From: an uncultured Clostridia bacterium
GTDB lineage: Bacteria > Bacillota > Clostridia > Christensenellales > Borkfalkiaceae
NCBI GenBank assembly: GCA_944368925.1
Contig: CALVXG010000008.1
Span: 1-64,000 of the forward strand
Length of the DNA: 64,000 nt
Direction: 5' to 3'
The notes under the pieces are model-generated. The model was not told the DNA's origin and searched no databases. It worked only from the letters and a program-made list of their open reading frames with translations. This document shows positions 1 through 64,000 of this stretch, in pieces. Numbering within the stretch: position 1 is the stretch's first letter; each line of letters begins with the position of its first letter. The position numbers and the translations under genes were made by a program.

Positions 1-678
1 TTCAAGGACGAGGACGAAGCGGAACAGTTCGTGGAAGAACACTTCAACAGGCTGAGCCGCAACCGCTGGGAGCGGTACAAACGAATGATCCGGCGCGGCT
101 ATACCAATAGATGGAATTTCTTCTGCACTTATACGTTCGATTCAAAGAAACATACGGAAGACATTTTCCGCAGTTCACTGATGAATACGCTCTATCACCT
201 TTCATCACGGCGCGACTGGCGGTATATGGGCGCATGGGAACGCGGAGAGTTGGGAGAACGGCTACATTTCCACGCGCTTACCTACATACCCGAGGGTCAG
301 ATGCCCGGCGAACTGGAAGAGCATGAGGATTACAGCACTAAACGGCACAGGCGAGAAAAGAGCATACAGAACAGCTTTTTTAATGAGCGGTTCGGACGGA
401 GCGATTTTTCGGCGGTCAAAAACGCCTATGAGGTCGCTGACAGCATCAAATATATGCTCAAATATATCAGCAAGAACGACGAAAAGATCGTGTATTCGCG
501 CGGGCTGAAAACCTACTTTGTGTCCGACGTTTTGGACGAGGATGTACTCTGCCGCATGGGAGACGAAGAACATGGCTTTAAGTATATCCTTGCCCAAAAC
601 TTCACCTGTATCTCGGACGGCGAGATCATGGGTACGGTCAGCCCGGAAGTGATCGAGAAAATGCCGAAGGCAAACTAA
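1..678 (+). CDS. Rolling-circle replication initiator (HUH Rep), 5' end outside window
   Basis: This resembles the HUH endonucleases that nick an origin to start rolling-circle replication of small phages and plasmids. The frame is open to base 1, so the true start lies outside; the first internal start is GTG at 31. Counting from that GTG, the HUH motif is H79-F80-H81 in LHFHALTYIP, and the likely nucleophile Tyr is Y141 in KYMLKYISK, with Y145 as the alternative. A PEG-x-MPG loop follows the HUH motif. The best partner in the window is the N-terminal half of the gene at 2800, which is clearly homologous (roughly half the residues match by eye). A nested hairpin lies just downstream. Helicase motifs are absent, so this is a nickase-only Rep of the phage G2P/VP4 kind. 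The family call is fairly secure; the host element is not. Confidence 0.72.
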   Translation, partial: FKDEDEAEQFVEEHFNRLSRNRWERYKRMIRRGYTNRWNFFCTYTFDSKKHTEDIFRSSLMNTLYHLSSRRDWRYMGAWERGELGERLHFHALTYIPEGQMPGELEEHEDYSTKRHRREKSIQNSFFNERFGRSDFSAVKNAYEVADSIKYMLKYISKNDEKIVYSRGLKTYFVSDVLDEDVLCRMGDEEHGFKYILAQNFTCISDGEIMGTVSPEVIEKMPKAN

Positions 679-683
679 TCTTT

Positions 684-832
684 TGTCTTTCGGACGGAGA
701 GTGTAAACGGAAACGCCCTTCCCGTCAAGGGCAAGGTGCATTGCCTTCGGCAACCCTTGACGGGAAGCAATAAACAGAACGGATAAGGGAAAGGCCTTGC
801 GTTTCCGTTTGTTTTTTCTCCGTCGAAAGACA
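684..832. repeat. Nested long inverted repeat (cruciform) after rep
   Basis: Three nested arms fold on one axis. The outer arm is 684-700 against 817-832 (one bulge). The middle arm is 705-716 against 799-810 (12 of 12). The inner arm is 718-731 against 754-767 (14 of 14). The central loop holds a further small TTGCC/GGCAA hairpin at 743-755. The structure lies directly after a HUH rep gene and before the TnpW-like gene, so it is a candidate replication origin or single-strand origin. A transcript-level hairpin is the alternative. Confidence 0.6.
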
Positions 833-859
833 GAAAAAAATCGAAAGGAGGATAATTGA

Positions 860-1048
860 ATGAAGAATATTTATAGCAGCGTTGAGGAATACGAGAAGAA
901 TTGCTATCTCTTTGCCCCGTCTATCAGCAGGCGGGAAAAGGTTGGCAAGCAGACTTATTACGTCCGCAGGTATTTCCGCGGAGGTAAAGACTTCGAGAGG
1001 ACAATGGAACAGCTTGCGGTAAATCAAGTCAATAAAGCGGCGAGGTAA
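860..1048 (+). CDS. TnpW-like small transposon protein
   Basis: A 62-residue basic protein preceded by a strong AAAGGAGG at 844-851. Its second half (GKQTYYVRRYF followed by an acidic stretch and a TMEQLAVNQ helix) resembles the TnpW family, small proteins encoded beside TnpX-type large serine recombinases in Tn4451-like elements. It stops 4 bases before the recombinase start, so the two are surely co-transcribed. The function of TnpW is not established; an accessory role in excision is usually supposed. The family assignment rests on a short match and on position. Confidence 0.5.
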   Translation: MKNIYSSVEEYEKNCYLFAPSISRREKVGKQTYYVRRYFRGGKDFERTMEQLAVNQVNKAAR

Positions 1049-1052
1049 ACGT

Positions 1053-2693
1053 ATGAAACAAAAGCATTATATCGCAGGATTATATTACAGGCTTTCTCAA
1101 GAGGACGAACGTCAAGGCGAATCGGTATCCATCGACAACCAAAGGACGATGCTCCGCAAGTATGCCGAAGAACACGGTTTCGAAATCCATGACGAATACA
1201 TAGACGACGGCGTATCCGGTACGACGTTCGACAGACCGGAAGTGCAGCGACTTTTGGACGACGCAAAGACGGGCGTTGTCAATACCATCATCGTCAAAGA
1301 CCTTTCGAGGTTCGGCAGAAATTACATCGAGGTCGGGCAATACGTAGACTATGTGTTTCCGGCGTTCGGTATCAGATTTATCGCCATACAAGATAACGTA
1401 GACACGGAAAACCGTGACAGTAACGCAATGGAAATGATGCCCATTATGAACGTGTTTAACGAGTGGCACGCCGCCAATACCAGCAAGAAGATACGCGCCG
1501 TCAGGCGTTCCAATGCTCTTGCTGGGATATACAGCGCGAAGAAAGCGACTTACGGGTATCTGAAAGGCACGGACAAAAAGCGGACGCCCGTCATTGACGA
1601 GGAAACCGCGCCCGTAGTCCGCCGCATATTCGAACTGTACGCAGCGGGAACAAGTCCCAAAAACATCGCAGATATCCTGAATGCAGAGAATATTCCTTCC
1701 CCGGGAAAGCTGGCTTATGAAAGGCTGGGGCATAAAGGCCGCCCGAACGAAATGCGGCTTTGGTGCGAAGTCAGTATCAGGTTTATGCTGAACAATATCA
1801 TGTACATAGGGCACCTACCCATGTTGCAGGAAACGACGGTTTCATACAAAAACCATAAGCGGCAAGCCAAAGACAGGAGCGACTGGGTGATCACCTACAA
1901 TAACCATGAGCCTATCATCTCGCAAGAATTGTGGGACAGGGTGCAGGAACGGCAGAAACATATGGCACAGGGCAGAAAAACGAGATCGGGATACATCCAC
2001 CCGCTTTCCGGCTTTCTCGTATGTGCAGACTGCGGGAGCAAACTGAAAATGAGCGGGCATAGCAATAAAGCTAAAACGGAATACCAATATCACTTCAACT
2101 GCGGTCTCCACTTGCGGTACGGGAAAACGCTGTGTTTCTCGCATTATATCCCTGCAAAAGATATAGAGGCAATCGTACTGAACGATATACGGACGATGGC
2201 GCAGCGGATCGTCCTTGATGAGAAGACCATTCGTGAAGATTTTATACGACACAATGCAGATCTTGCCGATAAAGCGGTAAAAACCGCCAAGAAGGAATTG
2301 CAGGGAAAACGCAAACGTACGGAAGAATTATCCCGCCTGATGCAGGTCGCTTACGAAGACAGGCTAAAAAGCAAAATGCCTGAGGATATCTGTATCAGCT
2401 TCATACAGAAATATTCCGAGGAACAGAAAAGGCTTGAAACCGAAATCGCGGAGCTTGAGGGAAAGCTGGCAGAAACGGAGAATACAATGCAGAGCGCCGA
2501 TGAGTTTATACGGAATATAAAGAAATATCTTGACGCACCGGAACTTACCCGCGAAATGTGCTATGAGCTTTTAGACTGTGTAGTGGTCGGAGGGCTGCCG
2601 AAAATAACAGGCAAAGAGCGCGTGATAGATATTGTCTATAAAGTCGATATCGCTTCCGTTCTGCGCTACAAACTTAATAATACCAATAACTAA
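1053..2693 (+). CDS. Large serine recombinase (TnpX family)
   Basis: A 546-residue site-specific recombinase that would integrate and excise a mobile element by cutting both strands through a serine-DNA link. The N-terminal resolvase domain (about 1-150) carries the catalytic serine S15 in YYRLSQED and the conserved DLSRFGRNY segment. A 'recombinase' domain (about 165-290) is followed by a zinc beta-ribbon near residues 325-370, with CADCG and later cysteines. A long charged coiled coil (about 390-490) and a short C-terminal domain complete it. This is the full length expected for the family. The start is ATG after GAGGTAA at 1043-1049. It follows the TnpW-like ORF and ends with a terminator hairpin at 2700. 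The far end of its element probably lies to the left of the window. Confidence 0.92.
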   Translation: MKQKHYIAGLYYRLSQEDERQGESVSIDNQRTMLRKYAEEHGFEIHDEYIDDGVSGTTFDRPEVQRLLDDAKTGVVNTIIVKDLSRFGRNYIEVGQYVDYVFPAFGIRFIAIQDNVDTENRDSNAMEMMPIMNVFNEWHAANTSKKIRAVRRSNALAGIYSAKKATYGYLKGTDKKRTPVIDEETAPVVRRIFELYAAGTSPKNIADILNAENIPSPGKLAYERLGHKGRPNEMRLWCEVSIRFMLNNIMYIGHLPMLQETTVSYKNHKRQAKDRSDWVITYNNHEPIISQELWDRVQERQKHMAQGRKTRSGYIHPLSGFLVCADCGSKLKMSGHSNKAKTEYQYHFNCGLHLRYGKTLCFSHYIPAKDIEAIVLNDIRTMAQRIVLDEKTIREDFIRHNADLADKAVKTAKKELQGKRKRTEELSRLMQVAYEDRLKSKMPEDICISFIQKYSEEQKRLETEIAELEGKLAETENTMQSADEFIRNIKKYLDAPELTREMCYELLDCVVVGGLPKITGKERVIDIVYKVDIASVLRYKLNNTNN

Positions 2694-2699
2694 CGATCA

Positions 2700-2732
2700 A
2701 GTGTATGAGCCTATCCGCCCATACACTTTTTC
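2700..2732 (+). terminator. Terminator of the recombinase gene
   Basis: The stem AGTGTATG/CATACACT (2700-2707 with 2720-2727) is followed by a T run, seven bases after the recombinase stop codon. It probably marks the last transcribed part of the inserted element, whose end must lie between here and about 2767. Confidence 0.65.
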
Positions 2733-2799
2733 CTTGTCTACCCCCTTACTTTTGAAGTATCCATAAAATTACTTTGCAACGCTGACATACTCTGATGAA

Positions 2800-4074
2800 T
2801 TGCATACGGAGGAAAGTTTCAAAAATGGCGTTAAGATTTGCCTGCGTAACCTATGTTATCGTTGCGGCTGGAAGTATATAGGCGTATGGGAACGTTCGCC
2901 CGAAAAGAAGCGGCTGCACTTTCACGGTATATTTTATATCCCCGAGGGAACGATGCCCGGGAAAATGATAGACGTCAACGATTATAATTTCAAGTCGAAG
3001 AGAAGGTGTGTAACGCACCAAAATACTTATTTTAACGAGAGGTTCGGGCGTTCGGATTTTGAAGAGATAGTGGACAGCGGCATATTGGGCGAGGCTATGG
3101 CGTATATCATGAAGCATATTGAAAAGAGCGGGGAGAGGATCGTATATTCCAAAAATCTGCCGCAGTTTTTCTTGTCCGATATTATGGATTGGGATATCGT
3201 CTGTCCGTACGGCGAGGAGGAGCGCAAGTTCATTTTGTCCGACAAATTCGGTAATAAGCAGGTGCGCACGAGCTGGAACGAGGAAGAAGAGGAATGGTAT
3301 TTTTCCGTTGTTGACGTTGTTGCGGTATTGACGGATAGCGTCAATCCTACCGATTACCTGAAAAAGATGCGCAAGCGCGATCCTGAACTGAATACGTACA
3401 TAGGGACAAATTGTCCCCAGGTAGAAATGCGCGGCGATAGCGGAAAAAAGAGAAAAGTGCTTGCCGCAAGCACCAAGGGCGTGCTTCGTATCGTGCAGTC
3501 CATTCCGTCACCCAAAGCCGAGCCGTTCAAGATGTGGCTGGCGCAGGTGGGAAGCGAGCGTCTGGATGAAATAGCCGACCCGGAAAAAGCAGTCTTGCGC
3601 GGGGCGGAGTTTTACCGCGCAAAGGGATATACGGAAGGCTGGATCAATCGGCGCTTGCAGACCATTGAAATGCGTAAGGAACTTACGGATGAATGGAAGG
3701 TGCGCGGGATAGACAGCAGTCGTGACTATGCTATACTTACAAACGAGATGACGCGGGCATGGAGCGGAATGTCGGTGCAGGAATATAAGGCGTTGAAGGG
3801 GCTGAAAAAAGAAAATCTGCGCGATAATATGACGAATATAGAACTCGTTCTGAATATGCTTGCAGAAGTCACGACGACGGCGATTTCAAAGCAGGAACAG
3901 CCCGAAACATTTAATGAAAATAAAGCCGTGGCAAGGCGCGGCGGGAAAGTCGCAAAGAATGCGCGTGACGATATCGAAGCGCAGCTGGGGCAGTCCGTTA
4001 TTTCGCCGCTCAATGCCACGGATAAGCCGGCGCTGGAAGTAAAAACGCCGGAAGAGGATGGCGGCGCAAAGTAG
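2800..4074 (+). CDS. 5'-truncated HUH Rep fused to a Bro-N antirepressor-type protein
   Basis: A single frame joins two unrelated parts. Residues 1-148 match the Rep at 1-678: HUH motif H40-F41-H42 in RLHFHGIFYIP, the PEGTMPG loop, NERFGRSDF, and AYIMKHIEK around the presumed Tyr. From about residue 150 the protein is a typical Bro-N family member (WYFSVVDVVAVLTDS, IQSIPSPKAEPFKMWLA, KENLRDNMTNIELVLNMLAE), a family common in phages and gut bacterial mobile elements and often called antirepressors. The start shown is a TTG without a ribosome site. Homology to Rep continues upstream in frame (NYFATLTYSDEL) to a TAA at 2764-2766, so about the first 35 or more residues are missing. I read this as a rep-bro gene broken by the recombinase element. 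It may be a pseudogene, or only the Bro part may be made. Confidence 0.75.
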   Translation: MHTEESFKNGVKICLRNLCYRCGWKYIGVWERSPEKKRLHFHGIFYIPEGTMPGKMIDVNDYNFKSKRRCVTHQNTYFNERFGRSDFEEIVDSGILGEAMAYIMKHIEKSGERIVYSKNLPQFFLSDIMDWDIVCPYGEEERKFILSDKFGNKQVRTSWNEEEEEWYFSVVDVVAVLTDSVNPTDYLKKMRKRDPELNTYIGTNCPQVEMRGDSGKKRKVLAASTKGVLRIVQSIPSPKAEPFKMWLAQVGSERLDEIADPEKAVLRGAEFYRAKGYTEGWINRRLQTIEMRKELTDEWKVRGIDSSRDYAILTNEMTRAWSGMSVQEYKALKGLKKENLRDNMTNIELVLNMLAEVTTTAISKQEQPETFNENKAVARRGGKVAKNARDDIEAQLGQSVISPLNATDKPALEVKTPEEDGGAK

Positions 4075-4120
4075 AGCGAATGTCCGTAAGGATTAAAATG
4101 CGTTAATAAAACGGAAAGCC

Positions 4121-4380
4121 GCGCGGCGGAAAAACAGGGCGATTCGCCAAGCGGTTCAGCGGCGAATGCCCTGCCGCCGCGCTTCGTCGCATCAAACTTT
4201 GCTTTGAGCAATGCGTCTGTTGCCGCATTGCAAGTTCGCTCCGTTGCTGCTCCTCTTCCCAAAAAGTTCTGCGATACTTTTTGGGAGCCCTGTGTTCAGT
4301 TTTTCCGTCGGTTCGTCCGTTGCGACGTGCGCCCGTATACGGCGGCGCGGAGCGCCGCCGTATACGGGCGCACGTCGCAA
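4121..4380. repeat. Cluster of four strong hairpins in non-coding DNA
   Basis: Between the bro gene and the minus-strand gene, 4075-4709 holds no convincing gene. It contains four inverted repeats in a row. 4121-4148 pairs with 4161-4182 through two stem blocks. 4208-4215 pairs with 4224-4231. 4258-4267 pairs with 4276-4285 (ten of ten). 4320-4348 pairs with 4352-4380, a perfect 29-base-pair stem with a GGA loop. A single terminator would not explain this. Candidates are a replication or packaging origin of the Rep element, or structured RNA. Confidence 0.6.
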
Positions 4381-4644
4381 TCTCACAGGGTAATCGCAGG
4401 ACACCTGAAAGTCACCGTAAAGTCATGTCAAAAGTCGCATAAAAAACAGGCGTTTTTTTGCAGAAAAATGAAACGAATGCAAGCAAATGTTTGACTCGTT
4501 TTTAAGGTCGTAGGAATGGCGTCAGGGCCGCGAGAAAATCGCCGGCGATGAAGTTTATTGTTGACGTGGCTGTTGCCGTTATACGGCTTTTCAAAGCGTT
4601 TTAATAAGACGCTATCTTTTGAGAGGTGAAAAGAGGAGGATTTC

Positions 4645-4734
4645 ATGCAAAAAGGCAACCGTAATGTAACGATTGCCTTTCAGAAAAGTATGAAGTTTTG
4701 GAGCATATCTCAGTACGCGCCGTTAAGGTTATAG
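4645..4734 (+). CDS. Possible 29-residue peptide ORF
   Basis: ATG at 4645 is preceded by a near-perfect AAGAGGAGG (4631-4639) and opens a 29-codon frame ending TAG at 4732-4734. Its 3' end overlaps the end of the minus-strand gene, and it shares bases with that gene's terminator hairpin. The strong ribosome site is the only support. The peptide (basic, QKGNRNVTIAFQK) matches nothing I know. It is probably chance. Confidence 0.2.
   Translation: MQKGNRNVTIAFQKSMKFWSISQYAPLRL
4647..4680 (-). terminator. Terminator of the sigma-like gene
   Basis: The stem AAAGGCAA/TTGCCTTT (4651-4658 with 4673-4680) is followed on the minus strand by TTTTT. It lies 30 bases past the stop codon of the gene ending at 4710. 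Confidence 0.6.
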
Positions 4735-5381
4735 TATCTCTGACGTATGCTTGCTTTGCGGTGATTGATTGTTCCTCTGCCGATGCCGAGTTCGGCGCAG
4801 ACTTCGCCTTGTTTCATACCGTTCATGTAGCAGTTCAGGATAGCAAGTTCCAAAGCGGATAACTGCAACGCGCCTACAAGTTCATCATATTTGCCGTAAT
4901 CCGTTTGCTCATGTTCGAAGCAGTTTACGGGATCCATTGGCAGGGCTTTATAGTCCGTGAAGTCTATGGATTCAACGACAGTTCCGCGCCTGTCCGGTCT
5001 GTTGCGAAGAAGATTGATGAAGTGGTCTACCTCACGATAGCAGGCAAGTTTGATAGATATTTCTTTTCCTTGTTTGTCTTTACCGTAAATTTCAGATGCC
5101 TTTCTGCCTGTAAATTGATACAGAAAGCAGATTGCCGTTTGCGCTACGTCATAGCCGTCCGACACGGTATAATCTATCTCGCTCATATGGTGCAGGTCTT
5201 TGATCAGACCGATATACAGCCTGTCCGCCACTTTCATATCGAACTTCTTGACGGTACGGAGCGCTTGTAATGCTATCATTTCACCCATGAGTTTGACGTT
5301 CTCGGCGGAGATAGGCTCATCAAAGAGTTCACCTTCGTTGCGATACTTTCCGTTTGAGAACTTGGTTACCAACATTTCCAT
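4710..5381 (-). CDS. Sigma-70 region 4-like helix-turn-helix protein of a mobile element
   Basis: A 223-residue protein whose last 50 residues (LSALELAILNCYMNGMKQ, then EVCAELGIGRGTINHRKASI) form a helix-turn-helix like sigma-70 region 4 or LuxR-type DNA-binding ends. No region 2 is seen, so it is not a complete sigma factor. The first about 170 residues are unfamiliar. I chose ATG at 5381, which has GAGGTG seven bases upstream (5387-5392); an ATG at 5435 in the same frame has no such site. It faces the rep/bro genes from the opposite strand within the mobile block, as regulators of phages and conjugative elements often do. Its function is unknown; DNA binding is the only safe statement. Confidence 0.55.
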   Translation of the reverse strand: MEMLVTKFSNGKYRNEGELFDEPISAENVKLMGEMIALQALRTVKKFDMKVADRLYIGLIKDLHHMSEIDYTVSDGYDVAQTAICFLYQFTGRKASEIYGKDKQGKEISIKLACYREVDHFINLLRNRPDRRGTVVESIDFTDYKALPMDPVNCFEHEQTDYGKYDELVGALQLSALELAILNCYMNGMKQGEVCAELGIGRGTINHRKASIRQRYYNLNGAY

Positions 5382-5536
5382 CTTTACACCTCTGAATTTG
5401 TATTTGCCTTTTTCGGGCAACAGGCGGAGGTGCATAGGACGGTAGAGATAAGGCGTCTTTTCTGTCGGTCTGAGGAAGTCAACGGGACAAAGGAAAATCC
5501 TGCATGATTGTTATTGATAAGATTTGATACAGTAAA

Positions 5537-5564
5537 AAAGCCAAGCGTTGGGGCGCTTGGCTTT
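5537..5564. terminator. Bidirectional terminator hairpin
   Basis: AAAGCCAAGCG (5537-5547) pairs fully with CGCTTGGCTTT (5554-5564). A and T runs flank it on either side. It lies upstream of the minus-strand gene, with no gene ending nearby, so it may be a relic of the mobile region's edge. Confidence 0.55.
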
Positions 5565-5686
5565 CATATTATTTGGAAGAGTGAGCGTTTTGAGCGGGAT
5601 TTTCCGACCGTTGACTTGCGCGAGGAACTATGCTACCATAGCCGACCCGAAAAGGCAAATTCAGAGATTTTAGTAAACATAGCATG

Positions 5687-5717
5687 AAGCCGACAGCAAT
5701 TTGCTGCCGGCTTTTAC
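5687..5717 (+). terminator. Terminator-like hairpin before the truncated surface-protein gene
   Basis: AAGCCGACAGCAA (5687-5699) pairs with TTGCTGCCGGCTT (5701-5713) with one mismatch and runs into TTTTACTTT. It sits about 65 bases before the surface-protein fragment and may mark the right edge of the foreign DNA. Confidence 0.5.
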
Positions 5718-5780
5718 TTTGCAATCCTTCGTTTTTCCATTTGTTCTACTGGGGTTGGAATAGCGGACGGATATCTGTTT

Positions 5781-7217
5781 ATGTGGCTGCGGGAAGAAAA
5801 CCGTATCGTGCTCGTGCAGAAAGGGGAGGACAAAAACGGCGAAGCAACGTATACCATTACATATCCCGATCAGTATGTGGACGGGGAGACGTATTCGGGA
5901 GACGATGTCGGCTCTGGCTACAAACTGGAGATGCTGAACTACGTGCAGATCGAGACGGATAAAGAGACAGTGGAATCGATCATAGACGGTTCGAGCGGCA
6001 TTGTCGTAAACGAAAGCGGAGCTTCGGCAGCTTTGAGTACGGCGTCGGCAACCAATCCGCTGACGATCGAGATCGGGACAGGCATTGACGCGAGCGCGAC
6101 GGCGGACGAGAAGAGAGAGGCGGTCGCCACGCAGATGGCATCGGTGGCGGCGATCGTAAACGGTACGTTTACCGAGGCGAATTCTTTGGAAAACGTGACG
6201 CTTGCGCTCCCTGCGGAAGTGGATATGCTGGGCAAGGTCTGGGCGCCGATCGGCGATTCGCTGGCGCATCCGTTCGCGGGTACGGTGGCACCGCAAGAAG
6301 AGGGTCAACAGGCCGTGGTCAAAAACCTTTCTTCGGAAGGGTATACGGTCAACATCGACAATATTACGACGCTTGCATCCGGGCAGGCGGGCGTTTCGTA
6401 CAGGTTTATCGGCGTGATGAGCGGCGGTACGGTTGAAAATATTACGCTGGAAAGCGTGCATATCGATCTGTCTTCGACGGGCATCGAGATGGGCGCGCTG
6501 GTCGGATTGGTTAACGGGAAAGACAGCACGGCGGCCGATTATATGGGCGACGTGGTCATCCGTAATTGCACGGTCGGCAAAGAGAACGGCGACGATTACG
6601 TCTACGGGCGCTCCAAAGTGGGCGGCGTTGTGGGCTGCCTGGAGCTCAAAGTGGGGCAAAATGCCACGATCGAAGGATGCGTCAATTATGCGGCCGTAAA
6701 AGCGGCAGATCAATCGGGCGATCAAGTCCGTGCGGGCGGCATTGTGGGAGCATGGCTTGCCGCAAAAACGAAAGAGGGTGGCATACAGACCATAACCAAC
6801 TGCAAAAATTACGGGGCGGTGACTTCGCGCGATCATGCCGGCGGAATTTTGGGACATATTTATTCCGGATGGGATAAAGGTTCGTTGTTGGAGATCGAAA
6901 ATTGCTTTACGGTAACAGCCCTCACGACGACGGGTGCGGAAACATATCCCGGTATGATGGTGGGACGGTGGCAGGATGATGCGATCGTAATAATAAGGAA
7001 TTGTGGCTTTTTGACTGAAATTGGGGCGAATGTAACCAATATCACGAGTTTTGACATGAAAAACCGTGATACAAACGCCATCGGCTTAATTCGTCCGGGA
7101 AGAAAAACTTTGACGATAGAGAGCGGCTCTGAGAAAGTTACGTATTCTTTGTTTACGCCAGATAATGAAAACTGGGTAACATCTGCAGATATAGTTACCC
7201 CCGAAGCGACGGCATAA
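5781..7217 (+). CDS. GLUG-motif surface protein, probably 5'-truncated
   Basis: A 478-residue protein rich in GLUG-type beta-helix repeats, in which Gly-Gly-x-x-Gly is followed by an N-C-x-N/V turn: MGALVGLVNG, VGGVVGCLEL, AGGIVGAWLA and AGGILGHIYS, each followed about 25 residues later by VIRNCTVG, IEGCVNYAAV, ITNCKNYGAV or IENCFTV. Such repeats occur in large secreted or wall-bound proteins. This copy has no signal peptide, no C-terminal anchor and no ribosome site at ATG 5781, and its frame stays open upstream to a TGA at 5685. Coding-like sequence begins at about 5754 (GVGIADGYLF). The simplest reading is that the 3' part of a surface-protein gene was left when the mobile block to the left joined it. 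It ends at a clear terminator. Confidence 0.6.
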   Translation: MWLREENRIVLVQKGEDKNGEATYTITYPDQYVDGETYSGDDVGSGYKLEMLNYVQIETDKETVESIIDGSSGIVVNESGASAALSTASATNPLTIEIGTGIDASATADEKREAVATQMASVAAIVNGTFTEANSLENVTLALPAEVDMLGKVWAPIGDSLAHPFAGTVAPQEEGQQAVVKNLSSEGYTVNIDNITTLASGQAGVSYRFIGVMSGGTVENITLESVHIDLSSTGIEMGALVGLVNGKDSTAADYMGDVVIRNCTVGKENGDDYVYGRSKVGGVVGCLELKVGQNATIEGCVNYAAVKAADQSGDQVRAGGIVGAWLAAKTKEGGIQTITNCKNYGAVTSRDHAGGILGHIYSGWDKGSLLEIENCFTVTALTTTGAETYPGMMVGRWQDDAIVIIRNCGFLTEIGANVTNITSFDMKNRDTNAIGLIRPGRKTLTIESGSEKVTYSLFTPDNENWVTSADIVTPEATA

Positions 7218-7238
7218 CACGCAGTAATAAAACAAAAA

Positions 7239-7272
7239 AGCGCCCGTCGGAGTTTTTGCTCCGACGGGCGCT
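7239..7272 (+). terminator. Terminator of the GLUG protein gene
   Basis: A perfect 14-base-pair stem (7239-7252 with 7259-7272) with a TTTTTG loop, 21 bases after the stop codon. Flanking A and T runs make it usable from both sides. Confidence 0.75.
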
Positions 7273-7323
7273 TTCTGTTAAAGTGATTTCTATTATAAAA
7301 GCATTGCACACGGTTTGATATAG

Positions 7324-7366
7324 AAAGGGAGCCGACGGCGCAAAATGTGCGCCGTCGGCTCCCTTT
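7324..7366. terminator. Second intergenic 19-base-pair hairpin
   Basis: 7324-7342 pairs perfectly with 7348-7366 around an AAATG loop. It is the middle of three stacked hairpins between two convergent genes, and serves either strand. Confidence 0.6.
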
Positions 7367-7400
7367 AAAGAAAACCGTTGGCTTCTTTCGGCAAAAAGGA

Positions 7401-7431
7401 CCGAGCGCCCGCAAAGGTTGTGGGCGCTCGG
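7401..7431 (-). terminator. Terminator of the small membrane protein gene
   Basis: CCGAGCGCCC (7401-7410) pairs with GGGCGCTCGG (7422-7431). On the minus strand a TCCTTTTT tract follows, 20 bases past the stop of the gene at 7451. Confidence 0.65.
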
Positions 7432-7450
7432 CAGATTTTCGTTCAGACGC

Positions 7451-7675
7451 TCAGATATTGAGAAGGCGCAGAATATGTTTGGAAACGATCATAAGGATCA
7501 GATCGATGAGCCAGATAATGTTCCAACCAAAAATAATGCGCAAGATCGCCGCAACGATTTTCCCCTCCAAAAGCCTGGTGACAAAGCCGCAGATCAGTGA
7601 CGTCACGGGAATGATCGCGAGGATCACGCTGACGATGTAACTTAATCCGAAGTAGTCGCTTGTTTTTTTAGCCAT
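7451..7675 (-). CDS. Small membrane protein, function unknown
   Basis: A 74-residue protein with two hydrophobic stretches (about 10-33 and 40-66) separated by a short TRLLEGK loop, so probably a two-helix inner-membrane protein. I chose ATG at 7675 because AAGGAG lies nine bases upstream; another ATG six bases earlier would sit too close to that site. It has its own terminator and is convergent with the surface-protein gene. I recognise no family. Confidence 0.6.
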   Translation of the reverse strand: MAKKTSDYFGLSYIVSVILAIIPVTSLICGFVTRLLEGKIVAAILRIIFGWNIIWLIDLILMIVSKHILRLLNI

Positions 7676-7840
7676 GGTCATATTCTCCTTTTATGAAGTT
7701 TATTTGATAACACTATTATACTACGCGCGCGGGGAAAAGTCAATGACTGATTTTGAGAAAAAGGCAGGGGGTGAAAAGACTGCGGCTTTTTGTTATAGTA
7801 AGTATAAATTTTCGTGATAACAAAAATATCTGAAAATGAT

Positions 7841-7869
7841 TTGACAAACGGAATGGGATTGCATATAAT
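7841..7869 (+). promoter_or_regulatory. Promoter of glnN
   Basis: TTGACA (7841-7846), 17 bases, TATAAT (7864-7869): a consensus sigma-A promoter. Transcription should begin near 7876 and run into the attenuator leader. Confidence 0.85.
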
Positions 7870-7882
7870 AAAACCATGATAA

Positions 7883-7938
7883 ACAGCAAGGGCGCTGTGA
7901 GTGAATGTTTTCAGAAGGCAGGAACTCACGGCGTTTTT
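7883..7938 (+). promoter_or_regulatory. glnN leader: hexaloop antiterminator versus terminator
   Basis: ACAGC (7883-7887) and GCTGT (7894-7898) form a five-pair stem around the loop AAGGGC, with A at loop position 1 and G at position 4, the mark of ANTAR-bound RNA hairpins. Bases 7893-7902 also pair with 7924-7933 (ten pairs, one G-U), followed by TTTTTGTTT, an intrinsic terminator. The two folds share 7893-7898 and exclude each other. ANTAR targets usually have two such hairpins; I see only one clear copy here, with no room for another after the predicted start. Confidence 0.6.
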
Positions 7939-7999
7939 GTTTAGAATGAGTTTGAGCAAAAAGGAAAGAGGGCCTGTGGAGGCAAAGGAGAAGAAGGAA

Positions 8000-10081
8000 A
8001 TGAAGATCCCTGAAATTTTCGGAGAGAGCGTATTTAATTTGCAGGTGATGCAGGATAAACTTCCGAAAGACGTATTCAAGTCGCTGAAGAAGACGATAGA
8101 CGAAGGTTTGCCTTTGGACACGTCGATTGCGGGCATTGTGGCGAACGCGATGAAAGACTGGGCGGTCGAGAAAGGCGCGACGCATTTTACGCATTGGTTC
8201 CAGCCGATGACGGGAATCACGGCGGAGAAGCATGACGGGTTTATTTCTCCCGTGAAAGACGGAAAAGTCATCATGGATTTTTCCTGGAAAGAGCTTGTGA
8301 TGGGCGAGCCGGACGCATCTTCCTTCCCGAGCGGGGGTGTGCGTGCGACGTTTGAAGCGCGCGGCTACACGACGTGGGATCCGACGTCTTTTGCGTTCAT
8401 CAAAGACAAGACGCTCTGCATTCCGACGGCGTTCGTGTCGTACAGCGGCGAAGTTCTGGATAAAAAGACGCCTCTTCTCAAGAGTATGCGTGCGTTGAAC
8501 AAGCAGGCGCTGCGTATTCTTCGTCTGTTCGGCAATACGACGGCGAAGCGCGTATTCCCGACGGTGGGGGCGGAGCAGGAATATTTCCTGATCGACCGCA
8601 AGATGTACGATGCGCGTAAAGACCTTGTCTTCTCGGGCAGGACGCTGTTCGGAGCGAAACCTCCGAAGGGCCAGGAGCTGGAAGATCATTACTTCGGGCC
8701 GATCAAACTGCGTGTAAGCGCGTTCATGCACGATCTGGACATCGAGCTGTGGCGTCTGGGCATTCTTGCCAAGACGGAGCACAACGAAGTTGCGCCCGCG
8801 CAGCACGAGGTCGCACCGATCTTCACCATTACGAACGTGGCGTCCGACCAGAACCAGCTGATGATGGAGACGATGAAAAAAGTTGCCGCGAAGCACGGTC
8901 TGTACTGCCTGCTGCATGAAAAACCGTTTGCGGGCGTAAACGGTTCGGGCAAACACAACAACTGGTCCATGAGCACGGACACGGGTCTGAACCTTCTCGA
9001 TCCCGGTTCGACGCCTGCGGAAAACAGCCAGTTCATCACGTTCCTGCTCGCCGTTGTGAAAGCGGTGGACGAACACCAGGATTTGCTGCGTTTGTCCGTG
9101 GCGAGTGCGGGCAACGACCATCGTCTGGGCGCGAACGAAGCGCCTCCCGCGATCGTTTCCATGTACGTGGGCGACGAGCTTGCGGCTGTGATCGACGCGC
9201 TGGAAAAAGACGTCAAATACAACGGAAAGGGCAAACAGGTCATGAAACTGGGCGTGGATACGCTGCCCGATCTTCCCAAGGACGCGACCGACCGTAACCG
9301 TACGTCTCCGTTTGCGTTCACGGGCAACAAATTCGAATTCCGTATGTTGGGTTCCACGTTCTCCATTGCGGGCCCGAACATCATCATCAATACGATCGTG
9401 GCGGACGAACTGCGCCAGTTTGCGGATGAGCTGGAAGGCGCAAAAGATCTGAACGCGGCGCTGCACGAACTGGTTTCGCGGACGATCAAGGAACACAAAC
9501 GCATTATCTTCAACGGCAACAACTACACCGAAGAGTGGACGAAAGAGGCGAAACGCCGCGGGCTTCTGAATCTTCGCAATACTGCGGAAGCGCTCCCGTA
9601 TTTCGCTTCGAAAGAGAACATCGAGCTGTTTGAACGCAACGACGTGTTCACGGAGCGCGAAGTCCGTTCCCGTACGGAGATCATGCTCGAAAATTACGCC
9701 AAAGTCCTCACCATCGAGGCTCTGACGATGATCGAAATGGGCAAGAAGGATATCTTCCCCGCGGTCGAAAGCTATATCAGCGAGCTGTGCTCGGTCGTAT
9801 CGGCAAAGAGCGGCATGGGCGCTTCCTGCGAGGCGGAAAAAGAACTCATCAAAAAACTTTCCGCTTCCAACGAGGCTATGTACTTCAAGATCGGCGAGAT
9901 CGAGAAACTCCTGGTCGACGTCAAAGAGATCACGGACGTCGAAAAAGCGGCGCACTTCTTTGCGGATAAGATCATCCCCGCTATGCAGGAGATGCGCGCT
10001 TACGCCGACGATATGGAAGTCAATACGGCGAAAAAATACTGGCCGTTCCCGACTTACGGCGACATCCTCTTCAGCGTCTGA
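8000..10081 (+). CDS. glnN: Glutamine synthetase type III
   Basis: Makes glutamine from glutamate, ammonium and ATP in the cytoplasm. The 693 residues match the long type III (GlnN) family rather than the roughly 450-residue type I enzyme. Recognisable pieces are the N-terminal [16 protein letters not shown], the acidic metal-binding [11 protein letters not shown], the [15 protein letters not shown] segment, [10 protein letters not shown] and [17 protein letters not shown]. The frame extends upstream to 7901, but that part overlaps the leader terminator; ATG 8000 has AAGGAG (7985-7990) upstream and begins the conserved [13 protein letters not shown]. Ammonium transport and glutamate synthase genes follow. 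The leader suggests [15 protein letters not shown] by the ANTAR protein encoded at 20244. Confidence 0.95.
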
Positions 10082-10258
10082 TCGTAAATTGCTTCGCTTG
10101 TCCGCATTTCGCGGCAGGCAGCGTAACGAAAAATTTTCCTCCCTTTCATCGTGCGCCGTCTGCGCTTGAAAAGACGGCGCACGGCGGAACGGGCCGGAAG
10201 GGCACGGACGTTTCGTCCGGAAAACAGGCCAGCCTTCGGCTGTCCGTGAATTGAAAAT

Positions 10259-10331
10259 TCGCAATGGCGCGGTACGGAATTTTTCCCGCAAGTGTTTTTC
10301 AGTAAGCATTTGCAGCCGCGCCCTTTTTATT
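10259..10331 (+). promoter_or_regulatory. amt leader: hexaloop hairpin overlapping a terminator
   Basis: TCGC (10259-10262) and GCGG (10269-10272) enclose the hexaloop AATGGC, again A at 1 and G at 4. The segment 10266-10272 (GGCGCGG) pairs instead with CCGCGCC (10316-10322), followed by CTTTTTATTTT, a terminator 40 bases before amt. No clear sigma-A promoter lies in the glnN-amt gap, so readthrough from glnN past this site is likely how amt is controlled. Confidence 0.5.
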
Positions 10332-10371
10332 TTGTTTCCTTATTACAATTTAACATAAAGGAGTCAAAACT

Positions 10372-12108
10372 ATGGAAGGCATCTATGGATCCACAGGCGT
10401 ATGGTTCCTGATCGGGGCGATACTGGTGTGGTTTATGCAAGCGGGCTTTGCGATGGTGGAAACGGGTTTCACGCGTGCAAAGAACGCCGGCAACATCATC
10501 ATGAAGAACCTGATGGACTTCTGTCTCGGGACGATCGTATTCGTTCTGCTCGGGGCGGGTCTGATGATGGGGGAAGACGCGTTGTTCGGCCTGGTCGGTA
10601 TTCCGAACCTCGACCTGTTCTCGGATTTTGCGAACTATGACTGGTCGACGTTCTTCTTCAACCTTGTGTTCTGCGCGACGACGGCGACGATCGTATCGGG
10701 CGCGATGGCAGAACGCACGAAGTTCTTGTCTTATTGCATTTATTCGCTGGTGATCAGTGCGATCGTGTATCCGATCGAAGCGCACTGGGCATGGGGCGGC
10801 GGCTGGCTGACGAACGAGATTTTCGGGGTCACGTACATTGATTTTGCGGGTTCTTCGCTCATTCACATGGTCGGCGGCATTTCTTCCTTTATCGGGGCTC
10901 TGATCCTCGGGCCGCGGTGGGGGAAATATTTGGACAAAGACGGCAAGCCGACTTTGATCCGCAAGGAAGTGAAATTTATCCGTGCGATTCCCGGTCATAA
11001 CCTGACGATCGGCGCGCTGGGTGTGTTTATTCTTTGGTTCTGCTGGTACGGATTCAACGGTGCGGCGGCGGGCGACATCACGCAGCTGGCACAGATCCTC
11101 GTGACGACGACGGTTGCGACGGCTTCGGCGACCTGCGCGACGATGATCTTTACCTGGATCCGCAACAAAAAGCCGGACGTTTCGATGACGCTCAACGGAT
11201 CCCTTGCGGGTCTGGTTGCGATCACGGCGGGCTGCGCGGTGGTTGACGTGGTAGGTTCCTTCTTTATCGGCGTTGTGGCGGGCATTCTGGTCGTCGTGGC
11301 GGTCGAAGTGATCGACAAGAAGTTCCATGTGGACGATCCTGTCGGTGCGATTGCGGTACACGGCTGCAACGGTCTGTGGGGCACGATCGCGTGCGGTCTG
11401 TTCTCGACGAGCACGGGTCTGTTCTATACGGGCAGCTTTGCACAGCTGGGCGTGCAGATCATCGGTATCCTGGCGATCGCCGCTTGGACGATCGTTTGCA
11501 TGATCGGTCTGTTCCAGCTCCTCAAACACACGGTCGGCCTGCGTGCGTCGAAGATCGAAGAGACGGAAGGTCTCGACAAGCACGAACACGGTCTGCCGAG
11601 CGCGTATGCAGATTTCGCGGCGGTTCCTCTTGCGGCGGAAATGCTCGATCCCGAAGGCGTTCCTTCCCCGGTGGAAGGGGTTCCCGTTCTCGATACTTCC
11701 TCGGCGGCTGTGGCGCCTGAGCTGAAACAGAGCGCGAAGGAAGCGAAGATGACGAAAGTAAGCATTCTGACCAAACAGTCCAAGTTCGAAGACCTCAAGA
11801 CGGCGCTCGCCGAAATCGGCGTGACGGGTCTCACGGTGACGCAGGTTCTCGGCTGCGGCGTACAGAAAGGCGCGAGCGAATATTACCGCGGCGTCAAGGT
11901 CGACATGGATCTTTTGCCGAAGGTCAAGGTAGAAGTGGTCGTCAGCAAGGTGCCTGTTGCGGAAGTCGTTGCGGCGGCAAGAAAAGCGCTCTACACGGGT
12001 CATATCGGCGACGGCAAGATCTTCGTATACGATGTGGAAGACGTCGTGCGTGTCCGTACGGGCGAATCGGGATACGAAGCATTGCAGGATCCCGAAGCCA
12101 AAGACTGA
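10372..12108 (+). CDS. amt: Ammonium transporter with fused C-terminal P-II domain
   Basis: An Amt/Rh-type ammonium channel of 578 residues. Residues 1-400 are the membrane part, with the VETGFTRAKN start, GAMAERTKF, GSSLIHMVGG (first pore histidine) and VGAIAVHGCNGLWG (second pore histidine). After a Pro/Glu-rich linker, residues from about 460 form a complete P-II (GlnB-like) domain: MTKVSILTKQ, GCGVQKGASEYYRGVK for the T-loop, and TGHIGDGKIFV for the ATP-binding loop. The tyrosine uridylylated in enteric GlnB is replaced (GVKVD in place of GAEY), so control is by ligand binding rather than uridylylation. Amt-P-II fusions are known in some clostridia. ATG 10372 follows AAAGGAGT. It lies downstream of glnN. 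Confidence 0.93.
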   Translation: MEGIYGSTGVWFLIGAILVWFMQAGFAMVETGFTRAKNAGNIIMKNLMDFCLGTIVFVLLGAGLMMGEDALFGLVGIPNLDLFSDFANYDWSTFFFNLVFCATTATIVSGAMAERTKFLSYCIYSLVISAIVYPIEAHWAWGGGWLTNEIFGVTYIDFAGSSLIHMVGGISSFIGALILGPRWGKYLDKDGKPTLIRKEVKFIRAIPGHNLTIGALGVFILWFCWYGFNGAAAGDITQLAQILVTTTVATASATCATMIFTWIRNKKPDVSMTLNGSLAGLVAITAGCAVVDVVGSFFIGVVAGILVVVAVEVIDKKFHVDDPVGAIAVHGCNGLWGTIACGLFSTSTGLFYTGSFAQLGVQIIGILAIAAWTIVCMIGLFQLLKHTVGLRASKIEETEGLDKHEHGLPSAYADFAAVPLAAEMLDPEGVPSPVEGVPVLDTSSAAVAPELKQSAKEAKMTKVSILTKQSKFEDLKTALAEIGVTGLTVTQVLGCGVQKGASEYYRGVKVDMDLLPKVKVEVVVSKVPVAEVVAAARKALYTGHIGDGKIFVYDVEDVVRVRTGESGYEALQDPEAKD

Positions 12109-12217
12109 GTTATTGCAAACAGACGGGCGGGGAAACGCGCTTTTAAGGAAGAAATTCAAAAGAGCGCGCCGCCGTGTCTTATAAATTAAGATCACACTGC
12201 TCTCTCATAGATATCAG

Positions 12218-12256
12218 GGCGCCCCTTCGCTTCGGCGAAGGGGCGCCTTGATTTTA
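12218..12256 (+). terminator. Terminator of amt
   Basis: A perfect 13-base-pair stem (12218-12230 with 12235-12247) with a TTCG loop, then TTGATTTT. It ends the glnN-amt unit. Confidence 0.8.
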
Positions 12257-12338
12257 ATGAAAAAAAGCTTGTTCAAAAAACTCGGGAAGCATATTTGCGC
12301 GAAACCGTGTTTTGAAATCGCAGATCATCCGAACGGCG

Positions 12339-13292
12339 TCACCGTTTTTCGGGGGAATCGGAACCGTCCTCATGCGGCGGTTTGTCTTGTGTCGTGCCGT
12401 TCGGGTTATCCGTGTTGTCCGCAATTTCATCGCTGTCTTGTTTTTCCTGCCATTCCCGAATGGTTCTGCGTATTTTTTCGCGGCGTTTTTCGGAGGGAAG
12501 AAGCGCGGGGAATGCTTTGGCAAGGCGGCTTTTTTCGATTTTGTCGTACAGAACGTCTGTACGTTTTGCATTGCGGTAACGAATGGTTTCCATGACGCGC
12601 GCGCCGTTTTCTTTCAGGTTCTCCAGCTTTTTGCTGCCGGTTTGGCGCATTTCTGTGAATTTTTTCACGCTTTTTTCGGTAGCGTGCGAGAGGGCGCCGC
12701 CAAGTGCGTCCGAGCCCAGCCGCAGCGCCGCATTGATTTTTTGCAGTTCTTTGAGCCGTTTGCCGAGTGCCGAGATCTGCAGCAGGGTGAAGACGAGGTC
12801 GATTGCAAAGGCGGCTGCGCAGATTCCGAGGAGAATGTATCCCGCAAGGAGAGGAAGATGGCCGAGCAGCGCGGCAAACGTAGGCTGGACGCCGTAAAGA
12901 ACGGCGATGGCGGCAATGCCCCAGAGCAGGGACATTTCGGGACAGATAAAACCGCCGATATTGAATTTTCTGTCCGAGTAATCCCACCATTTTTTGTGAA
13001 AGATCTTTTCCAGCAGAAAGCCGGTCAGAAATTCTAAAACGGAACAGAGGATCACGGAAACGAAGAAGACGGCCCACGGATATTCTTTTAACGGGGTAAG
13101 GCAGAGCAGCAGTAAAGCGACTCCCGTGCCGTAGATGGGGCAGACGGGGCCGTTCAGAAATCCGCGGTTGACAAATTTTCCCGTTTTGAGCGTTGCGAAG
13201 ATCACTTCGCTGCACCAACCGAGAAAGGAATAGAGAAAGAAGAAAACAAACAGTTCGTAGAGACTGAAAGAACCTAAAAAAATATGGGACAT
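12339..13292 (-). CDS. CmpB-type membrane protein (putative ABC transporter type IV family)
   Basis: A 317-residue protein of the ABC_trans_CmpB family. The N-terminal half has about five membrane helices with the family marks FLYSFLGWCSEVIFAT, NRGFLNGPVCPIYG and KWWDYSDRKFNIGGFICPEMS. The C-terminal half is a soluble, very basic helical region ending in an acidic, hydrophilic tail. The transported substrate and partner are unknown for this family. The frame extends upstream, but ATG 13292 has AGGAG at the right distance. A shorter relative without the soluble tail lies at 40156. It is divergent from the glutamate synthase operon and shares the region 13293-13665 with it. Confidence 0.75.
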   Translation of the reverse strand: MSHIFLGSFSLYELFVFFFLYSFLGWCSEVIFATLKTGKFVNRGFLNGPVCPIYGTGVALLLLCLTPLKEYPWAVFFVSVILCSVLEFLTGFLLEKIFHKKWWDYSDRKFNIGGFICPEMSLLWGIAAIAVLYGVQPTFAALLGHLPLLAGYILLGICAAAFAIDLVFTLLQISALGKRLKELQKINAALRLGSDALGGALSHATEKSVKKFTEMRQTGSKKLENLKENGARVMETIRYRNAKRTDVLYDKIEKSRLAKAFPALLPSEKRREKIRRTIREWQEKQDSDEIADNTDNPNGTTQDKPPHEDGSDSPEKR

Positions 13293-13460
13293 AAAAACTC
13301 CTGTGATTTTCAGACAGAGATAAGCGCGCAAAGCCGACAAACGAACAAGGTGACACGGTAAATGAAGGGCTATGAGCGGGCAGAGCGCGGCGGTCTCGGT
13401 GATTCGGGTGCCGAAAACGAAAGGGGCGGCAACCGTCGAAAGAAAGTCTGATTTTGTCAA

Positions 13461-13489
13461 AGTATAGCATAAAGAGGAGAAAAAGACAA
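13461..13489 (-). promoter_or_regulatory. Promoter of the CmpB-type gene
   Basis: Read on the minus strand, TTGTCT (13489-13484), 17 bases, TATACT (13466-13461). It would leave a leader of about 160 bases before ATG 13292, in which I see no structure. Confidence 0.6.
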
Positions 13490-13581
13490 GGCATTACAGA
13501 AAAAATGACAGAAACTACAAACTTAACTTGCGCTTATAGCAAGTATTCAAAATGTCGAAACATCGAATTGGGACGTTGTGC

Positions 13582-13611
13582 TTGACGGTAAAACGGGATC
13601 TGCATTATAAT
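13582..13611 (+). promoter_or_regulatory. Promoter of the glutamate synthase operon
   Basis: TTGACG (13582-13587), 18 bases, TATAAT (13606-13611). It lies within the longest possible frame of the next gene and therefore supports the downstream start at 13666. Confidence 0.8.
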
Positions 13612-13665
13612 AGAAAAGAATTCGAAACAAGCGCCTATTTGGCGTATGGCATGGGAGAGGAAAAG

Positions 13666-14766
13666 ATGCTGATGCGGGAAGGACAATTCAGGAATCCGTC
13701 GGGCTGTGCGATATCGGGAATCATAGACCGCAGCGGAAAGAGAATGAGCGGGCAGTTGATGATTGACTCGATCGCGGTGATGCATGACCGTTCGAACGGG
13801 TTGGGGGGTGGATTTGCCGGGTACGGCATTTATCCGCATTATAAAGATTTTTACGCGTTTCACCTGTTTTATGACAGAGAGAGTGCGCGTTCGGAGACGG
13901 AAGCGTTTTTGGGCAGGCATTTTGAGATTGCGTACTCGTCGCAGATTCAGACGCGCAAAATTCCTGCGATCACGGACGAGCCGCTCATTTACCGTTACTT
14001 TGTGTCGCCGCTTCCGAGAAAGCTGGCGGACAGTCATCTGGACGAGCGCGAATATGTGGCGCGGTGTGCGAACCGTGTGAACGTACAGATCAACGGTGCG
14101 TATGTTTTTTCGTGCGGAAAGAACATGGGTATCTTCAAGGGCGTAGGGTTCCCGGAGGACATCGGGCGCTACTACCGTCTGGAAGAATACGAAGGATATG
14201 CGTGGACGTGCCACGGCAGGTATCCGACAAATACGCCGGGCTGGTGGGGCGGCGCGCATCCGTTCGGGCTTTTGGACTATTCCATCGTGCACAACGGTGA
14301 AATTTCCTCGTACGACGCGAACCGCCGTTACATTGAAATGTTCGGCTATAAATGCACGCTGCAGACGGATACGGAAGTCATCACGTACATTATCGATTAT
14401 CTGGTGCGCAAGCGCGGGCTGACGCTGCAGGAGACGGCGCACGTGATTGCGGCGTCCTTCTGGTCGACGATTCAGGACAAGGAAGAGACGGCGCGCGAGC
14501 AGGAGACGCTGTTGCGGCGCATGTTCCCTTCGCTTTTGGTGACGGGGCCGTTCTCCATCATACTCGGGTACACGGGCGGACTGATGTCGCTGGGCGACCG
14601 TCTGAAACTGCGTTCGATGGTGTGTGCGGAGAAAGGAGACGTGGCGTACATGGCGAGCGAGGAGAGCGCGATCCGCGCGATCCAGCCGAATCCCGACAAG
14701 GTGTTTTCACCTGCGGGCGGCGAGCCTGTTATCTATGAGCTGTACGATAAGGAGAGCGTGCAATGA
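13666..14766 (+). CDS. Glutamate synthase, glutaminase subunit (class II amidotransferase)
   Basis: A stand-alone class II glutamine amidotransferase equal to the N-terminal domain of bacterial GltB. It would release ammonia from glutamine for the FMN subunit. Of its 366 residues, C14 in NPSGCAISG is the expected N-terminal nucleophile after removal of a short leader peptide, and SNGLGGGFAGYGIYP and CHGRYPTNTPGWWGGAHPF are conserved substrate-site segments. ATG 13666 has GGAGAGG just upstream and lies after the promoter at 13582, whereas the longer frame start does not. Its stop overlaps the start of the FMN subunit (ATGA), indicating translational coupling. This split layout is the archaeal-type GOGAT. 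Confidence 0.85.
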   Translation: MLMREGQFRNPSGCAISGIIDRSGKRMSGQLMIDSIAVMHDRSNGLGGGFAGYGIYPHYKDFYAFHLFYDRESARSETEAFLGRHFEIAYSSQIQTRKIPAITDEPLIYRYFVSPLPRKLADSHLDEREYVARCANRVNVQINGAYVFSCGKNMGIFKGVGFPEDIGRYYRLEEYEGYAWTCHGRYPTNTPGWWGGAHPFGLLDYSIVHNGEISSYDANRRYIEMFGYKCTLQTDTEVITYIIDYLVRKRGLTLQETAHVIAASFWSTIQDKEETAREQETLLRRMFPSLLVTGPFSIILGYTGGLMSLGDRLKLRSMVCAEKGDVAYMASEESAIRAIQPNPDKVFSPAGGEPVIYELYDKESVQ

Positions 14767-16271
14767 ACATTTACATACAGCCGGAATACGAAGTCGTACG
14801 GGACAGGGATCGCTGCATTGCCTGCCGCGTATGCGAGCGACAGTGCGCGAATCTTGTGCACTCTTACGATGCGGAAACGGGCAAAATGCAGGCGGACAGC
14901 ACGCAATGCGTGAACTGTCATCGCTGCGTGTGCGTATGCCCGACGCACGCTTTGAAGATCGTAAAATCGGACGATACCTATAAAATCAACGGCAACTGGG
15001 ATAATCAGACGATCAACGAAGTGTACCGCCAGGCGAACAGCGGCGGCGTGCTTCTCTCGTCGATGGGAAATCCGAAAGATTATCCTGTTTTCTGGGACAA
15101 AATGCTGATCAATGCGTCGCAGGTTACAAACCCGCCCATCGATCCGCTGCGTGAACCGATGGAAACGCAGCTGTGGCTCGGAAAGCGCACGGCGAAGATC
15201 GAGCGCGACGAAAAGGGCAGACTGAAAAATACGTTGGCTCCGCAGCTGAAGCTCAAAGTTCCGATCATGTTCTCGGCAATGAGTTACGGTTCGATCAGCT
15301 ACAACGCGCACGAATCGCTGGCACGGGCGGCGGAAGAGCTGGGAACGTATTACAATACGGGCGAAGGCGGTCTGCACAAAGATTTTTACAAATACGGAAA
15401 GAACACGATCGTACAGGTAGCGTCGGGGCGGTTCGGGGTCTACAAAGACTATCTGGACGCGGCGGCGGCGATCGAGATTAAGATGGGGCAGGGTGCGAAG
15501 CCGGGTATCGGCGGACACCTTCCCGGAGCGAAAATTTCGGCGGATGTTTCCGAAACGCGCATGATCCCGCAAGGGGTGGACGCGATTTCGCCTGCGCCGC
15601 ATCACGACATTTATTCGATCGAAGATTTGCGGCAGCTCGTGTATTCGCTCAAAGAGGCGACCGATTACAAAAAGCCCGTGATCGTCAAGATCGCGGCGGT
15701 GCATAACTGCGCGGCGATCGCGAGCGGCATTGCGAGGAGCGGTGCGGACATCATCGCGATCGACGGGTATCGCGGCGGCACGGGGGCGGCGCCCACGCGC
15801 ATCCGCGACAATGTGGGTATCCCCATCGAGCTTGCGCTGGCGCAGGTCGACCAGCGTCTTCGCGAAGAGGGGATCCGCGACGAGGTTTCCATCGTCGTGG
15901 GAGGTTCGGTGCGTTCGAGCGCGGACGTCGTCAAGGCGATCGCCCTGGGCGCGGACGCGTGCTACATCGGCACGGCGGCATTGCTTGCGCTGGGGTGCCA
16001 TCTTTGCAGGACTTGCCAGACGGGCAAATGCAACTGGGGTATTGCGACGCAGCGGCCCGATCTTGTCAAACGTCTGAATCCGGATATCGGATACAAGCGG
16101 CTCGTCAATCTGGTCACGGCATGGAACCATGAGATCCAGGAAATGATGGGCGGCATGGGCATCAACTCGGTGGAAGCGCTGCGCGGAAACCGTCTGATGC
16201 TGCGCGGAATCGGGCTCACGGACACCGAACTTTCCGTACTTGGCATAAAATACGCAGGAGAAAGTATGTAA
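14763..16271 (+). CDS. Glutamate synthase, FMN subunit with N-terminal ferredoxin domain
   Basis: A 502-residue protein equal to the central FMN-binding synthase domain of GltB, joining ammonia to 2-oxoglutarate. Residues 15-65 form a two-cluster ferredoxin domain (CIACRVCERQC and CVNCHRCVCVCP). The synthase part from about 140 has MSYGSISYNAHESLA, QGAKPGIGGHLPG, IAIDGYRGGTGAAP and VVGGSVRSSADVVKA, and a cysteine cluster CHLCRTCQTGKC typical of the iron-sulfur site. The GXGXG domain that follows in the large bacterial enzyme is absent here and is encoded separately at 19463. Its start overlaps the amidotransferase stop by four bases. Confidence 0.9.
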   Translation: MNIYIQPEYEVVRDRDRCIACRVCERQCANLVHSYDAETGKMQADSTQCVNCHRCVCVCPTHALKIVKSDDTYKINGNWDNQTINEVYRQANSGGVLLSSMGNPKDYPVFWDKMLINASQVTNPPIDPLREPMETQLWLGKRTAKIERDEKGRLKNTLAPQLKLKVPIMFSAMSYGSISYNAHESLARAAEELGTYYNTGEGGLHKDFYKYGKNTIVQVASGRFGVYKDYLDAAAAIEIKMGQGAKPGIGGHLPGAKISADVSETRMIPQGVDAISPAPHHDIYSIEDLRQLVYSLKEATDYKKPVIVKIAAVHNCAAIASGIARSGADIIAIDGYRGGTGAAPTRIRDNVGIPIELALAQVDQRLREEGIRDEVSIVVGGSVRSSADVVKAIALGADACYIGTAALLALGCHLCRTCQTGKCNWGIATQRPDLVKRLNPDIGYKRLVNLVTAWNHEIQEMMGGMGINSVEALRGNRLMLRGIGLTDTELSVLGIKYAGESM

Positions 16272-16297
16272 AACTTGTGATTTTATGCACAATTCGC

Positions 16298-16326
16298 TTT
16301 TCACGAGCGAAAAAATAAGGTATAAT
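16298..16326 (+). promoter_or_regulatory. Promoter of purA
   Basis: TTTTCA (16298-16303), 17 bases, TATAAT (16321-16326). With it purA can be expressed apart from the glutamate synthase genes on either side. Confidence 0.6.
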
Positions 16327-16388
16327 AGACAGTATGGAGAACTGTTTGTTCTTGGCTCTGAAAAATTATATCTTGTGAGGAAGTTCAT

Positions 16389-17660
16389 ATGTTAACATCT
16401 ATTGTCGGTATCAACTGGGGCGACGAAGGCAAGGGCCGCATGGTAGACCTGCTTTCCAAAGATTTCGACATTGTGTGCCGTTATCAGGGCGGCAACAACG
16501 CGGGACACACGGTCATCAACGAGAAAGGCAAGTTTGTCCTGAATCTGCTCCCGTCGGGGATCCTGCGTGAAGACGTCGTATGTGTCATGGGGCCCGGCAT
16601 GGTCATCGACATCAAGCATCTGGTCGGCGAGATGGCGCGCCTGCGCGAAGCGGGGATCGAGATCACGCCGAAGAATCTGAAGATTTCCGACCGCGCGGTG
16701 ATCACGATGCCGTACAACGTATTGCAGGACTGCCTGGAAGAAGAGCGCCTTGCGGACAAAAAGTTCGGCTCGACGAAGCGCGGGATCGCACCGATCTATG
16801 CGGACAAATACCTGAAAAAGGCATTCCGCATGGGCGAGCTTTTGAACATGGAGCTTTTGAAAAAGCGTGTTCCCGACATCGTGGAATGGAAAAATCTCAC
16901 GATCGCGAAGGCGTACGGAGCCGAGCCTGTCAAATCGGAAGACATGATCGCGTATTTCGAGGAATACGGCACGCCGCTGAAAGATTACATCGTGGATACG
17001 GGATTGTATTTGAACGAAGCGAACAAAGCGGGCAAAAAGATCATGTTCGAAGCGCAGCTGGGCGCATTGCGCGACATTGATTTCGGCATTTATCCGTACA
17101 CGTCGTCGTCCAACACGATCGCGGCGTACGCACCGATCGGCGCGGGCGTTCCGAATCTGAAGCTGGACAAGGTGATCGGGATCATGAAGGCGTATTCCTC
17201 GTGCGTAGGGGAAGGCCCGTTCACGACCGAATATTTCGGTGAAAAGGCGGAAAAACTGCGCGCGGCTGGCGGCGAATACGGCGCCGCGACGGGAAGACCC
17301 CGCCGCGTGGGACCGTTCGACGTGGTTGCGTCCAAATACGGGATCCGCTGCCAGGGCGCGGACGAGATCGCTCTGACGAAGCTGGATATCCTTTCGGGAC
17401 ACGACGAACTGGAGATCTGCACGGCGTACGAACTGAACGGCAAAAAGATCACGGAATTCCCGTTCACGGACGTTTTGGACCAGTGCAAACCCGTGTTCGA
17501 AAAGATCAAGGGCTGGAATTGCGACATATCCAAGTGCCGCAAAAAGGAAGATCTGCCCAAAGAAGCGCTCGATTACATTCACTATATCGAACGCGCTTGC
17601 GAATGCAAGATCCGTTACGTATCCGTGGGAGCGGAGCGTGACGCTTATATCGAAATGTAA
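16389..17660 (+). CDS. purA: Adenylosuccinate synthase
   Basis: Joins IMP and aspartate using GTP, the first step from IMP to AMP. Its 423 residues are the usual length. Conserved pieces are INWGDEGKGRMVDLLS (phosphate loop and catalytic Asp), QGGNNAGHTV, STKRGIAPIYADK, YVSVGAERDAYI at the C-terminus, and a GRPRRVGPFD loop. ATG 16389 follows TGAGGA. It is placed between the two halves of the split glutamate synthase operon, with its own promoter and, just after its stop, a long stem at 17661-17694. No other purine gene is nearby. Confidence 0.96.
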   Translation: MLTSIVGINWGDEGKGRMVDLLSKDFDIVCRYQGGNNAGHTVINEKGKFVLNLLPSGILREDVVCVMGPGMVIDIKHLVGEMARLREAGIEITPKNLKISDRAVITMPYNVLQDCLEEERLADKKFGSTKRGIAPIYADKYLKKAFRMGELLNMELLKKRVPDIVEWKNLTIAKAYGAEPVKSEDMIAYFEEYGTPLKDYIVDTGLYLNEANKAGKKIMFEAQLGALRDIDFGIYPYTSSSNTIAAYAPIGAGVPNLKLDKVIGIMKAYSSCVGEGPFTTEYFGEKAEKLRAAGGEYGAATGRPRRVGPFDVVASKYGIRCQGADEIALTKLDILSGHDELEICTAYELNGKKITEFPFTDVLDQCKPVFEKIKGWNCDISKCRKKEDLPKEALDYIHYIERACECKIRYVSVGAERDAYIEM

Positions 17661-17774
17661 CATCATGGCAACGTCAGCAAAGGGTGCCGTGATGGCTTGC
17701 CGTGTAAAAACCGGCAGATAATCACGGAAACCCGTCAGCCTCCGCTGCGGCGATCCGCGAGCGGAGGTTTTTTT
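17661..17774 (+). promoter_or_regulatory. Structured leader ending in a terminator that abuts the next start codon
   Basis: CATCATGGCA (17661-17670) pairs with TGCCGTGATG (17685-17694). Then 17739-17750 pairs with 17755-17767 (12 pairs, one bulge), followed by seven T and the ATG at 17775. The only ribosome site (GGAGG) is inside the 3' arm, so the stem could block both transcription and translation of the ferredoxin gene. I tried to match known riboswitch classes and could not. An attenuator for the downstream glutamate synthase genes is the likely reading. Confidence 0.55.
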
Positions 17775-18209
17775 ATGAAACGCATCTATGTAAACGAAAA
17801 ATGGTGCCTGGGCTGTCATCTTTGCGAATACGAATGCGCATTCGCAAATTCGGGAGTTACCGACATGGTCAAGGCGCTCAAAGGCAAAAAGATCCATCCC
17901 AACATTCGTGTGGAAGATCGCGGGGACGTACATTTTGCGGTCAACTGCCGTCATTGTACGGACGCCATCTGCGTGCGTTCGTGTATAGCGGGCGCCCTTT
18001 CCTTTGACGGGGAGATGGTGCGCATCGATCAGAACAAATGCGTCGGGTGTCTGACCTGCGTTCTGGTCTGCCCGTACGGCGCCATTTTGCCGGACGATGA
18101 AGGGCACGTTGCGCAGAAATGTATGCTCTGCACGAACAATTTCACGCAGGAGCCGAATTGTGTGCGGCATTGTCTGAACAATGCGATCGTCTATGAGGAG
18201 AGGGATTGA
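17775..18209 (+). CDS. 4Fe-4S ferredoxin-type electron transfer subunit of glutamate synthase
   Basis: A 144-residue iron-sulfur protein with several 4Fe-4S cysteine sets: CLGCHLCEYEC near the start, CRHCTDAICVRSC, CVGCLTCVLVCPYG and CMLC. This is the HycB/DMSO-reductase-subunit style of poly-ferredoxin. Placed directly before an FAD/NAD oxidoreductase (two bases apart) and within the split GOGAT cluster, it most likely carries electrons from the oxidoreductase to the FMN subunit. ATG 17775 sits right behind the leader stem, whose GGAGG is the only ribosome site. The longer frame start at 17697 lies inside that leader. Confidence 0.82.
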   Translation: MKRIYVNEKWCLGCHLCEYECAFANSGVTDMVKALKGKKIHPNIRVEDRGDVHFAVNCRHCTDAICVRSCIAGALSFDGEMVRIDQNKCVGCLTCVLVCPYGAILPDDEGHVAQKCMLCTNNFTQEPNCVRHCLNNAIVYEERD

Positions 18210-18211
18210 AT

Positions 18212-19441
18212 ATGCAATACGTGATCATCGGTAATTCAACGGCGGCAGTGGCGGCGGCGGAAAAGATCCGCGCGATCGATACGGCGGGCAAGATCACAAT
18301 GATCTCGGACGAGCCGTATCATACATACGGCAGGCCGCTTATTTCCTATTATTTGCTCGGAAAAACGGATGCGGAACGCATGAAATACCGTCCCGCAGAT
18401 TTTTATGAGAGCAACCATATCGACACGATTTTTTCCACACGTGTGGAGAAAATCGATGCGGAAAAGAAAAAAGTGATCCTTTCTGACGGGAAGAAAGTGG
18501 GGTATGACAAGCTGCTCGTTGCGACGGGAAGCCGCCCGTTCAACCCGCCGATGGAAGGGATCGAGAGCGTGCCCTGCAAGTTCAATTTCATGACTTTTGA
18601 CGACGCGCTCGCTTTGGAAAAGGTGCTTTTGCCCGAAAAGAGCGTGCTGATCATCGGCGCGGGGCTGATCGGTCTGAAATGCCTGGAAGGGATCGCGGAC
18701 AAGGTGCGCGAAGTCGCCGTCGTGGATATGGCGGATCGGGTGCTTCCCAGCATTCTGGACGAATACGGCGCGTCGATCGTGCAGCGCGAGCTGGAAGGGC
18801 ACAAAGCGACCTTCTATCTTTCGGACAGCGTGCAGAAATTCGACGGAAATACCGCGCATCTCAAGAGCGGAAAGGAGATCTCCTTCGACATTCTCGTCGT
18901 GGCGGTCGGTGTACGTCCGAACGTGGAGCTTGTCAAAGACGCGGGCGGAAAGGTCGGCCGCGGCATTCTCACGGACGACAGGCAGGAAACGTCTCTCAAA
19001 GACGTCTACGCCGCAGGCGACTGCACGGAAAGTTACGACATAACCGCCCATACGAGCAGGATTTTGGCGCTTTTGCCCAACGCGCAGTTCCAGGGCGCGT
19101 GCGCGGGCGTGAACATGGCGGGCGGCGAAGCGCATTTCACCAACGCCGTGCCGATGAACGCGATCGGGTTTTTCGGGTCGCACATTCTGACGGCGGGTTC
19201 CTATTTCGGCGATACGTATGTCGAAAAAAGCGGCGATACGTACAAAAAGCTGTTCTATTCGGACAACAAGCTCAACGGGTTCATACTCGTGAACATGCCG
19301 GATCGGGCGGGTATTTATACGTCGTTGCTGCGCAATGCGACGCCTTTGGACGAAGTGGATTTTGAAGCGCTGAAAAAGGATCCGGCGCTGATGGCGTTCT
19401 CGGCGCAATACCGCGCGGAGAAACTTTCCCGCCGCGTGTAA
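18212..19441 (+). CDS. FAD-dependent NAD(P)H oxidoreductase of the split glutamate synthase
   Basis: A 409-residue pyridine nucleotide-disulfide-type oxidoreductase. The N-terminal FAD site is YVIIGNSTAAVAAAEKI, the central NAD(P) site VLIIGAGLIGLKCLEGIA, and the second FAD motif DVYAAGDCTE. It resembles the NADH:rubredoxin/nitrite-reductase-like flavoproteins found with archaeal-type GOGAT pieces, where it takes the place of GltD. ATG 18212 is preferred over TTG 18206 because GAGGAGAGGG is properly spaced from it. It is tightly coupled to the ferredoxin before and the GXGXG protein after. Confidence 0.85.
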   Translation: MQYVIIGNSTAAVAAAEKIRAIDTAGKITMISDEPYHTYGRPLISYYLLGKTDAERMKYRPADFYESNHIDTIFSTRVEKIDAEKKKVILSDGKKVGYDKLLVATGSRPFNPPMEGIESVPCKFNFMTFDDALALEKVLLPEKSVLIIGAGLIGLKCLEGIADKVREVAVVDMADRVLPSILDEYGASIVQRELEGHKATFYLSDSVQKFDGNTAHLKSGKEISFDILVVAVGVRPNVELVKDAGGKVGRGILTDDRQETSLKDVYAAGDCTESYDITAHTSRILALLPNAQFQGACAGVNMAGGEAHFTNAVPMNAIGFFGSHILTAGSYFGDTYVEKSGDTYKKLFYSDNKLNGFILVNMPDRAGIYTSLLRNATPLDEVDFEALKKDPALMAFSAQYRAEKLSRRV

Positions 19442-19462
19442 GGGCCGATGGAGGAGAATAAA

Positions 19463-20185
19463 ATGAGAATCGATGCGAAGGGACTTCATTTTTCCGTCCT
19501 GGACAAAGCGGTGCGCGATGCCGCGGACGGGGAGATCATAATCGATAACTGTATCGGGCAACGCTACATAGCGTGCGGTCTGTCCGGGAAAAATATTGAG
19601 ATCAACGGCACGTCGGGCAACGCGCTGGGCGCGTATCTGAACGGGGCGCACATCACGGTGCACGGCAACGTGCAGGAAGCGACGGGCGACACGATGAACG
19701 GCGGCGAGATCACCGTATTCGGAAGCGCGGGAGACGCGACGGGTTACGCGATGCGCGGCGGCAAGATTTTTGTGGAAGGCGACGTCGGATACCGTTGCGG
19801 CATTCACATGAAGGCGTATAAAGAAAACAAACCCGCGATCGTGATCGGCGGACGCACGGGCAGCTTTTTGGGTGAATACCAGGCGGGCGGCATCATCATC
19901 GTGCTGGGCGATTCGAAGGACGGAAAGCCCGTGATCGGGAATTTCTGCGGCACGGGAATGCACGGCGGCGAGATGTATGTGCGCTGCGAGCAGATCCCTA
20001 CGCGGCTTCCCGCGCAGGTCAAATCGGAGCGGCTGGAGCGTCTTCCCGAAGGGGAAGCGGCGGAACTGGTGCGCGAATGGTGCGCGCGGTTCGGCAAAGA
20101 CAGCAAGGCATACCTTGATTGCACGTTTTACAGGCTTACGCCGGACAGCGCCAATCCTTATAAGCAGATGTACACGCAGAACTGA
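19463..20185 (+). CDS. Glutamate synthase GXGXG-domain subunit
   Basis: A 240-residue beta-helix protein corresponding to the C-terminal GXGXG domain of GltB, which props the channel between the glutaminase and FMN sites. It has the repeated G-x-x-G-x-x-x-x-G pattern: SGNALGAYLNGAHITVHGN, EATGDTMNGGEITVFG, DATGYAMRGGKIFVEGD, then GGRTGSFLGEYQAGGIIIVLG and GMHGGEMYVR. ATG 19463 follows GAGGAG at 19451-19456; the upstream ATG in frame at 19448 contains that site and cannot be the start. It separates the oxidoreductase from the ANTAR regulator. Confidence 0.85.
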   Translation: MRIDAKGLHFSVLDKAVRDAADGEIIIDNCIGQRYIACGLSGKNIEINGTSGNALGAYLNGAHITVHGNVQEATGDTMNGGEITVFGSAGDATGYAMRGGKIFVEGDVGYRCGIHMKAYKENKPAIVIGGRTGSFLGEYQAGGIIIVLGDSKDGKPVIGNFCGTGMHGGEMYVRCEQIPTRLPAQVKSERLERLPEGEAAELVREWCARFGKDSKAYLDCTFYRLTPDSANPYKQMYTQN

Positions 20186-20243
20186 CGGCCCGACGGGCAG
20201 CCGCGGGCGGTGCGTGCGTGCAGGAAGGGGGAGAGGGAACGCC

Positions 20244-20801
20244 ATGAAAAGAATTTTGGTATGCAGCGACGCGGCGGCCGCCGCGGAGAAAATAGCGGAG
20301 GTTCTGCGCGAGAACGGGTACGAAGCGGTCACGCAGAACAGGGCGCTGGCGTCGGAAGAGTGCGGCGAAGCGTGTGCGGCGGCGGTGTTTGTGCTGTCGG
20401 GCCTGCACAACTGGCATCAGATCGTGACGCGGTTTTCGCTGGAAACGCCGGCGGGCATCCTCGTTTTGGTCAAGGAAGCGAAGCGGCAGGAAGCGGAAGA
20501 AGAACTTTCGGGACTCGGGGTACCCGTTCTGCCGTTGCAGACGCCTTCGGGAGTGTTTCTGACGGCGGTAGATTTTGCCGTGAAAACGGGCGAGCGCCTC
20601 AGCGCGATCCGCAGCGAGAACAGAAAGCTGAAAGACACGATCAGCGATCTGAAGCTGGTTGACCGTGCGAAGTGCGCGCTGATCCAATATCTGAACATGA
20701 CGGAAGCGGACGCGCATCGCTTTATCGAGAAACAGGCGATGGACAAACGTCTTCCGCGGCGCGAGATCGCCCTGCGTATTCTGAATACGTATGAGAGTTG
20801 A
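20244..20801 (+). CDS. ANTAR-domain RNA-binding antiterminator
   Basis: A 185-residue regulator. Residues 1-115 look like a degenerate receiver domain: the fold pattern is present, but the phosphorylation Asp is not evident (AAVFVLSGLHNWHQ stands where the Asp strand should be). A short coiled coil at about 118-135 leads to a C-terminal ANTAR domain (RAKCALIQYLNMTEADAHR, then FIEKQAMDKRLPRREIA). ANTAR proteins bind paired hexaloop hairpins in nascent RNA and prevent [11 protein letters not shown], often for nitrogen genes. It sits at the end of the glutamate synthase genes, and hexaloop/terminator leaders precede glnN and amt in the same window, so these are its likely targets. Confidence 0.85.
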   Translation: MKRILVCSDAAAAAEKIAEVLRENGYEAVTQNRALASEECGEACAAAVFVLSGLHNWHQIVTRFSLETPAGILVLVKEAKRQEAEEELSGLGVPVLPLQTPSGVFLTAVDFAVKTGERLSAIRSENRKLKDTISDLKLVDRAKCALIQYLNMTEADAHRFIEKQAMDKRLPRREIALRILNTYES

Positions 20802-20823
20802 GAGAGCGAAAAAGGTGGTACGT

Positions 20824-21654
20824 ATGTTAAAAAAATTTACGAAAATGCACGGAGCCGGAAACGATTACATTTATTTTGACTGCATGCAGGAGGAGCTGGA
20901 AGACCCGTCGAAAGCGGCGGTGGTGCTTTCGGACAGGCATAAGGGCATCGGCGGAGACGGGATCGTGATGATCTGCAAGAGCGACGTTGCGGACGCGAAG
21001 ATGCGGATGTTCAATGCGGACGGAAGCGAAGGCAAAATGTGCGGAAATGCGATCCGCTGCGTGGGGAAATACCTGTACGATCACAAGATCGTGCAAAAGA
21101 CGGACTTGGATATCGAGACGTTGAGCGGGATCAAGCATCTGAAGCTGTTTGCGGAAGGCGGAGAGGTAAAGCTGGTGCGCGTGGACATGGGTGCGGCGTC
21201 GTTCGACCCGCAGTCGCTCCCCGTGCTTTTGGAAGGAAAAGTGGTGGACCGTCCCGTAAAGGTGGCGGGCGGAGAATACAGGATCACCTGCGTGTCGATG
21301 GGCAATCCGCATTGCGTCGTGTTTGCGGATCCCGATACGACGGACGTGGAAGGTCTGGGCAAAAAGTTTGAAAACGACCGTATTTTCCCCGAGCGGGTCA
21401 ATACGGAATTTATCAAGAAAATCGGCAAAAACGCGTTGAAAATGCGCGTTTGGGAGCGCGGCAGCGGCGAGACGATGGCCTGCGGAACGGGTGCTTGCGC
21501 GGCGGCTGCGGCGGCGTGCGCCTGCGGCGTGTGCGAATACGGAGAGGATATTTTGGTGAAACTGCGCGGCGGCGATCTGATCATCAATGTAGGCGAAACG
21601 GTCTATATGACGGGGGAAGCGGTAACGGTGTTTACGGGAGAGGTGGAATTATGA
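20824..21654 (+). CDS. dapF: Diaminopimelate epimerase
   Basis: Interconverts LL- and meso-diaminopimelate for lysine and cell-wall synthesis. Of 276 residues, the two catalytic cysteines are in [13 protein letters not shown] and [13 protein letters not shown], with the N-terminal [10 protein letters not shown] and [13 protein letters not shown] typical of the family. ATG 20824 follows AAGGTGG; the longer frame start at 20791 overlaps the ANTAR gene. It ends in ATGA shared with the pyrG start. dapL is two genes downstream, giving adjacent steps of the aminotransferase lysine pathway. Confidence 0.95.
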
Positions 21655-23264
21655 AATATATTTTTGTAACAGGTGGCGTTGTATCGGGACTCGGAAAAGG
21701 GATCACGGCGGCGAGCCTTGGCAGGTTGCTCAAATCGCGCGGCTATAAAGTGGCTTCGCAGAAGCTGGATCCGTATATCAATATCGATCCGGGCACGATG
21801 AGCCCGTACCAGCACGGGGAAGTGTTCGTGACCGACGACGGTGCGGAGACGGACTTGGACTTGGGACATTACGAACGGTTCATTGACGAAAATCTGAATA
21901 AATTTTCCAATCTGACGACGGGAAAAGTATATTGGAACGTCCTCAATAAGGAAAGAAACGGAGAATATCTCGGCCAGACGGTGCAGGTGATCCCGCACAT
22001 AACGGGCGAGATCAAATCATTTATATACAATGTCGGCAAGCAGAGCAATGCGGACATTGTCATCACCGAGATCGGCGGCACGATCGGCGATATCGAGAGC
22101 CAGCCTTTCATCGAGGCGATCCGCCAGGTGTCGATGGAAGCGGGGCGCGGCAACTGCTGTTTCATACACGTGACGCTGGTGCCGTACATTTCGGGTTCCT
22201 GTGAATTCAAATCTAAACCGACCCAGCACTCCGTCAAGGAGCTGCAGGGAATGGGAATCACGCCGGACATCATCGTGGCGCGCGTGGACGCGCCGCTTCC
22301 GGAAGAGATCAAGAGAAAGATCGCCATGTTCTGCAACGTGGACGCCGACTGCGTCATCGAGAACAGGACGCTTCCGCTTTTGTACCAGGCGCCCGTGATG
22401 CTCGAGCAGGAGAATCTGTCTTCCATCGTGTGCAGAAAACTTGGCTTGAAAGAAAACAAGATCGATCTGAGCGATTGGAAAAAAATGCTCACGCGTGCGG
22501 AAAATTGCGACGAAACGGTACATATCGCGCTGTGCGGGAAATACGTGCAGCTGCACGACGCGTATCTTTCGGTGGCAGAAGCGCTGGCGCATGCGGGCTT
22601 TGAAAACTCCGCGAAAGTGGAGATCGAATGGGTAGACAGCGAAGTCCTCAACGAAGAGAATACGGCGCGTATTCTTGACGGAGTGGACGGCGTGCTTGTT
22701 CCCGGCGGATTCGGCGGCAGAGGCGTGGAAGGCAAGATCTGTGCGGCGAAGTATGCGAGGGAAAACAATATCCCGTATCTCGGCATTTGCCTTGGAATGC
22801 AGATCGCGGTCATCGAATTTGCGCGGGACGTGCTCGGGTATGCGGACGCGAACTCTTCGGAATTCGATCCCGAAGGGGAGCATTCGGTCATCGACCTGAT
22901 GCCCGATCAGCTGGGCGTGAAGATGGGCGGAACGATGCGTCTGGGCGCCTATCCGTGCAAGGTGAAAAAGGGCACGAAAATGTACGCCGCCTACAAGCAG
23001 GACAACATTTCCGAGCGTCATCGCCATCGTTTTGAATTCAACAACGATTATCGGGACGAGATACAGAAAGCGGGAATGGAAATTTGCGGCACGTCGCCGG
23101 ACGGAAAACTCGTGGAAGCGGTGGAGATCCCCGCAAACGACTTTTTCGTAGGGGTGCAGTTCCATCCGGAATTCAAATCGCGTCCGAACGCGGCGCATCC
23201 GCTTTTCCGTGAATTTATTGCGGCGGCGCTGCGGTTTTCGAAGAAAAAAGAGAAGAACGCATAA
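21651..23264 (+). CDS. pyrG: CTP synthase
   Basis: Converts UTP to CTP using ATP and glutamine. The 537 residues comprise the synthase domain ([49 protein letters not shown]) and a C-terminal class I glutamine amidotransferase domain with the nucleophile Cys in [14 protein letters not shown] and the His/Glu pair in [14 protein letters not shown] 21651 overlaps the dapF stop by four bases. The longer frame seen from 21450 lies inside dapF and is spurious. Its product uses glutamine, fitting a nitrogen-linked gene block. Confidence 0.97.
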
Positions 23265-23303
23265 GTATTTTTTGAACGAAGCGAGTGCAGGGAGGGAGCA
23301 GAA

Positions 23304-24488
23304 ATGAAACTGAACCGCAATTATCTAAATTTAGAGGAAAGTTATTTGTTTTCCACGGTTGCGCACAAAGTGAGCGCATACTCGGCGGCACATCCCGAGG
23401 CGAAAGTCTTGCGGATGGGGATCGGCGACGTAACGCTTCCGCTTGCGCCTGCGGTGGTGGAAGCCATGCAGAAAGCGGTGGCGGAAATGGGAAAGAAAGA
23501 GACGTTCCGCGGTTACGGGCCCGAGCAGGGGTATGATTTTCTGCGCGAGAGCATACAGGGATACTATGCGCGGCGCGGCATCGCGCTGGACGCGAACGAG
23601 ATCTTTATTTCGGACGGTGCGAAGAGCGATCTGGGGAATATCCTGGACATTTTTGATACGGACAACACGGTGCTCATTCCCGACCCCGTGTATCCCGTCT
23701 ATGTGGACACGAACGTCATGGCGGGTCGTAAGATCGTATTTGCCGACGCCAATGCGGAAAACGGATTTTTGCCCATGCCGGACGAATCTGTCAATGCGGA
23801 CATCATCTATATTTGTTCGCCGAATAACCCGACGGGTGCGGCGTATTCGGTGGAGCAGCTGCAGGCGTGGGTAGACTATGCGCGCGCGCACGGCGCCGTG
23901 ATTCTCTACGATGCGGCGTACGAGTGCTTTGTATCGGAAAAGGGCCTTGCGCGGAGCATTTTCGAAACGAAGGGAGCAAAGGAGTGCGCCATCGAATTTT
24001 GTTCTTTCTCCAAAACGGCGGGCTTTACGGGTACGCGCTGCGGGTATACGGTCGTGCCGCAAGACTTAAAATTCGGCGGGGTTTCCTGCAATAAGCTGTG
24101 GCTTCGCCGCCAGACGACCAAATTCAACGGAGTTCCGTACATTGTACAGCGCGGCGCGGCGGCCGTGTTTACGGAAGAGGGACAAAAACAGATCTATGAA
24201 AATCTGGAGGTGTACCGTCGGAACGCAAAGCGGCTGTGCGATTGCATGGACGATCTGGGTGTGTTCTACACGGGCGGAAAAAATTCGCCCTATGTATGGT
24301 TTCGCTGTCCCGGTTTTTCGGATAGCTGGCAGTTCTTTGATTATCTTCTGGAAAAAGCAAACGTTGTCGGAACACCCGGTTGCGGGTTCGGGAAAAACGG
24401 ACAGGGCTTTTTCCGCCTGACTGCGTTCGGAAGCGAAGAAACGACGATCGAAGCGGTGGAACGCATCAAAAAATTGCTGAAAGCATAA
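23304..24488 (+). CDS. dapL: LL-diaminopimelate aminotransferase
   Basis: A PLP enzyme that makes LL-diaminopimelate from tetrahydrodipicolinate and glutamate in one step, bypassing the succinylase or acetylase branches. Its 394 residues show MGIGDVTLPLAPAV near the start, ISDGAKSDLGNILD, YICSPNNPTGAAYS, the PLP lysine in FCSFSKTAGFTGTRCG, and a C-terminal GFGKNGQGFFRLTAFG. This matches the DapL group of class I aminotransferases. The start ATG follows GGAGGGAG. With dapF upstream it supports a DapL-type lysine route. Two terminators follow. Confidence 0.95.
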   Translation: MKLNRNYLNLEESYLFSTVAHKVSAYSAAHPEAKVLRMGIGDVTLPLAPAVVEAMQKAVAEMGKKETFRGYGPEQGYDFLRESIQGYYARRGIALDANEIFISDGAKSDLGNILDIFDTDNTVLIPDPVYPVYVDTNVMAGRKIVFADANAENGFLPMPDESVNADIIYICSPNNPTGAAYSVEQLQAWVDYARAHGAVILYDAAYECFVSEKGLARSIFETKGAKECAIEFCSFSKTAGFTGTRCGYTVVPQDLKFGGVSCNKLWLRRQTTKFNGVPYIVQRGAAAVFTEEGQKQIYENLEVYRRNAKRLCDCMDDLGVFYTGGKNSPYVWFRCPGFSDSWQFFDYLLEKANVVGTPGCGFGKNGQGFFRLTAFGSEETTIEAVERIKKLLKA

Positions 24489-24505
24489 TCAGAAATTAAA
24501 AACCG

Positions 24506-24544
24506 AAGGCCGCTGTCCGCAAATAGTTTGCGGACAGCGGCCTT
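24506..24544 (+). terminator. Terminator of dapL
   Basis: A perfect 18-base-pair stem (24506-24523 with 24527-24544) with a three-base loop, 18 bases after the stop. Its inner arm CCGCAAA/TTTGCGG recurs in other intergenic hairpins of the window. Confidence 0.75.
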
Positions 24545-24554
24545 AATTTCTCTT

Positions 24555-24588
24555 AAAAGAGCGCGGCGATTTTTCGCCGCGCTCTTTT
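24555..24588. terminator. Second terminator after dapL
   Basis: A perfect 14-base-pair stem (24555-24568 with 24575-24588), ending in TCTTTTAT. It directly follows the first hairpin. Confidence 0.65.
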
Positions 24589-24717
24589 ATCGGGCCGGCT
24601 GATAAGGTCTGATCAAACATTTCGCGCGCTTTCAAAGAATGTACGGTTTGCGCTTTTTTATCGGGGCAGATCGTTATGGGTTTTCCGCGGTACAATCTGC
24701 GCAGATTTTGATCGGGC

Positions 24718-24809
24718 GGGCAGCCGCACAATATTTTGCGCGGCTGCCCGTGTTAAGTTAAAAAGCAAGCCGCCGCGGGCAGCAAATCTTGCTGCCCGCG
24801 GCGGCTTGC
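24718..24809. repeat. Two long hairpins between dapL and the ABC operon
   Basis: 24718-24727 pairs with 24740-24749. 24765-24785 pairs perfectly with 24789-24809 (21 pairs). The second is followed on the minus strand by TTTTTAACTT and may end the minus-strand ABC operon's message even though it lies 60 bases beyond its stop. With the two hairpins before, 24489-24869 contains four hairpins and no gene. Confidence 0.6.
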
Positions 24810-24869
24810 TTCAAGTTTTCCGTGTCAGAAATTTTCACATGGCATTAAGGAAAAAACAGAACCGGAACT

Positions 24870-25928
24870 TCAACTGAATGTGATGCGTCCGTGCAAGGCC
24901 GCAAAGGCAACGGCAGCGATGCAGGTGGTTGCGAGGACAAGCAAGTCGTACTTTTTGATGCGGAAGGAGCGGCGGTAAACGAAGTAAGCGATGAGCCCGT
25001 AAATGAAGTTCATGATCAGGCTGATCAGCGGCAAGCTGACGGAACCTAAGAGACCGAAAAGGGGTGACGTTGTCGTGACGATGGAGAAAAAGACGTACCA
25101 GGGTATGAGTGTCTTGTACCCGAAAACGGAGTCGGAGATCTGCCCCGCGTTTTCCGCTTTTTGTCTGCCTGCAGTCCAGAACAGTCCGAAATAGGCCGCC
25201 GCGCCTTCTGCCGCGCACAGGATACAGACAATGAGCGTAAAGTCTGCACTGTACCCTCCGTGGTTTAAGATCAGGGCATTGAAGACGAGGAATATGTGTA
25301 TCGGCGCTACGAACGGCAGAAGGCCTAAACCATATTGCATAAATTCCGAGGCATAACGGTAATAGTAACTATTCAGGCAGAGAAAGGGCATGAGGAGGGC
25401 GAGATTCAGCGCGATGATAAAAATAATGCCGTCGTGTATGGTATTTGCGCGTGTGAAACAGAAAGAATTGATGCCGAACAGGCACAAAGCGGCGGGGATG
25501 GCAGCGAAGTAGAGGGGTACATACCAGCCGATGGAAAATATGTTTTCGCTGCAGGCGATGACGGTAAAACCCAGCCAATAGGATACGGTATAGGGAATGA
25601 GAATGAGTGCCATTCCGCCGATCGAGCGGACGAGCACAAGTTCGCTGCGGCGGATGGGCAGGGAGTACCACAGATCCGTACTGCGGCGTTTCATGCGGTA
25701 GGAAAATTGCATGACGGGTACGACATAAGACAGAATAAGCAGTATGGCGGCAGGAATATAAACAAGGGAGTTTTTTGCAACGAGTACTACTTGGTTGGCA
25801 TTATCATGGTACGTGTTTATGAATTCGGTCGTCAGCGCGGTCAGAGTAAAGATGGCGGAGGCGATCGCCGTAAAGATGCACAGGGGCAGAATGATGCGTT
25901 TCAGTTCATAAACGATCGATTTTTTCAT
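24870..25928 (-). CDS. ABC transporter permease (ABC-2 type)
   Basis: A 352-residue integral membrane protein with about nine hydrophobic stretches, spaced like ABC-2 exporter permeases: an N-terminal anchor, a soluble loop with RRSTDLWYSLPIRRSELV, then six or more helices. The LPIRR-containing loop is typical of permeases in YtrBCDEF/BcrAB-like exporters. It overlaps the ATPase gene by four bases (ATGA), and the operon begins with a GntR regulator of the YtrA kind. The substrate is unknown; peptides or cell-wall-active antibiotics are typical for this arrangement. Confidence 0.8.
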   Translation of the reverse strand: MKKSIVYELKRIILPLCIFTAIASAIFTLTALTTEFINTYHDNANQVVLVAKNSLVYIPAAILLILSYVVPVMQFSYRMKRRSTDLWYSLPIRRSELVLVRSIGGMALILIPYTVSYWLGFTVIACSENIFSIGWYVPLYFAAIPAALCLFGINSFCFTRANTIHDGIIFIIALNLALLMPFLCLNSYYYRYASEFMQYGLGLLPFVAPIHIFLVFNALILNHGGYSADFTLIVCILCAAEGAAAYFGLFWTAGRQKAENAGQISDSVFGYKTLIPWYVFFSIVTTTSPLFGLLGSVSLPLISLIMNFIYGLIAYFVYRRSFRIKKYDLLVLATTCIAAVAFAALHGRITFS

Positions 25929-26812
25929 TGATTTTCCCTCCCTTGTTCTGTTTCGATGAGGAAGTATTCTTCAAAATCGACGGGGATTTCTTCGACGAAC
26001 AGCGGGGCTGCGTTTGCGATCGCCGCGCGGATTTTGCCCGTATCGCCGCGCACTATAAACTGTGCGACACGGCCCGTGCATTCGAATTTGATGCAGTCGA
26101 AGGGGAAATCGCTGCGCGAAACGTCGCGGGAAAACGCGGCCTGGAATTTATGTACCGAGCCGAGGTGATCCATAAGATCGCCGCTTTGCAGGACGGTGCC
26201 CTTGCCGATCAAAGCGAAATCGCTGCAGATATCCGAAAGTTCGCGCAAAGAGTGAGAGGCAATGACGGTGGTACAGCTGTTCTCCTCGCTCAGTTCGATC
26301 AGCGCGCGTTTGAACGACAGGCGTGCGTTCGGGTCGAGACCGTCAAACGCTTCGTCCAAAAGCAGGTATTTCGGGCGCGAGGCAAGCGCCAGCGCCACAA
26401 ACATCTGCCGCTTCATTCCTTTGGAAAAATTGTGGATCGGCACCGTTAGCTTCAAAGAAAATTGGTCGCACCATTTTTGGAAGACGGAATCGTCGAAAGA
26501 ATAGTACGTTTTGTACAGTTCCGCCAGCTGTTTTCCCGACGTGCTGCCCCCGTAATAGGGATCGTCGGGGAGAAAAAATATCTTGCTTTTGACGTTTACG
26601 TTTTCATAAATTTCCTGCCCGTCGTAAAAGATGCCGCCCGCATCGGCTTTCAGAACGCCTGCCATAAGGCGCATGAGCGTCGATTTTCCCGCCCCGTTCA
26701 CACCGACCAGCCCGTACACGCGCCCGTCGGGTATGACAAGGTTCAGCCCGTGCAAAACCTGTTGTTTGCCGTAAGATTTGTCAAGATCTTTGATTTCAAT
26801 CATTCTTTTCAC
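25925..26812 (-). CDS. ABC transporter ATP-binding protein
   Basis: A 295-residue ATPase of the drug/peptide exporter type. Walker A is GLVGVNGAGKST, the Q-loop region contains FLPDDPYYGG, the signature is HNFSKGMKRQM (an F-S-K-G-M variant of LSGGQ), Walker B is YLLLDEAFDGLD, and the switch His is in TTVIASHSLREL. About 80 C-terminal residues form an extra domain. It overlaps the regulator before it by 17 bases and the permease after it by four, so all three are one operon. Confidence 0.92.
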   Translation of the reverse strand: MKRMIEIKDLDKSYGKQQVLHGLNLVIPDGRVYGLVGVNGAGKSTLMRLMAGVLKADAGGIFYDGQEIYENVNVKSKIFFLPDDPYYGGSTSGKQLAELYKTYYSFDDSVFQKWCDQFSLKLTVPIHNFSKGMKRQMFVALALASRPKYLLLDEAFDGLDPNARLSFKRALIELSEENSCTTVIASHSLRELSDICSDFALIGKGTVLQSGDLMDHLGSVHKFQAAFSRDVSRSDFPFDCIKFECTGRVAQFIVRGDTGKIRAAIANAAPLFVEEIPVDFEEYFLIETEQGRENQ

Positions 26813-27155
26813 CTTCTCCGAATATCTCTTTTGCGATCGAAACGATCTGTTCCAACCGAAGCCCTGCCTGTTTCATGGCCGCTATCTGCCTTTTTGCTTC
26901 CTCAACGGCGTGGCTTTCATCGTGCGTATAATGCACGAAAACGCCCTTTTTCGGAATCGTCCGCACAAGCCCGCGCCGCTCCAGTTCGGCAAACGCCCGC
27001 TCCACCGTGTTCGGGTTGATCCCGAGTTCCAGCGCAAGCGCGCGGCAGGAGGGCAGTTTTTCTCCTTCCTGCAGCGCTCCGTAACGGATCAGCTTTTCGT
27101 ATTCTTCCGCGATCTCCTCGCTGATGCTTTTCTTTCCCCGAAGGCGTATTTCCAT
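26796..27155 (-). CDS. GntR-family regulator (YtrA type)
   Basis: A 119-residue repressor. The N-terminal 70 residues are the GntR winged helix (KSISEEIAEEYEKLIRYGAL, LPSCRALALELGINPNTVER and AFAELERRGLVRT), followed by a short two-helix dimer tail, the YtrA pattern. Such regulators repress the ABC exporter operon they head. Its promoter (27243-27215) is consensus-like, and two copies of CTGTATTA ten bases apart (27189-27196 and 27199-27206) lie in the 5' leader, a candidate operator. Confidence 0.88.
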   Translation of the reverse strand: MEIRLRGKKSISEEIAEEYEKLIRYGALQEGEKLPSCRALALELGINPNTVERAFAELERRGLVRTIPKKGVFVHYTHDESHAVEEAKRQIAAMKQAGLRLEQIVSIAKEIFGEGEKND

Positions 27156-27214
27156 CTTCCCTTTATGCTCCGTAATTTTGTGTATCGACTGTATTATCTG
27201 TATTAACTGTACTC

Positions 27215-27243
27215 ATTGTAACAGACAAAGCGCGGCTTGTCAA
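27215..27243 (-). promoter_or_regulatory. Promoter of the GntR-ABC operon
   Basis: On the minus strand TTGACA (27243-27238), 17 bases, TACAAT (27220-27215). The direct repeat CTGTATTA at 27189-27206 lies just inside the transcript and may be the repressor site. Confidence 0.8.
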
Positions 27244-27688
27244 TAGGGGAATTGAAAAAAGCGCGCCGCTCAGGTTGGTAAGTTTAAAAAGCGGAAAGCT
27301 TTTGAAAGAAAAACGGGTATACGTATTTAAAATTTTGTGAAAAACGGCGCCGCGGCAGACAATCATTCGGTGCGAAAAATTTTTTCGCGGGAACGGCAAA
27401 TCGGACAAAAAACGGAAAAGAAGAAGCGAAGAGGAGCGGAAGAAGGCGGGAAAAGACGAACGGAAACGGCGGAAGAAAGAAAAAGGACGAGCGGAGAGAG
27501 TAAAAAACGAACGTAGGGAACGAAAAAGCAGGGAAAGGGTGCGCAGAGAGGAGCAGGAAAAGCAGAGAGGAACGGAAAAAAGGAAAAAATCTTTATTGTC
27601 TTTTCGCTCCGTATGCCCGCTCTTTTTTGTCCATGGTTTTGCTCTTTTCTTTTGTCCTAGTAAGTGACAGGAAAATCGGACAAAAAAT
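27244..27688. other. Gene-free gap with a long purine-rich tract
   Basis: Between the promoter of the GntR operon and the radA terminators I see no credible gene. From about 27388 to 27593 the plus strand is nearly all A and G. The open frames here encode only low-complexity Lys/Arg/Glu or Ser/Phe/Arg runs and no recognisable protein. Confidence 0.5.
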
Positions 27689-27762
27689 GTTCCCGCCCGC
27701 AAAATATTGCGGGCGGGAACGGGAAAAATGCGGCGGCCCGCAAATTTTGCGGGCCGCCGCAT
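27689..27762 (-). terminator. Twin terminator hairpins after radA
   Basis: 27689-27702 pairs with 27707-27720 (14 pairs). 27728-27744 pairs with 27746-27762 (17 pairs). Both carry the CCGCAA(A)/TTTGCGG core. They lie 13 and 55 bases beyond the radA stop. Confidence 0.7.
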
Positions 27763-27774
27763 GTACGAATGGTT

Positions 27775-29169
27775 TTATTTATCGGCAGAAGGTTTCTGCG
27801 GTTCGGGGAACAGCTTTTTGAGGAGCTGGTTGACGTACTGTACGGGGACGAGTTGGATCTTGTCCTCGAATTTTTTTACGCTTTTAAAGTTTTTGGAAGG
27901 GAAGAGGACGCGTTTGAAGCCCATTTTGATACATTCGTTGACGCGTTTTTCCGCAAACGTGACGCCGCGCACTTCGCCCGTGAGGCCCACTTCGCCGAAG
28001 ACGGCGGTGTACTTGTCGATGGGTTCGTTGCGGTAGCCGCTGGCGAGCGCGGCGCAGATGGCGAGGTCGACGGCGGGCTCGTTGAGGCGGATGCCGCCCA
28101 TCGCGTTCAGGTACACGTCCTGGTTGAAGAAGGGGAGACCGCACCGTTTTTCCAGCACGGCGATGAGCAGAACGAGTTTGTTGTACTCGATGCCGAGCGG
28201 CATGCGGCGGGGCAGGCCGTAAGCGGTCTTGGCGATGAGGGTCTGGATTTCGACCATCATGCAGCGGTTGCCCGTTTCGGACGGGGTCACGCAGCTGCCT
28301 GCGGCTTCGCCGCGGCTTTCGGAGAGAAAGATGCCCGAATAGTCGGAAACGCCGTAAATACCTTCGCCCGTCATTTCAAATACTCCCACTTCCTGTACGG
28401 AACCGAAGCGGTTTTTATAAGCGCGCAGGATCTTGAAATTCTCTTCGCGTTCGCCTTCGAAATACAGAACTGTGTCCATGATATGCTCGAGAACTTTCGG
28501 GCCTGCCAGCGCGCCTTCTTTGGTAACGTGACCGACAATGAAAAAAGTAATATTGCGGCTCTTTGCGATCCGTTGCAGTTTGCCTGCACATTCGCGCACC
28601 TGTCCCACCGAACCTGCGGCGGAGGACATTTCGCTCGTATATACCGCCTGAATGGAGTCGATGACCACAAATTTTTCGTCCGTGATCGACTCTTCGATGT
28701 CTTCCAGGCACGTTTCGTTGAGAAGCAACAGATTGGAAGAATCCAGTTTCAGCCTCGAGCAGCGCATTTTGACCTGCGAACAGCTTTCCTCGGCGGAGAC
28801 GTATAAAACCTTCTGCGTTTCGGAAAGGTAGGCGGAAACTTCGGTAAGCAGCGTGCTTTTTCCGATTCCCGGATCGCCGCCGATCAGGACGAGCGAACCG
28901 GGTACGATCCCTCCGCCCAGGACGTTGTCCAGTTCTGCAATGCCCGAAGAGATACGTTCATATTTTTCTTCCTGTACGAGCGACAGGGGAACGGGTTTAT
29001 TGAAAGTTGCCGAACGTTCACGCTTTGCGGTTTTGGGAGCGGGTGAGGCGGTTTCGGAAATTTCCTCGACGAGCGTTCCGAATTTTCCGCACGAAGGGCA
29101 TCTGCCCAGCCATTGCGGACTCATTGCTCCGCATTCGGAACATACATATACAGATTTCGATTTAGCCAA
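27775..29169 (-). CDS. radA: DNA repair protein RadA
   Basis: A RecA-like helicase that helps branch migration in recombination. Its 464 residues begin with a zinc finger (CSECGAMSPQWLGRCPSCG), then the ATPase core with Walker A GGDPGIGKST and Walker B KFVVIDSIQAV, the RadA-specific KNRFGS motif, and a C-terminal Lon-protease-like domain (GGIRLNEPAVDLAICAALAS). This is the full normal length. It is the last gene of a minus-strand run with a GNAT gene, ispDF and rqcP. Confidence 0.96.
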   Translation of the reverse strand: MAKSKSVYVCSECGAMSPQWLGRCPSCGKFGTLVEEISETASPAPKTAKRERSATFNKPVPLSLVQEEKYERISSGIAELDNVLGGGIVPGSLVLIGGDPGIGKSTLLTEVSAYLSETQKVLYVSAEESCSQVKMRCSRLKLDSSNLLLLNETCLEDIEESITDEKFVVIDSIQAVYTSEMSSAAGSVGQVRECAGKLQRIAKSRNITFFIVGHVTKEGALAGPKVLEHIMDTVLYFEGEREENFKILRAYKNRFGSVQEVGVFEMTGEGIYGVSDYSGIFLSESRGEAAGSCVTPSETGNRCMMVEIQTLIAKTAYGLPRRMPLGIEYNKLVLLIAVLEKRCGLPFFNQDVYLNAMGGIRLNEPAVDLAICAALASGYRNEPIDKYTAVFGEVGLTGEVRGVTFAEKRVNECIKMGFKRVLFPSKNFKSVKKFEDKIQLVPVQYVNQLLKKLFPEPQKPSADK

Positions 29170-29197
29170 AGTCAGTTCTCCTTTGCAGAAAATCTGG

Positions 29198-29740
29198 TCA
29201 TGAATTCAGATTGTTCAAGCCATTGTTTAGTAGTTTTATATATCGAATTGATTGAGGCTGATTAGAAAATTTCTCCGTTTTCATTTTTCCGTCGACATAA
29301 AAACCATTCTTTTGGTAAAAATTTCTTGCACGAGTATTGTCTTTGAACACCCAAAGATATATTCCGCGATATATCGGCGTAATTTCTGAAAGTGCTTTTG
29401 ACATCAAAAGTTGTCCTAATCCTTTCCCCCAATACGGTTGCAATGTGTAGAGGGAAACGATTTCAGCAAACCCATTTGAATCTGTGTCTCGGGCTGGGCG
29501 GTAAAATATCATACCGCAGGGGGTTTCTCTGTCGTGAGCAATCAAAAAACGATTTAGGGAGTCTTCTAACATAATAGAGAAGGCAGCCGTGTATTTTTCT
29601 CTGTTTGCAGTGGCGTTCAGTTCAGCCATAGGAAGTAAATTTATATAAGCCTGTTTCCAGGATTCCGTTAAAATTTCTGCCAATGCGGAGGTATCGTGTT
29701 TGTTTGCCGGTCGGATTGAATAAGATACTTTCATAATCAT
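29198..29740 (-). CDS. GNAT-family N-acetyltransferase
   Basis: A 180-residue acetyltransferase. The acetyl-CoA loop is QPYWGKGLGQLLM (the Q-x-x-G-x-G/A motif), and the C-terminal LWVFKDNTRARNFYQKNGF is the standard RimI-like ending. The substrate cannot be told. I chose ATG 29740 (a second ATG lies at 29734); neither has a good ribosome site, and a longer frame to 29770 overlaps ispDF. The gene is visibly richer in A and T than radA and ispDF on either side, with many TTT, AAA and ATA codons, so it may have been acquired. Confidence 0.8.
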   Translation of the reverse strand: MIMKVSYSIRPANKHDTSALAEILTESWKQAYINLLPMAELNATANREKYTAAFSIMLEDSLNRFLIAHDRETPCGMIFYRPARDTDSNGFAEIVSLYTLQPYWGKGLGQLLMSKALSEITPIYRGIYLWVFKDNTRARNFYQKNGFYVDGKMKTEKFSNQPQSIRYIKLLNNGLNNLNS

Positions 29741-29747
29741 ACTTTTT

Positions 29748-30881
29748 TTATTTCGAACGCAGCAACACATTTGCCGTTACGGTAATGCCTTCGCCGCGGC
29801 CGAGATATCCCAGTCCCTCGTTTGTCCCCGCCGAAATTCCGATGTTTCGTTCCGAAATTTGCAGTACGTGTGCCAGATTTTGTTTCATTTGCGCAATATG
29901 CGGCGCAAGTTTCGGCTTTTGCGTCACGATCGCCGCGGAGATATTTCCCACGTCAAAGCCTTCTTTATTGATAAGTTCTTTTACCTTTGCAAGCAGAACA
30001 AGACTGTCCGCATCCTTGTATTGCGGATCGGTGTCGGGGAAATAATGCCCGATGTCAAAAAGCCCCGCGGCGGAAAGAAGTGCGTCCATGACCGCGTGGA
30101 CGAGTACGTCGCCGTCGCTGTGCGCAATAAGTCCGCGTTCCGAAGGGATCTTCACGCCGCCGAGCGTGACGAAATTGCCCGTATCCGCAAAGGCGTGGGT
30201 GTCGATGCCGATGCCCGTGCGAAATTGTGCCATGCAGAAGTCCTCCCGAAAGGTCAGTTTGATGTTGGTTCTCTCACCCGTAAACAGCCGCGGCGGAGCG
30301 ACGTATTTGGCAAATACGCCCGCATCGTCGGTAAAGACGTCCTGCGGCGTGATTTTTCGGTATGCCGCAAGCAGTTGCGGAAAGGAAAACCCTTGCGGTG
30401 TCTGTACAAGGAAAGTACTTTCCCTGTCGAGCTTCCCGCAGACCATGCCGTTTGATGCGGACACCAACGTATCGGTGCAGGGCAGGGCGCAGACCGCACT
30501 CCCGAAGGAGCGCAGCGTCTCGATGCAGTCACGGATGATCTTCGCAGAAACGAACGGCCGCGCCGCGTCGTGAATGAGTACGTAGTCGGGGGGCGTCGGG
30601 TCCGCCGCCAGAAGTTCCAGCGCGTTTTTCACCGACTCCGTGCGCGTATCGCCGCCGCGCACCAGCCGCATATTCGGAAAATCGGAAAGAAGCGCGGAAA
30701 TTTCCGCGCGGTCGCATTCGCGTATGCACACGCAGACATCCGAAATCTGTTCTTCCGCCAAAAATGCGGATACCGTGCGCCGCAAAACGGGGACTCCGTC
30801 GCAGTTTTGCAGAATCTTGTTTTTTTCAAAACCCGTGCGGCGGCCCGAACCCGCCGCAGGGATCACGGCGCAGATCTTCAT
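29748..30881 (-). CDS. ispDF: Bifunctional IspD-IspF (MEP isoprenoid pathway)
   Basis: A 377-residue fusion of two non-consecutive steps of the methylerythritol phosphate pathway. Residues 1-220 are the cytidylyltransferase (VIPAAGSGRRTGFEKNKILQ, LIHDAARPFVS, VQTPQGFSFPQLLAAYRK). Residues 225-377 are the 2C-methyl-D-erythritol 2,4-cyclodiphosphate synthase (GIGIDTHAFADTG, GLIAHSDGDVLVHAVMDAL, FPDTDPQYKDADS). Both active-site sets look intact. It starts with an ATGA overlap on rqcP. Such fusions occur in several bacterial lineages, including some clostridia. Confidence 0.95.
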   Translation of the reverse strand: MKICAVIPAAGSGRRTGFEKNKILQNCDGVPVLRRTVSAFLAEEQISDVCVCIRECDRAEISALLSDFPNMRLVRGGDTRTESVKNALELLAADPTPPDYVLIHDAARPFVSAKIIRDCIETLRSFGSAVCALPCTDTLVSASNGMVCGKLDRESTFLVQTPQGFSFPQLLAAYRKITPQDVFTDDAGVFAKYVAPPRLFTGERTNIKLTFREDFCMAQFRTGIGIDTHAFADTGNFVTLGGVKIPSERGLIAHSDGDVLVHAVMDALLSAAGLFDIGHYFPDTDPQYKDADSLVLLAKVKELINKEGFDVGNISAAIVTQKPKLAPHIAQMKQNLAHVLQISERNIGISAGTNEGLGYLGRGEGITVTANVLLRSK

Positions 30882-31135
30882 GCCTTTTCGCCTTCCGAAA
30901 TGATTTCGTAAAGCGTCGCAGCCTCTTCCTTTTTGACCGTTTCCTTGAGTGCAAGAACGCGGAATTTCAGAGATCCCGCGGCAAATTTCAGTTCGACTTC
31001 GTCGCCGATTTTTAAATTGTAGGCGGGTTTGACGTCCTTTCCGTTGACGCTCACTTTACCCGCTTTGCACGCATCGCCCGCCACCGTGCGGCGCTTTAAA
31101 ATGCGCGAAACTTTCAAAAATTTGTCGATTCTCAT
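30878..31135 (-). CDS. rqcP: S4-domain ribosome quality control protein RqcP
   Basis: An 85-residue S4 RNA-binding protein closely matching Bacillus YabO (RqcP), which binds stalled 50S subunits with RqcH and helps alanine tailing. The S4 fold begins at residue 1 (MRIDKFLKVSRILKRRTVA), with GKVSVNGKDVKPAYNLKIGD in the middle and the RqcP-typical ending LKETVKKEEAATLYEII. The Hsp15 family is the alternative but carries a longer C-terminal extension. It heads the minus-strand run to radA and is divergent from rpoB. Confidence 0.88.
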   Translation of the reverse strand: MRIDKFLKVSRILKRRTVAGDACKAGKVSVNGKDVKPAYNLKIGDEVELKFAAGSLKFRVLALKETVKKEEAATLYEIISEGEKA

Positions 31136-31273
31136 GTCCTTCTCCCTGTCAAAACGGTGCGCCCGACCAAAAGCCCGTCCACGCGGGCGGGGTCGGAATT
31201 TCGTAAGTTTTGCCGAAATTGCGCGATTTTGGTCAATCGCTCAAAAAAATCGGAAAAATACGTAAAAAACCGT

Positions 31274-31302
31274 TTGACAAAATTTTGCATTTTTTATATA
31301 AT
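31274..31302 (+). promoter_or_regulatory. Promoter of rpoBC
   Basis: TTGACA (31274-31279), 17 bases, TATAAT (31297-31302). It leaves an untranslated leader of about 280 bases before rpoB. A second TATAAT-like block at 31403-31408 has no clear -35. I see no L10-type or other known structure in the leader. Confidence 0.8.
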
Positions 31303-31589
31303 ATTAAACTGTATCATTATGGAGTATAATGTGCTTTTTACCCTTTTTCGGGGTAGAGAGGAAGCAAAAACGGAGCGATCCCGCGCCAAAACTTTCCCTG
31401 TTTTATAATAATGTTATAGGGAACGGGATTGCGAGGATGTTTTTTGTCTGCTCAAAGCATTATACCGCAAAATTCCACAGTTGTAAAGAGGCGGAGGATA
31501 AATGAGCGAAAAAATTTTTTTCGCGTCTGCCGGATAGCCGCGGTGTTTTCGCGTACCATGGAACGAAAATTTTTAGGAGCGTGTGTTTG

Positions 31590-34500
31590 ATGAATTTACC
31601 CATTCAAAAGTACGGCAAGACGGAGAGAAGGAAGTTCGGTAAGATCAATGAGGTGATCGACATTCCCGATCTCGTCGAGATTCAGAAAGAATCGTACAGA
31701 ACGTTCATCGAAGAAGGCATTGGCGAAGTTTTTGAAGATTTTTCGCCCATTACCGACCATGCCGATCACTTCGAACTGTATTTTCTCGACCATGAATTCG
31801 GCAACAAGCCCAAATACGATGAGAAAGAATGCCGCAACCGCGATGCTACGTACGCATTGCCTTTGCGCGTGAAAGTACGCCTTGTCAACAAGGTCAAGGA
31901 AGAGGTGATCGACCAGGACGTATTCATGGGGGATTTCCCTTTGATGACGGACAACGGCTCGTTCATCATCAACGGTGCGGAGCGCGTTATCGTATCGCAG
32001 CTCGTCCGTTCGCCCGGTGCATATAACGAATCGGAAAAGGACAAGTCCGGCCGTGAAATGTTCAAGACGACCGTGATCCCGAACCGCGGTGCGTGGCTGG
32101 AATTCGAGCAGGATTCGCAGGGGGTCATGTGGGTGCACGTCGACCGTAAGCGCAAGATCTGCGCCACGGTGCTTTTGCGTGCGCTCGGATTCGGGTCGGA
32201 TATGGCGATCCGTGAAATTTTCGGCGACGACGAGCGCATGATCAATGCGACCATCGAAAAGGACACCGCCAAGAGCGAGCAGGACGGCCTGATCGAACTG
32301 TACCGCCGTCTGCGTCCCGGCGAAGTGCCGACGGACGATTCCGTGCGTCAGCACCTGCACAACCTCTTTTTCGATCCGCGCCGCTACGACGTCGTCAAGG
32401 TAGGGCGCTACAAATTCAATAAAAAACTCAACGTCGCGTACAGGCTTCCCGGCTGCATTTCGGCGCAGGATATTTTCAATCCCGAAACGGGCGAGATCAT
32501 CGTTTCCAAAGAGGAAAAGATTTCCGAGGCAAAAGCGCGCGAGATTCAGAACGCGGGCGTGAACGTGGTGGAAGTATTTGTATCCGACGAAAAGGCGGGG
32601 CGCATCAAACACCGCATCATCGGTAACAATACGGTAGATTTTTCCGCCGTATCCGATAAGAACCCGAAGTCCTTCGGGCTTCTTCCCACCATTTACTATC
32701 CGAACTTCGTGTTCTCGAAAGAGATCGCGGCGGCGTGCGACAATGCCGATATTGAAACGGTTGCCGAACATTATCTGGACCGCATCAACGCGGTGTATTT
32801 CACGGTGGAAACGAAAAAGACGGACGACGAGAAAGCGGAAGAGCGCAAGAACCGTGAAAAACGGCATGAAAACCGCATCAAATTTGTTGCGGCGTGCAAA
32901 CTTTTCCATGAGATTCTCAACCGCGACGAAGTGAGCATTTCAGCCGATGAAAAGAAGATCATCCGTCCGCTCGTGGAAAAACTTAATCACAGACATATTA
33001 CGGTAGACGATGTTATCGCCGCAGTTTCGACCAACCTCGACCTGCGTTACGGCATCGGAACGATCGACAACATCGACCATCTGGGCAACCGCCGCGTGCG
33101 CAGCGTAGGCGAGCTGTTGCAGAACCAGCTGCGCGTGGGTATCGCGCGTCTGGAGCGCCTGATCAAAGAGCGCATGGGCACGCAGGATCCGAACGAAGTG
33201 ACCCCTTCGGGACTGATCAACGTGCGTCCCGTATCGGCGGTGATCCGCGAATTTTTCGGATCTTCCCAGCTGTCGCAGTTCATGGATCAGACGAACCCGA
33301 TCGCAGAGCTGACGCACAAACGTAAACTTTCCGCGCTCGGCCCGGGCGGCCTGAACCGCGACCGCGCGACGTTCGACGTCCGCGACGTGCACCACAGCCA
33401 TTACGGCCGTATGTGCCCGATCGAGACGCCGGAAGGTCAGAACATCGGTCTGATCTCCTCGCTGGCGACCTTTGCGAAAGTAAACGAATACGGCTTTATC
33501 ATGAGCCCGTACCGCAGAGTGCATAAAGAGGGGCACGACGAACACGGCCGTCCCACGATTATCCGCGTTACGGACGAAGTAGATTATCTGACCGCAGACG
33601 AAGAAGACAAATACGTCGTGGCGCAGGCGAACGAACCGCTCAATCCGGACGGCTCGTTCGTGAACGACCGCGTGTCCTGCCGCCGTCAGGCGGAGATCAC
33701 GCAGCTGCCGCGCGACATGATCGACTATATGGACGTCTCGCCGAAACAGCTGGTTTCGGTCGCGACGGCGCTCATTCCGTTCCTGGAAAACGACGATACG
33801 AACCGCGCGCTGATGGGTTCGAACATGCAGCGGCAGGCGGTGCCTCTGCTCAAGACGGAAAGCCCGATCGTGGCGACGGGTATCGAAGCGGCGATCGCGC
33901 GCGACTCGGGCGTCATGGTCAAGGCGAAAGAAGCGGGCGTGGCGATCGGCGTCGCATCCGATCTGATCCGTATCCGCCGCGACGACGGGATCGTGGACGA
34001 ATACAGGCTGAAAAAGTTCGAGCGTTCCAACCAGGGAACCTGTCTGAACCAGCGCCCGATCATCAACACGGGCGACCGCGTGGAAAAGGGCGAGATCATT
34101 GCGGACGGGCCTTCCACGAACAACGGTGAGCTTGCGCTCGGCAAGAACATTCTCATCGGCTTCATGGAATGGGAAGGTTACAACTACGAAGACGCTATCC
34201 TGATCTCCGAAAGACTTGTGCGTGAAGACGTGTTTACGTCCGTGCACATCGAAGAGCATGAAACGGAAGCGCGCGACACGAAACTCGGCGAAGAGGAGAT
34301 TACGCGCGATATTCCGAACGTCGGCGACGACGCATTGAAAGATCTGGACGAAGACGGTATTATCCGCGTGGGTGCGGAAGTGGCAAGCGGCGATATTCTC
34401 GTCGGCAAAGTGACGCCGAAGGGCGAAGCGGAGCTGACGCCCGAAGAGCGTTTGCTTCGCGCCATTTTCGGCGAAAAGGCGCGGGAAGTGCGCGATACCT

Positions 34501-35621
34501 CCCTGCGCGTGCCGCACGGCGAGGGCGGTATCGTCGTAGACGTGAAGATCTTCACGAGAGAAAACAAAGACGAACTTTCCCCGGGCGTAAACAAACTGGT
34601 CCGCGTGTATATCGCGCAGAAACGTAAGATTTCTGTCGGCGACAAGATGGCGGGACGTCACGGGAACAAGGGTGTTATTTCGCGTATTCTGCCGGAGAGC
34701 GACATGCCGTTCATGGCGGACGGCACGCCGATGCAGATCGTTCTGAACCCTCTGGGCGTTCCTTCCCGAATGAACATCGGACAGGTCTTGGAAGTACACT
34801 TGGGACACGTTTGCAAACAGCTCGGCTGGAAGATCGCAACGCCTGTATTCGACGGTGCGACCGAGCAGGATATCCGCAAACTGTTTGCGGAAAACAACAT
34901 TGTCAATCCGAACGGAAAGGTGGACGGCAAGATCCAGCTTTACGACGGACGTACGGGCGAACCGTTCGAAAACCGCACCACGGTCGGACAGATGTACATG
35001 ATCAAGCTGATCCACCTGGTCGATGATAAGATCCATGCACGTTCCATCGGGCCTTACTCGCTCGTAACGCAGCAGCCGCTCGGCGGTAAAGCGCAGTTCG
35101 GCGGACAGCGTTTCGGTGAAATGGAAGTCTGGGCGCTCGAAGCATACGGCGCGGCTCACATTCTGCAGGAAATTCTGACGGTTAAGTCGGACGATATCAA
35201 CGGGCGTGTCAAGACGTATGAAAGCATTGTCAAAGGCAACAACATTTCCGAACCGGGCATTCCGGAAGCGTTCAAAGTGTTGCTCAAAGAATTGCAGTCG
35301 CTGGCTCTGGACGTCAAAGTTCTCAACGAGAGCAAGGACGAATTGCAGCTGAAAGACCTTTCCGATGCGGAACTGGATGCAGACGAGCATGAAGATCGTC
35401 ACAGCGAAGAACCGGAAGAACTCGACTTCAACTTCGACGACGAAGATACGGACGAAGACGAAGGCGATGTGGACGTCGATTCGATTTTCGAAGAGGACGA
35501 GGAAGATCCCGTGGACGAAGATTTTGCGTCTGCGGAACTGTTCGACGACGATCTGGACGACCTGGATGATTTGGATGATCTGGACGATCTCGACGACGAT
35601 GACAAAGACGACGAAGAATAA
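31590..35621 (+). CDS. rpoB: RNA polymerase beta subunit
   Basis: Core RNA polymerase subunit. The rifampicin region is intact and of the sensitive type ([20 protein letters not shown] and LSALGPGGL). Further landmarks are [46 protein letters not shown] and [20 protein letters not shown]. The protein is 1343 residues, about 100-150 longer than usual for the phylum; the excess includes a highly acidic tail of about 80 residues after the normal DELQLKDLS ending, with repeated LDD units. I chose ATG 31590 with AGGAG ten bases upstream; GTG 31581 is too close to it. rpoC follows 18 bases on. Confidence 0.97.
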
Positions 35622-35639
35622 GAAACGGGAGGATAAGAT

Positions 35640-38600
35640 ATGTACGAATTAAACGATTTTGACTCCATTCAGATCGGAGTGGCATCTCCCGAAAAAATCA
35701 GGGAATGGTCTTACGGCGAAGTAACGAAGCCGGAAACCATCAACTACCGCACGCAGAAGCCCGAGAAAGACGGTCTGTTCTGCGAAAAGATTTTCGGGCC
35801 GACCAAGGACTGGGAATGCCATTGCGGTAAATACAAGCGCATCCGTTACAAGGGGATCGTCTGCGAAAAGTGCGGCGTGGAAGTGACCCGCGCCAAAGTG
35901 CGCCGCGAGCGTATGGGACACATCGAGCTCGCCGCGCCGGTATCGCACATCTGGTATTTCCGCGGCGTACCTTCGCGCATCGGCCTTCTGTTGGACATGG
36001 GCCCCAAGCAGCTGGAACAGGTCATTTATTTTGCGGCGTACGTCGTTCTCAAGGCGGGGCATCTGAACCAGCTTTCCGTCATCGTAAACAAGGAAAATGA
36101 CGGAATTCGTGCAGACGTATACGGATTTTCCGAACGAAAAGCGGCAGGGGAATTCAATTCCAAAGACGAAGCGAAAGAGTTTATCGTCAAAGATTTCGGC
36201 AGCAAGGCGTACATGGAGCGCGAGCGTCTGATCAACGAAATGTCGGGCGTGATCACGTCGGAATCGGTGCTGCGCCTTCTGGGCGAAGTGAAGGGCGGTG
36301 CGGTGCAGCCCGTGTACAGCATCCGTGAAAAGACGGTAGCGGAAAACAAAAAGGTATACGTCGTACTGAAAAGTTTTGTAAAACTTTTGTGCGAAAAGCA
36401 TTTCGAAGGCGCAGACGCCGAAGAACAGGCGCGCGTCTATAAAGAAAAAGCGGAAGAGCTGGAAGTGACGGAAAAGCAGGTCATCACGGACAAAGAGCTG
36501 CGCGATTTCGAAGATCTGTACGGCGAAGAGAGCGTGACGGGTCTGAAAGCGGGCATGGGCGCGGAAGCGATCCAGGAGCTTTTGCAGGCGATCGATCTTG
36601 AAAAGGAGAGCCGCGAAACGCGCGAAGTGATCGAGAGCTCTTCGGGCAACCAGCAGAGCGGCAAACGCGCGCGCGCGGTCAAGCGTATCGAAGTGATCGA
36701 GGCGTTCCGCAAGAGCGGCAACAAGCCCGAATGGATGATCCTGACGGTTCTGCCGGTGATCCCGCCCGAACTGCGCCCGATGGTGCAGCTGGACGGCGGA
36801 AGGTTTGCGACGAGCGATCTGAACGATCTGTACCGCCGCGTGATCAACCGTAACAACCGTCTGAAAAGGCTGATGGAGCTGGGCGCTCCGGATATGATCG
36901 TCAAGAACGAAAAGCGCATGCTGCAGGAAGCCGTCGACGCACTGATCGACAACGGCCGCCGCGGCAAGGCGATTTCGGGCGCGTCCAACCGCGAACTGAA
37001 ATCCCTGTCGGGACTTCTGCGCGGCAAACAGGGACGTTTCCGTCAGAACCTGCTCGGCAAACGTGTCGACTATTCGGGCCGTTCGGTTATCGTCGTAGGC
37101 CCGGAACTCAAGCTTTACCAGTGCGGTCTGCCGAAAGAAATGGCGATCGAGCTGTTCAAGCCGTTTATCATGAAAAAGCTGGTGGAATCCAACCAGTGCC
37201 ATAACATCAAGAGCGCGAAGCGCGCCGTGGAAAAGGCGAAACCCGCCGTTTGGGACGTTTTGGAGAGCGTTATCAAAGAGCATCCCGTCCTTCTGAACCG
37301 TGCGCCGACGCTGCACCGCCTGTCCATTCAGGCGTTCGAGCCGGTGCTCATCGAGGGCCGTGCGATCAAGATCCATCCGCTGGTCTGCGGCGCGTTCAAC
37401 GCCGACTTCGACGGTGACCAGATGGCCGTGCACGTACCTCTTTCGATCGAAGCGCAGGCAGAAGCGCGCTTTCTGATGCTTTCGTCCAACAACATTCTGA
37501 AATTGTCGGACGGCAAACCGGTCATGACGCCGACGCAGGACATGATCCTCGGCGCATACTATCTTACGATCATCAAACGCTATGACGGGCGTTGGTACGA
37601 CAAAGACCACAACGAAGTTCCCGAAGGGACGGAAGGTGCGGAACAGTACCATGCGGGCATTTACACCTCGGAAGACGAGGCGATCATGGCGTACCAGACG
37701 AAATTCATCACCCTGCAGGACGAAATTTACGTGCGTCGTACCGTGAAAATCAGCGACGCGTCCAGCGAATTTGACGGGCAGGAAGTGACGGGCAGAGTCA
37801 AGACTTCGGTGGGGCGCATCATTTACAACGGCGCGATCCCGCAGGATCTCGGATTTGTGGAGAGAAAGACGAAGGAAGACTATCTGCAGTACGAAATTTC
37901 CGGTTACAAGAAGGGCGACGACGGCCGTGAAAAGAGCGTTGCGGTCGACAAGAAGATGATTTCGAAGATCGTCGACAAATGCTTCAAGACGGGCAACGAC
38001 CGCAAGAACTGGGTGTATGCGGATCCGGACAGCGAGATCGCGAAACTCAATGCGAAGGGCGGTGCAGGCAAGGCGGCGGAAGTGCTGGATAAGATCAAGG
38101 CGCTCGGGTTCAAGTATTCGACCATCGGCGCTCTGACGACGTCCGTGTTCGATATGCACATTCCGGGAAGCAAGAAAGAAAAGATCGCGGAAGCGGAACA
38201 CAAAGTCGAGACGATCGAAAGAAAATTCGCGCGCGGACTTTTGAAAGATGAAGAGCGTTACAATGCGGTAGTTAACGTCTGGAAAGAGACGACGGACGCG
38301 GTTACGGCGGAACTGAAAAAGAGCGCAGACGATTTCAACCCGATCTGGATGATGGCGAATTCGGGTGCCCGTGGTTCCATCGACCAGATCAAGCAGCTCG
38401 CGGGTATGCGCGGACTGATGGTGAACCCGCAAGGTAAGATGATCGAGATCCCGGTTAAGTCCTGCTTCCGTGAAGGTCTGACCGTTCTGGAATACTTTAT
38501 TTCGTCGCACGGCGGACGCAAAGGTTTGGCGGATACGGCTCTGAAAACGGCAGACTCGGGTTATCTGACCCGCCGTCTGGTCGACGTTTCGCAGGACGTT

Positions 38601-39827
38601 ATCGTCCGTGAAGACGACTGCTGTGCGGGCAAGAAGCCGCGCGGCATGTGGATCGAAGCGATCACGGGCCCGAACGGCGAGATCGAAGGACTTGCCGACC
38701 GTCTGGCGGGCAGGTTCGTGGCGGACAACGTCACCGATCCCGCAACGGGAGAGATCCTGGTGCCTGTGAATGAGATGATCACCGAAGACATGGCGCAGAC
38801 CATCGTCAAGAAGGGGATCAAGCGCGTGTATATACGCAGCGTGTTTACGTGCAATTCGCGTCACGGCGTGTGCGCAAAGTGCTACGGCAAGAACATGGCG
38901 ACGGGTAGCCCGATTCAGGTCGGCGAAGCGGTCGGAACGATCGCGGCGCAGTCCATCGGCGAACCCGGTACACAGCTGACGATGCGTACCTTCCATACGG
39001 GCGGTATCGCGGCGACCGGCGACATCACGCAAGGTCTCCCGCGTGTCGAAGAGCTGTTCGAAGCGAGAAAACCGAAGGGCGTCGCAACGCTTTGCGAAGT
39101 GCCCGGCATCGCCTACGTCAACGAGCAGGATAACCAGAAACACATCGTTATCCGCGACGAGATCACGGGCGAGGAAAAGAAAGAATACGTTCTGCCCTTC
39201 AATGCGGAACTCCGCATCAAATCGGGCGAAAAGGTGGAACCGGGCACGCAGCTCAACGGCGGTTCCGTGAACCCGCAGGATATCCTGCGCATTCAGGGCG
39301 TCAAGGGCGTTCAGGACTATATCCTGCGCGAAGTGCAGTCCGTTTACCGTTCGCAGGGCGTTGATATCAACGACAAACACGTCGAGATCATCGTACGCCA
39401 GATGATGAGAAAGGTTCGCATCGAAAGCTGCGGCGATACGGAAATGCTCCCCGGCGAATTGGTGGATATCTTCACCTTCGAAGACGAGAACGAAAAGGCA
39501 ATGGAAAAGGGCGGCAGGCCCGCAACGGCAAAGCGCGTGCTCCTCGGTATCACGAAAGCGGCGCTCTCCACCGATTCCTTCCTTTCGGCAGCGTCCTTCC
39601 AGGAGACGGCGCGCGTGCTGACCGAAGCCGCAATCAAGAGCAAGGTCGACCCGCTGATCGGTCTGAAAGAAAACGTCATCATCGGTAAGCTGATCCCCGC
39701 AGGTACGGGCGTGCGCGACTACAAGAACGTCAGCCCGCAGCTTGTAACGGGCCATCGCGAGAGCGACAGCCTCGTCGAGGAGACGCGCCGCGAGTTCGGC
39801 ATCGAATCTTCCGCGGAAGAAAACTGA
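35640..39827 (+). CDS. rpoC: RNA polymerase beta' subunit
   Basis: Core RNA polymerase subunit carrying the catalytic magnesium site [12 protein letters not shown] (near nucleotide 37400). The N-terminal zinc ribbon is [20 protein letters not shown], the second zinc site includes DDCCAG and [13 protein letters not shown], the bridge-helix region is in [18 protein letters not shown], and the C-terminus is normal. At 1395 residues it is longer than the roughly 1200 of Bacillus; the central stretch around 37600-38260 has extra charged residues. It forms an operon with rpoB and ends at a strong terminator. The usual rpsL-rpsG-fusA genes do not follow. Confidence 0.97.
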
Positions 39828-39873
39828 TAAAAGACGTTGCCCGTCTGTTCGGGTAATCGTAAAGGCGCAGCAA

Positions 39874-39918
39874 AGCACCCTGCAAAGCAAAGGCTTTCGC
39901 TTTGCAGGGTGCTTTTTT
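39874..39918 (+). terminator. Terminator of rpoBC
   Basis: A perfect 15-base-pair stem (39874-39888 with 39899-39913) followed by TTTTTT, 46 bases after the rpoC stop. The rest of 39919-40155 holds nothing I can name. Confidence 0.85.
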
Positions 39919-40155
39919 CGTGCAAATGCTCCATATGCGGCCGTCTTGTATTCGGTCATCGCTCGGCCGACGCTGGGCAGCTGTTTGGTCCGTATATGTC
40001 CGCGACAGGTTTTTTCACAAACGGTCGCGGTCGGTAAATATCTGTAAAGAGAAGGGAAAGGTTGCATTTCATATAGTTTTCGCGGTGTATTCACGAATGC
40101 AACGCCGTGCAGACATAGGCGGTCGGTATAATCGGGTTACAGACTAAGGTGGGAT

Positions 40156-40782
40156 ATGGAAAAGACGGAAAGAGGAATAAGGCCTGCAATCAGCGATCTT
40201 TTTATTTTGTTTGTGCTGGTGTCCTTTTTGGGCTGGTGCATGGAGACGGTGTATTTCAAGGTGCGCTGGACGGTATTTACGGACAGAGGGTTTTTGACGC
40301 TGCCGCTGTGCACGATTTACGGATTCTGCATACTGGCGGTGTATCTGCTGATCGGAACGCCGCGGGGCGGCAGGCTGGAACCCCTGTTTGAAAAGACAAG
40401 GCGTTTGCCCGTATTCGGGAAGTTTGCGGCGTGTGCGGGGCTGTATTTTGTATATTTTGCGGCGGCCGCGCTGATCCCGACGGTTGCGGAATTTTTTGTC
40501 GCGCTGTTTTTTGACAAAGTTTTCGGAATCGTTTTATGGGATTACAGTTATTACACATTCGACCTGTTCGGCTATGTGTGTCTGGAAATGACGGCGGTGT
40601 GGGGGATCGTGATCACGCTCGCGATGCGTTTTGTGTGGCCCCTGTTGGTAAAGCTGGTGTGTCTGAGCCCGCCGCGCGTCGCAAAGGTAAAAGCGGCCGT
40701 GCTGGCGGTTCTGCTTTCTGCGGACTTTGTCTTTAATATCGTCTATCTGTGTATAAACGGCAGTCACTTCGTGCTTTTCTGA
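40156..40782 (+). CDS. CmpB-type membrane protein, short form
   Basis: A 208-residue protein of the same ABC_trans_CmpB family as the gene at 12339. It has FVLVSFLGWCMETVYFKV, RGFLTLPLCTIYGFCIL, LWDYSYYTFDLFGYVCLEM and a final hydrophobic helix, making about six membrane helices in all. It lacks the soluble C-terminal part of the longer relative. Its role is unknown. ATG 40156 follows AAGGTGGG. It stands alone between the rpoBC terminator and its own terminator at 40820. Confidence 0.72.
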   Translation: MEKTERGIRPAISDLFILFVLVSFLGWCMETVYFKVRWTVFTDRGFLTLPLCTIYGFCILAVYLLIGTPRGGRLEPLFEKTRRLPVFGKFAACAGLYFVYFAAAALIPTVAEFFVALFFDKVFGIVLWDYSYYTFDLFGYVCLEMTAVWGIVITLAMRFVWPLLVKLVCLSPPRVAKVKAAVLAVLLSADFVFNIVYLCINGSHFVLF

Positions 40783-40819
40783 AATTTTTTGATCGGGCGC
40801 GCGGTTTTGCGGCGCCGAA

Positions 40820-40862
40820 ACATACGTCCGCGCAGCGATTTGCGCGGACGTATGTTCGTTTT
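40820..40862 (+). terminator. Terminator of the short CmpB-type gene
   Basis: A perfect 15-base-pair stem (40820-40834 with 40841-40855), then TCGTTTTT. Confidence 0.7.
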
Positions 40863-40906
40863 TGCGGAAAAGAGGCAAAGAACGGGAGGAAATTTTAAAA
40901 AAAGAA

Positions 40907-40934
40907 TTTACATTGCGGAAATTTCTGTTATAAT
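40907..40934 (+). promoter_or_regulatory. Promoter of the nitroreductase gene
   Basis: TTTACA (40907-40912), 16 bases, TATAAT (40929-40934). It leaves a leader of about 100 bases. Confidence 0.65.
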
Positions 40935-41040
40935 AGGAGTAGCCGAGATGATCGGCCCGAACTTCGGAATAAGAGAGAGCTTTTTTGCGCGGTGCCAAAG
41001 CGATGCGGCGCCCGGCAAAAACGGGAACAAGGAGTCGGAA

Positions 41041-41724
41041 ATGGAGATTTGGGATGCAATGGCGGCGCGGCACAGCGTGCGCGCGTATCTGGACAAGCCG
41101 ATCGGCGCGCCTGTTTTGCAGAAATTGCAGGACGAGGTGGCGGAATGCAACCGTGAAAGCGGTTTAAAAATACGTTTGGTGTGCGACGATTCGCAGGCGT
41201 TTTCTTCTTTTCTGGCACATTACGGAAAATTTTCCTGTGTAAAGAATTATTTTGCCCTGATCGGCGAAAAGAGTGAGAACCTGGCGGAAAAAGCGGGGTA
41301 TTACGGAGAGCGCCTTGTGTTGTTTGCGCAGACGCTCGGTCTGAATACCTGTTGGGTCGCGCTGTCGTATGCAAGGGGCAGGACGCTCAAAAAATTAGAT
41401 TTGGGAAAGGATGAAAAACTCGCCTGCGTGATCGCGGTCGGGTACGGCGAGACGCAGGGCGTGCCGCATAAAAGCAAGCAGGTCAGGCAGGTTTGCCCTG
41501 CAAAGAATTTCGAAGCTCTGCCCGCGTGGTTTCAAAGGGGAGTGCATGCGGCATTGCTGGCGCCCACGGCCGTCAATCAGCAGAAATTTAAGTTCGAGCT
41601 TGTCGGCGAGCGCAAAGTGCGTGCGCGCCAGACAGGGGGATTTTGCCGCGGGCTGGATCTCGGGATCGTAAAATATCATTTCGAGCAGGGCGCGGGAAAA
41701 GAAAATTTCGAATGGGCAGAATGA
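41041..41724 (+). CDS. Nitroreductase-family protein
   Basis: A 227-residue FMN-dependent nitroreductase-like protein of the variant with two half-domains. The N-terminus MEIWDAMAARHSVRAYLDKP carries the FMN-phosphate Arg motif (R-x-S-x-R), YYGERLVLFAQTLGLNTCWV is the dimer helix, and LLAPTAVNQQKFKFEL resembles the second FMN contact. The substrate is unknown; members reduce nitro compounds, quinones or flavins. ATG 41041 follows AAGGAG at 41030-41035; a longer frame to 40789 spans the promoter and is not coding. It is convergent with the AraC-type gene. Confidence 0.82.
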   Translation: MEIWDAMAARHSVRAYLDKPIGAPVLQKLQDEVAECNRESGLKIRLVCDDSQAFSSFLAHYGKFSCVKNYFALIGEKSENLAEKAGYYGERLVLFAQTLGLNTCWVALSYARGRTLKKLDLGKDEKLACVIAVGYGETQGVPHKSKQVRQVCPAKNFEALPAWFQRGVHAALLAPTAVNQQKFKFELVGERKVRARQTGGFCRGLDLGIVKYHFEQGAGKENFEWAE

Positions 41725-41725
41725 T

Positions 41726-41754
41726 CGCCCGCGCGTTTTAAAAACGCACGGGCG
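41726..41754. terminator. Bidirectional terminator between convergent genes
   Basis: CGCCCGCGCGTTTT pairs with AAAACGCACGGGCG with one mismatch. It separates the nitroreductase and the AraC-type gene. Confidence 0.6.
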
Positions 41755-41827
41755 CAGAAAAATCGCTGTTTTTAAATTTGAAAAGCGTTCGGAAACGGCC
41801 GCCGCGCTCTTTTTGTGTAAGAGAGGA

Positions 41828-42805
41828 TCACCGTTCGGCCGGGTCGTTGTTTTTGCTGAGGCGGTACTTTCGCGGGGTCATGCCGTACGTTTGCAGGAAC
41901 ATTCTGTGGAAATGGCTTTGGTTTTCGTAGCCGATGGTCTGAATGATTTCCGAAACGCTCATATCTGTGGTGCGTAAGAGGCGTTCCGCCGTTTTCAGCC
42001 GTTCGTTTGCAAGAAGCTCGCGGAAGGGTTTCCCGAACACGTCGTGGATGCGGCGCGAAATGTATTCGCTGCTGTACCCCAGCGTTTCGGCGATCTCGCC
42101 GAGCGAGGCGTCGGGGTAGTTGTGTTCCAGATAGGCGGACACCTTTTGTTTGAGCAGCGAATCGGGGGAAGCGGCAAGTTTTCCGCCCGCGAGGGAATCT
42201 TTGTAGAGCGCGAGATAGGTAAACAGCAGGGAGATCAGCTGGGAAAGGACGGAAGCGTCCTGTTCGTTCGGGTAAGCGACGGCATAGATCAAATTGTCGA
42301 GAAGGTTGCGTATGGGGAAGTGGCCCTGCGTCTTGAAGTGCAGGTATTCGCCTTCGCCGTCGGCGGCGAAATTGCGCGCGAGGAAGTCGCGCATGACGGG
42401 ATTATTCTCGACGTTGTGCAGGATCACCTGTAAAAAGGTGTTCGACGCGATAAAATTGATGCCGAGGTCGTCCGTTCCCGCCCGCAGCACGCTGTGACGG
42501 ATATGACGGTTGAGGAAGAGAATGTCGCCGCTTTGCAGGCAGACTTTTTCCCCTTCGATCAGGTGCGTGATGCTCCCTTGCAAAACGTACATGAATTCCA
42601 TATAATCGTGGCCGTGTTCGGGAAAATCGATGAACCGCGTATGAGGCCTTAGCGCCATCTGCGATTTGTTCAGAAGTTTCTGCGCCTGAATGATAAATTC
42701 TTTTCCCGCCGCGTATTGCGAGCGGTCGATGCTGGTCTGTCCGCGCAGGATATCCCGCTCTTCGTCCGTGATCTGCATGAGCTTTTCGATGATTTCTTTT
42801 TGCAT
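41828..42805 (-). CDS. AraC-family regulator of the rhamnose genes
   Basis: A 325-residue transcription factor: a cupin-like sensor domain (about 55-150; FPEHGHDYMEFMYVLQG) and a C-terminal double helix-turn-helix (SLGEIAETLGYSSEYISRRI and MSVSEIIQTIGYENQSHFHR, then FLQTYGMTPRKYR). It is divergent from rhaB, with 114 bases between the starts, and has the size and layout of RhaS/RhaR-type activators, so L-rhamnose is the likely signal. The two TTTAATAAAT repeats before rhaB are its probable binding half-sites. Confidence 0.85.
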   Translation of the reverse strand: MQKEIIEKLMQITDEERDILRGQTSIDRSQYAAGKEFIIQAQKLLNKSQMALRPHTRFIDFPEHGHDYMEFMYVLQGSITHLIEGEKVCLQSGDILFLNRHIRHSVLRAGTDDLGINFIASNTFLQVILHNVENNPVMRDFLARNFAADGEGEYLHFKTQGHFPIRNLLDNLIYAVAYPNEQDASVLSQLISLLFTYLALYKDSLAGGKLAASPDSLLKQKVSAYLEHNYPDASLGEIAETLGYSSEYISRRIHDVFGKPFRELLANERLKTAERLLRTTDMSVSEIIQTIGYENQSHFHRMFLQTYGMTPRKYRLSKNNDPAER

Positions 42806-42854
42806 GGCTGTATTGTATCATAGTTTGTTTGAAATGTCAAGAAAAGATACTTTT

Positions 42855-42900
42855 TTTAATAAATAGTGTCCTTGTTTAATAAATTAAAATTCGCTATAAT
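42855..42900 (+). promoter_or_regulatory. rhaBA promoter with direct-repeat operator
   Basis: TTTAATAAAT occurs at 42855-42864 and 42875-42884, exactly 20 bases (two helix turns) apart, as AraC-type half-sites do. The second overlaps a weak -35, TTGTTT (42872-42877); TATAAT follows 17 bases later (42895-42900). This is the geometry of an activator touching sigma region 4. Confidence 0.7.
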
Positions 42901-42919
42901 GATAGCGACGGAGGAAGAA

Positions 42920-44239
42920 ATGAAATATTACGTAGCAATCGATATCGGAGCGTCCAGCGGACGGCACATCGTCGGCTGGAAAGAAGGCGGAGAGCTTTGC
43001 ACGAAGGAAGTGTATCGGTTTTATAACGGCGTGGACAACGTAAACGGCACGCTGGTTTGGGACACGGAACGTCTGTTCCGCGAGATCGTGGCGGGATTGA
43101 AGGAGTCGTTCCGTCAGTTCGGGAAGATCGAGAGCGTGGCGATCGACACCTGGGGTGTCGACTATGTCCTTTTGGACAAAGACGGGAAAGAGATCCTGCC
43201 CTGCCATGCGTACCGCGACGACCGTACGAAAGGGCCGATCGAAGAAGTACATAAGATCATGCCGTTCAAGGAATTGTATGCGCATACGGGCATTCAGTTC
43301 CAGCCGTTCAACACGATCTATCAGCTGTACGACGATCTGAAGAAAGGGCGTCTGGAGAACGCGGAAACGTTTTTGATGCTGCCCGAGTATTTCTCGTACA
43401 AACTGACGGGAGTGGCGAAAAAAGAGTATACGGAAGCGTCGACGTCCGGTCTTGTGGACGCGCGGACGAGACAGTACGACATGGAAGTGGTGCGCCGTCT
43501 CGGCCTGCCGGAACGGCTGTTCGGGCACCTGGATATGCCCGGAACCAAAGTCGGGGCTTTGAAAGAGGAGATCGCGAAGGAAGTCGGCGGACAGACGACG
43601 GTAGTGCTTTGCGCTTCGCACGATACGGCGAGCGCGGTGGAAGGCATTCCCGAAGATTCGGTGGATATGCCGTACCTGTCGTCGGGGACGTGGTCGCTGT
43701 TCGGCGTGCGTCTGAAAGAGCCGATCCTCAACGAAAAGAGCTGCGAAGCGAACTACACGAACGAAGGCGGCGTGGGATATATCCGTTTCTTGAAGAACAT
43801 TATGGGATTGTGGCTTGTGCAGTCTCTGCGCAAGGAACTTTGCCCGGATAAATCGTTCGGCGACATTGCGTCGGAAGCGCAGCAGGGAACCTATGCGGAG
43901 ACGATCGACGCGGACGACTGGAGATTCTTGGCGCCCGAGAGCATGAAAGGCGCGTTCGACGAATATCTGCGCGAAAACGGCAAACCTTTGCCCGAGAAGA
44001 CGAGCGATTATTTCCGCTGCGCGTTCATGAGCCTTGCGAACAGTTACGCAAAGGCGATGCGCGAGCTGGAAAAGATCACGGGCGAAAAATATAAGGGGCT
44101 TTGCATCGTCGGCGGCGGCGCAAAGAACGGCTTTTTGAACGAACTTACGGAACGCGCGTGCGGCGTGAAAGTACACGCGATCCCGATCGAAGCGACAGCA
44201 TTCGGTAATTTAAAAATTCAGATGAAGAGAGGAGAGTAA
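42920..44239 (+). CDS. rhaB: Rhamnulokinase
   Basis: Phosphorylates L-rhamnulose at O-1. A FGGY-family sugar kinase of 439 residues, with the ATPase start [37 protein letters not shown], the catalytic-loop region [26 protein letters not shown], and the late [19 protein letters not shown]. The glycine-rich pieces are all present. ATG 42920 has GGAGGA upstream; the longer frame start at 42866 is upstream of the promoter's -10. rhaA follows four bases after the stop. The aldolase rhaD is not in the window. Confidence 0.95.
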
Positions 44240-44243
44240 TACT

Positions 44244-45485
44244 ATGAGTTCGATGTATGATCTTGCAAAACAGGCGTTTGCAAACTGGGGAGTCGATGCG
44301 GAAGAAGCGCTGGCGCGCGTCGCGAAGATCCCCGTATCCATTCATTGCTGGCAGGGTGATGACGTTCACGGATTTTTGGGCGCGGAAGAACTTTCCGGCG
44401 GGATCCAGACGACGGGCAACTATCCCGGCGCGGCAAGGAACCCCAAGGAACTGATGGCAGACTTCGACGTCGTGCTGTCCCTTGTTCCGGGCAAAAAGAG
44501 AATCAATCTGCATGCGATCTATGCGATCTCGGATACGCCCGTAGAATTGGATAAACTGGAATACCGCCATTTTGAAAAATGGGTGGAGTATGCGAAGGAG
44601 CGCAACCTCGGGATCGATTTCAACCCGACGCTTTTCTCTCACCCGATGGTCGTAGATGGGCTCACGCTTTCTTCCCCGAAAAAGGAAGTGCGTGAATTCT
44701 GGATCAAGCACGTCAAGGCGTGCCGCGCGATCGCTGCAAAGATCGGTCAGATCCAGGGCTCGCCCTGCCTGAACAACATTTGGATCCCCGACGGATTCAA
44801 GGACGTGCCTGCCGACAGGCTCGGACCCCGTCAGCGTCTGAAAGAGAGCCTGGACGAGATCTTCTCGGTGAAATATCCTTCCGAGTACATCGTGGACAGC
44901 GTGGAAAGCAAAGTGTTCGGTATCGGTGTGGAGAGCTACACGGTCGGAAGCAACGAGTTCTACCAGAACTATGCAGCGAAAAACGGCGTCTGCTGCCTGC
45001 TCGACAACGGACATTATCATCCGTTGGAGTATGTCAGCGACAAGATCCCCGCATTGCTCGCGTTCTATGACAAAGTGGCTCTGCACGTAACGCGCGGCGT
45101 CCGTTGGGACAGCGACCACGTCGTCCGCCTGGAAGACGAGATCCTGGAAATCGCGAAAGAGATCGTTCGCAACAATGCGGATGAAAAAGTTCTGATCGGT
45201 CTGGATTACTTCGATGCGAGCATCAACCGCGTAGCGGCATGGACGATCGGCGCGCGCAACATGGAAAAGGCTTTGCTGTTCGCGCTCTTGCAGCCGCATG
45301 CACAGTTGAAGAAACTGCAGGACGAAGGCAAATTCACCGAACTTTTGGCGATGAGCGAAGAGATCAAAACGCTTCCTTACGGCGCGGTTTGGGACGAATA
45401 TCTCAGCCGTCAGAAAGTTGCGGGCAACGATTGGTTCAAGACGGTTCAGTCTTACGAAAAGAAGATCCTTGCCGAGCGCAAATAA
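44244..45485 (+). CDS. rhaA: L-rhamnose isomerase
   Basis: Converts L-rhamnose to L-rhamnulose, the step before RhaB. The 413 residues match the family length. Landmarks are [69 protein letters not shown] and [14 protein letters not shown], which supply the metal-binding His/Asp/Glu set. RBS AGAGGAG precedes it. It is translated right after rhaB from the same message. Confidence 0.97.
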
Positions 45486-45635
45486 GCTTTTTTAAACCGT
45501 TTATCAGACGGCGCATTGCGCCGTATCGATAAAAGCAGCTGCGGCTTTTTCATCCTCCGATGAATTTTATCCGTAAATTGCATTGCCGCAGCTGTCAATT
45601 TGCACATAGTCTCCATTTTAATTGGACCTCACAAA

Positions 45636-45679
45636 CAGGAAGGGCGGACGCTTTTCAGCGTCCGCCCTTCCTGTTTTTT
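45636..45679 (+). terminator. Terminator of rhaBA
   Basis: A perfect 17-base-pair stem (45636-45652 with 45657-45673), then TTTTTT. It lies 150 bases past the rhaA stop; a smaller hairpin at 45510-45527 comes first. Confidence 0.75.
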
Positions 45680-45906
45680 CGCCGTACGGCAAAAAAATTG
45701 TCGTCGGTCTGTTTGTAAAAGTATCCCGGCTGCGTTCGGCGCACGGAGCATTCCGTCCGTCTCGGCGGCTGTATGCCCGGCCGGAGAGCGTTTACAGTTT
45801 TTGTTAAATCAATCGGCAAAGAAACGATCGCTGCCCACGGCTTGACTTAGGGTTCCTGCTTGCCTGCGTGGCATCGTCGTAGGGGGGCGTTTTGCCGTAC
45901 TGATTT

Positions 45907-46050
45907 AAAAAGCGTTTCGGCCCGTCGCGTAAAGCAAACAAATTTATTTGAACAGCGGGTGTGTTGTAAAGCGTATCGGCTTGTTCCCTAATGTAAACAA
46001 ACTTATTTGAAGCGGGTGTGTTTTGAAGCGCTTCGGCCCGTTCCGCAAAG
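45907..46050. repeat. Two and a half tandem repeats of about 58 bases
   Basis: Units at 45907-45966, 45967-46023 and a partial one at 46024-46050 share AAGCG-x-x-TCGGC, then AAACAAA-x-TTATTTG, then GCGGGTGTGTT. Each full unit contains the imperfect palindrome CAAACAAATTTATTTG. They lie in a 670-base gene-free gap just before the chrA promoter. They could be regulator sites or decayed duplication. Confidence 0.55.
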
Positions 46051-46099
46051 CCGCGTTTGGAGGCAGAAGTATATTTCTTTGCATAGGGGCGCTATTTCA

Positions 46100-46128
46100 T
46101 TTACGAACGGGCCTGTATGGTGTATAAT
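46100..46128 (+). promoter_or_regulatory. Promoter of the chrA pair
   Basis: TTTACG (46100-46105), 17 bases, TATAAT (46123-46128). The -10 lies inside the longest frame of the next gene, so translation must begin further down. Confidence 0.6.
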
Positions 46129-46158
46129 GGAGAGGATCAATCGTTTGAGGTGACGCAG

Positions 46159-47235
46159 GTGAAAAAGAATCGGAAAGGGCAGACCGCAGACGCGCGGGAA
46201 GGAAGCCTTGCGCAGGAGGCAGCGGAATGTGTGCCGAAAGAGAGAAGGGAAGATGGTGCGATGAAGACGGGAGAAGAACCGATGTCCGCACAGTCCGGAT
46301 CTTCGCACAAAGACGACGGCGGTGCGGCGAAAATGCAAGGAAAGGAACAAGAGAACAAGGGGGAGATTTCGGCAAAGGGTGTGTCTTGCCAATCGGACGA
46401 AAACGTTTCGAAAGGGGATACAAAAGAGAAAAAGAGAGCTTTTCGCGCGAAATGCAAGCTGATTTTGATTCTCGGACTGTCTTTTCTGAAGATCGGGCTG
46501 TTTACCTTCGGGGGCGGATACGCCATGATCGCGCTGATACAGAAAGAGTTTGTTTCCAAAAGAAAATGGATCGGGGAAACGGAATTCATGGACGTCGTGG
46601 CGATCGCGGAATCTACGCCGGGGCCGTTGGCCATCAACAGTGCAACGTATATCGGCTATAAAGTCGGCAAGACGGCAGGGGCGGCGATTTCCACGCTGTG
46701 CGTATGTATACCTTCCTTTGTGATCATTTATCTGATTTCCCTGTTTTTTGATGCCTTCTTGCAGTTTACGCTGGTGCAGTATGCGTTCAAGGGGATTCAG
46801 GTGTGCGTCGTCTTTCTGATTTTTACGGCGGGCTGGAAAATGCTCAGACAGATGCAGAAAGATCTGTTTAACCTGGTATTGTTTTTAGGGACGATCCTGT
46901 GCCTTGTCGCGTTTTCCGTGACGGCGGTGGACTTTTCCTCCATCTTCTATATTTTGATTTGCGGCGCGGCGGGGCTCGGGGTTTATCTTGTTTCTCTCGC
47001 GCGCAAAAAAGGAAAAGGGAACAACGCAATTTTGTCGAAAAAACAAGAGGACGTTGTGCAAAAAAACGGACAAAATGCCGTTGTTTTGCAAGGCGGAGAA
47101 GCGGAAAAACAGGAAAATGCGGGCGAAAAAGACGGTGAAAACGTTTGCAAGCACAGCGTGCCTTCGGACGGCGAAAGCGCCCCGAAAAAGGGAGAGACGG
47201 CCGCAAATGCGGGGATGGAGGAGAAAAAGCAATGA
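46159..47235 (+). CDS. Chromate transporter (CHR) half-protein with long charged extensions
   Basis: One half of a two-gene CHR-family transporter. The membrane part (about 200 residues) begins LGLSFLKIGLFTFGGGYAMI and has VAIAESTPGPLAINSATYIGYKVG, both CHR signatures. About 95 polar, Glu/Lys/Ser/Gly-rich residues precede it, and about 75 polar residues follow the last helix, both of low complexity and unusual in this family. The start is uncertain: GTG 46159 has GAGGTG six bases upstream, GTG 46150 is possible, and ATG 46117 precedes the -10. It overlaps its partner by four bases (ATGA). Family members move chromate or unknown anions. Confidence 0.78.
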   Translation: MKKNRKGQTADAREGSLAQEAAECVPKERREDGAMKTGEEPMSAQSGSSHKDDGGAAKMQGKEQENKGEISAKGVSCQSDENVSKGDTKEKKRAFRAKCKLILILGLSFLKIGLFTFGGGYAMIALIQKEFVSKRKWIGETEFMDVVAIAESTPGPLAINSATYIGYKVGKTAGAAISTLCVCIPSFVIIYLISLFFDAFLQFTLVQYAFKGIQVCVVFLIFTAGWKMLRQMQKDLFNLVLFLGTILCLVAFSVTAVDFSSIFYILICGAAGLGVYLVSLARKKGKGNNAILSKKQEDVVQKNGQNAVVLQGGEAEKQENAGEKDGENVCKHSVPSDGESAPKKGETAANAGMEEKKQ

Positions 47236-47810
47236 TCTATTGGGACTTGTTTCTCGTATTTTTTAAGATAGGGGCGGTATCGTTCGGCGGCGGGTACGGC
47301 ATGATCTCTCTCTTGCAGGACGAAGTGGTGGCGCACGGCTGGCTGACCAAAGAGATGCTGATGAATTTTATCGCGGTAGCCGAGTCGACGCCGGGGCCTA
47401 TTGCGGTCAACGTGGCGACGTTTGTAGGTTCGTCGCAGGGGGGCGTGATCGGCGCGCTTTTGGCGACGTTTGGCGTCGTTTTGCCCTCGTTCGTCATCAT
47501 ACTGCTGATCGCGGCGATCATGCACAACCTGTTGAAATTTAGGGGCGTGCAGGCGGTGTTGGGCGGGATCCGCCCGAGCATCGTCGGATTGGTTTTGGGA
47601 ACGGCGTTTACGATGCTTCTTACCGCGGTTTTCGGCTTTTCCTCTTTCGGAAAGGGGTTCAGCTTCGATTGGCGCGCGCTTGTCATTCTGTTTTTGCTCT
47701 TTGTCGTTTGGTACGTGTTCCGAAAATTGAAAAAGGCGGAACTTTCGCCCATAGCCCTTATACTCTTATCCGCCGTATTGGGAATGGGCTTTTACGCGAT
47801 CCCGCTTTGA
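47232..47810 (+). CDS. Chromate transporter (CHR) second half-protein
   Basis: A 192-residue partner of the preceding gene, with the same signatures in their usual places: FKIGAVSFGGGYGMISLL, VAESTPGPIAVNVATFVG, and a C-terminal series of four helices. It has no extensions and is the normal length of a short-chain CHR protein. The start overlaps the previous stop (ATGA), so the two halves are made together and presumably form a heterodimer in the membrane. The actual substrate in this anaerobe is unknown. Confidence 0.88.
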   Translation: MIYWDLFLVFFKIGAVSFGGGYGMISLLQDEVVAHGWLTKEMLMNFIAVAESTPGPIAVNVATFVGSSQGGVIGALLATFGVVLPSFVIILLIAAIMHNLLKFRGVQAVLGGIRPSIVGLVLGTAFTMLLTAVFGFSSFGKGFSFDWRALVILFLLFVVWYVFRKLKKAELSPIALILLSAVLGMGFYAIPL

Positions 47811-47949
47811 GCGGTGAAGATTTGCTTCTGAAGGAAAGTGTTTTGATGCTGGCGGGAAAATAAACGACATTTTTCGGGTGAAATTTTGGCTTTTGTTCGG
47901 AATTTTTGGGTACGTATAGGGCAAATTTGGAAAAATTTGCTTTAAATTG

Positions 47950-47978
47950 TTGCCTTATTCCAAATTGTATGGTACAAT
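47950..47978 (+). promoter_or_regulatory. Promoter of the HU gene
   Basis: TTGCCT (47950-47955), 17 bases, TACAAT (47973-47978). Confidence 0.7.
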
Positions 47979-48017
47979 GTTCTTATTCAGAAATAGTCTG
48001 TACAGGAGGAAAATTGT

Positions 48018-48293
48018 ATGAACAAGACTGAATTGGTGGCAAAAATTGCCGAAGACGTTGCGCTGAAAAAGAGCGACGTGGAAAAGGTGTTGGATGCGTT
48101 CGTTTCCAACGTGAAGGATGTCATGGCGAAGGGCGACAAAGTCCAGCTGGTGGGATTCGGTACGTTCGAAGCGAAAGATCGTGCGGCCAAAGAGGGCGTG
48201 AACCCTGCAACGGGCGAGAAAATTTCTATCGCCGCTTGCAAAGTTCCCTCTTTCAAAGCGGGCAAAGCACTTAAAGATGAATTGAACAAATAA
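48018..48293 (+). CDS. hup: HU-type DNA-binding protein
   Basis: A 91-residue nucleoid protein that bends and compacts DNA as a dimer. It has MNKTELVAKIAEDVALKKSD at the start, VQLVGFGTFEAKDRAAKEG, and the conserved arm ending NPATGEKISIAACKVPSFKA. The normal arm R-x-x-R-x-G-x-NP reads DRAAKEGVNP, slightly changed. RBS AGGAGG precedes it. It is a single gene with its own promoter and terminator (48304-48330). Confidence 0.96.
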   Translation: MNKTELVAKIAEDVALKKSDVEKVLDAFVSNVKDVMAKGDKVQLVGFGTFEAKDRAAKEGVNPATGEKISIAACKVPSFKAGKALKDELNK

Positions 48294-48303
48294 CGTTTGA
48301 CGA

Positions 48304-48330
48304 ACGGCGCATCGGAACCCGATGCGCCGT
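48304..48330 (+). terminator. Terminator of the HU gene
   Basis: A perfect 12-base-pair stem (48304-48315 with 48319-48330) with an AAC loop and a weak T tail, ten bases after the stop. Confidence 0.6.
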
Positions 48331-48347
48331 CCGTTTGCCATGAGGAT

Positions 48348-48389
48348 AAGGGACGCCGCCCGCAAAGGTCTTTGCGGGCGGCGTCCCTT
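48348..48389. terminator. Bidirectional hairpin with the CCGCAAA/TTTGCGG core
   Basis: A perfect 19-base-pair stem (48348-48366 with 48371-48389) between convergent genes, flanked by TTTAAAAA. It belongs to the recurring hairpin family of this window. Confidence 0.65.
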
Positions 48390-48515
48390 TAAAAATCTGT
48401 CCATGCGGGAGCGGCGCACAAAGCGCCCTTCCCGCGGGTGGTCAAAAAATACAGTTACGTGTATCGGTTTTGCTGCGAAGTTTCGGAGTGAACGCACCTT
48501 TCCTGCCGCGCACCG

Positions 48516-49193
48516 TCAAAGCGACGGCGCAGATTCTTCGGCGGGGTGGTTGTCCGGGTGCTGCTTTTGGGTGCGGAATACGGCGCGGACGCAGGCCGTG
48601 TACGTGACGCGGTTTTCCGTAATACCGCCCGCACCGTAACAGCAGGGGTAGCAGCACGTTTCTTCCACCATGACCAGCGTACCGGCCGCCCCGAGCGCTT
48701 CGGCTTTTGCCTTTGCGTCCGCAATGGCCATTTGCAACGCTTGCGCGCGGTATTGCGCGTCCTCTTTACAGCTGTAAACGGGCCCGTCGATGCAGGTCAA
48801 TCCTGCCTGCAGAAGTTTTTCGCGGATCGCGGGAATGCTGTCCGTTCTGTCTGTTTCAAAAGAAAAGCAGGCGTCCGCCGCAAATCCCGTTTGTCCGTAC
48901 ATGGGGGAAACCTCGAAGCGGCATTGCGTCGCTGTTCCATATTCGGAAAATACCTTGCTTACTTCGGCGGCGATCTCTTCGCATTTGCGCGCGGCGTCGG
49001 GCTTTTCGTCCGTAACCGTGTGGATACTCCCCGAAAAAGTACAAAAATCGGCGTCCGCTTCCAAAGACGCGCTGCCCGTCACGACCAGATCAGCATCGCC
49101 GATCGTCTGATCGGCAAACGCACAGACGCTCGTGCAAGAAAGGGCGGCACATAAAATCGCTCCCGCGATCAACGGCAAAAATTTTCGTTTCAT
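48516..49193 (-). CDS. Secreted SIMPL-domain protein
   Basis: A 225-residue exported protein of the SIMPL (DUF541) family. The signal peptide is clear (MKRKFLPLIAGAILCAALS, cleavage near AFA-DQ). The domain shows DADLVVTGSASLEADADFCT at its start and AIADAKAKAEALGAAG at its end. The functions of SIMPL proteins are poorly known; envelope stress and oxidative damage have been suggested. It contains nine cysteines in the mature part, including CCYPCCYGAGG, more than relatives usually have. RBS AGGAGGA lies upstream of ATG 49193. Confidence 0.82.
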   Translation of the reverse strand: MKRKFLPLIAGAILCAALSCTSVCAFADQTIGDADLVVTGSASLEADADFCTFSGSIHTVTDEKPDAARKCEEIAAEVSKVFSEYGTATQCRFEVSPMYGQTGFAADACFSFETDRTDSIPAIREKLLQAGLTCIDGPVYSCKEDAQYRAQALQMAIADAKAKAEALGAAGTLVMVEETCCYPCCYGAGGITENRVTYTACVRAVFRTQKQHPDNHPAEESAPSL

Positions 49194-49583
49194 GAATGAT
49201 TCCTCCTGTATGATATTTCTTACTTTGCCGCATTTTTCCTTTTTTTATGCGCGAAAATCGTTCGTGCATCTTAAAATCTTGCAAAACGGTTCAAAAACTC
49301 ACACGGGAAAAGCCGTTTTGCCGTCGAAAACAAGCCGCAAACGAAGATGTGCTCACCGCGGCAAAAATGTTCTTCGCGTCCTTCGGCAAAAGTGCGCATG
49401 TTCGGAGGCGGAAAATTATCGCGCTTTTTAAAATTTGAAAGTTATACCCATCGGCGTTTAAAGGAATGTGATGCTTGCCCGAGTCAGGAACGGGCAGAAA
49501 AATAAAATTGTCGGATTTCCCGTAAAGTCATTGCGCAGGCTATCTAAAGAGCAAAAAGCGGATGCCGTTTTAACGAAAGAGGC
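49194..49583. other. Gene-free gap between divergent genes
   Basis: I see no gene, repeat or structured RNA here apart from the promoter that follows. The short open frames lack ribosome sites. Confidence 0.5.
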
Positions 49584-49612
49584 TTGACAAGGAATTCAGA
49601 TTTTTATATAAT
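49584..49612 (+). promoter_or_regulatory. Promoter of the ZIP transporter gene
   Basis: TTGACA (49584-49589), 17 bases, TATAAT (49607-49612): full consensus. Confidence 0.82.
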
Positions 49613-49680
49613 GTGAACGCGGTTTGCGCAAACGGTACGGGAAGACAAAGATTTGTGCAAAGACAAAGGAAAGAGGTGTT

Positions 49681-50469
49681 ATGAACCGGATTTTGATGAC
49701 CGTTATCGGTTTTTTGGTGATATTTCTTGCAACGACGGCGGGAAGCTCGATCGTCTGGTTTTTCAAAAAAGACATTTCGGAAAAAGTAAATACGGTGTTT
49801 TTGGGATTCGCGTCGGGGATCATGATCGCCGCGTCCGTGTGGTCGCTGCTCATTCCTTCCATGGAAGGAGCGGCAGATTGGGGCAAGTGGAGCTTTGTCC
49901 CCGCGCTGGTCGGCTTTTTGCTGGGAGGGTTGTTTCTCGTTTTGCTCGATCATGTCGTTCCGCATTTTCATGCGGGAACGAGCGAGGAAGAAGGCCTGCC
50001 CGTGACGATGAAAAAATCGACAAAGATGTTTCTTGCGGTCACGATCCACAACATTCCGGAAGGGTTGGCGGTCGGGTTTGCGTTCGGAGCCGCGGCGGCC
50101 GCAGGGGAAAATACCTCGTACGTATCCGCGCTGGCGTTGGCGATCGGCATCGCCGTACAGAATTTTCCGGAAGGCGCCGCCGTTGCGCTTCCGATGAAAT
50201 CGGTCACGCAAAGCCGCGCGAAGGCGTTTTTCTACGGCACGGCGAGCGGCGCCGTGGAACCCGTATTTGCCGTGATCGGATTTTTCCTCGCTTCGGCGCT
50301 GACCGTCTTGCAGCCGTGGTTCCTCGCGTTCGCGGCGGGCGCGATGGTATTTGTGGTGGCAGAGGATCTGATCCCCGATTCGCACCTCGTTTCACACCCG
50401 CATCTCGGCACGTGGGGCGTTATGTTCGGCTTTGCCGTCATGATGATATTGGACGTCGCGCTCGGCTGA
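49681..50469 (+). CDS. ZIP-family metal transporter
   Basis: A 262-residue membrane protein of the ZIP family (ZupT/GufA-like), which imports zinc and other divalent metals. It has about eight helices. Helix 4 carries the metal site HNIPEGLAVGFAFG, helix 5 has NFPEGAAVALPM, and a His-containing loop (DHVVPHFHAGTSEEE) lies between helices 3 and 4. EDLIPDSH near the end is also typical. ATG 49681 follows AAAGAGGTG; the longer frame start at 49624 has no ribosome site. No zinc-regulator box is apparent at the promoter. Confidence 0.9.
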   Translation: MNRILMTVIGFLVIFLATTAGSSIVWFFKKDISEKVNTVFLGFASGIMIAASVWSLLIPSMEGAADWGKWSFVPALVGFLLGGLFLVLLDHVVPHFHAGTSEEEGLPVTMKKSTKMFLAVTIHNIPEGLAVGFAFGAAAAAGENTSYVSALALAIGIAVQNFPEGAAVALPMKSVTQSRAKAFFYGTASGAVEPVFAVIGFFLASALTVLQPWFLAFAAGAMVFVVAEDLIPDSHLVSHPHLGTWGVMFGFAVMMILDVALG

Positions 50470-50522
50470 TTTTTGTATAAGCGTCTTTCAACTGATTTGA
50501 CAAAATTTTAAAGATATGAAAA

Positions 50523-50568
50523 GGTGCCGCGGGCAGACTTGTATAGTCTGCCCGCGGCACCCCTTTTT
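50523..50568 (+). terminator. Terminator of the ZIP gene
   Basis: A perfect 17-base-pair stem (50523-50539 with 50545-50561), then CCTTTTT. Confidence 0.8.
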
Positions 50569-50578
50569 GTTGTAAATT

Positions 50579-50607
50579 TGCCGCCCGCAAAATTTTTGCG
50601 GGCGGCA
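50579..50607. repeat. Palindromic hairpin with the CCGCAAA/TTTGCGG core
   Basis: 50579-50592 pairs with 50594-50607 around a single T. It follows the ZIP terminator directly and ends no gene of its own. Confidence 0.6.
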
Positions 50608-50794
50608 TTGCGGACGAAAAGAATTTGCCGAAAAATTTGCCTTCAAAAAATTGCAGGAGGGAAAACGAAAATCGCGGCAAAGACGGGTTGCTTTTCTTGT
50701 AATGCTATGTTATAATAAAATATGAATAAATAAAATATTCAATCAATGCAGAGACGAAATTATGAGAGAGCAAAAACTTTGGAGGGAGGAAAAA

Positions 50795-51091
50795 ATGTGC
50801 GAAGAAGAGAAAGATATTTGCAGGTATGTGCGCATACGTTATACGGATACGTCCTGTTACAACGGGCGCATGGTCAGCAAGGGAAAGGAAGAAGCGTTGG
50901 GGCTGCAGGTCAACGATAAGATTTATCTGACGGACGGCAGGTATAAGAGGGTAAGCACCAAGGGATTAAAAATTATCGAGGTGTTTTCCGAAATACCTGA
51001 ATGGAGTACATGCGAGCTCAGGCAAAGGTATGAAAAATGTACTGGCAAGGGGACATTGCTTGAATTGATGGGATCGTCCGACATTTTTTAA
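50795..51091 (+). CDS. Hypothetical protein of 98 residues
   Basis: A small soluble protein with no family I recognise. It has four cysteines (MCEEEKDICRY, TSCYNGR, WSTCELRQRYEKCTG) and a predicted beta-rich centre (YVRIRYTDTSCYNGRMV, KIYLTDGRYKRV). ATG 50795 has GGAGGG eight bases before it, a strong site; the longer frame from 50762 contains this site. The gene stands alone between a terminator and the promoter of the SGNH gene. The ribosome site and the codon pattern support a real gene. Confidence 0.55.
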   Translation: MCEEEKDICRYVRIRYTDTSCYNGRMVSKGKEEALGLQVNDKIYLTDGRYKRVSTKGLKIIEVFSEIPEWSTCELRQRYEKCTGKGTLLELMGSSDIF

Positions 51092-51284
51092 AGGGTGCAT
51101 ATATGGGAATATGACCATATGTCAGCTTTTATAACGAAAAAATATTCGGCCTTTATCGGCGGAATTCGTATCCCGCAAAAGCGAAAACCGTGCTGATTTT
51201 AGGGCGCAGAGAGCGGAGAAAAAGGCGGGGAATTTCGTCTTTGAGAAGATTTACGGAGATTTCAGAAAAAACGCGGCTGACGCA

Positions 51285-51312
51285 TTGACAAAAGGCAGAA
51301 AAGGCGTATAAT
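51285..51312 (+). promoter_or_regulatory. Promoter of the SGNH hydrolase gene
   Basis: TTGACA (51285-51290), 16 bases, TATAAT (51307-51312). Confidence 0.78.
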
Positions 51313-51415
51313 AATTTGGTGAAACAAAATCGGCGCGCGAGAAGTATTTAAAGAGAAAGGAGAGCGGAAAGGGGCATCTGACCGCATGGGCGTGCCGAAT
51401 CGGAAGGAGAAAGGC

Positions 51416-52522
51416 ATGAGAGACGACACGAAGTTTGATAGGCTGGCATATTTGAAACCGATCTGGTATCCGGGAATTGTATACCACGAAACGGCGCTTT
51501 TGGTAGGCGAAGAAGATGCGGCGCCGCTCTTGTACAAGCCGACGCGGATCCTGTCCGTTCGCAACTATGGATTGGACACAGAGTACAAAGAGGGAATCGA
51601 CTATACAGTGGAAGACAGGAAGATAAAAAGGCTTCCCGAATCGAAGATGCCGTATCTGGCGTTTGACGACTATTATCGCAGGGAAAAAGATCAGATCGAT
51701 CTGATGCTGCGGCCGGAGTGCCGTCCTAAGGGGACGGAAGGGATACAGTATTTAAAGTACGGAGAGGGGGACACGTTTACGCAAAAGCAGATCGCGGTCA
51801 CCTACGAACATGAAGACGCATGGAAAGGCGCCGTGCCGCAAGGGAAAACGCAGAACCTTGCGGACGCCGTGCGGAAAATAAAGGCGGGGACGGCACATAT
51901 CGAGTTTTTCGGTGACAGCATCACGGTGGGATGCAATGCGAGCGGAACCTTGTACGGGGGGAATACGGCGCCGTATTGCGAGAGCTGGCCGGACATGGTG
52001 GCGCATTATTTGGAAGACAAATACAAAGTGAGCCTGAAAACGACCAATACGGCGATCGGCGGAACGACCACGCGGCAGGGGCTGGACAGGTTCGAAAAGG
52101 ACGTGATAGAATGTGCGCCCGATCTTCTGATCATCGGTTACGGCATGAACGATCCGGGGGTAAGCAAGCAGGAATACAAGGACATGGTCGGGCAGATGAT
52201 CGCAAGGTACAGGGAAAAAGTTTCGGACGGAAACGTGTTGCTGATCTCCCCGATGCTGCCGAACGTGGAAACGAACTGGTGTGTATTGCAGCCCGAATTT
52301 GAAAAACCGCTTAAAGAGCTTGCGGAGGAGAACGATTTTTGTGCGCTCGTACCCGTCACGTCCATGCACAGGGAAATCCTGCGCGCGGGGAAGCGGTACA
52401 GGGATATGACGGGCAACAACGTCAACCACCCGAACGACTTTATCGTGCGGCTGTATGCGCAGTCGGTGCTGACGGTGCTTTTGGGCGATGAATTTCTGAA
52501 CGATTTTTCCATAGACGAATAA
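51416..52522 (+). CDS. SGNH/GDSL hydrolase with N-terminal accessory domain
   Basis: A 368-residue, probably cytoplasmic esterase. Residues 1-135 form an unfamiliar beta-rich domain. From about 165 it is an SGNH hydrolase: the serine block IEFFGDSITVGCNASG, the Gly block within TNTAIGGTTTRQG, the Asn block LLIIGYGMNDPGV, and the final His in NVNHPNDFIVRLYAQ. The layout, an N-terminal beta domain plus SGNH, is that of carbohydrate acetyl esterases. No signal peptide is seen. ATG 51416 follows AAGGAG; upstream ATG 51386 is poorly placed. It probably removes acetyl groups from imported oligosaccharides. Confidence 0.8.
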   Translation: MRDDTKFDRLAYLKPIWYPGIVYHETALLVGEEDAAPLLYKPTRILSVRNYGLDTEYKEGIDYTVEDRKIKRLPESKMPYLAFDDYYRREKDQIDLMLRPECRPKGTEGIQYLKYGEGDTFTQKQIAVTYEHEDAWKGAVPQGKTQNLADAVRKIKAGTAHIEFFGDSITVGCNASGTLYGGNTAPYCESWPDMVAHYLEDKYKVSLKTTNTAIGGTTTRQGLDRFEKDVIECAPDLLIIGYGMNDPGVSKQEYKDMVGQMIARYREKVSDGNVLLISPMLPNVETNWCVLQPEFEKPLKELAEENDFCALVPVTSMHREILRAGKRYRDMTGNNVNHPNDFIVRLYAQSVLTVLLGDEFLNDFSIDE

Positions 52523-52974
52523 CACCTGTAGGCGACCGCGCAGACGGATCGCAAATTTTGTCGGACAGACGCATGGAAGCGTCCGCAAGGCTGAAAAGCC
52601 TGCGCGGCGGGTGAATATAGAAATCTTTTGCAAAAAACGAGTGACAGTGAAAGCGTGTACCGATTCCGGTACGCGTTTTCTTGTATAATAAACATAAAAG
52701 AGCGGCTTTTCGCCGTTTAAATTTGTGCGGGGCGCAGCGCTTTCGGAAAAGAAGAAATACAAGGCAGACGCAGACGGCGGAAAAGGGAAACGGAATACGG
52801 GCGGAAGGGTATTGTCCGATTTTTTGCGGTACGTATAGTGAAAAACGGGTAAAAAATAATCAAGTGCAGGGAACTTAGAAATAGCGGGGACAAGGAGGAA
52901 ACGAGCAATCGGCGCGGCAAAGCCGCAGGGGGAAACTCGGGGCGCGCGTTAAAAAATCGTTTAGAATAAGGGAT
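52523..52974. other. Gap before the phosphoesterase gene
   Basis: Holds a TATAAT at 52684-52689, preceded by a small GCGTGTACC/GGTACGCG hairpin, with no good -35, and no gene. This may be a weak promoter for the two genes downstream. I see nothing else. Confidence 0.4.
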
Positions 52975-53658
52975 ATGGTGTATTGTATTTCGGATATACA
53001 CGGATATTATGATCAGTTTTGCCGACTGATGGATAAAATTCATTTTAAAGAGGACGATCGGCTGTATGTTTTGGGGGATATGATCGATAAGGGGCCGGAC
53101 AGCATCCGTCTCGTGAAGTTGTTGTTTTCTTTGCCGAACGTATTTTGCATTGCGGGAAATCACGAGTATGATTTTTTAAAATATTATCGCGGGCTGATGC
53201 GGCAGACGGAAGATTACGACGGGATATTGGAGCGTTTGCGGGAATATTTTTCGGACGGGTCTTTGCTTGACTGGGAGATTGTGGACAAGATCGATCTGCT
53301 TCCTTATTATATAGAAACGGAAGATTTTATCGGGGTGCATGCGGGGATCCCCGTGCAGGGCAACCGACTGACGGAGGTTGAAAGGGCGACGTGTGAACAA
53401 CTCGTATATGACAGAAAATTCAAAGAAAGGGAAGTCATGCCGCAAGGCGGGAAGTGCGTGTTGTTCGGGCACACGCCCGTGCAGTATCTGACGGGAAAGG
53501 ACGAGATTTTGTTTTATCCGCGGCGCGCCGAAAACGCGCGCAGCGGCAACATTGCAGATTATTGCAAAATAGCGTTGGATACGGGGTGTTGGATCGGCGG
53601 CGTTTTGGGGTGTATCTGTACGGATACCTGCAGGTGTTTTTACGTACAAAAGCGGTGA
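52975..53658 (+). CDS. Metallophosphoesterase (Ser/Thr phosphatase or Ap4A hydrolase-like)
   Basis: A 227-residue calcineurin-type phosphatase with every metal motif: MVYCISDIHGYYDQF (D-x-H), YVLGDMIDKGPDS (GD-x-x-D-x-G), FCIAGNHEYDFL (GNHE) and CVLFGHTPVQYL (GH-x-x). This matches the PrpE/ApaH-like group, which removes phosphate from proteins or splits diadenosine polyphosphates. The start ATG has only a weak ribosome site. The next gene, a degenerate polymerase-like protein, starts 52 bases after its stop with no terminator between, so the two may be co-transcribed. Confidence 0.87.
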   Translation: MVYCISDIHGYYDQFCRLMDKIHFKEDDRLYVLGDMIDKGPDSIRLVKLLFSLPNVFCIAGNHEYDFLKYYRGLMRQTEDYDGILERLREYFSDGSLLDWEIVDKIDLLPYYIETEDFIGVHAGIPVQGNRLTEVERATCEQLVYDRKFKEREVMPQGGKCVLFGHTPVQYLTGKDEILFYPRRAENARSGNIADYCKIALDTGCWIGGVLGCICTDTCRCFYVQKR

Positions 53659-53709
53659 GGGAAAAGCGCTGAATTGCAAAATTGAAAAACAGAGGGGAAA
53701 GGAGATTGT

Positions 53710-54651
53710 ATGGATCGGAATTTTATCGAGCAGGCGGAGAGGGTGCCTGATTTTTACGGAGACAGGGCGCTGGCGGTGCTGATTCAGACGGCGGAGAGCG
53801 GGGCAAAGCGTTATTTCGGAAAAATTGACGGCGACATGAGGGGGCGTCTGACGCATGAGTTTGCGTTGATCCGCGCGACGAACACTGCGAAATTGTTTCT
53901 GTATTGGGCATATGCCGCCGCGACGGTAAAGCGGAAAACGTATCCGTACGTCTCAGGCATACAGAACTGTTCTCTTGTCTCTTGCTGTCTGGGTATTACC
54001 AAAGTAAACCCCATGCGGACGGGCAGCCGTTTCGAGCGGCTTTTGAACGGACAAAGCACCCGTATACCCGCTCTGTGCATCGAAGTGCCGAAAGGAAAGC
54101 GGGAAGAAGTGTGGGAGGCCCTTGCGCGGGAACGGGCGGACATGGTCGAAATAAGGGAGAACGACGAATATCCGGACATTCCCGCCGAGGATATGGAGGC
54201 GTTTTTCAAAAACCAAAAGTATGACGACAGGGAGATTTTGCGCGCGGCGGCCGAATCTTTGCGATTTGCCGGACAGAAAGGCACACCGTCTTCGATCGGC
54301 GATCTGGCCGAACTTGTTGTCTTAAAGAGGTATTCTCTCTTTACGGAAGAAAAGCCCGCCCTCCTGTACCAGGAAGACGTTGTCGGATTGTTGGAGGATG
54401 CGGGTTTTTCCTGCGAAGAAGCGGAAGTTTTGCGAAGAGTGCTTTCCAAAAAGTGCAGGACGGAAATCAATTTTTACCGAAACATACTCCTGCAGACGGC
54501 AAGGGCGGCGGGGCGCAGCGTCGAAGAGGCGGCGGCCGCGTTTTCCGCTTTGGAAAGGGAGGCCGGCCGGACATTTTGCCGCGCGTCGGCGACGGCAGAG
54601 GCACAATATCTGTATGCACAAATTTTTGTCAGAAAAAATGAAAAAAGGTAA
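53710..54651 (+). CDS. Degenerate DNA polymerase III alpha (DnaE)-like protein lacking catalytic residues
   Basis: A 313-residue protein that, read against DnaE, follows palm and fingers order. Residues 20-75 (GAKRYFGKIDGDMRGRLTHE) match the helices before the palm. Residues 83-130 match the palm core: SLVSCCLGITKVNPMRTG then SRFERLLN stands where DnaE has SLVAYLLGITDVDP and FERFLNP. The catalytic PDIDIDF becomes PALCIEV (120-126), so the two leading Asp are Ala and Cys. Residues 195-305 match the fingers: SIGDLAELVVLKRY, ALLYQEDVVGLLEDAGFS, EAEVLRRVLSKK and a final FNKSHA-like helix. PHP, thumb, OB and tau-binding parts are missing. It cannot polymerise as DnaE does; DNA or partner binding is possible. 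The start follows GAAAGGAG. I know no described family with this layout. Confidence 0.6.
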   Translation: MDRNFIEQAERVPDFYGDRALAVLIQTAESGAKRYFGKIDGDMRGRLTHEFALIRATNTAKLFLYWAYAAATVKRKTYPYVSGIQNCSLVSCCLGITKVNPMRTGSRFERLLNGQSTRIPALCIEVPKGKREEVWEALARERADMVEIRENDEYPDIPAEDMEAFFKNQKYDDREILRAAAESLRFAGQKGTPSSIGDLAELVVLKRYSLFTEEKPALLYQEDVVGLLEDAGFSCEEAEVLRRVLSKKCRTEINFYRNILLQTARAAGRSVEEAAAAFSALEREAGRTFCRASATAEAQYLYAQIFVRKNEKR

Positions 54652-54730
54652 GCGGTGTTCCCGCACGGGCGGAGAATTTTGCCGTCCGATCTGATCGGGC
54701 AGGGACATTTGTTTCAGAGATCTGCGAAAG

Positions 54731-54771
54731 ACACGAAAAAAGAGCGCTTTTTATGCGCTCTTTTTTCGTGT
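54731..54771 (+). terminator. Terminator after the DnaE-like gene
   Basis: A perfect 17-base-pair stem (54731-54747 with 54755-54771) with internal A and T runs, 80 bases past the stop; it works in both directions. Confidence 0.7.
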
Positions 54772-54918
54772 GAAAGAATACGGCGCATCGACAGCCAAAA
54801 AACAAAAGGTCTGTCAGGTAAGTAAACAACGCCCATGTTTATCAATTTTAATCAACAAATAAAACGAATATGTCGTGTTAAAGCTATTTTTTTATTTTAT
54901 TTTTTTTCAATTTACCTA

Positions 54919-54947
54919 TTGACGACGGTATAATTGTGTGCTATAAT
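54919..54947 (+). promoter_or_regulatory. Promoter of the LacI-headed sugar locus
   Basis: TTGACG (54919-54924), 17 bases, TATAAT (54942-54947). The stretch before it (54833-54915) is very rich in A and T, as an upstream promoter element would be. Confidence 0.8.
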
Positions 54948-55025
54948 GTACCTGGGTACAAAAAATCAGAGCGGTTTTTTTTCCGTAAGAAAAAAGTTTT
55001 GTATGCTTGTTTGTACCAGGGTACA
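54947..55025. promoter_or_regulatory. Twin LacI-type operators
   Basis: Two 14-base palindromes, TGTACCTGGGTACA (54947-54960) and TGTACCAGGGTACA (55012-55025), differ only in the central pair, with centres 65 bases apart. The first begins at the last base of the -10, so its occupation would block transcription start; the pair could support looping. The regulator encoded 48 bases downstream is the obvious ligand. Confidence 0.75.
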
Positions 55026-55072
55026 AGCAGGCGCGGTTTGTGAAAAGTGCGCGGAGAATCGGAGGGGAAAAG

Positions 55073-56059
55073 ATGATAGGAAGGAGAGAAATAGCAAAGA
55101 TGGCGGGCGTTTCCACGACGACCGTTACGCGGGTTTTGTCCAAGTCCGGATCTGTTTCTCCCAAGACGGTGGAGAAGGTATACAACGTGATCCGCGAAAC
55201 GGGATATACGTGGAATGCGATCGCGTCCAATCTTTCCAAGAACAATCTGAGCAACATCATTGCGTTGCTGGTTCCGGACATGACGAACTATTATTATATG
55301 GAAATGTTTGACAGCATGATGAAGGCGGCGCGGCCGTACAGCATGTTGATCTCCATATACAGTATATCAAACATGAATGCGAACGAAGTCGTGGAGGAGA
55401 TCGTATCCAACCGGGCGCGCGGGATCGTGAACATGGGTTTGGTGCCGCTGACGCACGAATGTATGCGGCGGGTGGATCTTGCGGGGATCAAATTTGTGCA
55501 CGGAGGGATCCGTGATCGGGAAGACTGTGATTTTCATATCGATTACCAGGAGGCGGTATCGGCGGCGGTGCGGCATCTGAAGGATACGGGCTGCAAGAAG
55601 ATCGGTTTTTTGTTCGGGATGAAGCAAAAGCTTTTGCACGATGAAAAGATACAATGTTTCCGGCGGGCGATGGAGGAATGCGGATACAAAGAGCCGGACA
55701 TATTTTTGGGAAGTTATCCGAACGTATCGGCATCGGTATTCGGATATGAGCAGGCAAAGAAGCTGTTTTCGGACGCGACGCCGTACGACGCTTTGTTTTG
55801 TTTAAACGATATGATGGCGGTCGGGGTGATGCGTGCGCTGATGGATTGCGGCAAGCGTATACCCGAAGACGTTTCGGTGATCGGGTTTGACAATATAAAA
55901 TTGGGAGAATTTTTCAAACCGTCGGTATCCACCCTGTGCGGGGACATCATAGAAGAGGCAAAGGCGTACGTACAATATTGTATGGGAGATTATACGCCCG
56001 GCGTCACAGTAAAATCCAGGTTTATCTGCCGCGAAAGCGTGCGAAAGCTGGAAACATAG
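55073..56059 (+). CDS. LacI-family transcriptional regulator
   Basis: A 328-residue sugar-responsive repressor. The N-terminal helix-turn-helix and hinge (REIAKMAGVSTTTVTRVLSK, then NAIASNLSKN) precede a periplasmic-binding-protein-like sensor domain with IIALLVPDMTNYYYMEMFD, FHIDYQEAVSAAVRHLKDTG and ALFCLNDMMAVGVMRAL. ATG 55073 has GGAGGGG upstream; the longer frame from 55007 runs through the second operator. It heads a locus for a lipoprotein binding protein, two permeases and a glycosidase, which it presumably represses along with itself until the sugar is present. Confidence 0.93.
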   Translation: MIGRREIAKMAGVSTTTVTRVLSKSGSVSPKTVEKVYNVIRETGYTWNAIASNLSKNNLSNIIALLVPDMTNYYYMEMFDSMMKAARPYSMLISIYSISNMNANEVVEEIVSNRARGIVNMGLVPLTHECMRRVDLAGIKFVHGGIRDREDCDFHIDYQEAVSAAVRHLKDTGCKKIGFLFGMKQKLLHDEKIQCFRRAMEECGYKEPDIFLGSYPNVSASVFGYEQAKKLFSDATPYDALFCLNDMMAVGVMRALMDCGKRIPEDVSVIGFDNIKLGEFFKPSVSTLCGDIIEEAKAYVQYCMGDYTPGVTVKSRFICRESVRKLET

Positions 56060-56150
56060 AAAATTCGAATCAAAAAAAAGGTACCTTTTTTTTCGGGCAA
56101 GCCCGAAAAACGATATTTATCAGAAAAAAATAAGGATGGAGGAGCAAAGA

Positions 56151-57584
56151 ATGAAGAGACTGTTGTTTAAAGTTGTGGCCGTCGTTGTTTCGGCGTTTCT
56201 GCTGGTGGGATGCGCGCCGCGGCTGAACGATCCCGTGACGGAATACAACGTAGATCTGAGCGTTGTGAGCAACTATGAAGTGGAAGGAACGCTGAAAGTC
56301 GGCATCACGACGATTTACACGGAGAGATGGCTGATCGATGCGCTGATCGAAGAATACAACCAGGTATACCCGAACGTGAAGGTGGAAGTGGACGAAGTGC
56401 AGGGGGCGTACAACAACACGCTGGTCGGGTACTGGCAGGCGGAGCAGAACACGCCGGGGATCATGCCGGACATTCTTGTTTCGAACAGCACGGATATGCA
56501 TTCGATCATAGAGAACGGGATCCTGCTGGATCTGCAGGAATACGTAGACGCGTCGGTGGATGCGGGGCTGTTGGATCTGAATGATTTTTACGAAGATTAC
56601 TGGAAGCTGGGGCAGGAAAATTTTGACGGAGACCAGTACGTGCTGCCGCGCAGTGCAGACCGTGTTGTGACGCATCTGAACCAGACGCTTTTTGAGACGA
56701 TTTTCAAAGATTACAGTGACGACGAGCTGCCTTTTACGCCGATCGAGGGGACGAAGGTGCCTGCGAACGGCTGGACGTGGCAGGAGTTTATGGACACCTG
56801 TGAAGTGATCCGTCAGTGGTACGACGCGAACGGGCGTGCGGAACAGTATCTGGTGGACGCATATTTTGACTGGGAGCCTATTTTCAATGCGATTTTCCGT
56901 TCGGAAGGGGCGGAGATCATCGACAAGGATAAGAACGTTCTGATCGACACGCCGGAAGTGAAGAAGGCGATGGAGCTGATGAACGAAGCGATCGAAAAGA
57001 GGTATGTGGCGCCTCCGGGAACGAGCGTACAGGGCAACTATGAAGGCGGCCAGGGAATTATGCTGTTCAACTCGGCGTATGCGCAGAGGTTTTACACGAG
57101 CCTTACGATCGACCAGGGATACGATTACAATCTGACGACGTTCCCTCTGATCAACGGAGAAGAAGGGCCGAGTTATATCGGAGCGGGCGTAGCGGGGTAT
57201 GCGATGGCTTCGACGTCCAGGAACAAAGATCTTGCGTGGACGTTCCTGCTGTTCATGCTCAGCAAAGACGGGCAGGAAGCATTGGCGCGCGGCGGTATGA
57301 CGACGCTTCCCATCCGCAAGGATCTGGCGGATCCCGCGACGAGCGCGTGGGGCAAGACGCTGATGGAGCAGGGGATCAACATGAGCGCTTATACATACGC
57401 GACGGAGCGCTGCGTGATCACGAATTTCTATCTGAATACGGGCAAACCCAACATTTACAACGATCTGATGTCGAGAGTTTCGGAGATGCTGAACACGTCG
57501 CTCGGCAGAGACGAGGCAACGCGTGCGCAGAAAATAGCGGAGTGCCAGGAAGATTTGGAATACATCATCGAGAGTGCGAGGTAA
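56151..57584 (+). CDS. ABC sugar transporter, substrate-binding lipoprotein
   Basis: A 477-residue family 1 extracellular solute-binding protein. The lipoprotein signal is AFLLVGCAPR, with the lipidated Cys at about residue 22. The mature part has EEYNQVYPNVKVEVDEVQGA, IMPDILVSNSTDMHSI, GWTWQEFMDTCEVIRQW and YAMASTSRNKDLAWTFLLFM, all typical of oligosaccharide-binding proteins. ATG 56151 follows GGAGGA. A palindrome AAAAGGTACCTTTT (56077-56090) and a CGGGC hairpin (56089-56110) lie in the gap from the regulator gene and may allow separate control. The two permease genes follow at once. Confidence 0.92.
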   Translation: MKRLLFKVVAVVVSAFLLVGCAPRLNDPVTEYNVDLSVVSNYEVEGTLKVGITTIYTERWLIDALIEEYNQVYPNVKVEVDEVQGAYNNTLVGYWQAEQNTPGIMPDILVSNSTDMHSIIENGILLDLQEYVDASVDAGLLDLNDFYEDYWKLGQENFDGDQYVLPRSADRVVTHLNQTLFETIFKDYSDDELPFTPIEGTKVPANGWTWQEFMDTCEVIRQWYDANGRAEQYLVDAYFDWEPIFNAIFRSEGAEIIDKDKNVLIDTPEVKKAMELMNEAIEKRYVAPPGTSVQGNYEGGQGIMLFNSAYAQRFYTSLTIDQGYDYNLTTFPLINGEEGPSYIGAGVAGYAMASTSRNKDLAWTFLLFMLSKDGQEALARGGMTTLPIRKDLADPATSAWGKTLMEQGINMSAYTYATERCVITNFYLNTGKPNIYNDLMSRVSEMLNTSLGRDEATRAQKIAECQEDLEYIIESAR

Positions 57585-57591
57585 TCTTGGC

Positions 57592-58551
57592 ATGAGTAAG
57601 TTGAATTTTGCGGGGAATGTCAAAGTAAAACGTATTTTTGGAATCATCAAAAAAACCGTAAAAGACAGCTATACGGGGTGGTTGTTTGTATTGCCGTTGG
57701 TGATCGGGCTGCTGGTTTTTACCTTTATCCCGATGTTTCAGTCGCTGATGTACTGTTTTTACGAATACGACGGTGTGCGGGTGTTCCGTTTTATCGGCTT
57801 TGAAAATTTCGTGTATATGTTCACGATCGACCGTGACGTTCCCGTCGTGATTGCCAATACGTTTATATGGACGGCGCTGTCCGTGCCGGTCAACCTTGTT
57901 TTGTCCTATGCGTTCGCGCTTTTCGTGAACATGAAGACGAAGGGGATGCGTTTTTTCAGAATTTTGTACTATCTTCCCGTCGTGATTCCGGGCGTCGTGA
58001 GCGCGCTGCTGTGGAAGGATATTTTCGATCCCGTTTACGGTTTGGGAAATTCCTTTCTGATGCGGTTGGGCGTGGCGCAGGGCAATCTGCCCCGCTGGTT
58101 CGAATCGGAAGATTTCATGGCGATGGCATCCCTTCTGATCATGTCGCTGTGGGGGATCGGCGGAGGAATGGTGCTGTGGCTGGCGGCGCTCAAAGCGGTG
58201 CCGGAGTCGCTGTACGAGAGCGCGCGCCTGGACGGCGCGAACGCGTTCGTGCGCTGTTTTGTGATCACGATCCCGATGTCTTCGGCGATGATCTTTTACA
58301 ACCTTCTGATGAGCGTGATCGGGTCATTGCAAAACTTTGCGACCTATATCGTGGCGCCGAATTCGGGCAAAGGCAACGGAAATTCGCTGTATCTGTACGC
58401 CGTGAAAATTTACAATACGGCATTCAGCGGTTATAAATTCGAATACGGCTATGCGAGTGCGCTGGCGTGGTTTCTGTTCCTGATCATAGCGGTTCTGACG
58501 GTTATTTTGTTCAGTACCAGCCGCTGGGTATATTACGGGGAGGAAAACTGA
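57592..58551 (+). CDS. ABC sugar transporter permease (MalF/LacF type)
   Basis: A 319-residue inner-membrane permease with six helices (first WLFVLPLVIGLLVFTFIP). The EAA loop that meets the ATPase is ESARLDGANAFVRCFVITIP. ATG 57592 is chosen; an in-frame ATG at 57574 overlaps the binding-protein gene. It shares a TGATG overlap with the next permease. No ATPase gene is in the window, so a shared MsmK-like ATPase elsewhere is likely, as in many Firmicutes sugar systems. Confidence 0.92.
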   Translation: MSKLNFAGNVKVKRIFGIIKKTVKDSYTGWLFVLPLVIGLLVFTFIPMFQSLMYCFYEYDGVRVFRFIGFENFVYMFTIDRDVPVVIANTFIWTALSVPVNLVLSYAFALFVNMKTKGMRFFRILYYLPVVIPGVVSALLWKDIFDPVYGLGNSFLMRLGVAQGNLPRWFESEDFMAMASLLIMSLWGIGGGMVLWLAALKAVPESLYESARLDGANAFVRCFVITIPMSSAMIFYNLLMSVIGSLQNFATYIVAPNSGKGNGNSLYLYAVKIYNTAFSGYKFEYGYASALAWFLFLIIAVLTVILFSTSRWVYYGEEN

Positions 58552-59414
58552 TGTTGCGCGAAAGAAAAAAAATCACCCCGAAAAAAGCGGTTTCGCTTAC
58601 GATCGTCTACTTTTTCATGGTGCTGTTTGCGATAGTATTGCTGTTTCCGTACGTATTCATGATCAGTAAAAGTCTGATGACGGGGACGGAGGCGGCGCAG
58701 ATTCCCGTGGAATTGTTCCCCAAAAAGCCGACGGCTTCCGCATACGGCAAGATCTTTTCCAGCGAAAATTCGTATATGCTGTATGCGTTCAACTCTTTCA
58801 AGATCATTCTGTTCAACGTGATCGCGATACCTCTTTCCGCCTCTTTGGTTGCATATGGGTTTTCGAAGACCAAATTTTTCGGAAAGAATGCGCTGTTCGC
58901 GGTGATGCTGTCCACGATGATGCTTCCCACGATGGTATTGCAGATTCCACAGTTTGTCATGTTCATGAGTTTCGGCTGGTACGACAGCATGTGGCCGCTG
59001 ACCATACCGAATCTTTTCGGCGGCGGCGCTGCCAATATTTTCCTGATCCGCCAGTTTATGCGCGGAATTCCGAATTCGTTGGACGAAGCGGCCAAGATCG
59101 ACGGCGCAAACGCGTTTATCCGTTATCTTGCGATCACGCTTCCTCTGTGCAAGGCCATCATTATTTTCATGATGGTATCCACGTTCATAGCGTATTGGAG
59201 CGATTTTTACGGGCCTTTGATTTATCTGAAATCTCCGTCGAAATTCACGCTGGCGATCGGTATTTTTAAAGAATCGGAGCAGCTGGTGCAGCTGGACGAC
59301 AAGCCGGTTCTGATGGCATCGGGCGTTTTCATGACGATTTTCCCCGCCATTTTGTTCGGATTTTTCCAGAAAGAATTGATCGAAGGCGTGCAGATGACGG
59401 GATTAAAAGGATGA
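58551..59414 (+). CDS. ABC sugar transporter permease (MalG/LacG type)
   Basis: A 287-residue inner-membrane permease, partner of the preceding one. Six helices, starting FFMVLFAIVLLFPYVFMISK; the EAA loop is DEAAKIDGANAFIRYLAITLP, the more conserved form expected of the MalG partner. ATG 58551 overlaps the previous stop (TGATG), meaning coupled translation. The longer frame to 58467 lies inside the previous gene. Confidence 0.93.
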   Translation: MLRERKKITPKKAVSLTIVYFFMVLFAIVLLFPYVFMISKSLMTGTEAAQIPVELFPKKPTASAYGKIFSSENSYMLYAFNSFKIILFNVIAIPLSASLVAYGFSKTKFFGKNALFAVMLSTMMLPTMVLQIPQFVMFMSFGWYDSMWPLTIPNLFGGGAANIFLIRQFMRGIPNSLDEAAKIDGANAFIRYLAITLPLCKAIIIFMMVSTFIAYWSDFYGPLIYLKSPSKFTLAIGIFKESEQLVQLDDKPVLMASGVFMTIFPAILFGFFQKELIEGVQMTGLKG

Positions 59415-59430
59415 TAAGGAGGAAAAAAAG

Positions 59431-61368
59431 TTGCGTAAAAAGTTGGCGGCTTTGTTGCTCTGTTTGCTTTTGGGCGTACAGGCGGTTGCCTGTACGCAAG
59501 GCGGAGGGGGAATGAAATATTTTGAACAGGACGGCGAGCTGAACGCATCCGCCGTCAGTAAGACCCGATCGGTGGATATGCTGGCGTCCGTTGACGATTA
59601 CGGGCGGGTCATGCAGCCTTCGGGGGGAGACAAGGCGGACAAAGACCGCTACGTGGGACTGTTTTATTTCCTTTGGAGCGGGCAATACGGCACCGATACG
59701 GTGCGGGATATCAATAAAATGCTCTACGACGGCGATCCTTCGCTTTGGGAAAATTCGAATTTGCAGGCCTTCTATCACTGGGGCGAGCCGCTTTTCGGGT
59801 ATTACAATTCCAAAGACCCGTGGGTGATCCGCAAGCATATCGAGCTTCTCACGTTGGCGGGCATCGATTTTCTGGTTTTCGACACGACGAACAACACCGT
59901 CTATTACGACGTTCTGGACGTCTTGCTTCCGATCATGCAGGAATATTACGACGCGGGCTGGGACGTACCGAAATTTGTCTTTTACACCAATTCCAATTCG
60001 GCGGAAGTGATCCGTGCGCTGTACTACGGAAACCGCAGTTCTTCGGTGGCAGATTCTTCCAGTTCTTCCAAGCTCAACACGGAAGGGATCTATAAGGCGG
60101 GGCAATACCGCGATCTTTGGTTCTGTCCGAACGGGAAGCCGCTGATCATAGGGATCACGGAGAACAACGGCGGGGCGAGCGATCAGACCAGGTGGCCTTC
60201 GTCCTCGATCACGGGGGAAGCGAACACCGTTCTGAAAGCGGAGACGGACAGCGAGATCCTGAAATTTTTTGAGATCAAGGAATCGCAGTGGCCGACGACG
60301 GGCGTGAAGAACGAAAACGGGTTCCCGTGGATCGAATTCAACGAAGAGGCGACGGCATACGGGGAAACGGTGAACGTATCCGTTGCGCAGCACAACAAAC
60401 TTCCGTTTTCGGACGCGCTTCTCTCCTCGGTGATTTCGGAGCAGATGTGGGGGCGCGGCTGGCACGACGGGGCGGCGGACCACAGCAACGATGCGATCTA
60501 TTCGGGCGCGAATTTCGAAGAACGCTACGAAACCGCGATCGGGCTGGATCCGAAGTATCTGTTCGTGACGGGCTGGAACGAATGGGTCGCGCAGAAGCAG
60601 TACGGGACGGGCAACAGTCCGAACACGACCACAGATCCTGATCTTCCCGAAAACAGGGTATTCTTTGTAGACACGGTCAACACGGAATATTCGCGGGACG
60701 TGGAAATGATGAAGGGCGGTTATTTTGACAATTTCTATTTGCAGATGGCGCGCAACAACCGCACCTACAAGGGTACGGCGCGTGCGGAAAGCTATTCGGA
60801 AGCGGTGAAAATCGATATCGGCAAAGGGCTTACGCAATGGAATTCGGTCGGGGACGTCTATTACGATTTTGAAAACGAGAGCGGGGCGCGCGATTTTGCG
60901 GGGCACGCGACGGATCTTCATTATACGCAGGACGCCGCGTCCAACGATTTTACGCAGGCGCGAGCGGCTTCGGACGGCAAGAATATCTATTTCCTCGTGG
61001 AAACGGCGAAGGACGTCGTAACGGACGCCGTGACGGGAGAATACCCGCAGCTGTATATACGCATTCCCGATCGGGACGGCGGGTATTACGGGTATCACTA
61101 TTGCGTGAAGCTCAAAGACGGGAAAGCGGAGATTTATTCGATTGCGGACGGGAAGTACGAGCTTACCTTTGCGGGCAGCGGTTCGTTTTCGATCGGCGGC
61201 AGGTATCTGCAGATCGAGATCCCCAAGTCGAAACTGGATGTTTCGGGTGATTTCTGTATCTGGTTCAAAGTAGCGGGCGGGTGCGACCTGTCCGATCCGG
61301 AGAGCCTCTATACGAGCGGGGACACCATGCCGGCGGGGCGGATGAATTTTGCGTTTTACGGAAAATAA
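59431..61368 (+). CDS. GH99/GH71-like lipoprotein with C-terminal CBM9-like domain
   Basis: A 645-residue surface lipoprotein starting with TTG at 59431, behind AAGGAGGA; lipobox LLLGVQAVACTQ. Residues 75-420 resemble the (beta/alpha)8 family of GH99/GH71-like proteins: YVGLFYFLWSGQYGTDTVRD, WGEPLFGYYNSKDPWVIRKH, IDFLVFDTTNNTVYYDVL and the late VTGWNEWVAQKQYGTG. Residues 450-640 look like a CBM9/DOMON beta-sandwich (GLTQWNSVGDVYYDFENE, YLQIEIPKSKLDV, MNFAFYGK). In GH99 the known activity is endo-alpha-mannosidase or mannanase; the exact glycan here is unknown. With the transporter it suggests use of a host or fungal polysaccharide. Confidence 0.75.
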   Translation: MRKKLAALLLCLLLGVQAVACTQGGGGMKYFEQDGELNASAVSKTRSVDMLASVDDYGRVMQPSGGDKADKDRYVGLFYFLWSGQYGTDTVRDINKMLYDGDPSLWENSNLQAFYHWGEPLFGYYNSKDPWVIRKHIELLTLAGIDFLVFDTTNNTVYYDVLDVLLPIMQEYYDAGWDVPKFVFYTNSNSAEVIRALYYGNRSSSVADSSSSSKLNTEGIYKAGQYRDLWFCPNGKPLIIGITENNGGASDQTRWPSSSITGEANTVLKAETDSEILKFFEIKESQWPTTGVKNENGFPWIEFNEEATAYGETVNVSVAQHNKLPFSDALLSSVISEQMWGRGWHDGAADHSNDAIYSGANFEERYETAIGLDPKYLFVTGWNEWVAQKQYGTGNSPNTTTDPDLPENRVFFVDTVNTEYSRDVEMMKGGYFDNFYLQMARNNRTYKGTARAESYSEAVKIDIGKGLTQWNSVGDVYYDFENESGARDFAGHATDLHYTQDAASNDFTQARAASDGKNIYFLVETAKDVVTDAVTGEYPQLYIRIPDRDGGYYGYHYCVKLKDGKAEIYSIADGKYELTFAGSGSFSIGGRYLQIEIPKSKLDVSGDFCIWFKVAGGCDLSDPESLYTSGDTMPAGRMNFAFYGK

Positions 61369-61418
61369 GGTTCAGACGGGCGAAAGCCTGAAAATAATAA
61401 ATTGGGAGGAGAATTTGC

Positions 61419-63446
61419 ATGAAAAAAAGACTTGGCAAACTTGTTGGTCTTTTGGCCGTGTCTTTGGTGCTGGCTCTTCCGCAGCTGGGCATATTGGGCG
61501 CGGCGGCGGACGAGACGGGCAGCTGGGACGTGACGAACGGTTCCGCGGCGGGAACCGTCCTTACGGCGGCGGGGACTGACAATGATTTGTCTGCCGTGTA
61601 TTCCGAGACGTTGAACCTCAATGACGGGATCAGTATTCAGTATGACATCAAGTCGTTCACGTTGAACGAGGACGTGCAGGGCGATGCGGACGAAATGGAC
61701 AATCAGATGATCACGTTTTCGTTCCTGTCCTCAGAGAATAACGGAATCAGCCTTGTAGTTCGGCCTTACCGTCTGCAATGGGGAGCGAAGCTGAACCAGC
61801 GCATGATGGTCGCCGTTTATTATACGGAAAACGGCGTCACCATGAATGCGCCCATGTGGTATTTTGATACCTATCTGGAGGTGTTCGACGATACGCATAC
61901 GCTGTCCGTTCAGCACAGTTACGGATCGTTTTATGTGGAGGGTGACGGCCGTATCGCGCCGCCTTACCGTCCTGCGTGCGACTGGGATCTGAGCAAGACG
62001 ACGCTGACGGTAACGATGCACTCGTGCAAGGATGCGGCGTCCGTGGACATCAAGAGCATCGCGGCGGAAAAGACGAAGATCGCCGAAGGCGAGTGGCTGG
62101 ACATGGGCCCGAGCGAGCACATCTATCAGCCGGACGGGTCGATCACCTATAAAAACATCGACGAGCAGTTCACGGCGGACGTCGGCAGCGGAAATCTTTG
62201 GCTGCATTCGCATATCGGATCGGTGCGCGGCTACGACGTGACGGAAAAGATCACGCTGAAGGTGCATTACAACTTGAACGGTGCAGGCGTGTGGTGGGGA
62301 ATGTATTTTGCAAACCAGGCCATGCTCCCGCTCGACCAGGAAAAGACGAGCATCGATTATACGGATAACAGCCAGGCGTGCAAGGGAATTCAGTTCCAGA
62401 ACGTGACGCCGTTCAAGGCGCAGACCTATTACTACAAGCAGGAAGGCGAAACGCCTACCGAAGAAGAGGCGAAGCAGCTCAAGCAGTATTATCCGAACGG
62501 GGTATCTGTTGCGTACGGCGGCGAAGAGATGCTGAACACGATCGAGATCGAGATCGGCGAAACCGCGACGAAGATCAGCTTCAACGGCACGCTGTTGTGG
62601 GACGATTTCCGTATGACGCGGGACGATTTCTCGGCGGCGAACGGCGGAGACGGGAAAGTGTATTTCATTTTCGAGTTTATCGAAACGCCTGCCACGCCCA
62701 CGCGCGGCATCGACATGACGATCAAAGGCATCAACGTTCCGGAGATCACCTCTTCGACGACGCTGACCCGTGCAAAAGCGGATACGAGCGATCTGGTGCT
62801 GGACGTGGACGATCCGGGCAACGGAGCGCTGCGCCTGTACGATGCGGACAGGAATGAGATGGATTCTTCGCTGTACAGCTATGCAAACGGCAAATTCAGC
62901 ATCAAGGCGGCGGCGTTTGCGGATCTTGCGGTGAACGAAGATACGCCTTACAACTTCTTTGTCGGCAACGACGGCGGTCTGGACGGCTTCTCGGTGCGGA
63001 TCATGAACGAAGTGGTGGCTCTGGAACCCGCGGTGATCACGCCCGCGTCGTACACGCTTGCACAGGCGGGCTCGGCGACGGAAGACCTCGTGCTTTCGGT
63101 GGATTTCAAGACGGGTTCGTTTGTCTCGCTGGTGGGCGGCGGTCTGACCCGTTCGCAGTACACGGTGACGGAACCTGCAGACGGATCTACGGTCGGCTCG
63201 ATCAAGCTCAGCAAAGATTTTTTGAACAATCTTAAAGACGGCACGGTGACCATTCGTCTGACGACGCAGGATCTTTCGGGTGCGCAGGAAGTGACGGAAT
63301 TTACGATCACGGTCGGAGACACTTCTTCCAGCGGGGGAGAAACGCCTGCGGGCGGCGGATGCAGATCCGCTTTGTTTGCGAGTGCGGGCGGCGCCGCGGC
63401 GGCAATTTTGGCGGCAGGCGCATGGCTTTTGCGCAGAAAAAAATGA
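61419..63446 (+). CDS. Secreted protein with CBM_X2-like domains and Cys-TM-Arg C-terminal signal
   Basis: A 675-residue surface protein. A signal peptide (MKKRLGKLVGLLAVSLVLAL, cleavage near GAAA-DE) is followed by two related lectin-like beta domains (about 35-220 and 235-440; WWGMYFANQAMLPLDQ in the second). Then come two CBM_X2-like modules (about 445-535 and 540-640; ITPASYTLAQAGSATEDLVL in the second). The end is unusual: a Gly-rich stretch GGETPAGGGC, a short hydrophobic helix, and LLRRKK. It lacks LPxTG and resembles Cys-containing CTERM sorting signals known from other phyla. The start ATG follows GGGAGGAG. It probably binds the polysaccharide handled by the neighbouring genes. Confidence 0.75.
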   Translation: MKKRLGKLVGLLAVSLVLALPQLGILGAAADETGSWDVTNGSAAGTVLTAAGTDNDLSAVYSETLNLNDGISIQYDIKSFTLNEDVQGDADEMDNQMITFSFLSSENNGISLVVRPYRLQWGAKLNQRMMVAVYYTENGVTMNAPMWYFDTYLEVFDDTHTLSVQHSYGSFYVEGDGRIAPPYRPACDWDLSKTTLTVTMHSCKDAASVDIKSIAAEKTKIAEGEWLDMGPSEHIYQPDGSITYKNIDEQFTADVGSGNLWLHSHIGSVRGYDVTEKITLKVHYNLNGAGVWWGMYFANQAMLPLDQEKTSIDYTDNSQACKGIQFQNVTPFKAQTYYYKQEGETPTEEEAKQLKQYYPNGVSVAYGGEEMLNTIEIEIGETATKISFNGTLLWDDFRMTRDDFSAANGGDGKVYFIFEFIETPATPTRGIDMTIKGINVPEITSSTTLTRAKADTSDLVLDVDDPGNGALRLYDADRNEMDSSLYSYANGKFSIKAAAFADLAVNEDTPYNFFVGNDGGLDGFSVRIMNEVVALEPAVITPASYTLAQAGSATEDLVLSVDFKTGSFVSLVGGGLTRSQYTVTEPADGSTVGSIKLSKDFLNNLKDGTVTIRLTTQDLSGAQEVTEFTITVGDTSSSGGETPAGGGCRSALFASAGGAAAAILAAGAWLLRRKK

Positions 63447-63491
63447 AATCGATCCGTTTCTGAACGGATAAAAAAAGAGGGAGGAAAATAT

Positions 63492-64000
63492 ATGATTCAA
63501 TCTTTCAGCAGAAAGAAATCGCTGGTCGTGGCATTGCTGGCGGTTATCGTGGCCCTGTCTTTTTGTTTCGGTGTGCTGATGTTCACCAACAAAAACGTAC
63601 AGGCGGACGACGATTTGGGTACGATCACCGTACATAACCACGACGACAACCAGATCGGGATCACGATCGAAGGCGTGACGACGGAAACGACGACAACCAA
63701 CGTGTTCGATACGATCCAGAATTCGCATAGAATGAATGAATACGGCAGATTTTTGCGGTTCATCTTCTTCAACGGGCAGCCTCTGTTCAATACGCCGCAA
63801 ACAACGACGTCTTTGCCTACGCCTACTTACAATACGGGTAACTTCGGATTGGGCGGCTATACGTACCTGATGGTCACGAACCGTAAAGTGGGCAGCGTGA
63901 AAGCGGGCTTCCAGAAAGGGGACGTTCTGTACTTCAAGAAGGGATTTACTCCTTTGTATTACGAGGGAGGCGAATTCATGTGGTACGAAGGTTCGCTCAA
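63492..64000 (+). CDS. Secreted protein, 3' end outside window
   Basis: ATG 63492, behind GGGAGGAAAATAT, opens a frame that runs off the right edge (169 complete codons). It begins with a signal peptide (KKSLVVALLAVIVALSFCFG, cleavage near VQA-DD), then a Thr-rich stretch and a beta-rich domain with Gly and aromatic residues (NTGNFGLGGYTYLMVTNRK, VGSVKAGFQKGDVLYFKKG). I do not recognise the family. Its place 46 bases after the CBM_X2 protein suggests another cell-surface protein of the sugar locus. Confidence 0.7.
   Translation, partial: MIQSFSRKKSLVVALLAVIVALSFCFGVLMFTNKNVQADDDLGTITVHNHDDNQIGITIEGVTTETTTTNVFDTIQNSHRMNEYGRFLRFIFFNGQPLFNTPQTTTSLPTPTYNTGNFGLGGYTYLMVTNRKVGSVKAGFQKGDVLYFKKGFTPLYYEGGEFMWYEGSL

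Follow-up and report, generated by a model that had tools for sequence, protein, structure and literature searches.

A conserved DnaE-like pseudo-polymerase and its candidate RecF-like partner in variable islands of one Clostridia family

Results

A stand-alone DnaE-like gene in an intact frame

The window analyzed here is a stretch of 64,000 nucleotides from a contig of an uncultured Clostridia bacterium (CALVXG010000008.1). Toward its end, a metallophosphoesterase gene is followed by an open reading frame for a protein of 313 amino acids (Table 1), which we call, together with its homologs, pseudo-DnaE. A preliminary description made from the sequence alone had taken the gene for a stand-alone DnaE-like protein in an intact frame with a good ribosome site, and both points hold. 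Pfam family PF07733 matched residues 24 to 139 (E 9.1e-12), and PF17657 matched residues 218 to 266 with an E value of 8.2e-4, at 19.2 bits and thus below its own cut-off of 22 bits. Ten DnaE-type models of NCBIfam matched the protein, each in two stretches. A family profile built from eight sequences matched Escherichia coli alpha (3.7e-23) in two colinear blocks, residues 292 to 420 and 684 to 769. PF07733 scored above cut-off in all nine clostridial loci described below and in a related protein from Alistipes, while PF17657 did so in one of the five clostridial proteins of an all-Pfam scan and in the Alistipes protein. The only other PF07733 match in the genome of the window is a normal DnaE with an open frame of 1258 codons, and tblastn with DnaE proteins found no further DnaE-derived pieces near pseudo-DnaE in the stretches searched.

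Table 1. Features of the pseudo-DnaE locus in the window.
Feature	Position	Strand	Basis
Metallophosphoesterase gene (PF00149)	52975..53658	+	Pfam; 51 nt upstream of pseudo-DnaE
Ribosome-binding site AAAGGAG	53698..53704	+	Sequence; 5 nt before ATG
Pseudo-DnaE gene	53710..54651	+	Intact ORF, 313 aa; DnaE matches; AlphaFold2 model
Block 1 (part of PF07733): pre-palm helices and first strands of the DnaE palm	53779..54126	+	Profile match
Former RGSAAGS loop, reading SGIQNCS (aa 82-88)	53953..53973	+	Alignment; invariant N86 and S88 across the 8 compact proteins
Former catalytic motif PDIDIDF, reading PALCIEV (aa 120-126)	54067..54087	+	Alignment
Point of the missing DnaE stretch (thumb, palm core, third Asp), about aa 149	54154..54156	+	Alignment
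Block 2: fingers segment YQED...LRRVLSKK to O-helix region (aa 218-308)	54361..54633	+	Profile matches
Former O-helix region (FNKSHA), now RASATAEAQY (aa 291-300)	54580..54609	+	R291, A292, A298, Q299, and Y300 invariant in 8 compact proteins

Palm and fingers segments are retained

We aligned the compact proteins with 21 fragments of full-length DnaE. The alignment path led from the pre-palm helices through PDIDIDF and, after a gap, into the fingers (YQE, LRR, and O-helix). The window protein retains the pre-palm helices, the SLV..CLGIT region, and the YQE/LRR/O-helix segment of the fingers; the PHP, thumb, OB, and C-terminal parts are absent, as is the thumb/palm stretch between the two blocks, which carries the third catalytic Asp. 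The DnaE-like segment order proposed earlier, from the pre-palm helices to the FNKSHA region, is matched by the two colinear blocks in E. coli alpha. The list of absent domains likewise stands as given, with a length of only 313 residues and no DnaE piece nearby; however, the preliminary description was silent on the missing stretch between the blocks.

The AlphaFold2 model of the window protein had a pLDDT of 89.5 and a pTM of 0.88, but its fold is not independent of the homology, because the input alignment held the 21 DnaE fragments, which steer the model. When this DnaE-steered model was searched against the PDB with Foldseek, C-family polymerases accounted for all 15 matches at E ≤ 1e-3 (query TM 0.60 to 0.72; 7pu7 at 2.8e-8). 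In a viral library, the named top matches were phage DnaE-type polymerases. As modeled, the window protein has the palm-fingers fold of a C-family polymerase.

The former active site has lost catalytic residues and gained invariant ones

In E. coli numbering as given in PMC8485763, the catalytic columns are D401 and D403 and the steric-gate His is H760. The change of PDIDIDF to PALCIEV noted earlier was confirmed, and the loss of both palm aspartates is shared by homologs, since no Asp occupies either column in the nine distinct compact proteins (eight clostridial and one from Alistipes). The third catalytic Asp falls inside the missing stretch. In the window protein, the GRGS motif is lost as well, and the steric-gate column holds a Ser. 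Judged by its sequence, a protein without the three catalytic aspartates would not be a C-family polymerase in the enzymatic sense.

Twenty-three residues are invariant in the eight compact clostridial proteins. Sixteen of these fall in former active-site segments that total 64 residues (hypergeometric 1.4e-7) and that we delimited by judgment from known DnaE motifs after the alignment had been viewed; part of this enrichment is inherited, because the same segments are also conserved in DnaE. At their columns, none of the 21 DnaE rows carries Asn86, Gln299, or Tyr300, and a single one carries Arg291. Among the residues retained from DnaE are S88, E222, and R242; the DnaE counterparts of S88 and R242 play a role in dNTP binding. 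This pattern suggests that the old active-site cleft has been rebuilt as a binding site.

Pseudo-DnaE is rare, intact, and under selection

A query with the window protein matched 4 of 101 genomes, its own included, and a profile search matched 9 of 398 genomes of the Borkfalkiaceae family (E ≤ 1e-18). These carriers are G000 (the genome of the window), G002, G016, G018, G311, G216, G226, G220, and G118. The proteins of G216 and G226 are identical, which leaves eight distinct clostridial proteins, and these formed one clade in the tree (support 100/98). In agreement with the expectation of homologs of the same length, the proteins measured 300 to 320 amino acids from their likely starts (at most 342 from the first start codon), apart from G118, where the domain forms the C-terminal half of a 677-residue fusion with an unnamed island family (L050 2187-4220, minus strand). 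Among the matches listed for a sample of the order (396 genomes), no further compact member was found, the shortest other open frame being 503 amino acids. No further compact member was found in a class sample (391 genomes) at E ≤ 1e-23, a threshold that diverged members would escape. An origin from phages or plasmids was rejected, as tblastn of the window protein in phages and plasmids gave no match.

The frame is open in all nine carriers, each of which also encodes a full-length DnaE. For the six pairs with dS < 2, dN/dS was 0.28, 0.31, 0.15, 0.49, 0.26, and 0.20; dS was near saturation in most pairs, and the remaining pairs were saturated or nearly so. The earlier proposal that a catalytically dead, stand-alone DnaE palm-fingers protein is retained for some other purpose is supported by the profile match, the structural match, the similar length of the homologs, and the Asp losses they share. 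A functionless leftover of a decayed polymerase gene is barely credible. The islands do hold remnants, such as a chimeric DUF2779-WYL piece in G018; against this stand the nine open frames, the constant architecture, the dN/dS values below 0.5, the ribosome-binding site in the window, and the new invariant residues. Pseudo-DnaE is thus a conserved pseudo-polymerase family of about 310 amino acids in which amino acid changes are held back by selection, found in few genomes of one Clostridia family and mostly in variable, gene-rich islands.

The window protein is only 25% and 30% identical to the DnaE of its own genome, and a recent duplication of the host gene was rejected on these grounds. The same values bear on the idea of a decoy, a mimic of the DnaE surface that soaks up phage proteins or rival toxins attacking the host replicase. 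A dead DnaE-like fold among defense-type neighbors would suit such a role, and the block 2 score against the own DnaE was the third best among 28 DnaE. However, a decoy would be expected to track the host surface more closely than these identities, pseudo-DnaE sits in a deep separate clade, and its block 1 score against the own DnaE was the lowest of the 28, the other 27 having been fetched by similarity and hence biased upward. We consider a decoy distinctly improbable.

A RecF-like gene often lies directly downstream

In six of the nine loci (G002, G018, G016, G311, G226, and G216), or five of eight if the near-identical loci of G216 and G226 are counted once, the gene directly downstream of pseudo-DnaE encodes a protein of 287 to 304 amino acids; the spacings in the six loci are +2, +10, +7, -10, -4, and -4 nt. 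Its N terminus resembles RecF by hhalign (P 7.7e-4, probability 25%; 1.0e-3 with five full rows), whereas ten column shuffles gave P values of at least 0.045. The place of Walker A reads, for example, GEKARAVF, GEDTRAVF, or GEETEEIF, so that the motif itself is lost. The N terminus of the G018 protein also matched PtuA in PADLOC (E 2.6e-4). The alignment gave no match among PDB profiles, the proteins had no Pfam match above cut-off, and the AlphaFold2 model (pLDDT 40) was unusable. The data hint at a kinship of this gene with RecF.

The RecF-like gene was present in 10 of the 398 genomes. Seven of these also carry pseudo-DnaE, which leaves three genomes with the RecF-like gene alone, two with pseudo-DnaE alone, and 386 with neither (Fisher p 1.4e-11, with shared descent ignored). 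In one of the three genomes with the RecF-like gene alone, the contig is cut inside that gene. The genome of the window retains only the C-terminal 180 to 210 residues or so of the RecF-like protein, 20 kb away at positions 74717-75328 of the contig.

DnaE and RecF relatives normally bind primer-template or gap DNA. The two proteins might accordingly be imagined to recognize gapped or primed DNA jointly and without catalysis, for example at phage forks. The coupling of the two genes and the retention of S88 and R242 and of a basic side chain at position 291 agree with this, but pseudo-DnaE lacks the thumb, OB, and C-terminal parts, Walker A is lost from the RecF-like protein, and positive charge is not constant, the pI ranging from 4.9 to 9.4 over the eight proteins. 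We therefore regard joint reading of a DNA structure as unlikely, and the charge likewise does not favor the generic DNA-binding role raised in the preliminary description.

The islands and their other genes

WYL, DUF2779, SLOG, or ADP-ribosylglycohydrolase genes occur in six of the nine loci, within examined stretches of 6.9 to 20 kb. An intact WYL gene is present in five (G002, G016, G226, G216, and G220) and a remnant in G018. The chimeric piece of the latter genome (L008 6244-6567) joins parts of DUF2779 with both ends of a WYL gene, which points to recombination within the island. No PADLOC family matched the window pseudo-DnaE at E ≤ 0.01, and, apart from the Alistipes DnaE, the scanned island proteins drew only weak, unrelated matches from NCBIfam.

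The genes that separate pseudo-DnaE from the RecF-like remnant in the genome of the window include a LacI-type regulator and, of the sugar-uptake type, a solute-binding protein and a permease. A strong promoter-like match (54919-54947; 11/12, with TG before the second hexamer) lies ahead of the LacI-type gene. A second island piece was seen on the contig beyond the window, about 17 kb from pseudo-DnaE (L011 11777-16928), with an ADP-ribosylglycohydrolase gene (contig positions about 73448-74251; PF03747 6.6e-39) near the RecF-like C terminus and with small island families.

Island proteins of about 280 amino acids (L007 2667-3515, minus strand; L009 17197-18021; L046 11150-11998 and 12823-13656) show a likeness to FtsK in the surroundings of Walker A (hhalign P 1.3e-3 with a probability of 18%; at least 0.088 in ten shuffles). 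Their P-loop is absent, and the PDB, Pfam, and NCBIfam gave no support for the likeness. A DnaQ-type exonuclease was also observed (L009 15977-17038; PF00929 6.6e-20). By eye, its homolog in G226 (L047 2931-4025, minus strand) has lost the DIET and GHNxxFD motifs, and G118 holds two DnaQ-type copies that match the C-terminal part only.

The preliminary description had also considered a nucleotide sensor working with the adjacent phosphoesterase. This gene adjoins pseudo-DnaE in the window and has homologs in the G016 and G118 loci, and the retained S88 and R242 would fit nucleotide binding. On the other hand, the GRGS motif and the steric-gate His are lost, and the phosphoesterase is absent from the examined stretches of the other six loci, although such absences weigh little because these stretches span only 6.9 to 20 kb. 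With the phosphoesterase in three of nine loci versus the RecF-like gene directly downstream in six of nine, this proposal has become the weaker one, and we consider it improbable.

Dead DnaE relatives outside the family

We gathered 160 loci by similarity, which does not amount to a survey. Sorted by length alone, 145 of them have a frame of at least 750 codons at the match. The 15 shorter loci comprise two known members (L081 and L082), the Alistipes and Bifidobacterium proteins described below, L103 (split by a frameshift or gap, with the polymerase continuing in the next frame), five that run off the contig end, and five viral frames of 488 to 620 codons. One viral frame has the Asp motif; the other four stop within or close to an insertion at this site. 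The latter are DnaE-type frames (L191, L193, L225, and L233), and the insertions are perhaps inteins.

An Alistipes metagenome-assembled genome encodes a compact DnaE of 372 amino acids (JAGBWD010000024.1, L105 9929-11047) in which FAEIGLA replaces PDIDIDF and much of the same stretch between the blocks is missing (PF17657 9e-14; PF07733 8e-13). Its island (L105 389-11047) includes a phage-type integrase, a WYL regulator, a GmrSD gene (PF03235 3e-34; PADLOC HEC-06 7.6e-54), and a weak SprT-like match. In a tree that held 45 other DnaE rows, the Alistipes protein fell together with the compact clade (95/90), albeit on long branches, and kinship to Bacteroidota DnaE was not rejected by the AU test (p 0.194). 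The Alistipes protein may thus be a separate invention.

The protein of Bifidobacterium santillanense (NZ_JAFEJS010000001.1, L099 9035-10735; 566 amino acids) represents another cut of the polymerase than the compact proteins, with PHP (3e-42) and the PF07733 palm (2e-25) but an end before the fingers. PDIDIDF is replaced by FPILTLR, and the likely third Asp is, by eye, an Asn (LNILG). The gene lies between Vsr (PF03852 9e-29) and AbiH (PF14253 3e-23) genes in a defense-type setting (L099 8229-12238).

Discussion

Because it is kept intact in few relatives, usually beside a gene resembling an inactivated DNA-repair ATPase, pseudo-DnaE is a candidate for a new non-enzymatic protein family. The family is real and selected, and in the collection of papers searched we found no account of an inactive DnaE that stands alone, in agreement with the earlier statement that no such family was known. 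From sequence comparison, its members are most likely binding partners in defense-type islands. We give a probability of roughly 0.4 to the full reading, in which a selected pseudo-polymerase with a remodeled cleft is the binding partner of the RecF-like pseudo-ATPase in such islands.

We infer that pseudo-DnaE works as a non-catalytic binding subunit. Its presumably rebuilt cleft, with the new invariant N86, R291, Q299, and Y300 beside the retained S88, E222, and R242, would bind a ligand or a partner, for which a nucleotide, a phosphate-bearing end, and a protein are the likeliest candidates. Pseudo-DnaE could form a complex with the RecF-like pseudo-ATPase, and this pair would sense or sequester something when the cell is stressed or attacked by phages; one may guess that the WYL regulators of the islands control it. 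If this is true, a replicase core turned binding protein would put the C-family fold to a new use, and the gene pair offers a small, directly testable system.

A wider idea, quite unlikely in our estimate, is that disarmed copies of replication and repair machines have entered defense-type islands again and again, and in several phyla. In the Clostridia studied here, a dead DnaE, a RecF-like protein, and an FtsK-like protein, joined in one genus by a dead DnaQ-type exonuclease, would then jointly sense or soak up foreign replication complexes without catalysis, with the Alistipes case (beside WYL and GmrSD) and the Bifidobacterium case (between Vsr and AbiH) as parallels.

The islands described here share WYL, GmrSD-type, and SLOG genes with the WYL-associated defense islands as presented in PMC9122601; in contrast to these, no complete known defense system was identified in them, and their role in defense is putative. 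The N terminus of the G018 partner is similar to PtuA of Septu and to other RecF/OLD-like ATPases, but the partner is without Walker A, and by eye no PtuB-like nuclease was recognized beside it. Like ImuB, other inactive Y-family polymerases, and the dead-site PolX, as outlined in PMC12926913, pseudo-DnaE keeps a polymerase fold without catalysis. These proteins, however, belong to other polymerase families, and ImuB has an active DnaE2 as its partner, whereas no second DnaE gene was found near pseudo-DnaE in the stretches searched. Finally, compared with DnaE itself (Pol III alpha), pseudo-DnaE has about a quarter of the length and is without the PHP, thumb, OB, and C-terminal parts and the catalytic aspartates, but the two have in common the order of segments, the fold, and the SLV..CLGIT, YQE, and LRR elements.
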